29,500 bases of DNA from a virus, in the IMG/VR virus record IMGVR_UViG_3300007351_000045, positions 1 to 29,500 of that record; one strand, 5' to 3'. This document shows, piece by piece, positions 1 to 29,500 of the stretch. The first letter of the stretch is position 1. Each line of letters opens with the position of its first letter. Both the position numbers and the translations under genes were made by a program. Below the pieces are notes generated by a model that was not told the origin of the DNA, did no database searches, and saw only the letters and a list, made by a program, of their open reading frames with translations.

Positions 1-41
1 CAACCACTTCTCATTTGAATATGGTGGGCATAGGTGATTAA
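1..41 (+). CDS. 3' end of an upstream gene (partial, frame uncertain)
   Basis: The first bases probably belong to the tail of a rightward gene. Two frames are possible. One ends in TAA at 39-41 and would share its last base with the next ATG (TAATG), a junction type used repeatedly in this genome. The other ends in TGA at 35-37 and reads ...FEYGGHR. Too little is present to name a product or choose a frame firmly. Confidence 0.3.
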   Translation, partial: TTSHLNMVGIGD

Positions 42-226
42 TGTTTACCGCCTGCCATATCTGCAAAGGTAACGGCATATGCCCTGACAAGGATTTGAAG
101 TTTTTCCCGGTGGTGTGCTGGAATTGCCATGGGAAAAGAATAGTTGACGAAATAACCGGCCGGCCGGTTGGGTTTGAATCTGACCTGGAAGCGGCTGAAC
201 GTGAAGAACAGGAGCAAATATCATGA
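41..226 (+). CDS. Small zinc-binding protein with DnaJ-like CxxCxG motifs
   Basis: This 61-residue protein has two cysteine pairs, CHICKGNG near residue 5 and CWNCHGKR near residue 28. The spacing resembles half of a DnaJ-type central zinc finger, so one zinc ion is probably bound. The acidic, Glu-rich C-terminus is not part of the finger. The start at 41 follows an AGGTGA ribosome-binding-like sequence, and the stop overlaps the next ATG. The specific role is unknown. It is one of many small Cys-rich proteins in this phage. Confidence 0.8.
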   Translation: MFTACHICKGNGICPDKDLKFFPVVCWNCHGKRIVDEITGRPVGFESDLEAAEREEQEQIS

Positions 227-327
227 AAAAATTAACACTTAGAGAGCATTGCGATAATAAAAGGCGTATCGTTGAATCGTGGCCAGCTTGGAAAAAAGCA
301 ATAATGGCATGGAGAAAAAGAAAATGA
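223..327 (+). CDS. Small basic protein, 34 aa
   Basis: A 34-codon reading frame (MKKLTLREHCDNKRRIVESW...) starts in an ATGA overlap with the previous stop and ends in an ATGA overlap with the next start. AGGAG lies upstream. It is Lys/Arg rich with no visible domain. The tight coupling on both sides is the main reason to call it a gene. Function unknown. Confidence 0.6.
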   Translation: MKKLTLREHCDNKRRIVESWPAWKKAIMAWRKRK

Positions 328-494
328 AACAGTATCTTATTGACAGACTGAAAGAAAAATCAACCTGGACCGGACTGGCAACAGCACTTAGCGCATTGAT
401 CGGGTATAATATCCCGGACGTAAAAGTTCAGGCCGCTTTTTATATCGGAACATTTATCCTGGGGGTGGTAACCGCCGGCATGAAGGAGAAATAA
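324..494 (+). CDS. Holin-sized small membrane protein
   Basis: This 56-residue protein has a short basic N-terminus and two hydrophobic stretches, roughly residues 17-27 (TGLATALSALIGYNI) and 34-51 (AAFYIGTFILGVV), then a charged tail MKEK. Size and layout fit small phage holin-like or lysis-associated membrane proteins, and it sits directly before a probable cell-wall hydrolase. The ATG at 324 is preferred because it overlaps the previous stop; a GTG at 279 is a longer alternative. The holin assignment is inferred from size, hydrophobicity and position only. Confidence 0.6.
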   Translation: MKQYLIDRLKEKSTWTGLATALSALIGYNIPDVKVQAAFYIGTFILGVVTAGMKEK

Positions 495-998
495 ATGCTG
501 ACCAAATACCTTGAATATGTCCAGTTCCAGGGGTATTCCATGGTCTCCCGGTTCATCCAAAAAATTACCCGGGACCCGGATTCCCATTCCGCTGTCCTGG
601 ACCGGGAAAGATTCACTGATAAACAATTGATCGAACAATGGCCCCATGCCGGCGGTATAAAGTCATGGATGGATTACAATAATTTTTCTGGACATGAGCC
701 CAAAACGCCCTATGAGATCTGGTCACTTGAAGTTTATCAAGACGAATACGATATGATCATGGGGCATTACAGGGAATCCGCCAGGGTCAGAAAGCCGTAC
801 GACTGGTCAGGTATAATGGCTTTTGGGTTAAAGGGCAAGGACGATCCTGAAAAAACTTTTTGCTCTGAAGAGATGGTCACGCCGCTGGTAAAAGTTTTCG
901 GGTGGGATCGTATCTTACCGGCAGTTGTTCACCCTGGATATTTCCGGAATCTTTTGCAGGCCAAGGGCGCTAAGTTGACCGGCGGTGGTTCTACATAA
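495..998 (+). CDS. Permuted NlpC/P60-like (YiiX-type) cysteine hydrolase
   Basis: A 167-residue protein with the pattern of circularly permuted papain-fold NlpC/P60 enzymes. A histidine lies early in SHSAVLD (His31), followed by a WSLEV/Y segment, and the cysteine comes late in FCSEEMV (Cys123). In this family the order is His first and Cys last, the reverse of classical NlpC/P60. Such enzymes cut amide bonds in peptidoglycan peptides or lipids. Adjacent to the holin-sized gene, it may act as the lysis hydrolase, but no signal peptide is visible and a structural or intracellular role cannot be excluded. It is the last gene before the terminator region. Confidence 0.7.
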   Translation: MLTKYLEYVQFQGYSMVSRFIQKITRDPDSHSAVLDRERFTDKQLIEQWPHAGGIKSWMDYNNFSGHEPKTPYEIWSLEVYQDEYDMIMGHYRESARVRKPYDWSGIMAFGLKGKDDPEKTFCSEEMVTPLVKVFGWDRILPAVVHPGYFRNLLQAKGAKLTGGGST

Positions 999-1001
999 TT
1001 A

Positions 1002-1030
1002 TTGACTTAACCGCCTTATTTTGATATGAT
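1002..1030 (+). promoter_or_regulatory. Strong sigma70-type promoter
   Basis: TTGACT at 1002-1007 and TATGAT at 1025-1030 are separated by exactly 17 bases. Transcription would start near 1037 and meet a terminator at 1157-1192, so the product would be only about 155 nt. Confidence 0.75.
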
Positions 1031-1036
1031 TTATCC

Positions 1037-1192
1037 GTGTATCAGACGCATATTTTATGAAAGGAAAACATGATGAATCATGGAAAAAATTTTTAATGTT
1101 GGGGCGTGATGGTCCTGGCAGGTAGCCGGGCTTCATTAAATGTATTTAAACTGCTGAAAAGGCCGGTTAGAGAAATCTTTCCGGCCTTTTTT
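1037..1192 (+). ncRNA. Candidate small RNA (about 155 nt)
   Basis: The segment lies between its own promoter and a rho-independent terminator. It contains an internal hairpin (CCTGGC/GCCGGG with loop AGGTA, around 1113-1131) and the terminator stem. Only very short reading frames occur: 22 codons from 1057 without a good ribosome binding site, and 8 codons from 1070 behind AAGGAAA. A regulatory RNA or a leader peptide are both possible. The RNA call is inference from the promoter-terminator pair. Confidence 0.5.
1157..1192. terminator. Bidirectional rho-independent terminator
   Basis: Inverted repeat AAAAGGCCGG (1157-1166) and CCGGCCTTTTTT (1181-1192) around a 14-base loop. T-runs follow the stem on the plus strand and, more weakly, on the minus strand. 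It lies where the rightward genes and the long leftward operon converge, so it can stop both. Confidence 0.85.
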
Positions 1193-1396
1193 ATTGATTT
1201 CCCAACGCAAATAGCGTATAAATAATCAAGCTGGTGGCCTTGGTCAGGACTTACGCAAATGCGGTTAGATCATGTAAGTCATGCCGGCTTAAACCCTATA
1301 AAAAACATAGGGATGCAAACGCCTATTTTTAATTTAGCTGAACGGATAGCCTGCCGCTGAAACACGGCCCCGGATGAGTAACATGGAATCAAATAT
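1193..1396. other. Intergenic region with short inverted repeats
   Basis: No convincing gene is seen here. Three small structures are visible. CGCAAATAGCG lies near 1206. GACTTAC...GTAAGTC lies near 1249-1281 and encloses CGCAAATGCG. CCCTAT...ATAGGG lies near 1296-1315. The first two share the string ACGCAAAT. They lie in the 3' untranslated part of the leftward operon. Confidence 0.5.
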
Positions 1397-1627
1397 TCAC
1401 ATACTATTAAATTTTTCAATTGCTCTATCAAGATCAAATGTTCTCATGACAAGCTCTCCAGTCTTTAAATCCTCTACTTTAAAATAACTGTTGCCGTCCT
1501 GGTATGTCACCCACAAACGACGGCCAGTTACCGAAGCCATCACGGAATTAAACTCTTGCCCGTCGAACATTTCTTTTTTCAGTAAAAACTTTTCTGGCAC
1601 GGCATTATTAAGGCCTTTGATTTTCAT
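1397..1627 (-). CDS. Hypothetical protein, 76 aa
   Basis: Last gene of the long leftward operon. The 76-residue product has a regular beta-rich pattern (GRRLWVTYQDGNSYFKVEDLKTGELVMRTFDLDRAIEKF). It resembles small phage proteins of unknown role, with no catalytic motif. Its ATG overlaps the stop of the gene upstream (ATGA at 1624-1627), which fixes the start. Confidence 0.65.
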   Translation of the reverse strand: MKIKGLNNAVPEKFLLKKEMFDGQEFNSVMASVTGRRLWVTYQDGNSYFKVEDLKTGELVMRTFDLDRAIEKFNSM

Positions 1628-1905
1628 GGCTTAACCTCAAAATTACCAACAATCTTGTCATAGATGGCTTTGATCGTGGTCCAGGATACCGGAACGCTTT
1701 CAATTATCATTCCGTTTCCATGGCAACAGTCACAATTTTCATCGGATTCGGCACACTCAGGGCATAGAGTTTCAACAGATTCAAAAAACTCCCCACTGAG
1801 CAGCGCCTTTGCCCCATTCTCAGCCGTTAATTTCCTGGGTAAGATAACTTGATCCTGTGTTAGGAAGGCGGATCTTCTGGTGATTTTTATGGTTTCTTTT
1901 TTCAT
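1624..1905 (-). CDS. Small zinc-finger protein (DnaJ-like CxxC...CxxCHGNG)
   Basis: The 93-residue protein carries CPECAESDENCDCCHGNG in its middle, a DnaJ-type zinc-finger half-site. The ATG at 1905 is chosen because AAGGAG lies just upstream; an in-frame GTG at 1926 would overlap the previous gene more. The C-terminus (VSWTTIKAIYDKIVGNFEV) looks helical. Function unknown. Its zinc motif recalls the gene at 41-226, though the proteins are otherwise different. Confidence 0.7.
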   Translation of the reverse strand: MKKETIKITRRSAFLTQDQVILPRKLTAENGAKALLSGEFFESVETLCPECAESDENCDCCHGNGMIIESVPVSWTTIKAIYDKIVGNFEVKP

Positions 1906-1913
1906 CTTTCTCC

Positions 1914-2216
1914 TTACCACACCCACAGGATATTACATCCAGGGTATGCGTCGTTTAAAATTTTGGTTATTACCGGAACACACGGATCTTCACGCCAGAA
2001 TTCATAATACTTAAACCATTCTCCCGGCACAGGGAGTGATTTGTAATCAAATTTAAGTTTATCCCTCCGGTCAACCATCTTGCTAATCATCCCGCCTGGG
2101 CCTGTTCGTGTTTCATAGAAACCTGCAATAATTTTCCCTTCATTACCATCGCAGTCAAAATCTGCCACGATGACTTCCCATCGCTTTCGCCTATATGTCA
2201 TTTGGACATTGATCAT
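1914..2216 (-). CDS. Hypothetical protein, 100 aa
   Basis: A 100-residue soluble protein, rich in aromatic and basic residues (MTYRRKRWEVIVADF... WFKYYEFWREDPC). No known motif is visible. It sits between the jelly-roll-like gene and a zinc-finger gene with only 8-9 bases between genes, so it is cotranscribed. Confidence 0.6.
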   Translation of the reverse strand: MINVQMTYRRKRWEVIVADFDCDGNEGKIIAGFYETRTGPGGMISKMVDRRDKLKFDYKSLPVPGEWFKYYEFWREDPCVPVITKILNDAYPGCNILWVW

Positions 2217-2224
2217 ATTATCCC

Positions 2225-2872
2225 CTAAAAAGTATTCACTGTATATGTACCAAAGAATCCCTCTGTTTCCAACCCATCAACAAACGTACCCCAACAAAAT
2301 TCAATCCTGGCCTGGTTGTTCTGAAAGAGTCCAGGTCCAAGTCTATGCTCATTATCTGGAGCATAGTGCCCTGCAATCCAGATTTCATTCAGAAAATAAT
2401 CCCAGCGCCATCTTGTACCAAGCAACCAATACTGAATTCTCATGGTGTGAATAGCCCCAATAGGCATTGGTAATGCTTGATAATGTGAGCCGTTAAATTC
2501 AGCTTCTTTATCAGGGCCCCATATATTGTAAAATCCGTTCTTGACCCCAATGGCGCGGTAGTTGCCTTCTCCATAATAAATCCCGGCGTTCATGAATTTG
2601 TTGGATTGGCCAATTCCGTCCATTCTCAAAGAGAAGACAAAATTAATTCCGGTTGTGAATGGGATATAATCGGTACAGATCAATGACCCGTCTCCCTGCG
2701 AGTTTTTGCCGTCTTTGATGTAAAGGCGGTTCAGGGCCGTACCGAAAGATTGATCAGTGGAGTTGTTGTTGACATACCACTTTCCTGTCGGATCGGTGAT
2801 TGTGGCAGTCTCTGTGTAATACGTCGAGGCGTAGGTTCCTTTTATTTTTGCGTCGTTCCAGTTGTCTGACAT
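2225..2872 (-). CDS. Beta-rich, possibly concanavalin/LamG-like protein
   Basis: A 215-residue protein, rich in Gly, Asn, Tyr and Trp. It shows alternating polar/hydrophobic strands (NFVFSLRMDGIG, FMNAGIYYGEGNYRAIGV, HTMRIQYWLLGTRWRWDYFLN, QARIEFCWGTF) as in jelly-roll lectin or LamG-like domains used for glycan binding or in phage fibres. It has no transmembrane segment or signal peptide. It lies in the accessory leftward operon, not with tail genes, so a virion role is uncertain. The fold is inferred from strand pattern only. Confidence 0.55.
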   Translation of the reverse strand: MSDNWNDAKIKGTYASTYYTETATITDPTGKWYVNNNSTDQSFGTALNRLYIKDGKNSQGDGSLICTDYIPFTTGINFVFSLRMDGIGQSNKFMNAGIYYGEGNYRAIGVKNGFYNIWGPDKEAEFNGSHYQALPMPIGAIHTMRIQYWLLGTRWRWDYFLNEIWIAGHYAPDNEHRLGPGLFQNNQARIEFCWGTFVDGLETEGFFGTYTVNTF

Positions 2873-2873
2873 T

Positions 2874-3311
2874 TTATTCTTTCCTTTTCAGTTCTATGGT
2901 TGTGACGTAATTTGCACTTGATTTTATTCGCCTTTCTGCGGCTTCCTTGCTCTCATGTGTTATATCCCCAAGATACGGATTACCGTCTGAATCAATATAG
3001 AGGTTCACCCATTTATTCCGCGCAGGCTTGACCGGATCAATGATGATCTTATTGCCTTCTCTGGTTATACTGCCTTTGTGGAATAGGGATTGAATTTTAC
3101 CCATATGAAGTGATTTACCATCAGCAGTAAATGTACGGAGTCCATTATCCGAAAATCTTGCCTTTATTGGGTATACAGCAGTGTTATCTACCTAAGCTAC
3201 CTTACCGACTCCATAAAGCAAGCTCTCAACCTCATCCCCTACCTGGAAATCTTGATCCATTTTGTTTTCTCCATTGCTAATGTGGTCATTAAAATCAAAG
3301 CTATCTTCCAT
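2874..3311 (-). pseudogene. Phage protein gene interrupted by an in-frame TAG
   Basis: Read from ATG at 3311 (AAAGGA upstream), the frame gives 39 residues (MEDSFDFNDHISNG... EVESLLYGVGKVA). It then hits TAG at 3192-3194 and continues without any shift for another 106 codons to the stop at 2874. The halves read as one protein: a beta segment 'LLYGVGKV-VDNTAVYPIKARFSDNG' spans the stop, in a style seen in small phage proteins. The downstream ATG at 3104 has no ribosome binding site. TAG ends several other genes here (for example 15437-15439), so it is not generally recoded. Most likely a nonsense mutation; readthrough or a sequence error are alternatives. Confidence 0.7.
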
Positions 3312-3325
3312 TTTGTTTTCCTTTC

Positions 3326-3475
3326 TTAATTTCTGGTTCCGAATTCAATCAGTTCATACCCCGCCCCGCAGATGGTCCGATACCACTGCCAGCGGGTTTC
3401 TATATCCGAAAACTCTTGATAAAATTCTGGTTGGGATAGGCCGGTGAGTAGGCGGTATTTTATATAATATTTCAT
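3326..3475 (-). CDS. Hypothetical protein, 49 aa
   Basis: A 49-residue frame (MKYYIKYRLLTGLSQPEFYQEF... GAGYELIEFGTRN) begins in an ATGA overlap with the upstream gene, behind a perfect GGAGG. It ends 14 bases before the next gene. It has no recognisable domain; it is Tyr-rich and probably soluble. Confidence 0.65.
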   Translation of the reverse strand: MKYYIKYRLLTGLSQPEFYQEFSDIETRWQWYRTICGAGYELIEFGTRN

Positions 3476-3717
3476 ATTTCCTCCTCCAAAAGCTCAGAAA
3501 ACCGCGGGTCAATTGTTTCGTATGGGATTTTACTGCATGGGCACAGGTCAGAAAGTTTTTTATCTGCCAGCCATCCAAATTGAGTTCTGCAATCACCACA
3601 ATGCCAACAGCAAACGTCCTTGTTAAATTTCATAGGACATACTCTACCGCACTTTCCATTAAGAGAATTTCTCAACTCCCGGATAACCTCTTTTTGTTCT
3701 TCTGTTATTTCTGACAT
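3472..3717 (-). CDS. Cysteine-rich small protein, 81 aa
   Basis: The protein has eight cysteines clustered between residues 23 and 61 (CGRVCPMKF, CCWHCGDC, LCPCSKI), enough for one or two metal sites. A helical, Glu-rich N-terminus precedes the cluster. The spacing does not match a named zinc finger. It could bind zinc or a small Fe-S cluster; the sequence does not decide. Its stop overlaps the next start. Confidence 0.7.
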   Translation of the reverse strand: MSEITEEQKEVIRELRNSLNGKCGRVCPMKFNKDVCCWHCGDCRTQFGWLADKKLSDLCPCSKIPYETIDPRFSELLEEEI

Positions 3718-3726
3718 GATTCTCCT

Positions 3727-3945
3727 TTACCAATCCATCCACCAGTTCCACCGGTGACATTTTTTAAATTCAGGTATTGCTTCATAATTTCCGTTTCTGA
3801 CTGCCTGCTTAGCCTTTGCTTTGTGGGATCTCCTGAATCCAGATTTAAACTTTTTTGAAGGAGGGTGTAGCTCCTCAAAGTGTTTATAGTTTTCGGAATC
3901 GGATTTCATGAAATATCTTTTAATGTCTTTGGCGGTCTTTCCCAA
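3727..3945 (-). CDS. Small basic protein, TTG start
   Basis: A 72-residue, strongly basic protein (many Lys/Arg, RRSHKAKAKQAVRNG) ending in a Trp-rich tail (HRWNWWMDW). The start is TTG at 3945, six bases after AAGGAG; no ATG fits as well. The charge suggests nucleic-acid binding, but no motif confirms this. Confidence 0.55.
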   Translation of the reverse strand: MGKTAKDIKRYFMKSDSENYKHFEELHPPSKKFKSGFRRSHKAKAKQAVRNGNYEAIPEFKKCHRWNWWMDW

Positions 3946-4024
3946 TATCTCTCCTTATCCCCAAGTCACCGCGGCCGATCCAATACAAAACCCGAAATAG
4001 ATCACTGCCCGGCTGTAATAGTGG
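3946..4024 (-). other. Short intergenic gap
   Basis: A gap of about 80 bases after the radical SAM gene. A 16-codon frame from a GTG (IYFGFCIGSAAVTWG) ends just before the next ribosome binding site, but it lacks its own binding site and is not called a gene. Confidence 0.3.
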
Positions 4025-4729
4025 TTATAACATTTTACAGTATTGATCCGTGTGTACTTCTTGTCTTGAGCACTCCCACGTTATCTGCAACACCCTGTCT
4101 ATAATTCCTTCAAATGGCTGATTATAAGTCTGTATAATCGGGTAAGATCCATCGCAGTTTTGAAATAATATATTTCCATCAGGAAAAAGCCCGAGCCTAA
4201 TCGGGTTTGTGTGTGTCTGGCACTTGTTCGAGCAAGACCATTTATCAAGTCTTGCCCGGCCCATAGGATGTATTTCATCCCCGTCTTTCAACCTAATCCC
4301 GTCTGAACACTCATCTTTCAAAATTTTTAGGACTTCCAGGTTCTGATGTCGTTTATGAAACTCAGTTCCGCTAACGACAAGGAACAACTCGTTTCTATTT
4401 AAAAAATTTAAAAACCTGCTAAACATTTCAGGTTCTCTTGACCAGGCCCCATTTGAGATCGTAAACTTTGGAATAGCATCTGGAACCAAGTCTATAAATT
4501 TTTGATACAGCTCAAGATTAATCGACACCTCTCCGCCATAAAAACCACATGAGTTAATCATCCCCCAATCGACTGTCTTTAAGAAAGATTTTGTTTTTTC
4601 AAAATCAAGCTCATCAATCTTTTCCAGACTGCAATCATACATGCAAAATGGGCAAGATAGGTTACATTGCAAGCTCGGTATAAAGCTGAAATCTATGGGT
4701 TGTTTGTCTGGGAATATGCCTGATACCAT
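4025..4729 (-). CDS. Radical SAM enzyme with SPASM-like C-terminal cysteines
   Basis: A 234-residue protein with the radical SAM signature CxxxCxxC (Cys22, Cys26, Cys29) that holds the [4Fe-4S] cluster used to cleave S-adenosylmethionine. The SAM-binding GGE follows at 65-67. The C-terminal part has Cys166, Cys170, Cys192, Cys220 and Cys231 around 'LFPDGNILFQNC', a layout like SPASM/twitch auxiliary clusters of peptide-modifying enzymes. At 234 residues the protein is short for that family. The start is fixed by AAAGGAG. It is preceded by a hairpin and a 20-codon frame (4741-4803). The substrate is unknown: a peptide, tRNA, nucleotide or host protein are all possible. Confidence 0.85.
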   Translation of the reverse strand: MVSGIFPDKQPIDFSFIPSLQCNLSCPFCMYDCSLEKIDELDFEKTKSFLKTVDWGMINSCGFYGGEVSINLELYQKFIDLVPDAIPKFTISNGAWSREPEMFSRFLNFLNRNELFLVVSGTEFHKRHQNLEVLKILKDECSDGIRLKDGDEIHPMGRARLDKWSCSNKCQTHTNPIRLGLFPDGNILFQNCDGSYPIIQTYNQPFEGIIDRVLQITWECSRQEVHTDQYCKML

Positions 4730-4740
4730 TTAATTCTCCT

Positions 4741-4803
4741 TTAAATTGCCTCCGCAGCCGCGCACAGTTGCAGGGCTGCGATTAACATGCCAAAGCGGTT
4801 CAT
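4741..4803 (-). CDS. Possible 20-aa peptide before the radical SAM gene
   Basis: A frame of 20 codons (MNRFGMLIAALQLCAAAEAI) starts directly after the stop of the upstream gene (TAAATG). It ends before the AAAGGAG of the radical SAM gene. It is hydrophobic, like a short membrane segment. It has no clear binding site of its own and coincides with a stable hairpin, so the conserved feature may be the RNA rather than the peptide. Confidence 0.35.
   Translation of the reverse strand: MNRFGMLIAALQLCAAAEAI
4753..4780 (-). promoter_or_regulatory. Leader hairpin upstream of the radical SAM start
   Basis: On the minus strand, CGCAGCC pairs with GGCTGCG (7 bp), with an inner GCA/TGC pairing and an ACTG loop. 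It lies about 10 bases before the ribosome binding site. It belongs to a set of similarly placed hairpins in this phage. Confidence 0.55.
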
Positions 4804-5061
4804 TTATTCTTTGCCCAGAAAAGATATTCCATCCGTTATGGTTTTAATCATTTTCTTATTTGCAGACAAAAAAGACTCTGTTTTCTTTAACATATCTGCT
4901 ACATCATTGTGAAAATCATATCCTATTGCCAAGTCAAATTCTTGTCCAACAGATAGTTTTGGCATTTTGTTGTAATAAAGATTTCTAAATTTTTCTAACT
5001 CTGAGTTGGTTACAGAGCAAAGATATTCTTCGCCTGGCTTTATGATTCCTATTACTTTCAT
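4804..5061 (-). CDS. Hypothetical phage protein, 85 aa
   Basis: An 85-residue soluble protein: a beta N-terminus (MKVIGIIKPGEEYLCSVTNSELEKF), a central 'LSVGQEFDLAIGYDF', then a helical tail. The pattern 'ExEKFxNLYY...LSVGxExDLxxGYDF' recalls small phage proteins of unknown function. The start lies behind GGAGG, which itself follows a hairpin at 5077-5091. Confidence 0.7.
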   Translation of the reverse strand: MKVIGIIKPGEEYLCSVTNSELEKFRNLYYNKMPKLSVGQEFDLAIGYDFHNDVADMLKKTESFLSANKKMIKTITDGISFLGKE

Positions 5062-5067
5062 CGCCTA

Positions 5068-5092
5068 CCTCCATTCCATGGTTGATCCATGA
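5068..5092 (-). repeat. RBS-proximal hairpin, copy 1
   Basis: On the minus strand CATGG-ATCAA-CCATG forms directly after the stop codon of the gene at 5093 and before AATGGAGG. It is almost identical to the copy at 5338-5360. The only two differences are the two bases of one pair (A-T here, C-G there), so the stem is kept. Confidence 0.7.
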
Positions 5093-5329
5093 CTAAATGC
5101 CTATTAAAGATTTCAAATCCGCCCTAAGTGAATCTCTCCCGGCCATGTAACCAAGATTATAAAACCTATTAATATACTGTACAATTTCTCTGACTTGCTT
5201 ATCTGTCCAAGAGGCTGATGGTTCACTAAAAATTAAATTCCCTTCATCGTCCAATAAAACGACCTTATCTGGATAATATTTGTTATCTCTTTCTATCGAA
5301 CAATCTTTTTCGTCTATAAACTTTGGCAT
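5093..5329 (-). CDS. Hypothetical protein, 78 aa
   Basis: The protein contains 'DKVVLLDDEGNLIFSEPSASWTDKQVREIVQYINRFYNLGYMAGRD', a two-strand plus helix pattern. The tail 'YNLGYxAGRDSLRADL' looks like a common helix in small phage proteins. The start is ambiguous between two adjacent ATGs (5332 and 5329); the second is better spaced from GGAGG. It ends with TAG. Function unknown. Confidence 0.65.
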   Translation of the reverse strand: MPKFIDEKDCSIERDNKYYPDKVVLLDDEGNLIFSEPSASWTDKQVREIVQYINRFYNLGYMAGRDSLRADLKSLIGI

Positions 5330-5337
5330 CATTCACC

Positions 5338-5360
5338 TCCATTCCCTGGTTGATCCAGGG
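5338..5360 (-). repeat. RBS-proximal hairpin, copy 2
   Basis: CCCTGG-ATCAA-CCAGGG on the minus strand begins immediately after the TAA of the zinc-ribbon gene and ends before AATGGAGGT. It pairs over 6 bp and matches copy 1 at 5068-5092 apart from a compensatory exchange. Confidence 0.7.
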
Positions 5361-5531
5361 TTAAAGTTCCTCAATAACGTGATTTTCTTTTCCGCAAAAC
5401 TCACAATCAATATTGTCGGCCATTACCATCCGGTCAACATACCATTCTTGCTCAAGCGTGTATGATGCGAACTGCGTCTCTCCGCAGTGTTCGCAGTCAA
5501 AAATAATCGCCCTGCCTGCTTCTGTTGTCAT
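5361..5531 (-). CDS. Zinc-ribbon protein, 56 aa
   Basis: The 56-residue product has CEHCGE near residue 13 and CEFCGK near residue 43, a simple two-knuckle zinc ribbon. ATG overlaps the upstream stop (ATGA). Between the knuckles lies 'SYTLEQEWYVDRMVMADNID'. It may be a nucleic-acid or protein adaptor. No exact family is recognised. Confidence 0.7.
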   Translation of the reverse strand: MTTEAGRAIIFDCEHCGETQFASYTLEQEWYVDRMVMADNIDCEFCGKENHVIEEL

Positions 5532-5986
5532 GCAACCCACCCCTTAAATTTTTCATGAGCCTCTTCGTGAACATCGGAAAGCTCTAAATTCGGATCAAAT
5601 TGAACCATCCAATTCAAAGCAGCCTCCCGCAATTCCTGGATGGGCCCATTGTCTTTGCAATAAAGTTCAAGCTCGGCCAGGCCAAGGAACAAGAAAGAAA
5701 GCATACGAAGTACGTCTATCTCTCCAACTGTCCCAGCGGCTTCAATAATTTTTCTTTCAGCCTGCCGGATCATGGAGCGATCACGCTTGACTTTGGCCGT
5801 ATCCATGGCTTTCTGACCGGCTGACTCCAATTGAGCGCAGTTCCAAAGCAACAGCTCTGTTTCATCCTGGGTCAGATCGGCAAAGTATTTCTCTTTCTTT
5901 TCCGGGTTCAATACTTGCTCACGGACTATCTTTCCCAGGCCACCGGCAAGGCCGTAAACGCAGAGCTTTTTAAGTGGTGTGTTCAT
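5528..5986 (-). CDS. Hypothetical helical protein, 152 aa
   Basis: A 152-residue, mostly helical protein (AERKIIEAAGTVGEIDVLRMLSFLFLGLAELELYC) with no catalytic motif. The hydrophobic LSFLFLGLAEL stretch is short and probably core rather than membrane. Both ends overlap neighbouring genes, so it is tightly coupled within the operon. Confidence 0.65.
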   Translation of the reverse strand: MNTPLKKLCVYGLAGGLGKIVREQVLNPEKKEKYFADLTQDETELLLWNCAQLESAGQKAMDTAKVKRDRSMIRQAERKIIEAAGTVGEIDVLRMLSFLFLGLAELELYCKDNGPIQELREAALNWMVQFDPNLELSDVHEEAHEKFKGWVA

Positions 5987-6618
5987 TTCTCAATCCTTTT
6001 GAAAGAAACTGTCCAGACCCATGGATTAGCCGCCCATGAAATATCAACGCCGTCTTTTCTTGGCTTGCCGTTTATGGAGTCCCAAAGCTCTTTAAATCTC
6101 ATAGTGGCATATCCTGGAATGGATGTGTTCGTCCGGTCAACCCCTTCCTGGATGGCGTCGCTGTCAGATATTGATTGCAACCGCTCGACCCGGACGTCAG
6201 TAACCTCAAGCCATATGCGCGTGGCAAATTTGGGCAGGTGGATTGACGGCCGTTTGCCATATCCATTTTTTTCTATTTTATCGAACCATGCGTTTTGATT
6301 TTCTGGGACCCGCAAAGTTACGTCGTCAGCCTCATATTTTATTAATCTTTTAAAACCATTCGGCCAGATATCGGTCAACCATAGACGCCATGACTCGCGG
6401 ACAAAAAGCAAATCACCTGGCTGGCCGTATGGACAAACCCATTCACCATCTTCACAATCAAACCCGAATTTATTGTTTTCTGTGATATATGCGTCAAATC
6501 CCCATAATGGGGCGCCGGTAAAAATCTGGTTTTTCACAACTCGCCGTGTCATCGTCTTTTTGCCGTCCAGGATGGCCTGAACCATGGCCGTGCTGAATAT
6601 AATTGGTTTTTCCATCAT
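5983..6618 (-). CDS. ASCH-domain-like phage protein
   Basis: The 211-residue product starts with 'PIIFSTAMVQAILDGKKTMTRRVV'. It has 'PYGQPGDLLFVRESWR', 'LPKFATRIWLEVTDVRVERLQSISDSDAIQEGV' and a terminal 'NPWVWTVSFKRIE'. These are hallmarks of the phage proteins assigned to the ASCH (PUA-like) superfamily, thought to bind RNA or modified nucleotides. ATG at 6618 is chosen because it overlaps the upstream stop; the ATG three bases later is equally spaced from the binding site. The exact biochemical role in phages is not established. Confidence 0.8.
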   Translation of the reverse strand: MMEKPIIFSTAMVQAILDGKKTMTRRVVKNQIFTGAPLWGFDAYITENNKFGFDCEDGEWVCPYGQPGDLLFVRESWRLWLTDIWPNGFKRLIKYEADDVTLRVPENQNAWFDKIEKNGYGKRPSIHLPKFATRIWLEVTDVRVERLQSISDSDAIQEGVDRTNTSIPGYATMRFKELWDSINGKPRKDGVDISWAANPWVWTVSFKRIEK

Positions 6619-6893
6619 TCCCCCTTGATAAATTTGTATCCGCATTGGCTGCAAAAAAGATCGTCCCTGTTTATGGTGTTTTCACCGCAATGCTCACATT
6701 TAAACAAATCCATAATAGAGACACTGGCATTAATTAATTGGCACTGCCTTGACTCTTCCATCTTTGAAGCTCCCCACAAAGCACCCCGGTAAAAGAACTC
6801 CCTGGCAACCACCTGTTCCTTTTCGGTTATGGTCTGGTAATTCCATATTGATTCATAAGCGGCCTTGATCATCTCTTCGCTTCCAAATGTCAT
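6615..6893 (-). CDS. Zinc-ribbon-tailed hypothetical protein, 92 aa
   Basis: A helical N-terminal half (EEMIKAAYESIWNYQTITEKEQVVAREFFYRGALWGASKME) is followed by a C-terminal ribbon, FKCEHCGENTINRDDLFCSQCGYKF. Cys pairs at about residues 66/69 and 82/85 would bind one zinc. The stop overlaps the next gene and its start overlaps the previous one. Confidence 0.7.
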   Translation of the reverse strand: MTFGSEEMIKAAYESIWNYQTITEKEQVVAREFFYRGALWGASKMEESRQCQLINASVSIMDLFKCEHCGENTINRDDLFCSQCGYKFIKGE

Positions 6894-7138
6894 TTGTCGC
6901 CTCTCATTCTAAGTTTTGCATGTAATCCGCCGCGCCAATTTTCTTTAACCCGTTGCTCGATGGCTTTCTTAAATGATTCAGGATTAAAGCAGCCTTTCGG
7001 CCAGTGTTCCAGGACCATCTTTTTGGCTTGTTGATGGCTCTTGCAGTTTACGAGCTGGACAAGTCCTCCGAGTTTTACTTCCCATTGATTTTCTCCGGGT
7101 GGCGGAGGCTCCCACATTGGGCCTACTATTTTGCTCAT
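6890..7138 (-). CDS. Hypothetical protein, 82 aa
   Basis: An 82-residue protein with a Pro-rich start (MWEPPPPGENQWEVKLGG) and a basic end. No known motif. The ATGA overlap with the gene at 7135-7308 fixes the start. Confidence 0.6.
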   Translation of the reverse strand: MSKIVGPMWEPPPPGENQWEVKLGGLVQLVNCKSHQQAKKMVLEHWPKGCFNPESFKKAIEQRVKENWRGGLHAKLRMRGDK

Positions 7139-7308
7139 TTAATCACCAAATCCTTTCGGTCCAAGGCCATTGCCGCTTTGTTTGCTATAGCCCTGAAAGT
7201 CCGCTTTATGCTTTCAATATTCACGTTCCCTGATTCAATCTGTTCATATTCAAAATGCGCCCAGGTGTGGATGATTCTTAGGGCCTGGTCTGTTTGTTTT
7301 TGGTTCAT
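7135..7308 (-). CDS. Hypothetical helical protein, 57 aa
   Basis: A 57-residue frame (MNQKQTDQALRIIHTWAHFEYEQ... RAIANKAAMALDRKDLVIK). It starts in an ATGA overlap with the HAD gene and ends in an ATGA overlap with the next gene. It is amphipathic and helical. Function unknown. Confidence 0.65.
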   Translation of the reverse strand: MNQKQTDQALRIIHTWAHFEYEQIESGNVNIESIKRTFRAIANKAAMALDRKDLVIK

Positions 7309-7631
7309 GCTTCTCCTTTCAAAAACTCATCGATACTGACCATTTTGTCATCCAGATAAACATCTGATCCGCCTTTCTCCATCTTAATGCCATGATACGG
7401 CACCGAGTACCGGGTCAACCACGATATCAAAAACGGGGCATTATTCCATTGTCTGGCTGTCCAAATTATGATGATGTGGCCTTTCCGGTACATTCTGGTT
7501 ACCTTGCAAATCATTGTCATTTCAGGCGGCGGGTCGTCAGAATATTTGCCCTTCTGATCGGCGGTAAGGGTCCCATCAAAGTCAACGCAGAATACTTTCC
7601 GGTTCTGGTTTTCTGTGTAGTGGGTGGTCAT
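7305..7631 (-). CDS. HAD-family phosphatase (small, capless)
   Basis: A 108-residue protein with HAD motif I 'VDFDGTLT' (Asp17 nucleophile, Asp19), motif II 'IIWTAR' (Thr58) and motif IV 'YLDDK' (Asp94/Asp95). The short length leaves no room for a cap, as in phosphatases that act on large substrates such as nucleic-acid ends or on nucleotides. It follows the helicase-methyltransferase gene with an overlap. A role in nucleotide or DNA-end metabolism is inferred. Confidence 0.8.
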   Translation of the reverse strand: MTTHYTENQNRKVFCVDFDGTLTADQKGKYSDDPPPEMTMICKVTRMYRKGHIIIIWTARQWNNAPFLISWLTRYSVPYHGIKMEKGGSDVYLDDKMVSIDEFLKGEA

Positions 7632-10132
7632 GCTGTTGCCCTTTCTTCAAAGTAATCGAATAGCGATGGCATTTTTACGTTTCTTTCTTCCGATTCTAAA
7701 TATTTCACGCTGTCCAGGAAATAACCATGATTCAATTCAGAACCACGGCCCTTTCTGCCAAGTCTCAGGGCGATGATTGGAACAGTCCCAATGCCAGAGA
7801 ACGGATCATAAACAAGATCCCCCTCATTGCTATACCTGGTTATTATTCTGGTCACGGTGTCGATTTGGAGAGGGCACAGGTGGAGCGCCACGTTTCGCCT
7901 GGCCTGTTTACTGTTTAGGGTTATCATCCTATTAATATCTGTCCAAACTTGATAGTCATGGCTTTCCGGGGCAATGCTCATAAAGGTTGACGGCAACTTT
8001 CCAACCTTATCAACATCTTCACCGATCTTAACATGGTGATCGTAATTATAAATCTCCTCCTGTTGGTATTTTTTGAACAGTGATAAAAGCTCTTTTGTCG
8101 GGATGGACTGCACAAATTCCGTGTCAAGAAGAACGTTCCCGGATGACCGCCAAAACGCATGAGCATCGATCTGCCATTTAGCCCTGGTGTAATCATCTTT
8201 TGATTTTGCCACCGGCACATCGGCAAAACCTTTTGTCTTATCGGTTTGGGGTTTCCTGAAAAGCAATATATATTCAGGGCAACCCACGCCCATCTTTGAA
8301 CCGTCTTTGCATTGTTCTGTCCATCCAAGGCGATAAGTCTGATTGTTCTCTCGGACCACATCTGTAACTATGGTTATCATGCCTATTTTTTTGAATCCGT
8401 GTTTCTGGAAATGGGCGCTTGTCTCTTCGTGCATGTTGTCGCAGGTCGGAAACCCCAACCCGGTTACATTGCCGAAAAGGACTCGATCTTTGACATGGAT
8501 GGCCGCTATCCTTCCAGGGCTTAACATCCGGTACAGTTCAGGGGTAAGAAAGTCCATTTGATCCCAAAAATGGGCATTGTCCTTGGTAAATCCGAAGTCG
8601 TTATAACTCGGAGTGTATTCATAATGATTTGCAAACGGTATTGAGGTATGGATCAATCCCACCGAATCTCTTTCAACCAACTTGGCTTCATGGACGCAAT
8701 CGTTATTAGCCACTATGAAGTTTTTGCCGGCAACTTCAATCCGATCAATTCCTATTGATCTTTCAAGCTCCTTCATCATCTCAACATGAGATAGCCCGTA
8801 CTTTTTTATAATATCTGTCATTTTGCCCACCATTTTGTCATTATTCGCCCATTTCTTTTTTAAGACCTGCAAGATACCGAGTTCAGAAGTCGCGAAAATT
8901 AAATGAATTTGACACGCCCTACATTGCAGGAACCTGAATATTCTGTGAATTGCCTGTAAAAAATCGTTTGCTTTAAAATTGATACCAACAAATATCTCAA
9001 CATAACATTGTTGCATGTTAATGCCTGACCCGTACATCATTGGTTTTGAAACAAACACCTGTTTTTCTTTGTTTTTCCATTGCATGATCAGTCTTTCCCG
9101 GTCGTCGATGTTGGTTCCTCCGTAAAGCGAAACATAAGAAACGCCGATTGATTTTAACGCCTTTTCAATGGCCTTCTGTTCAGCGTCAAGATCGCACCAG
9201 ACTATTAATTGATCTTGTCCGTATCCCTTGACAATGCTCAACATTTCAGAAACCCGGTTTTCAATACTGCCCCGTTTTTCGGTAGCAGCATCAGCCAGGG
9301 AAAGCGTAGAATCTCCGAACATGAGCCTTTGGCCGTCTCTCCTGTCGAACCGGTCAACCTCTCCGGCTTTGACCTCGTGATAATGGATATTTAAATCCGG
9401 TAGGTTATATTCTGTATTGTCATATCCAAGATCAGAAGGGTATTGAAGAAACAAAGCCCAAGATGATACCCAAAGCCAAAACTCTTTTTCCATGTGAGGC
9501 ATTAAGGTCAAGTTGTTCGCCTGGGTTGAATCCCGTTTAAAAAATCTCGTTAGGGCCTGACCACTGTCCATGACACCAAGGAAGCCACTGTAATGAATAA
9601 TCTCTTTATACCTGTTTGGGCTCGGGGTTGCCGTAGCAACAAATTTATATTTTACGGCCCCAAAGATAGAAAGGAAGGTCTGAAACGTCAATGACCCATA
9701 AGAACGAAGGACGGAAGCCTCATCCAGGGAAACGGCATTAAACATATTGATATCAAGCCTGCCATCCCGGACGGATTCATAATTCGTGATATATAATCCG
9801 TCTTCCTGGACCTCTTCTGTCCACCGAACGAACCTTATATCCATATTGAGCTTTTCGGCATCGGCCTTGAACTCTTGCCGAACACCCAGGGGAGCTATTA
9901 CAAGTTGCTTGCCTTTTTCCTTTTTGCCTATGATTCTCAAAATCTCAAGCTGGCAGAATGTTTTTCCAAGGCCATATGATGCAAATATGGCCCGGCAGCC
10001 TCCTTTGATAGCCCATTGTACTATATCTTTCTGATGAGGCTTTAGAAGCGGATTTATTTCAGATTGTTTTATGTCAAATCCAAAAAAGGCGGATATTGCT
10101 ATCTTGGATTTGATGAAGTCAAGGTATTCCAT
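7628..10132 (-). CDS. SF2 helicase fused to a DNA methyltransferase
   Basis: An 834-residue, two-module protein. Residues 1-450 are a superfamily 2 helicase: motif I ASYGLGKT (51-58), motif II DEAS (137-140) in place of DEAD/DEAH, motif III TATP (167-170), motif VI QAIHRIFRF (393-401). Residues 465-834 are an adenine/cytosine-N methyltransferase. The catalytic motif is HTSIPF (495-500) in place of (D/N)PP(Y/F), and the SAM-binding DPFSGIG comes last (776-782), which is the beta-class order. Similar helicase and methylase genes are often adjacent or fused in phages. It may modify phage DNA against restriction. The altered catalytic motif makes activity uncertain. ATG at 10132 overlaps the upstream stop (TGATG). 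Confidence 0.9.
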   Translation of the reverse strand: MEYLDFIKSKIAISAFFGFDIKQSEINPLLKPHQKDIVQWAIKGGCRAIFASYGLGKTFCQLEILRIIGKKEKGKQLVIAPLGVRQEFKADAEKLNMDIRFVRWTEEVQEDGLYITNYESVRDGRLDINMFNAVSLDEASVLRSYGSLTFQTFLSIFGAVKYKFVATATPSPNRYKEIIHYSGFLGVMDSGQALTRFFKRDSTQANNLTLMPHMEKEFWLWVSSWALFLQYPSDLGYDNTEYNLPDLNIHYHEVKAGEVDRFDRRDGQRLMFGDSTLSLADAATEKRGSIENRVSEMLSIVKGYGQDQLIVWCDLDAEQKAIEKALKSIGVSYVSLYGGTNIDDRERLIMQWKNKEKQVFVSKPMMYGSGINMQQCYVEIFVGINFKANDFLQAIHRIFRFLQCRACQIHLIFATSELGILQVLKKKWANNDKMVGKMTDIIKKYGLSHVEMMKELERSIGIDRIEVAGKNFIVANNDCVHEAKLVERDSVGLIHTSIPFANHYEYTPSYNDFGFTKDNAHFWDQMDFLTPELYRMLSPGRIAAIHVKDRVLFGNVTGLGFPTCDNMHEETSAHFQKHGFKKIGMITIVTDVVRENNQTYRLGWTEQCKDGSKMGVGCPEYILLFRKPQTDKTKGFADVPVAKSKDDYTRAKWQIDAHAFWRSSGNVLLDTEFVQSIPTKELLSLFKKYQQEEIYNYDHHVKIGEDVDKVGKLPSTFMSIAPESHDYQVWTDINRMITLNSKQARRNVALHLCPLQIDTVTRIITRYSNEGDLVYDPFSGIGTVPIIALRLGRKGRGSELNHGYFLDSVKYLESEERNVKMPSLFDYFEERATA

Positions 10133-10302
10133 CACCGAACCACCCCCGTCGGAATCCCGTTGACCTGACACCATACAACCTCGCCCATTTCCCATCTTGT
10201 CAAATGGATAGCCGGATAAGCCGTTACCTCTCCAGGGTGGTTTGAATCTGTCCTGAAAATTACCGGGCGATCCTGGACCGGTTCTTTATTTAACTGTTCC
10301 AT
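10132..10302 (-). CDS. Hypothetical protein, 56 aa
   Basis: A 56-residue frame (MEQLNKEPVQDRPVIFRTDSNHPGEVTAYPAIHLTRWEMGEVVWCQVNG...) with strong signals at both ends: a TAATG overlap with the upstream gene behind AAGGAGAG, and a TGATG overlap with the helicase gene. It is beta-rich and soluble. Function unknown. Confidence 0.7.
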   Translation of the reverse strand: MEQLNKEPVQDRPVIFRTDSNHPGEVTAYPAIHLTRWEMGEVVWCQVNGIPTGVVR

Positions 10303-10529
10303 TATGCTCTCCTTTTCCCATCTTCATCATAGTTTTCTGGATCTGTCCAAAAAGCTGCATGAATTGACGTAACTTCATGCAGTGCCCTTGCCAATTCAGG
10401 GCCTATATTGCCCCTGTGAAAACTGGTTCTTACCGTTGCTTCATTAAAGCCTTTCATCATTGTCAAGTTTCTGATAACTTCTTTAAATGATAATTTTTTC
10501 AAGGCCGATTTTATCAGTTCTTTTTTCAA
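10302..10529 (-). CDS. Possible small HTH (Cro-like) regulator, TTG start
   Basis: First gene of the leftward operon. TTG at 10529 lies five bases after AGGAGG, giving 75 residues. The upstream ATG at 10565 overlaps the -10 element and cannot be the start. The middle, 'SFKEVIRNLTMMKGFNEATVRTSFHRGNIGPELARALHEV', has a helix-turn-helix-like rhythm with Cro/XRE flavour. Position beside a divergent promoter pair with palindromes fits a regulator. Confirmation needs structure or profile comparison. Confidence 0.6.
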   Translation of the reverse strand: MKKELIKSALKKLSFKEVIRNLTMMKGFNEATVRTSFHRGNIGPELARALHEVTSIHAAFWTDPENYDEDGKRRA

Positions 10530-10555
10530 TTTGCCCTCCTGTTGGTTTTTCTTGT

Positions 10556-10585
10556 ATAATAGCATACAATATATTTTTATGTCAA
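10556..10585 (-). promoter_or_regulatory. Leftward promoter of the 9-kb minus operon
   Basis: On the minus strand, TTGACA (10585-10580), an 18-base spacer and TATTAT (10561-10556). Transcription would begin near 10549, about 20 bases before the TTG start of the regulator gene. Confidence 0.75.
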
Positions 10586-10600
10586 TATGAAATATTCGTA
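10586..10600. promoter_or_regulatory. Candidate operator between divergent promoters
   Basis: TATGAAATATTCGTA is a near-palindrome with half sites TAnGAA and TTCnTA. It lies between the two -35 hexamers (10580-10585 and 10609-10614). A dimeric repressor bound here could control both promoters. Confidence 0.55.
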
Positions 10601-10608
10601 TTTTCCTG

Positions 10609-10638
10609 TTGACATTATAAAACAGTCGGTGATATATT
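10609..10638 (+). promoter_or_regulatory. Rightward promoter of the recombination/replication operon
   Basis: TTGACA at 10609-10614 and TATATT at 10633-10638 with an 18-base spacer. It is divergent from the leftward promoter. Confidence 0.7.
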
Positions 10639-10670
10639 CAAACCATGGCTTCCCATCACGATACTCCAAA

Positions 10671-10684
10671 AACCTGACCAGGTT
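10671..10684. promoter_or_regulatory. Palindrome in the rightward leader
   Basis: AACCTG-AC-CAGGTT is a perfect 6+6 inverted repeat about 30 bases after the rightward start site. It could be a roadblock operator or a small RNA hairpin. The remainder of the 10639-10732 leader holds only a 10-codon frame from 10644. Confidence 0.45.
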
Positions 10685-10732
10685 CGGACCGGATGGGCGG
10701 CTTAACTCTAAATATAAAAAAGGAAAAAAATT

Positions 10733-11005
10733 ATGGCATTTGGAAACGATTATGGGTCAGAAACTGGCATCGGTATGGCAAAAGAATGCAAGCCCGATTA
10801 TGAAAAGATGGCAGCGGAAGAAAACAAGCGCCTTGGAAAAACCACAGCACTGCTTGAAGCAATGTTTGATTTTGCAGAAGTCAACGGTACGCACGATTTC
10901 AGGCAAATTTCATCATTTGCAGAAATGCTTGGCGGCGTGACCCTGATCATGAAAAGGCAAGAAAAGAGATGTGCAGAGCTGCTTTCTCAAATCGAAAAAC
11001 AATAA
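10733..11005 (+). CDS. Hypothetical protein, 90 aa
   Basis: First gene of the rightward operon, behind AAAAAGGA. It is helical and acidic/basic mixed (EENKRLGKTTALLEAMFDFAEVNGTHDFRQISSFAEMLGGVTLIMKRQEKRCAELL). Position as first early gene could suit a host-takeover or regulatory protein, but nothing in the sequence shows this. Confidence 0.65.
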   Translation: MAFGNDYGSETGIGMAKECKPDYEKMAAEENKRLGKTTALLEAMFDFAEVNGTHDFRQISSFAEMLGGVTLIMKRQEKRCAELLSQIEKQ

Positions 11006-11029
11006 CCATTAACCGGGCCCGGTCAACTT

Positions 11030-11063
11030 GGCGGCCTTGACTAAAATGAAGATCAGGGCCGCC
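11030..11063 (+). promoter_or_regulatory. Intergenic hairpin before the 52-aa gene
   Basis: GGCGGCCTTGA (11030-11040) pairs with TCAGGGCCGCC (11053-11063), an 11-bp stem with one G-T pair. No T-run follows, so it is not a typical terminator. The next ribosome binding site lies about 10 bases downstream. Confidence 0.6.
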
Positions 11064-11083
11064 ATTTAAACAAGGAGAAAGTT

Positions 11084-11242
11084 ATGAACAGCAAAAAAAC
11101 AAAACAGATTAAGCGTGAAATTTACGGCGATTTCAGCCCCAGGTTCAGAAAATACACCCGCCTGCCAAATGGTCAGATTATCGCAGACCCCAAAAGGCTG
11201 GCATATCAGAAAGTCAAGAAAGATTATTTCAAGGGCAAATAA
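11084..11242 (+). CDS. Small basic protein, 52 aa
   Basis: A 52-residue, Lys/Arg-rich protein (MNSKKTKQIKREIYGDFSPRFRKYTRLPNGQIIADPKRLAYQ...) behind AAGGAG. Its TAA overlaps the next ATG. The charge suggests nucleic-acid contact. No motif is recognised. Confidence 0.7.
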   Translation: MNSKKTKQIKREIYGDFSPRFRKYTRLPNGQIIADPKRLAYQKVKKDYFKGK

Positions 11243-11457
11243 TGGAAAGAACAACATTTAAAGACCTGGCAGTTTATTACGAATACACCCCAGGCCAGAA
11301 AGGCGGCTTTGATCAGCCGGAGTTCGCTCCACAAGTTGATATCGTGTCCTTGATGTTTATTGACAAAGCTGGACTTAGGCACGACCTTGACCCGGAAACA
11401 GAATCAGCCCTGCTTGAAAAATTCGGAGACCGGATTGAAAGGGAGATATTATCATGA
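11242..11457 (+). CDS. Hypothetical protein, 71 aa
   Basis: A 71-residue soluble protein (MERTTFKDLAVYYEYTPGQKGGFDQPEFAPQVDIVSLMF...) resembling small phage proteins with a mixed alpha/beta pattern. Coupled at both ends (TAATG and ATGA). Function unknown. Confidence 0.65.
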   Translation: MERTTFKDLAVYYEYTPGQKGGFDQPEFAPQVDIVSLMFIDKAGLRHDLDPETESALLEKFGDRIEREILS

Positions 11458-11639
11458 AAAAAGAGTACGAGGTTAAAACAACTGTCTTTTTTAATAAAAA
11501 ACAACCTGATAAATCCTGCACAGGGTGCTGTTTTTTCCGTGAGGATTATGACTGTCAGCCGTCGATACCTTCAGACCCCTGCAACCTATGCGGTGACAGC
11601 ATCTTTGTAAAACGCTACGAGCTTGTGAGGATAAAATAA
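11454..11639 (+). CDS. Cysteine-rich protein, 61 aa
   Basis: Contains CTGCCFFRE, DYDCQPS and DPCNLCGDS: seven cysteines, six of which sit within these paired motifs, in a 61-residue protein, probably a zinc-binding fold. 'CxxCxFxxxxxxC' with a later 'CxLC' recurs in small phage proteins. The stop shares a base with the next ATG (TAATG). Confidence 0.65.
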   Translation: MKKEYEVKTTVFFNKKQPDKSCTGCCFFREDYDCQPSIPSDPCNLCGDSIFVKRYELVRIK

Positions 11640-11857
11640 TGGAAGAGATTAAAAAAATGCTTGAGGCAATGGCCCGGAAAATGGCCGATGAAGAAATCAA
11701 AAATTACCCGGTCCATGTGGTCATTGATGGTGAATTGGTGGACGCTGATATATGCGATACTACTGGCGGTGAAATATATATTGAGATAAAAACCCCGCTT
11801 TATTTTTCTGAACTTAAAAAACATGGAAGGGTTGTCGTTGATGAGGTGGCTGTATGA
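11639..11857 (+). CDS. Hypothetical protein, 72 aa
   Basis: A helical N-terminus (MEEIKKMLEAMARKMADEEIKN) is followed by beta strands (PVHVVIDGELVDADICDTTGGEIYIEIKT). It precedes the exonuclease gene with an ATGA overlap and could be a partner in the recombination module. That is inference from position. Confidence 0.6.
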   Translation: MEEIKKMLEAMARKMADEEIKNYPVHVVIDGELVDADICDTTGGEIYIEIKTPLYFSELKKHGRVVVDEVAV

Positions 11858-12735
11858 ACGAGACTGAGTATAGGGCCTACCCTGCCCTAAGTTCATCGAA
11901 TTTGAGCGCCTTTTATAATAAAGGCATTTATTCCCCGGACCATGCCCTGATGACAGTTGAGTTTAAATCGTACTTTGAATACGGCCACCAGCTTGAGACC
12001 ATGATCCGTGATGCAGTCAAGGGCACTGATACTTTTCATGACCGGTTTTATATCACTGAGCTTGATGGCAAAATGCCGGATGAAATGATCGGTTGGATTG
12101 ACAACAAAGAGGACCTTTCTGAAAAGTATGTTTACACCCAGAAAGGCGATCTTTCCGGAACATGCAAAACCCGCCACGCATTCCTTGATGAAGCAATGAA
12201 AAACCCCGGTAAGATCCCGGTATCAAAAGCAGACGGCGAACTTCTGAAACGCCATACCGAGAACATGATCCGGATGGAATATTTAGGGGCCAAGGTTGGC
12301 GATATCCTGGCAAAAGCAGAGTGGCAGGTTCCCATCATATTCAAGGACTATGACGACCTGGAAAAAAAGGCCCTGGTGGATTGTCTGGTGGATCTTGACG
12401 GGGAGTTTTTGCTTGTCGATATCAAGACCACCGCATCTTTCCAGAAATTCGGTTTCATGATCCGTGATCGCTATTTTATTCAAGATTTATTGTATACAAA
12501 CGGGGTGAATATAGCCCGCGGAATGTGCACCGGTATGGTTTTCTTTGTGGCATCCAAAGAGGCACCTTTTCTGTGCCAACCGGTCACGATTGATTACGGT
12601 GGGACGGACTTTAAGGCCGCAGCCCTGGAAGAATTTTATGACCTTTGCCGGGCATATAAAGAATGGTCAGACGCCGGGCGAAGGGCGCGCGGATACCTGC
12701 CCCAAACAATCATTAAACGATACCCAAAAATTTAA
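11854..12735 (+). CDS. RecE-like PD-(D/E)XK exonuclease
   Basis: A 293-residue protein with the lambda exonuclease/RecE-type nuclease pattern: 'YFEYGHQLETMI' (His45), 'ALVDCLVD' (Asp176, Asp180) and 'LLVDIKTT' (Asp189, Lys191). These provide the metal-binding D...DxK core. In this family the enzyme chews one strand of double-stranded DNA and exposes single strands. The next gene is a probable annealing protein, giving a Red/RecET-type pair for recombination and replication. Confidence 0.85.
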   Translation: MNETEYRAYPALSSSNLSAFYNKGIYSPDHALMTVEFKSYFEYGHQLETMIRDAVKGTDTFHDRFYITELDGKMPDEMIGWIDNKEDLSEKYVYTQKGDLSGTCKTRHAFLDEAMKNPGKIPVSKADGELLKRHTENMIRMEYLGAKVGDILAKAEWQVPIIFKDYDDLEKKALVDCLVDLDGEFLLVDIKTTASFQKFGFMIRDRYFIQDLLYTNGVNIARGMCTGMVFFVASKEAPFLCQPVTIDYGGTDFKAAALEEFYDLCRAYKEWSDAGRRARGYLPQTIIKRYPKI

Positions 12736-12745
12736 GGAGGATGAA

Positions 12746-13702
12746 ATGACGAAAGCCCTTGCAACAATCGAAGAGATCGGAAAACAGATAGACATCATCG
12801 TGGAAAAATGCCTTCCGATTACCAACAAACAGGCCCAGGGATTTAATGAGGCCCTTGTCCTTGCCGGCGGGATCAAGCAGATGAGGGAATTGTTTTTAAC
12901 CAGTCCTGAAATCAAAGCCAATGTTATGGCCATGGCTAATACTCCCCTTGGATTCATGACAGATCGGAGCCCGGCCGCCATCAAATCATCAAAAAAAGAC
13001 CTTGCTCCATACTCATATGAGCAGATTGCGGAATGCTGCATAGAGGCCATGTTGCAGGGTTATCGCATAACCGGAAATGAATTTAATATCATTTCAGAAC
13101 GATTTTACCCGGCCAAAAACGGCAAATACCGGAAGATCATCGAGAACGAGAATATTTCCAACTTCTTTTTTACCAACACATCCCCTTTGTTTGCCACAGA
13201 GCAGCGCATGAACTACGGCAAGGCGGAAACTGCGTCCATCGCAAAGGTTCAATGTTTTGCGACCTGGACCCAAACCAATTCAGACGGCCAGCGGGTTGCC
13301 GTAAAGCTCGGATACGGCGAGGACAAACTTATTTTCAAGGTTAAGGTCAACGCTTTTATGGGTGACGACGGTATTGTTGGAAAGGCATTGAGCAAGCTTT
13401 TTTCCAGGGTTTTGATGAGGGTTGAGGGCAAGATGATACCGGAAGCCACAGACCTTGATGATGCCCAGGTGGTAAACCCGGATGAGCCGGAGTCAAACCT
13501 TGCTGAAAAGCTGGCGAAGATCGGTGAAGACCCAAAAGAAAACCTACTTTTCAAAACCCCCGAATATCAAAAATGGGTTGAGACAAAAGAAATATTCCCG
13601 GAAATAGTCACCGGCTGGCAGGAGCCCGTCAACACAACTCAATGTATTGAGGCCGTGAAGGAAGTTGATAAAATCGTCTCTCTCAGAGACCAGAACGTAT
13701 AG
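12746..13702 (+). CDS. RecT-like single-strand annealing protein
   Basis: A 318-residue protein behind AAGGAGG. The stretch 'CCIEAMLQGYRITGNEFNIISERFYPAKNGKYRKI' and 'VKVNAFMGDDGIVGKALSKLFSRVLMR' match a phage family that accompanies RecE-like nucleases and is treated as RecT-like or an annealing-protein relative. It would coat and anneal the single strands made by the nuclease next door. The tail after about residue 230 is acidic and variable. Distant similarity makes the family name tentative. Confidence 0.75.
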   Translation: MTKALATIEEIGKQIDIIVEKCLPITNKQAQGFNEALVLAGGIKQMRELFLTSPEIKANVMAMANTPLGFMTDRSPAAIKSSKKDLAPYSYEQIAECCIEAMLQGYRITGNEFNIISERFYPAKNGKYRKIIENENISNFFFTNTSPLFATEQRMNYGKAETASIAKVQCFATWTQTNSDGQRVAVKLGYGEDKLIFKVKVNAFMGDDGIVGKALSKLFSRVLMRVEGKMIPEATDLDDAQVVNPDEPESNLAEKLAKIGEDPKENLLFKTPEYQKWVETKEIFPEIVTGWQEPVNTTQCIEAVKEVDKIVSLRDQNV

Positions 13703-13711
13703 GAGGCAAGC

Positions 13712-15001
13712 ATGGAAGCATTAAAATTAGAAGTTTTGCAAACAGGTTTTTGTGGTGATTGCCAGAAAGAAGTGGAAATACGCCTATATAACGACAAAGT
13801 GATCCCCAAAATTTTTACCTGCGTGGAATGTGGCCAATTTGTTGAAGAAAGATCGCCTGCTATTGGCAAAGCCCTGGCCATGTTCGATTTCAAAGAAGCT
13901 GTCTTTGCAGATATCGAATCATTTAAAACTCTGGAAATCGTCGATACCAAAACGGAAGGAGATGTCAGGAAGGCCCGTATGTCAGTCCGGGACCTGCGAT
14001 ACAAGATCCAGAACAACCAGAAAGAAATAAACGCCGACCTGAACCAGAAGAAAAAGGACGTCAAGGAATATGCTGAACTCCTGATATCCAGGATCGAGCC
14101 GGTTGAAAATGACCTTGACGGAAAAATCAAAGCCGTTGAGCAGGCCCGGGAAGAAAAGCGGATTGAGAAAGAACGGATTGAGGTTGCTAAAAAGGCTGAA
14201 ATCGAACGGGCTGAATTTCTCCGCAAAGGCAAAATTCAGTGGTATATGGATGGGCTTGAGGCTGACTGCACGGCCGGTCTTGAGTACAATCTGCCGGCCC
14301 AGGAAATCATCGATCACCTGGTTATTTTAGATGATATCGAAATAAGCAAGGATGATTTTCAGGAGCGATCACACGAAGCACAGGCCATGCTTAACAACTG
14401 CATGTCTCAAACCAGAGCAGCATATGGCGCCCGGCTGAAATACGAACAAGACCAGGAAGAACAGGCCAAAATCAGAGTAGAACAGGAAGCCGAAGCAAAA
14501 AAGCTTGCATATGACCGGGCCAAGTTTGAGGCAGAACAGGCAGCGGCCAGAGCTGAAGCTGATAAAAAAGCCAATGAAGAAGCCGCCCGGATCAAGGCAG
14601 CTAATGAAAAGCTTGTGGCAGACCGGGAGGCCATCCGGAAACAAGAAGCTGAAATTGAGGCCAGGAATAAGGCCGATATTGAAAGAAAATATTACTCTGA
14701 CTGGACCGATGCCATAGAAATCAACCGGATCATGATTCCAGATCTTGCCATTCAGATGAACCAGAAATTTGACGAAGCCCTGAAAGAAAAGCTCAGAGCG
14801 GATGCTGAACGGGCGAAGCTGATATCCGCCGATATCGAAAAGCTCAATCAGGCCCATGACCATGTTTTCCTGTGCTGGTCAAAAATGGTCCCAGTAAAAA
14901 AGTTTGATACCCATGAAGGAGAGGCGGCTTTCAATCATTTTAAAAATAGTCTTGGGGATTTGCTTTCACATTTTCAAACTGTCATTGCAGAGATTGCCTA
15001 A
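13712..15001 (+). CDS. Zinc-ribbon plus coiled-coil protein (DUF1351-like)
   Basis: A 429-residue protein. A zinc ribbon is formed by CGDC (14-17) and CVEC (37-40). Then comes 'VRKARMSVRDLRYKIQNNQKEINADLNQKKKDVKEYAELL', like the DUF1351 proteins found beside phage annealing proteins, followed by long Glu/Lys/Ala-rich coiled coils (about 130-170 and 250-325) and a helical C-terminus. It may organise or load the recombination proteins. The role is inferred from its place directly after the annealing protein gene. Confidence 0.7.
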   Translation: MEALKLEVLQTGFCGDCQKEVEIRLYNDKVIPKIFTCVECGQFVEERSPAIGKALAMFDFKEAVFADIESFKTLEIVDTKTEGDVRKARMSVRDLRYKIQNNQKEINADLNQKKKDVKEYAELLISRIEPVENDLDGKIKAVEQAREEKRIEKERIEVAKKAEIERAEFLRKGKIQWYMDGLEADCTAGLEYNLPAQEIIDHLVILDDIEISKDDFQERSHEAQAMLNNCMSQTRAAYGARLKYEQDQEEQAKIRVEQEAEAKKLAYDRAKFEAEQAAARAEADKKANEEAARIKAANEKLVADREAIRKQEAEIEARNKADIERKYYSDWTDAIEINRIMIPDLAIQMNQKFDEALKEKLRADAERAKLISADIEKLNQAHDHVFLCWSKMVPVKKFDTHEGEAAFNHFKNSLGDLLSHFQTVIAEIA

Positions 15002-15439
15002 ATGCCCCTAATAATCCTTAAAAGAATCGGTTATGGATACTTCAAGGCCGTGTCAGATGAGGACTCTAAGAACTCTCTGGTATGGCCAACGGGTCAGTTT
15101 TTAGAGGCCACTATCAAGGGGTCAAAGAAGGCCAGGGCATACAAAGAATTGTGCTGCTATAAAGGATCTTGCAAGTACATAGCCAACATGAATTTTTCAA
15201 AGGAAATGGATTCAGTCGAGAAGGTCGATATTCTGACAAAAATCAGATGCGGCTTTGTCTCTGATGTGATCCATGATTCAAAACTTGGCCAGGTCCATTT
15301 TATCCCGAAGAGCCTTTCCTATGCAGAATGTGACCAAAAAGACGCCCATGAATATATTGCCAAGGCCCTTGATAAACATTCTGAACTTGTGGGGCTTTCA
15401 ACGGATGATTATGTCCGGCTGTTGGATGATCAGAAATAG
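15002..15439 (+). CDS. Hypothetical protein, 145 aa (perhaps DUF1367-like)
   Basis: The start adjoins the previous stop (TAAATG). The protein has 'VWPTGQFLEATIKGSKKARAYKELCCYKGSCKYIANMNF' and ends 'PKSLSYAECDQKDAHEYIAKALDKHSELVG'. The layout faintly recalls DUF1367 phage proteins of the recombination region. The similarity is weak and no catalytic residues are evident. It ends in TAG. Confidence 0.6.
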   Translation: MPLIILKRIGYGYFKAVSDEDSKNSLVWPTGQFLEATIKGSKKARAYKELCCYKGSCKYIANMNFSKEMDSVEKVDILTKIRCGFVSDVIHDSKLGQVHFIPKSLSYAECDQKDAHEYIAKALDKHSELVGLSTDDYVRLLDDQK

Positions 15440-15444
15440 GAGAT

Positions 15445-15696
15445 ATGATGCCTGAACACATACCAATCGTTCCAGATACGGAACACAAAATAGATGCCTT
15501 CTGGTGCTATGCAGAGCTTGAAAAAACTTATGACCGGAACCACGACAGGAACACAGTGAAACGCTGCAAATTTGATATCCTGTTTGGCCATGGAAGGTTC
15601 CGGGCAAGGCGAAGATATAAAGACCCAAGGACCGGGGAGCGCAGGGAAACCGTGGAAATATGGCTTGATGAATTTCCGCATGGGGATAAAGAATAA
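15445..15696 (+). CDS. Hypothetical protein, 83 aa
   Basis: An 83-residue, strongly charged protein with 'FGHGRFRARRRYKDPRTGERRETVEIWLDEFPHG'. Two ATGs are adjacent (15445, 15448). Rich in Arg and His; it could bind nucleic acid. No family is recognised. Confidence 0.6.
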   Translation: MMPEHIPIVPDTEHKIDAFWCYAELEKTYDRNHDRNTVKRCKFDILFGHGRFRARRRYKDPRTGERRETVEIWLDEFPHGDKE

Positions 15697-15706
15697 GGAG
15701 ATTGAT

Positions 15707-15910
15707 ATGGATTTAAAATTTTATGTTTATGAACCATCGTCACGTTATACCAAATTCCAGCACAGAACAAGGGTAGATGCTGAAAAAGAAGCTGAACGGC
15801 TCGCTATTCAAAACCCTGGGAAATCATTTGAAATTTTGGCCGCTGTGTCAGTTGTAGTCAAAAATGATGTTGTATGGGATCGGGTGCCGGTTGATGAGAT
15901 CCCATTTTAA
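15707..15910 (+). CDS. Hypothetical protein, 67 aa
   Basis: ATG at 15707 follows AAGGAG. A small alpha/beta protein (MDLKFYVYEPSSRYTKFQHRTRVDAEKEAERLAIQNPGKSFEIL). 'DAEKEAERLAxxNPGxxFEIL' resembles short phage proteins of unknown function. Confidence 0.65.
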   Translation: MDLKFYVYEPSSRYTKFQHRTRVDAEKEAERLAIQNPGKSFEILAAVSVVVKNDVVWDRVPVDEIPF

Positions 15911-15927
15911 TATGAGCAATCAAAGCG

Positions 15928-16014
15928 ATGGCCGGACCTAAAAATCTCGTGAAAATTCGGCATTACAAAAGTTCAGACAGATCAACCAAGCGAACCATTG
16001 AGGTAGAGATATGA
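15928..16014 (+). CDS. Possible 28-aa basic peptide
   Basis: A 28-codon frame (MAGPKNLVKIRHYKSSDRSTKRTIEVEI) whose stop overlaps the HNH gene start (ATGA). The ribosome binding site is weak, so it is a tentative gene. Confidence 0.4.
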   Translation: MAGPKNLVKIRHYKSSDRSTKRTIEVEI

Positions 16015-16316
16015 CACTATTCAACCCGCAACCCAAACAAATTACTTTTATCTCAGAAAAATATCTCAATTTTGTTCGCAGCATGCCATGCTCAGTTTGC
16101 GGCAAAATGGACACCGAAGCACATCATATCCGGTTTGCATATAACTCAGGGACCGGCATGAAACCTTCTGATACCTGGGCTATTCCGCTTTGCAGACATC
16201 ACCACAGAGCGATCCATGATGCCGGTATAAAAACTTTCCATGCTCAAACTGGATTGAATATTTACCGGGAGCTTTTCCTTGTTGCGAAAAGATATATTGA
16301 AGAAAATTTAAAATAA
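16011..16316 (+). CDS. HNH nuclease-like protein (DUF968/Ref type)
   Basis: A 101-residue protein with CSVCG near residue 27, 'EAHHIR' near 37, 'GTGMKPSDTWAIPLCRHHHRAIHD' near 47-70. This is the zinc-ligand and His pattern of small phage HNH proteins of the DUF968/Ref group, which cut or nick DNA during recombination. It sits between recombination and replication genes. Which strand structure it cuts is unknown. Confidence 0.8.
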   Translation: MTLFNPQPKQITFISEKYLNFVRSMPCSVCGKMDTEAHHIRFAYNSGTGMKPSDTWAIPLCRHHHRAIHDAGIKTFHAQTGLNIYRELFLVAKRYIEENLK

Positions 16317-16444
16317 TTTCGGGCCAGCAACCTCCTTCAAAAAAAAAGCTGGAATAGGGCCTTCCCCGGAATAGGCCAAAGCCACCTGCCTCAAGGTAAG
16401 GCAAACCGGGAACAACTTTAACCCATAACAAGTTGGAGAACAAT
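16317..16444 (+). other. Non-coding gap with three consecutive short hairpins
   Basis: No gene is seen. CCAGC/GCTGG (16324-16352), GGCCT/AGGCC (16358-16377) and TGCCT/AGGCA (16387-16403) follow each other. No T-run is present after them. The purpose is unknown. Confidence 0.45.
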
Positions 16445-16774
16445 ATGAAAAATATATATTTAGGAGATGCAAAATTACCAAGGAAAATAAAAAAAGAATT
16501 TTTAGGCCGTCGGGTTAAAAAACAACACCTTAAAAAATTGCTTTCATCTGTAAAAATAACCCAAAATAAATATCCTGGCGAACCAAAAATAGAACCATAT
16601 GAATTTTGTCCTGCTTGTGGATGCAGGTCAAGCTATCTTGTTTATCATGGCGCCCAAGATCAGGAAGTTTACGAAACGGCTTATTGCCTGCGATGTCACA
16701 AAGAGGTTGGCGGAGCAGACAACAGCAGATTTTATCATGTCCTTGAGGATATGTTCCAGGAACAAAACAATTAA
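16445..16774 (+). CDS. Zinc-ribbon protein, 109 aa
   Basis: ATG at 16445 follows TTGGAG; a TTG at 16433 is an alternative. The N-terminal half is very basic (KLPRKIKKEFLGRRVKKQHLKKLLSS). The C-terminal half is a ribbon with CPACGCRSS and CLRCHKEVGG. A nucleic-acid-binding role is likely but unproven. Confidence 0.65.
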   Translation: MKNIYLGDAKLPRKIKKEFLGRRVKKQHLKKLLSSVKITQNKYPGEPKIEPYEFCPACGCRSSYLVYHGAQDQEVYETAYCLRCHKEVGGADNSRFYHVLEDMFQEQNN

Positions 16775-16789
16775 CCAAAGGATAGAGAT

Positions 16790-17038
16790 ATGGGATGGCA
16801 ACCAGAAGAAACAGCTTTATATAATATAGACTATTTGGCATGGCTTTATTTGCCAAAAAATCCGATTGCAAGTGGAATATGTATAGCACATAAGTGTTGT
16901 GTAAAAAAAGATGACCCTGAAACATATCCTGAACATTTACGGAAAACAGTTGATTGCTGGTGGGCAAATGGAAGATATTATGAAAAAGGCCATATTACCA
17001 ACTGGATGTCATTGCCAGATCCGCCAAGTGTCAAGTAA
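16790..17038 (+). CDS. Hypothetical protein, 82 aa
   Basis: An 82-residue protein with many aromatic residues and cysteines (ALYNIDYLAWLYLPKNPIASGICIAHKCCVKKDD... VDCWWANGRYYEKGHITNW). Behind AAAGGA. Not recognised. Confidence 0.6.
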   Translation: MGWQPEETALYNIDYLAWLYLPKNPIASGICIAHKCCVKKDDPETYPEHLRKTVDCWWANGRYYEKGHITNWMSLPDPPSVK

Positions 17039-17052
17039 ACGCCGGTTTATAC

Positions 17053-17081
17053 TTGACAAAACCTGGCGTATGCTGGATAGT
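17053..17081 (+). promoter_or_regulatory. Candidate promoter before the replication genes
   Basis: A perfect TTGACA at 17053-17058, 17-base spacer, and GATAGT (4 of 6 bases of TATAAT) at 17076-17081. It could give the replication genes their own transcript. Confidence 0.5.
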
Positions 17082-17125
17082 AATGATAGGCGATTGAACC
17101 CGTCTTAAGAAAACATAGGAGAGTT

Positions 17126-17251
17126 ATGACAAATCCAATAGACATTTTTGAAGGTCCTGCGAGTGGGGTTATCTTTTTCAAAACATCGAAAACTCTCTTC
17201 CCGGTTCAACATTCGCAGGGCCTTCAAAGGTGTTTAGGCGGTAAATCATAA
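17126..17251 (+). CDS. 41-aa protein or RNA-structure-bearing leader
   Basis: A 41-codon frame (MTNPIDIFEGPASGVIFFKTSK... RCLGGKS) behind AGGAGAG, ending in a TAATG overlap with the initiator gene. Most of the frame lies in a long perfect-pairing hairpin (17147-17228), so the sequence may be constrained as RNA or DNA structure. The peptide has no known relatives I recognise. Coding and structure may coexist. Confidence 0.5.
   Translation: MTNPIDIFEGPASGVIFFKTSKTLFPVQHSQGLQRCLGGKS
17147..17228 (+). repeat. Long inverted repeat (about 19-bp stem) upstream of the initiator
   Basis: TTTGAAGGTCCTGCGAGTG (17147-17165) pairs along its whole length with CATTCGCAGGGCCTTCAAA (17210-17228), with only two G-T pairs. 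The 44-base loop itself can fold (GGG/CCC and TTTTC/GAAAA). No T-run follows, so it is not a terminator. Confidence 0.75.
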
Positions 17252-17961
17252 TGCACAGGGGATTTGTTAAGTTATGGCGTAAAAGTCAAGACAGCAGGGT
17301 TTTTAATAATGCAGATCTTTGGAAGGTTTGGACATGGTGTTTAATGAGGGCAAACCATGAAGAAAATTGGGTTACAATAAAAACTGGAAAGGGTGACATT
17401 GATGTTTTGATTGGTCCAGGTCAGTTCGTTTTTGGTAGAGATTCTGCCGCAAAAGAATTAAGAATGAAAACGTCATCTGTAAGAAATAGAATTGAAAAAT
17501 TAAAAAACATGAAAAATATTGATATTAAATCGGACAGCCAATATTCAATAATTTCAATAATAAATTGGGATAGTTACCAGCCAAAAAATGATGAATGTGG
17601 ACAGGCAAAAGGACAGCCAAAGGACAGCCAAAGGACAGCCAAAGGACAGCCAAAGGACACAGAGAAGAATGATAAGAATATATATTCATCAAATTTTTTG
17701 GAATTTTGGGGATGGTATCCAAGAAGGGTAGGCAAGGGTGCGGCATGGAAAGCATATTGCAATATTAAAAAACCAACTCCTATGCTGTCACAAATCAGGA
17801 AAGCTATAGAGTCTCAAAAAAAATCAAAAGAGTGGCAAGACCCACAATTCATACCACACCCTTCAACATGGTTAAACCAAAGAAGATGGGAAGATGAACC
17901 AGACCAACCAGTTAACCAAGAAAAAACCCTTGCCTTCACAGTATCACCAGAGGACCTATGA
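17251..17961 (+). CDS. Phage replication initiator (DnaD/O-like)
   Basis: A 236-residue protein. The N-terminus 'RGFVKLWRKSQDSRVFNNADLWKVWTWCLMRANH' with 'GQFVFGRDSAAKELRMKTSSVRNRIEKLKNM' looks like the winged-helix domain of phage replisome organisers. A linker at 116-136 is encoded by 11-bp DNA repeats. The C-terminus has 'FLEFWGWYPRRVGKGAAWKAYCN' and 'FIPHPSTWLNQRRWEDEP', typical of phage replication proteins. It would bind the iterons within its own gene, as lambda O does, and recruit the primase-helicase that follows with an ATGA overlap. Confidence 0.8.
   Translation: MHRGFVKLWRKSQDSRVFNNADLWKVWTWCLMRANHEENWVTIKTGKGDIDVLIGPGQFVFGRDSAAKELRMKTSSVRNRIEKLKNMKNIDIKSDSQYSIISIINWDSYQPKNDECGQAKGQPKDSQRTAKGQPKDTEKNDKNIYSSNFLEFWGWYPRRVGKGAAWKAYCNIKKPTPMLSQIRKAIESQKKSKEWQDPQFIPHPSTWLNQRRWEDEPDQPVNQEKTLAFTVSPEDL
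17597..17662. repeat. 11-bp iterons inside the initiator gene (putative origin)
   Basis: Four perfect tandem copies of AAAGGACAGCC at 17608-17618, 17619-17629, 17630-17640 and 17641-17651, with degraded copies on both sides (17597-17607, 17652-17662). The 11-bp period keeps each site on one face of the helix. An AT-rich stretch (17663-17720) follows and could melt. This mirrors the lambda origin inside gene O. Confidence 0.75.
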
Positions 17962-19649
17962 TAACCAAAGAGCAAATATTAAAATCAATAACATTTGACG
18001 GTTTTTATTCCAAATATTTTTCAGATCACAAAAACATGCTGAACGGTGAATGGCAGGTAGTTTGTCCGTTCCATGAAGATAAAGACCCATCCATGAACCT
18101 GAACATGAAAACCGGGCTGTTTAATTGTTTTGGATGTGGTATCAACGGGGATATATTCAGCTTCTATATGAAAAAGCATGGGGTTGATTTCCCGGAAGCT
18201 ATTAAAAGAATTGCCGGCGAACTCGGTATCCAGGAAGACAAGCCAAAGATTGTAAAAACTTATGATTACTTTGATGCAAAAGGAAATTTCGTATCTCAGA
18301 CCGTCCGATATGAACCAAAGAAATTCAGCCAGCGAACAAAGAAAGACGGGGAGTGGGCGTGGACCCTTGAAGGCGTTAAGACAGTTCTTTACAATCTTGC
18401 AGCAGTCATAAAAGCCAAGCAGGTTTTTGTCATGGAAGGCGAAAAGGATTGTGACACAGCCAACAGTCTTGGATACGTAGCCACAACAAACCCAATGGGC
18501 GCCGGAAAATGGCGTGATGATTATAATCCGTACCTGTTCGGAAAAGAAGTGATTTTATTCCCGGATAACGACGCTGTTGGAATAAAACACATGATCCAGA
18601 TAGGCAATGCAATCCGGGAAAAATCACAGGTAAAATGGTTTGATATCCCTGGTAAGAATTGCAAAGGGTTCGACTTTACAGACTATGTGAACTCGTTCAA
18701 AAACGAATTTGAATCCATGAAACAGATCGATACTCTTGTCAGATCGGCAAGACTTTTTGATCCGTCTCAAATCATAATTCCAGAACCAGACACAAAAGAG
18801 TCAGAACAGATCAAAAATTGGATTCTCATCAGCCCTGGTGAATTTTCTGTAAAAGATTTGGATTATGAACTCGGATTTAAAGAACCGGACCAGAAGATAC
18901 TCAGAACCAAGATTCTTGAAAAGTTTGTAGCAGAAAAGATTATTTCCAGAGAAGGCAAGCGTCGGGGAGTGTATCGGCCATACAAAAAAGAACTTGAACC
19001 CATGAATTATTTGAACGCAAATGATAATTTCCTTCCGCTATGGTTGCCGCTGGGCCTTCACAAGATGGTGGGTATTATGCCAGGAAACATTATCATTTTT
19101 TCAGGCGAGCCGAACGCAGGGAAAAGCGCATTGATGTTTAATATTATCAAATCGAACATGAATAAATTTGACGTTCATTACTTCAACTCTGAGGCCGGCG
19201 AAGGAGAATTGAAAAACAGGCTGTCAAAGTTTGAAGATATCGGAATCAAAGACTGGAATTTTAACGCATACAGCCGGGATGGTGACTTTGCAGATGTGGT
19301 TTTCCAGGGCCAGAGAAGCTTGAATATTATAGATTTTCTTGAGGTCCATGACGAGTTTTACCTGGTTGGGCAGAAGATCAAGGAGATACACATGGCTCTG
19401 AAAGGTGCTGTTGCAATAATAGCAATCCAGCGAAACAAGGGCAATGAATTTGGTTTAGGTGGCAGTAGGACAATGGAAAAGGCCAGGCTTGTGGTAAATG
19501 TTGAACCTGGAAAATTGAAAATAACAAAGGCAAAAAACTTTATTGATCCGAGAACAAACCCTAACGGAATGAGCGTTGATTTTAAACTTGCCAATGGGTG
19601 CAAGTTTGTCATGCAGGGCCAGGGTTGGTATCGTAACGGGTCAAATTAA
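17958..19649 (+). CDS. Primase-helicase (CHC2 zinc finger, TOPRIM, RecA-like)
   Basis: A 563-residue protein. CHC2 zinc finger: Cys36, His39, Cys57, Cys60. TOPRIM: Glu in 'VMEGEKD' (about 160) and 'FPDNDAVG' (Asp203, Asp205). A small winged-helix-like segment lies at about 290-340. Helicase core: Walker A 'GEPNAGKS' (383-390), Walker-B-like 'NIIDFLEV' (456-463), 'IIAIQRNKG' (487-495). Architecture matches T7 gp4-type proteins that make RNA primers and unwind DNA at the fork. The helicase part is shorter than in DnaB. It follows the initiator with a 4-base overlap. Confidence 0.9.
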   Translation: MITKEQILKSITFDGFYSKYFSDHKNMLNGEWQVVCPFHEDKDPSMNLNMKTGLFNCFGCGINGDIFSFYMKKHGVDFPEAIKRIAGELGIQEDKPKIVKTYDYFDAKGNFVSQTVRYEPKKFSQRTKKDGEWAWTLEGVKTVLYNLAAVIKAKQVFVMEGEKDCDTANSLGYVATTNPMGAGKWRDDYNPYLFGKEVILFPDNDAVGIKHMIQIGNAIREKSQVKWFDIPGKNCKGFDFTDYVNSFKNEFESMKQIDTLVRSARLFDPSQIIIPEPDTKESEQIKNWILISPGEFSVKDLDYELGFKEPDQKILRTKILEKFVAEKIISREGKRRGVYRPYKKELEPMNYLNANDNFLPLWLPLGLHKMVGIMPGNIIIFSGEPNAGKSALMFNIIKSNMNKFDVHYFNSEAGEGELKNRLSKFEDIGIKDWNFNAYSRDGDFADVVFQGQRSLNIIDFLEVHDEFYLVGQKIKEIHMALKGAVAIIAIQRNKGNEFGLGGSRTMEKARLVVNVEPGKLKITKAKNFIDPRTNPNGMSVDFKLANGCKFVMQGQGWYRNGSN

Positions 19650-19661
19650 AAGGATAAGGCC

Positions 19662-19856
19662 ATGCCAGACACCATAAAATATTCATTGAGCTGCGGAAAT
19701 TGGGGGGACGGAAAATCAATCTGCTTGTGGAGAACAACAAAAACAGAAAGCGTCAAGATTGCAAGATTCCAAAGCGACGCAACTGCTAAGATGTTCGCCG
19801 ATGAGTTTGGCTTTCCGCTGCACGACGATCTTAAAAAAAGACTTTATAAAAAATAA
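19662..19856 (+). CDS. Hypothetical protein, 64 aa
   Basis: A 64-residue protein (MPDTIKYSLSCGNWGDGKSICLWRTTKTESVKIARFQSDATAKMFADEF). 'IARFQSDATAKMFADEFG' fits a common small phage alpha/beta pattern. AAGGAT lies upstream. Function unknown. Confidence 0.65.
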   Translation: MPDTIKYSLSCGNWGDGKSICLWRTTKTESVKIARFQSDATAKMFADEFGFPLHDDLKKRLYKK

Positions 19857-19872
19857 GCCTAAGGAGAAAACA

Positions 19873-20037
19873 ATGGGACCAAAAGAAACAGAAATATCAT
19901 ACGAAACTCTGGCCAAACGTGTTTTAAAATTAGAGGAAACCGTTCCAAAACTGATAGCGGAACTGAAACAAAAAAACGAAGTCATCGGGCAACTGAAAGA
20001 ACTAATAAACCATTTGGAAAGGGGGACAAGATGGTAA
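19873..20037 (+). CDS. Short coiled-coil protein, 54 aa
   Basis: ATG at 19873 follows AAGGAG. Heptad-like leucines and isoleucines (YETLAKRVLKLEETVPKLIAELKQKNEVIGQLKELINHLE) suggest a dimeric coiled coil. It may regulate or bridge replication proteins. Role not shown. Confidence 0.65.
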   Translation: MGPKETEISYETLAKRVLKLEETVPKLIAELKQKNEVIGQLKELINHLERGTRW

Positions 20038-20291
20038 AATACAAAATTCAAAACTATCCGCCATACATCAAAAAAGTAGAGTGTGTTAAAGAGACTGATT
20101 GTATGGTTTTGGTCGATATGGGGCCAGGGCAAAAACCATTTGAACGAAGAAAAGATGGAGAATATTTTGATACATTCAGCGATGCAAAACTTGCACTGAT
20201 GCAATCAATCGTTGATAAAATAGATTATCTGAGCGATCGAATAGCTTACCAACATGAAGAACTTGCAAAAATAGAAAGGCTGGAAGAATGA
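20031..20291 (+). CDS. Hypothetical protein, 86 aa
   Basis: An N-terminal beta segment (YKIQNYPPYIKKVECVKETDCMVLVDM) is followed by a helical tail (LSDRIAYQHEELAKIERLEE). Overlaps both neighbours by a few bases. Not recognised. Confidence 0.65.
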   Translation: MVKYKIQNYPPYIKKVECVKETDCMVLVDMGPGQKPFERRKDGEYFDTFSDAKLALMQSIVDKIDYLSDRIAYQHEELAKIERLEE

Positions 20292-20821
20292 TAATTGAAG
20301 AAATCAAAGAATACGATTCAAGGGAAGAGCTTGAAATGGGTCTTTGGTTGGCAGAAGCTGAAAGGCACGGGCTTGTTTGTGATATCAAATATCATTTTTA
20401 TTCGTTTGTTTTGTCTGAAAAAGTAACAGTATCTAAGCTCGTGGCCCTGAAAACCAAAAACAAAACTGTTGAACATACTCTTTTGAACCAGCACAAATAC
20501 ACTCCCGATTTTTCATTCAGGATAACGTCGAAACTGATTGGAAAGCTTTTCAAAAGCTGGTACCATGATCTTCATTTGTTTGTTTACATCGACGTTAAGG
20601 GATCGTTCAACCGGTTCTCCGGGGATCGTGAATTTTCAATCAATCAAAAATGGATGTGGAAATCAAAAGGAATTTATATTCAAAAAGTTGTCCCTTCAGA
20701 ACTGTTTTTAAAAACATGGGTTCCGGAAGAATGCAGGTTATCACCAAAGAAAAGACAGCCGGTTAAAAAATATATCGGCACACCAACAATCGAAGAATGG
20801 ATAAGGGAGCAAAGCAAATGA
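20288..20821 (+). CDS. PD-(D/E)XK nuclease-like protein (DUF1064/resolvase-like)
   Basis: A 177-residue protein with an early Glu-rich helix, 'KYTPDFSFRI' (Pro-Asp at 73-74) and 'FVYIDVKGSF' (Asp102, Lys104). This forms a PD...DxK active site like small phage nucleases of the DUF1064 type, some of which act on branched DNA. In the replication operon, a Holliday-junction resolvase role is plausible. The C-terminus (SPKKRQPVKKYIGTP) is basic. Confidence 0.7.
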   Translation: MIIEEIKEYDSREELEMGLWLAEAERHGLVCDIKYHFYSFVLSEKVTVSKLVALKTKNKTVEHTLLNQHKYTPDFSFRITSKLIGKLFKSWYHDLHLFVYIDVKGSFNRFSGDREFSINQKWMWKSKGIYIQKVVPSELFLKTWVPEECRLSPKKRQPVKKYIGTPTIEEWIREQSK

Positions 20822-20943
20822 AAAAATTATTTTGGGAAATCATATTGACAATAAAATACTGGCTCCAGGGCCAGAACTGGAAACCTGCGAACGAGTACGC
20901 CAGGGCGATTGTTTATGGACTTAAGAAGCAAGGGAGGGGTTAA
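20818..20943 (+). CDS. Hypothetical protein, 41 aa
   Basis: A 41-residue frame (MKKLFWEIILTIKYWLQGQNWKPANEYARAIVYGLKKQGRG) in an ATGA overlap with the nuclease gene. The N-terminal stretch is amphipathic. Not recognised. Confidence 0.55.
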   Translation: MKKLFWEIILTIKYWLQGQNWKPANEYARAIVYGLKKQGRG

Positions 20944-20944
20944 A

Positions 20945-21460
20945 ATGGCAGGCGGACCAAAACAAGTTCTTTTTTATATTTGCTCATGCGGGTGCAAAGT
21001 GCCTGACGGCCAGCTAAAAAAATACAGAGACCGCAGAAGCGGCGGAGACAAAACTCGAATGGTTTGTCCTGAGCACTATCTCGATGAGGCATATATCGTC
21101 AAATATGTCCTGAAGTGCATCGATTGTGGGAAAGAATTTGAAGAAGAAACAAGAAAAGAGCGTTGCCCAGCTTGCCATACCAAAAACCACAAAAAAGTTT
21201 TGAAGCGGAACCAGAAAACTTATAACGCAACCCACAAGGGCAAGAAGGCTGTAAAAAAAGCCACAAAGAAATACAAAGCCAAACAGCCGAAACCCGAAAG
21301 TCTGGAAGATCAAAGCCGGATATTTTGTGCCAACCGTAGCAGGTGTCTGGATGGATATAAAAACAAACCATACGCCCAGTATTTGCCATGCAAAGGCTGC
21401 AAGGATTACTGTTTAGGGTCAGGAGAAAACGATCCTCTTTATTCCAGGAGGTCTGCATGA
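20945..21460 (+). CDS. Multi-zinc-ribbon basic protein, 171 aa
   Basis: Behind GGGAGGGG. Cys clusters: CSCGCK (13-18), CPEH, CIDCGKEF with CPACH (a full ribbon, about 66-85), and 'CANRSRC...CKGCKDYC' near the end. Between them is a Lys-rich linker (HKGKKAVKKATKKYKAKQPK). A nucleic-acid-binding protein is likely. The repeated cysteine pairs suggest two or three zinc sites. Confidence 0.7.
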   Translation: MAGGPKQVLFYICSCGCKVPDGQLKKYRDRRSGGDKTRMVCPEHYLDEAYIVKYVLKCIDCGKEFEEETRKERCPACHTKNHKKVLKRNQKTYNATHKGKKAVKKATKKYKAKQPKPESLEDQSRIFCANRSRCLDGYKNKPYAQYLPCKGCKDYCLGSGENDPLYSRRSA

Positions 21461-21714
21461 ACTGCAAAAAGCTTAAAGCAATCATCTCTGAAAAAACTTG
21501 CATCGCCCGGCAAAAAGCGATAAAAAAACAACAAGCTTCTTTGGCAAAAAATGGAACGAAAGGCAACGGACCGAATTGGGGTAATTCAGGCGGCAATGGA
21601 CCTATTATGGAATTTGTATCATGCGTCGGCTGTGAAATTGGACTTGAACTTCTAAGGAATGAAAAACCAAGGAAGAAAACAGGCCGAAAAATGAAAACCA
21701 AGACCGATGCATAG
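21457..21714 (+). CDS. Hypothetical protein, 85 aa
   Basis: ATG at 21457 overlaps the previous stop, behind AGGAGG. A basic and Gly/Asn-rich protein (KGNGPNWGNSGGNGPIMEF) with three or four cysteines (MNC, TCIA, SCVGC) and a Lys/Arg tail. Not recognised. Confidence 0.6.
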   Translation: MNCKKLKAIISEKTCIARQKAIKKQQASLAKNGTKGNGPNWGNSGGNGPIMEFVSCVGCEIGLELLRNEKPRKKTGRKMKTKTDA

Positions 21715-21735
21715 GCCAAAATTGAGCGTTTGGGA

Positions 21736-21763
21736 TGTGGTTGGTATGTTAGTATCAACCACA
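21736..21763 (+). promoter_or_regulatory. Intergenic hairpin upstream of the MazG-like gene
   Basis: TGTGGTTGGTA pairs with TATCAACCACA over 11 bp (one G-T) around a TGTTAG loop. It lies 30-60 bases before the chosen start. No T-run follows. Confidence 0.6.
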
Positions 21764-21795
21764 CAATGAAAACAATTAAAACAGCAAGGAATGAA

Positions 21796-22098
21796 ATGTC
21801 AGAACTCGAAAATAATATAATTAAAGTTGCAAAAGGCTGGAATCTATATCCAGAAACCACAATTCAGGACCAGCTCGAAAAATTACAGGAAGAAATTGAA
21901 GAATTTGAGGAAGCTCATTTTGATTTACATAACGCAGCCGATGAGCAAATGGAACTCGGTGACGTATATGTGGTTCTGGTAAACATTGCCGCAAAGCTCG
22001 GTTACAGCCTGGAAAGATGCGGTCACATGGCCTATGAAAAAATCAAGACAAGGACCGGCAAAATGATAAACGGCCAGTTCGTAAGGGATGACAAATGA
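21796..22098 (+). CDS. MazG-like nucleotide pyrophosphohydrolase
   Basis: A 100-residue protein with 'LQEEIEEFEEAH' (Glu32, Glu33, Glu36) and 'EQMELGDVYVVLVNIAAKLG' (Glu53, Asp56). The EExxE...ExxD layout is the magnesium site of MazG/all-alpha NTP pyrophosphatases, which remove nucleotides such as dUTP-like or ppGpp-related substrates. Phages use them to adjust nucleotide pools. The ATG at 21796 follows AAGGA; a longer start would run through the hairpin. Confidence 0.8.
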   Translation: MSELENNIIKVAKGWNLYPETTIQDQLEKLQEEIEEFEEAHFDLHNAADEQMELGDVYVVLVNIAAKLGYSLERCGHMAYEKIKTRTGKMINGQFVRDDK

Positions 22099-22337
22099 GT
22101 GAATCAATAAACAATCCAAAACATTACCAAAAATTTCCCACAGAGGTCATCGAGATTATTAAGGCCACACTGACAGCAAAATACGGGAAAGCCGGATATG
22201 AGGCTTATTGTTTCGGAAACGAGCTTAAGTATAGGCTACGTGCCGGTTTTAAAGGCGATGTTGTTGAGGATATTGGCAAGGCAATGAAATATCTTGAGTT
22301 TAGAGAGGTGTCTGAAAATGAAAATATCGGAGGTTAA
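22095..22337 (+). CDS. DUF3310 family protein
   Basis: An 80-residue protein matching the DUF3310 pattern: 'NPKHYQKFPTEVIEII', 'AYCFGNELKYRLRAGFKGDVVEDIGKAMKYLEF'. Phage relatives include T7 gp1.7-type nucleotide kinase-like proteins, so a nucleotide metabolism role beside the MazG-like gene is plausible. Overlaps that gene by ATGA. Confidence 0.85.
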   Translation: MSESINNPKHYQKFPTEVIEIIKATLTAKYGKAGYEAYCFGNELKYRLRAGFKGDVVEDIGKAMKYLEFREVSENENIGG

Positions 22338-22339
22338 AA

Positions 22340-22462
22340 ATGGAAAAATTAACAGCAGCGATAACCCTTGGGATTATCTTTGCAATGGCCTGCGCTTCTG
22401 GTTTTCTTGTGCTGAGTACGATTTTCAATCTGGTAAATGAGGTAATCAGGGCATTTGGCTAA
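22340..22462 (+). CDS. Small membrane protein, 40 aa
   Basis: A 40-residue frame (MEKLTAAITLGIIFAMACASGFLVLSTIF...) behind CGGAGG, made mostly of one long hydrophobic helix. It is the last gene of the rightward operon, and its end lies inside the terminator hairpin. It could be a membrane effector; nothing shows which. Confidence 0.6.
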   Translation: MEKLTAAITLGIIFAMACASGFLVLSTIFNLVNEVIRAFG

Positions 22463-22483
22463 ACCATCTGCCCTGAGTTTTTT
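22446..22483 (+). terminator. Rho-independent terminator of the rightward operon
   Basis: TCAGGGCA (22446-22453) pairs with TGCCCTGA (22469-22476), followed by GTTTTTT. It stops the rightward operon where it meets the leftward genes starting at 25.4 kb. Confidence 0.8.
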
Positions 22484-22700
22484 AGGCGGCATCCAGGCGG
22501 TTAAGATAATATCTTTTTTCGGCAGCGTCCGTTTCTTCCTTGGAAATTTCAGGCAGTTTCCTGACCGTTATTCTGGCCGTGTAGTGAGTAGGCTCAACAT
22601 CAATGATAAAATATTCATTGCAATGCCGGCAGCTCTCAATTTGAGTGTCTGCCGGTTCAAAATTGATCAAGGCTTTGCAGTGTGGGCAGATGGTTTTCAT
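22482..22700 (-). CDS. Zinc-ribbon protein, 72 aa
   Basis: CPHC and CRHCNEYF near the N-terminus form a zinc ribbon, followed by 'PTHYTARITVRKLPEISKEETDAAEKRYYLNRLDAA'. The start overlaps the stop of the radical SAM gene. Function unknown. Confidence 0.7.
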   Translation of the reverse strand: MKTICPHCKALINFEPADTQIESCRHCNEYFIIDVEPTHYTARITVRKLPEISKEETDAAEKRYYLNRLDAA

Positions 22701-23656
22701 TTTTGATACCTATCCACAGTATTGTTATGGTCTATGCAAACATCAAGGCAGTTTTTTAAACATATCTGGTCTTTTTTTGTATCAGCTTTGTCAAACCATT
22801 CTTTTCTTTCTGCCCTTATTTTTTGAATACTTTTCCCTGAAACAGATCCTATCGGCTGGCCCTGTTCTCTCATGTAAATAACGCAAGGAAAGTGATAATC
22901 CGATAATATAACCATATCGTCTTTTACAAGATGACATTTCCCGCAGTCACTATTTTTCAATCCCCTGACATGATTTCCTTTTTTTATGTTATTGATTCGG
23001 TATCTCAGTATCTTGAGGTCTGTATCGACATCAATATCAAGGCGGTGGTTTGATTGAGCAGATGGTATTATCCTGATATCGGAAACGCCTAATCCGGTAG
23101 CGTGTGACACTATTTCTAAAAGCTCTTTGTTGTTTCTGTTGTCAAGGACAATCCCGACGGTTACATATGTTTTTTTGCTTAAATATGTTATAACATCGCA
23201 GATGTGCTTGAATTTACCATTTACACCGGCCATCTGGTCGGCAGTAGAAGAACAACAAGCGTCAAGGGAAATAGAAAAATCGTTCACTCCTGAATAAAAC
23301 AGTTTTTCATACGTTTTGATAGAGGCTGATCCGTTGGTAGACAATGCTATCCTGTTTATGCTTGTTTTGTTTTTAGTGAACCTAACAAGCTCTTCAAGGC
23401 GAGGCCAAAGGGTAGGCTCTCCGCCTGAAAATCTTATGTTTTCAAGGCCTCCAGAATCCCACATATCCACCACGTTCTTAGCCTGTTCATAGGGCATGTC
23501 CCCTTTGAGTTCATCTTTTATGCCCCGGCAGTATTGGCATTTGAAATTGCACCTATGGGTTAAGATAAGCTCGCATCTCTTTAATGGTGATTCCCATGAC
23601 ACTTCTTGAGCCCTTTTATCTGATAGTGTATAAAAACCGATGTCTTCCAATTTCAT
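22697..23656 (-). CDS. Second radical SAM enzyme, with SPASM-like end
   Basis: A 319-residue protein with CxxxCxxC (Cys36, Cys40, Cys43), 'SGGEP' (77-81), 'STNGS' (about 106-110) and 'ISLDA' (129-133): a complete radical SAM core. The C-terminus has Cys238, Cys241, Cys258 then Cys299, Cys303, Cys307, as expected for one or two auxiliary Fe-S clusters (SPASM/twitch). Such enzymes often modify peptides, tRNA or cofactors. It is longer than, and not a copy of, the enzyme at 4025-4729. The ATG overlaps the small membrane protein gene upstream. Confidence 0.9.
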   Translation of the reverse strand: MKLEDIGFYTLSDKRAQEVSWESPLKRCELILTHRCNFKCQYCRGIKDELKGDMPYEQAKNVVDMWDSGGLENIRFSGGEPTLWPRLEELVRFTKNKTSINRIALSTNGSASIKTYEKLFYSGVNDFSISLDACCSSTADQMAGVNGKFKHICDVITYLSKKTYVTVGIVLDNRNNKELLEIVSHATGLGVSDIRIIPSAQSNHRLDIDVDTDLKILRYRINNIKKGNHVRGLKNSDCGKCHLVKDDMVILSDYHFPCVIYMREQGQPIGSVSGKSIQKIRAERKEWFDKADTKKDQICLKNCLDVCIDHNNTVDRYQK

Positions 23657-23796
23657 TTTTTTATTACCTCCCTGTAAGCAATAGCGGCATTGTATTTAAA
23701 CCTATCATGGGCTTCATTTGCCATATCGTTCCTGACCCACATGGCGGAGCCGGCCATGATTGCCAAAATTGTGAATATTGCTACAATGTCTTTCAT
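23653..23796 (-). CDS. Small membrane protein, 47 aa
   Basis: A 47-residue frame (MKDIVAIFTILAIMAGSAMWVRNDMANEAHDRFKYNAAIAYREVIKK) behind AGGAGG. One N-terminal transmembrane helix, then a charged helix. Its stop overlaps the radical SAM start, so the two are translated together; it could anchor or be a substrate of that enzyme (inference). Confidence 0.6.
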   Translation of the reverse strand: MKDIVAIFTILAIMAGSAMWVRNDMANEAHDRFKYNAAIAYREVIKK

Positions 23797-23945
23797 CTCT
23801 TCCTCCTGTCCGGATGTCCCGGATATTTTATTGTTTGGTTTTTCCTGCGGTTAGTCGAAAAATCAGAATACCGGTGGTTTACACAGTATTCAGGATGAAT
23901 ACATGCCGGTGTTTTGTACTTGATACAATCACAGCATTTTACCAT
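23793..23945 (-). CDS. Small Cys-rich protein, 50 aa
   Basis: MVKCCDCIKYKTPACIHPEYC has five cysteines and a histidine in 21 residues, then a basic tail. It is probably a small zinc or Fe-S knuckle. Coupled to both neighbours by overlaps. Confidence 0.6.
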   Translation of the reverse strand: MVKCCDCIKYKTPACIHPEYCVNHRYSDFSTNRRKNQTIKYPGHPDRRKR

Positions 23946-24039
23946 TTTTGTTTCTCCTTTTAGAGATTAAAAACATTATAGCTAATCCACCCATTACCAG
24001 AAAGAACTCACCCGGGAAGCCTTGCAACAGTTCAAGCAT
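23929..24039 (-). CDS. Small membrane protein, 36 aa
   Basis: A 36-residue frame (MLELLQGFPGEFFLVMGGLAIMFLISKRRNKNGKML) behind TGGAGG. One membrane helix (about residues 12-26) with a positively charged end, so the C-terminus is likely cytoplasmic. It overlaps the next gene by 17 bases. Confidence 0.5.
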   Translation of the reverse strand: MLELLQGFPGEFFLVMGGLAIMFLISKRRNKNGKML

Positions 24040-24217
24040 TTTTTCCTCCATGATTCTGTCTGTATTCATCCATGGCGGCAACAATCATCCACCCAGGAGC
24101 GTTAAATTTGTCCCTATGCCGGTACTCAGCCAGGGCAGCGATGATTATTCCTGGCCAATTTCTTTGACTCTTTAGCCATTCCCACATACCGGGCGGGATC
24201 TCGATTTCTATTTTCAT
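24032..24217 (-). CDS. Hypothetical protein, 61 aa
   Basis: ATG at 24217 follows GGAGG. 'MKIEIEIPPGMWEWLKSQRNWPGIIIAALAEYRHRDKF' is a strand-loop-helix of a type seen in small DNA- or protein-binding phage proteins. No family is recognised. Confidence 0.6.
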   Translation of the reverse strand: MKIEIEIPPGMWEWLKSQRNWPGIIIAALAEYRHRDKFNAPGWMIVAAMDEYRQNHGGKNA

Positions 24218-24250
24218 TTTTACCTCCATTTAAGTTTAACCGCTCAAGTC

Positions 24251-24272
24251 TGCCCCCGATTTTTCGGGAGCA
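24251..24272 (-). promoter_or_regulatory. Leader hairpin with AAAA loop
   Basis: On the minus strand TGCTCCCGA-AAAA-TCGGGGGCA forms a 9-bp stem with one T-G pair. It lies between the stop at 24289 and the start at 24217. It is another member of the intergenic hairpin set. Confidence 0.55.
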
Positions 24273-24288
24273 GGTTCAGGGGTTAAGC

Positions 24289-24558
24289 CTAAAAGAATCC
24301 TTTCCGGATTGCATCATGCCATGATCCTGCATCCGGGCACGACTTCTGGCCCCGGTAATTGATAAGCTGTTCAAAGTCTCCGCCTCTCGGAACCAGTTCA
24401 TTGATAATTCCGGCATTGACTTGCTTATCAGGATCAAAATCAGGATATCCAGTTTTTGCCTTGATCGCCTTGACGCCCTTCCGGCCGATTAAATTTCTGT
24501 AATAAACCATCTGTGCGCGCTGGATGGTTGCGGCTTGGTTGTATGATAGCTCAAACAT
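24289..24558 (-). CDS. Hypothetical protein, 89 aa
   Basis: An 89-residue protein: a helical start (ELSYNQAATIQRAQMVYYRNLIGRKGVKAIKAKTGYPDFDPD) then a Gly-rich half (LVPRGGDFEQLINYRGQKSCPDAG). Behind GGGGG. Not recognised. Confidence 0.6.
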   Translation of the reverse strand: MFELSYNQAATIQRAQMVYYRNLIGRKGVKAIKAKTGYPDFDPDKQVNAGIINELVPRGGDFEQLINYRGQKSCPDAGSWHDAIRKGFF

Positions 24559-24567
24559 TGTTACCCC

Positions 24568-24693
24568 CTAATTTAAATAATATTCGATAAAAGAAATTTC
24601 TAAATCCTGGCAGTATTCCCAAGTTGTACTATTCAATCCAGCTATTTTCAAACCTGAAACCTCAATTTGATCTACGAGCCAGCAATAAAACAT
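24568..24693 (-). CDS. Hypothetical protein, 41 aa
   Basis: A 41-residue frame (MFYCWLVDQIEVSGLKIAGLNSTTWEYCQDLEISFIEYYLN) behind AAGGAG, ending in TAG 9 bases before the next gene. Beta-rich and acidic. Not recognised. Confidence 0.55.
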   Translation of the reverse strand: MFYCWLVDQIEVSGLKIAGLNSTTWEYCQDLEISFIEYYLN

Positions 24694-24700
24694 GATCTTT

Positions 24701-24733
24701 CTCCTTATTGTGCCCTTCCGGGGCGGTTGGTTT
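24701..24733 (-). repeat. GNRA-type leader hairpin, copy A
   Basis: On the minus strand CCGCCCC-GGAA-GGGCAC precedes ACAATAAGGAG and the start at 24693. It begins about 8 bases after the previous stop. The same layout and sequence recur at 25003-25031. Confidence 0.6.
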
Positions 24734-24995
24734 ATTTTTTTTCAATTTTGTATGATGGCATAAACCCCATGGGGGCAAATTCTTCAATTCTGCGGCCATC
24801 TGGTGAAATAAAAACTTGGCAAGATGCGTTTCGGCTTTCCGCCCAGTCTGGCCCCACATAGGTGACCATCATGTTGTTAAAGCAAGATGCCGGGAGGTAT
24901 TCATATTGCCTGGTTGGTTGACTCCTAACTGGCAGTTCACTCCCACCGCACCCGGCCACTTTATCAATCACCTGTTTATATGCTTTGTAGTCCAT
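24732..24995 (-). CDS. Hypothetical protein, 87 aa
   Basis: An 87-residue protein with 'SCFNNMMVTYVGPDWAESRNASCQVFISPDGRRIEEFAPMGFMPSY', a beta-hairpin-like C-terminal half, and a basic N-terminal region. Behind AAGGAG. Not recognised. Confidence 0.6.
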   Translation of the reverse strand: MDYKAYKQVIDKVAGCGGSELPVRSQPTRQYEYLPASCFNNMMVTYVGPDWAESRNASCQVFISPDGRRIEEFAPMGFMPSYKIEKK

Positions 24996-25002
24996 GATCT
25001 TC

Positions 25003-25031
25003 TCCTTATTGTGCCCCTTTCGGGGCGGTTG
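25003..25031 (-). repeat. GNRA-type leader hairpin, copy B
   Basis: Minus strand GCCCC-GAAA-GGGGC (25026-25013), followed by ACAATAAGGAGAAGATCATG. The GAAA tetraloop is a very stable RNA loop. It is paralogous to the leader at 24701-24733. Confidence 0.65.
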
Positions 25032-25036
25032 GGTTA

Positions 25037-25076
25037 AAATAAAAAGGCAGACCGATCTCTATGATCAATCTGCCTT
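25037..25076 (-). terminator. Leftward terminator
   Basis: On the minus strand AAGGCAGATTGATC pairs with GATCGGTCTGCCTT (14 bp, two G-T pairs) and is followed by TTTTATTT. It lies between the gene ending at 25166 and the genes further left, so it may partly end or attenuate the transcript. Confidence 0.75.
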
Positions 25077-25165
25077 TGCTTTGCCCCTCAACAGGGGCGG
25101 TGCCGTGGCATCCCGGAAATACCTGCCGGGTCAGGGAGCTTTTAAGCCATGCTCAGGGCTAAAAA

Positions 25166-25432
25166 CTACTCGTATATGTTATGCCAACAAACGGGACACA
25201 ACATATAATCCGCCTCATCATACTTCCCGCCCTGATCCACGTTCTGCCCGCCACAACAAGCATAACAAAATTCGGCCCTACAATTCGGGCAGTTGTGGGA
25301 GGCGTATTCGTGCCCTCCATGCTCTGAACAGCCGATACCCAGGAGGGCGGCTGTCCGGTAAACGTTCCCTGCTGCACCTTTGCGCAGCAGGTCCTCAACA
25401 CGGCGCCTTGTTTTTTGAAGACCTGATCCCAT
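25166..25432 (-). CDS. Zinc-finger protein, 88 aa
   Basis: First gene of the leftward cluster. An N-terminal basic helix (KTRRRVEDLLRKGAAGNVY) is followed by 'CPNCRAEFCYACCGG' and 'YMLCPVCWHNIYE', with an earlier 'CSEHGGHEY'. Two zinc sites are likely. This frame is chosen over an overlapping frame (25159-25401) because of the cysteine pattern and the AGGAG at its start. Confidence 0.7.
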   Translation of the reverse strand: MGSGLQKTRRRVEDLLRKGAAGNVYRTAALLGIGCSEHGGHEYASHNCPNCRAEFCYACCGGQNVDQGGKYDEADYMLCPVCWHNIYE

Positions 25433-25500
25433 GATTTTCTCCTTTCTTTGCCGGTCTCCCGGCGGTGAGTTGATTGAGAGAACTATTTTCTCTCTTGCCT
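25433..25500 (-). promoter_or_regulatory. Leader hairpins before the 88-aa gene
   Basis: GCCGG-GAGA-CCGGC (25450-25463, GNRA loop) and GAGAGAA/TTCTCTC (near 25477-25496) lie in the 5' leader on the minus strand, immediately upstream of AAAGGAG. Confidence 0.55.
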
Positions 25501-25501
25501 A

Positions 25502-25531
25502 TCTATAATGCAATGCCTATGCCAAAGCCAA
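25502..25531 (-). promoter_or_regulatory. Weak candidate leftward promoter
   Basis: Minus strand TTGGCT (25531-25526), 18-base spacer, TATAGA (25507-25502). Its position suits the leftward cluster. Confidence 0.4.
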
Positions 25532-25748
25532 AACAAAATATAAAAATATTGTAAAGCATTGAAAACAAAGGATAATAATTTTTTATGTTATTCTTGCAAG
25601 CCGTTTCAGGAATGAAAAACTGTCAGTATATTTTACAAGTTATAAATAATATTTTTTACAATGTGTCAGCTTTTTTTATAGCCTGGTATACCAGAAAGAA
25701 TAAACACGCAAAAAACCAAAAGAAAAATGATGGATATTGCAATGATCC
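25532..25748. other. AT-rich intergenic region
   Basis: About 220 bases without a credible gene, rich in A and T. TTTTACAA and TGTCAG each occur twice between 25620 and 25671. A perfect 12-bp palindrome CTGGTATACCAG lies at 25683-25694, about 55 bases before the -35 of the late promoter, and could bind an activator or repressor. Confidence 0.5.
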
Positions 25749-25777
25749 TTGACATAAATATCACAGCGTGGTATAAA
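25749..25777 (+). promoter_or_regulatory. Near-consensus promoter of the packaging operon
   Basis: TTGACA at 25749-25754, 17-base spacer, TATAAA at 25772-25777. Transcription would start near 25784 and reads into the terminase genes. Confidence 0.8.
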
Positions 25778-25815
25778 AAGCATGATGAAATATTTTTATT
25801 TTGAGTCTGTGAATA

Positions 25816-25992
25816 TTGAAAACAGTCGAAACGATAGAGGAATTTATAAAAAGAAACGGAAAAATAAAGGACTGTGGATATTTTAAGCATCCCGATGAGA
25901 GCGATTTTGAGTTTCCAATCAAACCGAAGGGGCGCAAAATTGAGGGGCAAGATGCAGGGTGCTTGAAGATACCGAGGTATGCACAGACATGA
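25816..25992 (+). CDS. Hypothetical protein, 58 aa, TTG start
   Basis: A 58-residue frame (LKTVETIEEFIKRNGKIKDCGYFKHPDESDFEFPIKPKGRK...) starting at TTG just after a stop; no ATG is available. Its end forms an ATGA overlap with the next gene. The leader is only about 30 bases and no good ribosome binding site is seen, so the start is uncertain. Confidence 0.5.
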   Translation: MKTVETIEEFIKRNGKIKDCGYFKHPDESDFEFPIKPKGRKIEGQDAGCLKIPRYAQT

Positions 25993-26087
25993 TCAACATA
26001 AAAATACCGGTCGATCGGCAACGGCCCGGTATCTATCATATAGATAGTTTGATGTGCTGCCGTAAAACAAAAAAGAAATCACCATGA
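25989..26087 (+). CDS. Hypothetical protein, 32 aa
   Basis: A 32-residue frame (MINIKIPVDRQRPGIYHIDSLMCCRKTKKKSP) with ATGA overlaps at both ends, supporting an operon. Not recognised. Confidence 0.5.
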   Translation: MINIKIPVDRQRPGIYHIDSLMCCRKTKKKSP

Positions 26088-26305
26088 CCTTAGATTTACA
26101 CAAAACCGGGTTAAACAGGGTAAACAAACTGCACAATGGCGCCCACGGCCAGGGCATTGAATCAATGCTGGGATCAAAACGGTGGGGCGGCGGCTCATCC
26201 ACGACACGGATACCTGATAGAGTGGTGATTTTTTCTGATGGCATCAACGGCCTGGGCGGTATCCTCCCAACCAGCTCCAAAAGCCCTCAGTTTTTTAGGT
26301 CCTGA
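26084..26305 (+). CDS. Hypothetical protein, 73 aa
   Basis: A 73-residue protein (MTLDLHKTGLNRVNKLHNGAHGQGIESMLGSKRWGGGSSTTRIPDRVVIFSDG...) with Gly-rich and basic parts. Gene-level support is mainly the ATGA overlap. Not recognised. Confidence 0.5.
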   Translation: MTLDLHKTGLNRVNKLHNGAHGQGIESMLGSKRWGGGSSTTRIPDRVVIFSDGINGLGGILPTSSKSPQFFRS

Positions 26306-26383
26306 TCCTGTTATGTGCAGAGATAAGGGTATGTGAAAAGTTTTACATGATATCAACGGATATTGATATGAGAATAAATTGAT

Positions 26384-26470
26384 ATGCAGGAAATCCAAAC
26401 AAGACTGAATATAAAAGCAAGCCCAGTACCTCAAAGACCAGAGAGGTTGTCAAATGTTCATAATAATTGA
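26384..26470 (+). CDS. Possible 28-aa peptide
   Basis: A 28-codon frame (MQEIQTRLNIKASPVPQRPERLSNVHNN) that overlaps the next gene by 17 bases. No clear ribosome binding site. The 26306-26383 stretch before it holds no gene. Confidence 0.3.
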   Translation: MQEIQTRLNIKASPVPQRPERLSNVHNN

Positions 26471-26600
26471 GTGCGATATCCCGGCAGAAGGTGTTGAAGA
26501 CGTTTGCACAGAACTTTCTGAAATGCTCAATTCAAATGTTCGTCTCGGCATGGGTGGCGTAGGGGGCTGGAAGATACCAACGGAGGAGGATTGGGGATAA
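26454..26600 (+). CDS. Hypothetical protein, 48 aa
   Basis: A 48-residue frame (MFIIIECDIPAEGVEDVCTELSEMLNSNVRLGMGGVGGWKIPTEEDWG) behind GAGAGG. The alternation of strand and helix resembles a tiny ferredoxin-like unit. It is followed one base later by the next gene. Not recognised. Confidence 0.6.
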   Translation: MFIIIECDIPAEGVEDVCTELSEMLNSNVRLGMGGVGGWKIPTEEDWG

Positions 26601-26601
26601 A

Positions 26602-26781
26602 ATGGAAGGCATAATCACGACCAAAGAGGGTAAAAAGATCAGAACAAACAACAGCTTGACCGGATCAGTCAACCCGGAGAAGTCCCGGCACAATGAGTTT
26701 ATTCGAAATATCAAAAACGACGCTTTCCGGACCGGGTATGATCAGATTGAGTGGGATAGTCAACGGGCAGATAAAAAATGA
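26602..26781 (+). CDS. Hypothetical protein, 59 aa
   Basis: A 59-residue, charged protein (MEGIITTKEGKKIRTNNSLTGSVNPEKSRHNEFIRNIKNDAFRTGYDQIEW...) ending in an ATGA overlap with the terminase small subunit gene. Function unknown. Confidence 0.6.
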   Translation: MEGIITTKEGKKIRTNNSLTGSVNPEKSRHNEFIRNIKNDAFRTGYDQIEWDSQRADKK

Positions 26782-27443
26782 AACAAGCCAGCCAAAAACC
26801 CAAAAAGGCCGTTATTAAGCCGAAACGCTCCAAAACCGACGCTCAAAAAGTGCCAAAAAAATCAGTTTCAAAGAAAACGAGTGCTGTAGTATCAGGCAAA
26901 TCAGTACCACAATGTGGCACGACACCGATAGCAGACAGTCTTGAAATTAAGACATGGGACACGCCAACCGGGAGACATCCAGGGGGAAGGCCGTCAGATT
27001 ATAACGAAACAGTGGCAAGCATTATATGTGAGAGGCTTTCAGGTGGAGAAAGCCTGACAAGCATTTGCTATCCAGAGGACATGCCAAGCGCTGTTACTGT
27101 TTATGCCTGGTTGACCAAATACCCTGAGTTTCTTAACAATTATACGCAAGCCCGTGAAAGACAGGCAGAAACATTCATTGACCAGTGCATTGATATTGCA
27201 GATATGACTACCCTCGATACCTCCATTAAAACCACAAAGAACGGAGATGAATATGAGGCTCCGAATCATGAATGGATCACAAGATCAAAACTTCGGGTTG
27301 AAACCCGCCTTAAGATGGCTGAAAAACTCTATCCGAAAAAGTATACCCCAGGCTTTAAGCATGAGGTTGGTGGCAAAGACGGCGGACCGATTGAACAAAA
27401 ATGGACAATAGAAGTTATCCAGGCTAAAAAGGAACAAAATTGA
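26778..27443 (+). CDS. terS: Terminase small subunit
   Basis: A 221-residue protein. A Lys-rich N-terminal tail (to about 60) precedes 'GRPSDYNETVASIICERLSGGESLTSICYPEDMPSAVTVYAWLTKYPEFLNNYTQARERQAETFIDQCIDIAD', the helix-turn-helix plus coil of phage small terminases. The small subunit recognises the packaging site and controls the large subunit, which follows shortly. The long basic tail is unusual and may help bind DNA. Confidence 0.85.
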   Translation: MKQASQKPKKAVIKPKRSKTDAQKVPKKSVSKKTSAVVSGKSVPQCGTTPIADSLEIKTWDTPTGRHPGGRPSDYNETVASIICERLSGGESLTSICYPEDMPSAVTVYAWLTKYPEFLNNYTQARERQAETFIDQCIDIADMTTLDTSIKTTKNGDEYEAPNHEWITRSKLRVETRLKMAEKLYPKKYTPGFKHEVGGKDGGPIEQKWTIEVIQAKKEQN

Positions 27444-27526
27444 GGTTTTCCGCAAATAGAAAAGTCTCCCATGGAGAGGTGACAGGCATCAAAAAAAAAG
27501 CTAAAAATTTAGGTTTTACGCAATAA
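27440..27526 (+). CDS. Possible 28-aa basic protein between the terminase genes
   Basis: TTG at 27440 overlaps the previous stop (TTGA) and follows AAGGA; the frame ends in a TAATG overlap with terL. The product (MRFSANRKVSHGEVTGIKKKAKNLGFTQ) is basic. It fills the gap exactly, which is suggestive. Its ends contain GAGGTTTTCCGCAA and TAGGTTTTACGCAA, a repeated motif. Confidence 0.45.
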   Translation: MRFSANRKVSHGEVTGIKKKAKNLGFTQ

Positions 27527-28983
27527 TGCCAAAAATGCGAATACCAGAAAAGCTGCTACCATTATTAAGACCCAAAAGGTTTAAAATTGTGGTGGGTGGC
27601 CGTGGTAGTGCAAAGTCAACCACTGTTGCGGATATGCTGATTCTCAAAGCTCAGACCGAAGCAAAAAAGGTTATGTGTCTGCGGGAATATCAGAATTCAA
27701 TTGAGGATTCTGTTCATGCTCTTTTAAAGGCCGAGATCAACCGCATGGGAGCAACCGGGTTTGAGGTTTTAAAGACCAGCCTGGAACATTCAGACGGAGG
27801 CCAGTTTAAATTTAGGGGACTTGCCCGGTCCCTGGACGGCATTAAATCGTCACACGGATTCAGTATTTTCTGGACAGAAGAAGCACAATTCCTTTCTGAT
27901 GAGTCTATTCAGATTCTAACCCCTACAGTCCGGGAGGCTGGTTCTGAATTATGGATGACCGGCAATCCAATGTCCTCATCAGATCCGTTCTCGCAAAGAT
28001 TTATTGTCCCTTATTTATCAGAGCTGCAAAAAACCGGGTATTATGAGGACGATCTTCACATGATCATTTTTATCAATTACCCAGATAATCCCTTTTTCCC
28101 GGAAGTTTTGGAGCAATCCAGGCAGCACGATTATAAAACCCTTGACCGGGCGCTATATAATCATATCTGGTTAGGGGCTTTCAATGATCACGTTGCCGAT
28201 TCAATCATTAAAGCAGATTGGTTCGATGCCTGTATAGACGCTCATTTAAAATTAGGCTTTAAACCGGTTGGCGCAAAAGTTGCGGCACACGACCCTTCTG
28301 ACCTGGGACCGGATGATAGGGGTTATGCTCTCCGTCACGGGTCTGTGATCATGGATGTTGATGCCAAGAGCTTCGGTGATGTAAATGACGGCTGCGATTG
28401 GGCGCTTGATAAGGCCATCAATTCGCAAGTTGACTATTTCGTTTGGGACGCTGACGGCCTGGGGGCTTCTCTCCGCAGGCAAATAACCGATGCCCTGGGG
28501 CATAAACACATTATCCCTCTTGAGTTCCGGGGATCAAATTCTGTGTCAAATCCTGATCAGGTTTATCAGGAGCCGGGCAAAAGCATTGACGACGATCCAC
28601 GGCGCAGGACAAACAAGGATGTTTTTAAAAATAACCGCGCGCAAAAATACTGGAATTTAAGAGACCGGATATTCAATACCTATTTAGCTATCACTCAAAA
28701 TCAGTATAATGACCCGGCGACCATGATTTCGTTTTCAAGCACAATCGAGCGAATGCAGCAATTAAGATCAGAAGTTTGCCGGATACCACGCCGGCCAGAT
28801 CCCAACGGCATGATTCAGATTATGTCAAAACCGGATATGAAACGGCTTCATAAACTCCCAAGCCCCAACCTGGCGGATTCAGTCATGATGACCTTAACAG
28901 ATATTCAAAGCCCTGCAACCTCAGTTCCGCAGGTTCAACATTATATCGCAAAAAACAGAAGACTAAAAAGGATGTTCGCATGA
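27526..28983 (+). CDS. terL: Terminase large subunit
   Basis: A 485-residue protein. The ATPase has Walker A 'GGRGSAKS' (24-31), Walker B 'FSIFWTEEA' (112-120) and coupling motif 'TGNP' (145-148). The nuclease has Asp256 in 'AAHDPSD', Asp308 in 'FVWDADGLG' and 'NLADSVMM' near residue 458. This is the motor that packs DNA into the capsid and cuts it, of the P22/PBSX type given the P22-like portal that follows. Length is normal. Confidence 0.95.
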   Translation: MPKMRIPEKLLPLLRPKRFKIVVGGRGSAKSTTVADMLILKAQTEAKKVMCLREYQNSIEDSVHALLKAEINRMGATGFEVLKTSLEHSDGGQFKFRGLARSLDGIKSSHGFSIFWTEEAQFLSDESIQILTPTVREAGSELWMTGNPMSSSDPFSQRFIVPYLSELQKTGYYEDDLHMIIFINYPDNPFFPEVLEQSRQHDYKTLDRALYNHIWLGAFNDHVADSIIKADWFDACIDAHLKLGFKPVGAKVAAHDPSDLGPDDRGYALRHGSVIMDVDAKSFGDVNDGCDWALDKAINSQVDYFVWDADGLGASLRRQITDALGHKHIIPLEFRGSNSVSNPDQVYQEPGKSIDDDPRRRTNKDVFKNNRAQKYWNLRDRIFNTYLAITQNQYNDPATMISFSSTIERMQQLRSEVCRIPRRPDPNGMIQIMSKPDMKRLHKLPSPNLADSVMMTLTDIQSPATSVPQVQHYIAKNRRLKRMFA

Positions 28984-29183
28984 AAGAGAAAAAGGCAGAA
29001 AAAGGAATATTGCTCGTGACCGGCCATGTCATGGTTATCAGCGACATGGATTTTATCAGACTCCAACAGCAAATCAGAATGGGCGGTAGGATTGAGGGTT
29101 CTTCCGGGCTTGATTCCGGTGATATGGTGATCCTGCAAAACATCTGTATGCTCCTTCAAGATGTTTCGATTTTGGAGAAATAA
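28980..29183 (+). CDS. Hypothetical protein, 67 aa
   Basis: A 67-residue protein between terL and the portal, overlapping terL (ATGA). 'ISDMDFIRLQQQIRMGGRIEGSSGLDSGDMVILQNICMLLQDVS' is alpha-helical with a central glycine-rich turn. It may be a packaging or portal partner. Not recognised. Confidence 0.6.
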   Translation: MKEKKAEKGILLVTGHVMVISDMDFIRLQQQIRMGGRIEGSSGLDSGDMVILQNICMLLQDVSILEK

Positions 29184-29186
29184 GAA

Positions 29187-29500
29187 GTGAACGATATCCT
29201 GACGCCCTTATCAAAGCTCGACGATTTTTCCAAGCTCTCACGGGCCAAGGAAATGAGGGCTCAAGCCTATTATGCCGATTTAGATTGGATCAAAGAAGCT
29301 CAACGGGCCTGCGCTTTTAAAGCCGGGGATCAGTGGAGCGCCCAAGAAAAGGCAGCTCTCAAAGAAATGCGCCGGGAGCCGATGGTCTGGAATTACATCC
29401 ATGCCATGATCGAGCTGGTTGTCGGGATACTTACTCAGAACAATATTGATATCCGGATTGCGCCGGTTGATAGCACAGATGGGTTCCTTTGCGAAGTGCT
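29187..29500 (+). CDS. P22-type portal protein (5' end only)
   Basis: A GTG start at 29187, with GGAG upstream. The first 104 residues include 'GDQWSAQEKAALKEMRREPMVWNYIHAMIELVVGILTQN', matching the N-terminal region of P22-like portal proteins. The portal is the ring at the capsid vertex through which DNA is pumped by the terminase. The gene continues beyond the window. Confidence 0.85.
   Translation, partial: MNDILTPLSKLDDFSKLSRAKEMRAQAYYADLDWIKEAQRACAFKAGDQWSAQEKAALKEMRREPMVWNYIHAMIELVVGILTQNNIDIRIAPVDSTDGFLCEV

Follow-up and report, generated by a model that had tools for sequence, protein, structure and literature searches.

The window analyzed in this study was a stretch of viral DNA of 29,500 nucleotides (positions 1 to 29,500 of IMG/VR record IMGVR_UViG_3300007351_000045). 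On its minus strand lies an operon whose genes between 10529 and 5361 overlap one another by 1–4 nt, the arrangement expected for translational coupling. Two small genes then come with gaps, and each gap is occupied by a hairpin (Table 1). An earlier note on this DNA had described a duplicated hairpin, each copy lying between a stop codon and GGAGG, and this description was borne out on the minus strand. Read 5' to 3', copy 1 is TTTAG-TCATGG-ATCAA-CCATGG-AAT-GGAGG-TAGGCG-ATG and copy 2 is TTTAA-CCCTGG-ATCAA-CCAGGG-AAT-GGAGG-TGAATG-ATG. In both copies, 6 nt separate GGAGG from ATG and the stop-to-start gap is 31 nt, so that overlap of the kind seen among the preceding genes was found at neither copy.

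The gene downstream of copy 1 showed no match in Pfam or PHROG, and the predicted structure of its 85-aa product was uninformative (mean pLDDT 49.5). The start of the 78-aa gene downstream of copy 2 was best set at 5329, because the GGAG-to-ATG spacing is then equal in all three copies of the element (the third is described below); no relative of this gene was found in the phages, viral contigs and genomes searched. The search for relatives of both downstream genes in these sets yielded a single ortholog, that of the 85-aa gene, in the viral contig L003.

Table 1. Hairpins, translation signals and genes in the window and in related viral contigs
Feature	Position	Strand	Remark
Hairpin copy 1, TCATGG-ATCAA-CCATGG	5076..5092	-	5 Watson-Crick pairs + U.G
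Hairpin copy 2, CCCTGG-ATCAA-CCAGGG	5344..5360	-	6 pairs
Shine-Dalgarno GGAGG, copy 1	5068..5072	-	3 nt past stem
Shine-Dalgarno GGAGG, copy 2	5336..5340	-	3 nt past stem
Stop codon TAG, gene upstream of copy 1	5093..5095	-	Adjoins copy 1 stem
Stop codon TAA, upstream 56-aa gene (5361-5531)	5361..5363	-	Adjoins copy 2 stem
Gene downstream of copy 1, 85 aa, MKVIGII...	4804..5061	-	L003 ortholog 89% identical
Gene downstream of copy 2, 78 aa, MPKFIDE...	5093..5329	-	Direct repeats on both sides
Family B copy B1, GCCGG-GAGA-CCGGC	25450..25463	-	Before AAGGAG..ATG
Family B copy B2, GCCCC-GAAA-GGGGC	25013..25026	-	Before AAGGAG..ATG; two pairs swapped vs B1
Family B copy B3, GCCC-CGGAA-GGGC	24712..24724	-	Before AAGGAG..ATG; 4-bp stem
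Gap hairpin CTGCTCCCGA-AAAA-TCGGGGGCAG	24250..24273	-	Before gene 24217-24032
Helicase-methylase gap stem GCCCGGC/GCCGGGC	L019, L020		
Helicase-methylase gap stem AGCCCGGA/TCCGGGCT	L023, L025		
Helicase-methylase gap stem AGCCCCAG/CTGGGGCT	L022, L024, L026		

Within the 24-nt segments that the earlier note had compared (C[A/C]TGGATCAACCA[T/G]GGAATGGAGG), the copies differ at exactly two positions, and these indeed pair with each other in the stem, as A-U in copy 1 and as C-G in copy 2. A third difference lies two bases further out, just beyond those segments, at the outermost base of the stem (U.G in copy 1, C-G in copy 2). This base thus pairs in both copies, and the stem is 6 bp long. Together the copies form a 31-nt direct repeat with 87% identity. 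They are the only two in the record, every other site in the window being more than 8 mismatches away. Matches to the core by itself (TGGATCAACCA, up to 2 mismatches) were not in excess in the window (17, with 12.1 expected). When folding was compared with that of shuffled sequences, copy 2 folded better (z -2.9) and copy 1 no better (z -0.3).

Several other features of the window were recorded. The product of gene 7628-10195 (minus strand) is a DNA helicase fused to an N6/N4 DNA methylase, and it has relatives at about 57% identity in phages of Mycobacterium and Arthrobacter; in contrast, the terminase was closest to those of Pseudomonas and enterobacterial phages. Two further minus-strand genes are radical SAM-like: 4025-4729 matched PHROG 1802 and, weakly and below the cut-off, Pfam Radical_SAM, and 22697-23656 resembles a radical SAM enzyme by its cysteine motif, as judged by eye. 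Inside the coding region of gene 17251-17961, 11-bp repeats (GCCAAAGGACA) are arranged head to tail at 17605-17659; since the length of the unit is not divisible by three, the reading frame changes from copy to copy. On the plus strand, the long, near-perfect hairpin TGTGGTTGGTATGTTAGTATCAACCACA (approximately 21738-21770) precedes the gene at 21796 or falls within its beginning, and contains ATCAACCA, as do hairpin copies 1 and 2.

A third copy in a related virus

Viral contig IMGVR_UViG_3300025154_000416 (L003) carries the 85-aa gene's ortholog (89% identity), whose leader reads TTTAA-TCCTGG-GTCAA-CCAGGG-GAT-GGAGA-TGAACG-ATG. Here the stem is intact, one loop base is changed (GTCAA instead of ATCAA), and the upstream gene is unrelated to that of the window. 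The earlier note had proposed looking in phage relatives for copies near start sites, and the L003 copy keeps both the stem and the place before a start codon. The three copies thus retain the 6-bp stem, its position and the spacing despite unrelated upstream genes. An RNA model built from these three copies recovered only the same copies from 270 kb (E approximately 1e-12 to 1e-14; next-best match, E = 3.3), and chance does not account for the repeat in the window. DNA patterns, both strict and loose, run on viral and genome contigs led to no further copy than that of L003, the other matches having no stem or sitting outside gene starts. The RNA model run on relatives gave nothing convincing beyond the known copies, and a blastn search of phages and plasmids with the 42-mer yielded matches at chance level only.

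A second contig, L013, carries the upstream gene of L003 (85% identity) with neither the hairpin nor the 85-aa MKVIG gene behind it, indicating that the hairpin belongs with the downstream gene in the sequences compared. The upstream protein ends in KLSLR in L013 and in KL in L003, the last three codons having been lost at the junction, and DNA homology between the window and L003 breaks off exactly at the upstream stop codon and element (window 5097). Such junctions are what would be expected if the 31-bp repeats acted at the DNA level, as recombination junctions or sites of a DNA-binding protein for gene cassettes, with the hairpin incidental; the two repeats, spaced 268 bp apart, also flank exactly one gene, that for the 78-aa protein. 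This reading, which we regard as improbable, leaves the compensatory pair unexplained unless the dyad itself is bound, and it does not explain why the element always sits between stop codon and Shine-Dalgarno, or why stems are conserved across the unrelated sequences described in the next section.

Because L003 has C-G like copy 2, the swap probably represents one event in the lineage of copy 1. The evidence from the element itself amounts to three sequences and one compensatory event. The probability of a compensatory pair by chance was 0.027 for three random substitutions and 0.017 if all pairs also survive. The earlier note had taken the paired change as strong evidence that the stem is selected. 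As a single event it is supportive and not strong by itself; the stem is nevertheless probably under selection, as suggested by its intact state in L003 and by the class of gap hairpins below, in which pairing is kept while sequences change.

Hairpins in other gene gaps

Hairpins of different sequence occupy other gaps of the window, including three that we termed family B (Table 1). In two more viral contigs (L068 and L069), GCCGC/GCGGC stems were found before a start codon in a context like that of family B. Every pair was kept and two were swapped in the family B comparison, a value reached by 33 of 500 shuffles in a small test of 4 sequences whose outer pairs were already fixed by the search pattern.

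To quantify these structures, gaps of 24–90 nt were delimited with a simple gene caller (home-made gene calls for unannotated contigs). A GC-rich hairpin was present in 19 of 49 gaps in the window and its helicase-methylase relatives, where 2.1 were expected. After removal of duplicates, the count was 17 of 47, compared with 2.0 (mononucleotide) or 3.4 (dinucleotide) expected and with 4 of 47 coding stretches of the same length. Unrelated viral contigs showed a hairpin in 6 of 30 gaps (1.1–1.7 expected; 3 in coding stretches). Some gaps of the window and its relatives have no hairpin, and copy 1 itself fell just under the threshold of this count.

Several relatives share an orthologous gap before the helicase-methylase gene, yet its stems differ (Table 1) and its loops are unrelated. 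These leaders were compared by eye (MAFFT misaligned them). The loop of L022 is CTTTAACA, and that of L024 and L026 is its reverse complement, TGTTAAAG, which corresponds to a hairpin inverted in place. These gaps show that the stem was kept and its sequence was not.

The blastn lead from copy B2 was to the cultured Streptomyces phage Moab (L072, MT114162.1 90000-129370). In this 39-kb stretch, analyzed with the deposited gene calls, 36 of 44 gaps contained a hairpin (2.5 expected; 7 in the coding control). The corresponding values were 13 of 18 gaps (0.9 expected) in phage Comrade (L073) and 14 of 17 (0.7 expected) in phage Faust (L074), giving 63 of 79 gaps against 4.1 expected in the stretches tested. 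The stems usually run straight into AAGCTT, followed by the Shine-Dalgarno sequence (27 of the 36 AAGCTT sites in Moab were directly 3' of a stem), and the loops are often GNRA or TTCG. Stem sequences differ completely between gaps and between phages, and were changed in the corresponding gaps of Comrade and Faust. We found no description of these hairpins in the open-access literature searched.

The Streptomyces gap hairpins resemble the window elements in their order (stop codon, GC-rich hairpin, Shine-Dalgarno, start codon), in similar gap lengths and in the pairing that is kept. They are unlike them in that most gaps in their region have one and that the stem is usually followed by AAGCTT and a longer spacer; AAGCTT is absent from the window elements. 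We treat the class as a putative one united by position and structure, and claim no common descent for the window and Streptomyces elements. The strongest support for the class comes from these Streptomyces phages, which are unrelated to the window.

These comparisons also bear on the loop. The earlier note had suggested that the unchanged loop is recognized, and a translational operator would be the corresponding mechanism: a phage or host RNA-binding protein would bind the RTCAA-loop hairpin and repress or activate both genes, in the manner of the MS2 coat protein. Consistent with this, near-identical hairpins stand right before the ribosome site of two genes, and four of the five loop bases are alike in all three copies. 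However, the first loop base is changed in L003, and the four shared bases are no more than expected, since 28 of 42 columns are invariant across the whole 42-nt element. Loops of comparable gap hairpins are unrelated (GAGA, GAAA, TTGT, CAGGT and TTCG), no RNA-binding protein was identified, and the record holds two copies only. Recognition of the loop is thus not supported by the sequences at hand, and we consider an operator unlikely.

Proposed role of the hairpins

We propose, with moderate confidence, that both copies are gene-boundary hairpins of a polycistronic phage mRNA, part of a portable leader in which the stem is selected and acts as a cis barrier between cistrons. A short stable stem would occupy the space between one stop codon and the next Shine-Dalgarno sequence, and the leader unit (hairpin, GGAGG, spacer and ATG) would move together with the downstream gene cassette. 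Selection would act on the presence of a stem at that place, and not on stem sequence or loop. We infer that the hairpin may be a structural barrier that works in cis on its mRNA; the likelier role would be to protect the upstream cistron's end from nucleases or to define that end, and the second, ranked below it, to insulate downstream initiation from ribosomes finishing the upstream gene. The window element is real, and is probably an ordinary gene-boundary structure and not a special recognition signal.

The ribosome site could instead be masked. In such a scheme, CUUUA over the upstream stop would pair, around the hairpin, with UGGAG of the Shine-Dalgarno region, and ribosomes finishing the upstream gene would open the downstream site. 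All three copies could form this weak outer helix (four of its five pairs always, all five in two copies), a helix of this kind appears in the minimum-energy fold of the 42-mers, and the unpaired probability of the Shine-Dalgarno sequence is only 0.12–0.60. However, the outer helix has two U.G pairs among its five and no pair that covaries, both of its strands are constrained anyway, by the stop codon and by the Shine-Dalgarno sequence, and longer contexts often gave another fold, the outer helix occurring mainly in short ones. In 71 gap hairpins, mean Shine-Dalgarno accessibility was unchanged when the hairpin pairs were forbidden (0.47 with and 0.48 without; P = 0.16), so systematic masking or unmasking is not supported. 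Furthermore, termination-reinitiation coupling is nearly abolished by gaps of approximately 20 nt (PMC10666635); the gap here is 31 nt, and these genes therefore probably initiate on their own. We consider masking doubtful for these copies.

A recent local duplication of a leader with a functionless chance hairpin and a coincidental swap would suit the single compensatory event (P approximately 0.02–0.03), the folding of copy 1 and a 31-bp duplication that is unremarkable, but it is very improbable given a third copy with intact stem in another phage and the enrichment of hairpins in such gaps.

For the boundary hairpin, a wider reading can be offered tentatively: where genes do not overlap, many phages may place a stem at the boundary, free in sequence and fixed in position between stop codon and ribosome site, a general and largely undescribed device that would keep cassettes portable, with the window elements as one small family. 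If it is general, such a device could explain the independent expression of densely packed and often exchanged small genes, and would mark gene cassettes and start sites independently of sequence. By themselves, the window copies illustrate this only modestly; with the gaps of the Streptomyces phages, the idea becomes directly testable in cultured phages.

Comparison with known elements

No T run follows the hairpins, indicating that they are not ordinary terminators, and no terminator-like site was found between 4600 and 6100 of the window; an intrinsic terminator was therefore rejected. In Rfam, no family matched above the gathering threshold in the whole window, and matches near the element were at chance level.

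In T4-type phages (I-TevI, soc and e; mobE of phage Aeh1), a hairpin sequesters the ribosome site, and for the homing endonucleases a late promoter yields transcripts without the sequestering structure (PMC2988022). The window element shares with these an RNA hairpin at a phage gene start; unlike in these cases, its Shine-Dalgarno sequence lies outside the main stem.

Cluster K mycobacteriophages carry Start-Associated Sequences, 13-bp GGGATAGGAGCCC in 11–19 copies per genome, together with 17-bp imperfect inverted repeats whose arm changes, according to the authors, do not generally support RNA pairing (PMC3203893). The Start-Associated and Extended Start-Associated Sequences resemble the window element in being repeats at the ribosome-site position of several genes, partly after inverted repeats. 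The window element is not one of them: it reads AATGGAGGTGAAYG, its 6-bp arms enclose a loop of constant length, 5 nt (a variable spacer in cluster K), and its arm changes, unlike those of cluster K, support pairing.

The nearest description that we found is that of seg43(25) of Aeromonas phage 25, in which a very stable hairpin lies just upstream of an unsequestered ribosome site, with an effect that was left undetermined (PMC2988022). As there, the base of the window hairpin stands directly before the ribosome site and does not sequester it: 3 nt separate the stem from the Shine-Dalgarno sequence (GGAGG in the window) in all three copies, and the Shine-Dalgarno sequence is outside the main stem, with the qualification that a weak outer helix may touch the ribosome site in the window copies. 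The two differ in that one very stable hairpin precedes seg43(25), which encodes a homing endonuclease, whereas the window has two short 6-bp hairpins before small genes, as paralogous copies in one operon.
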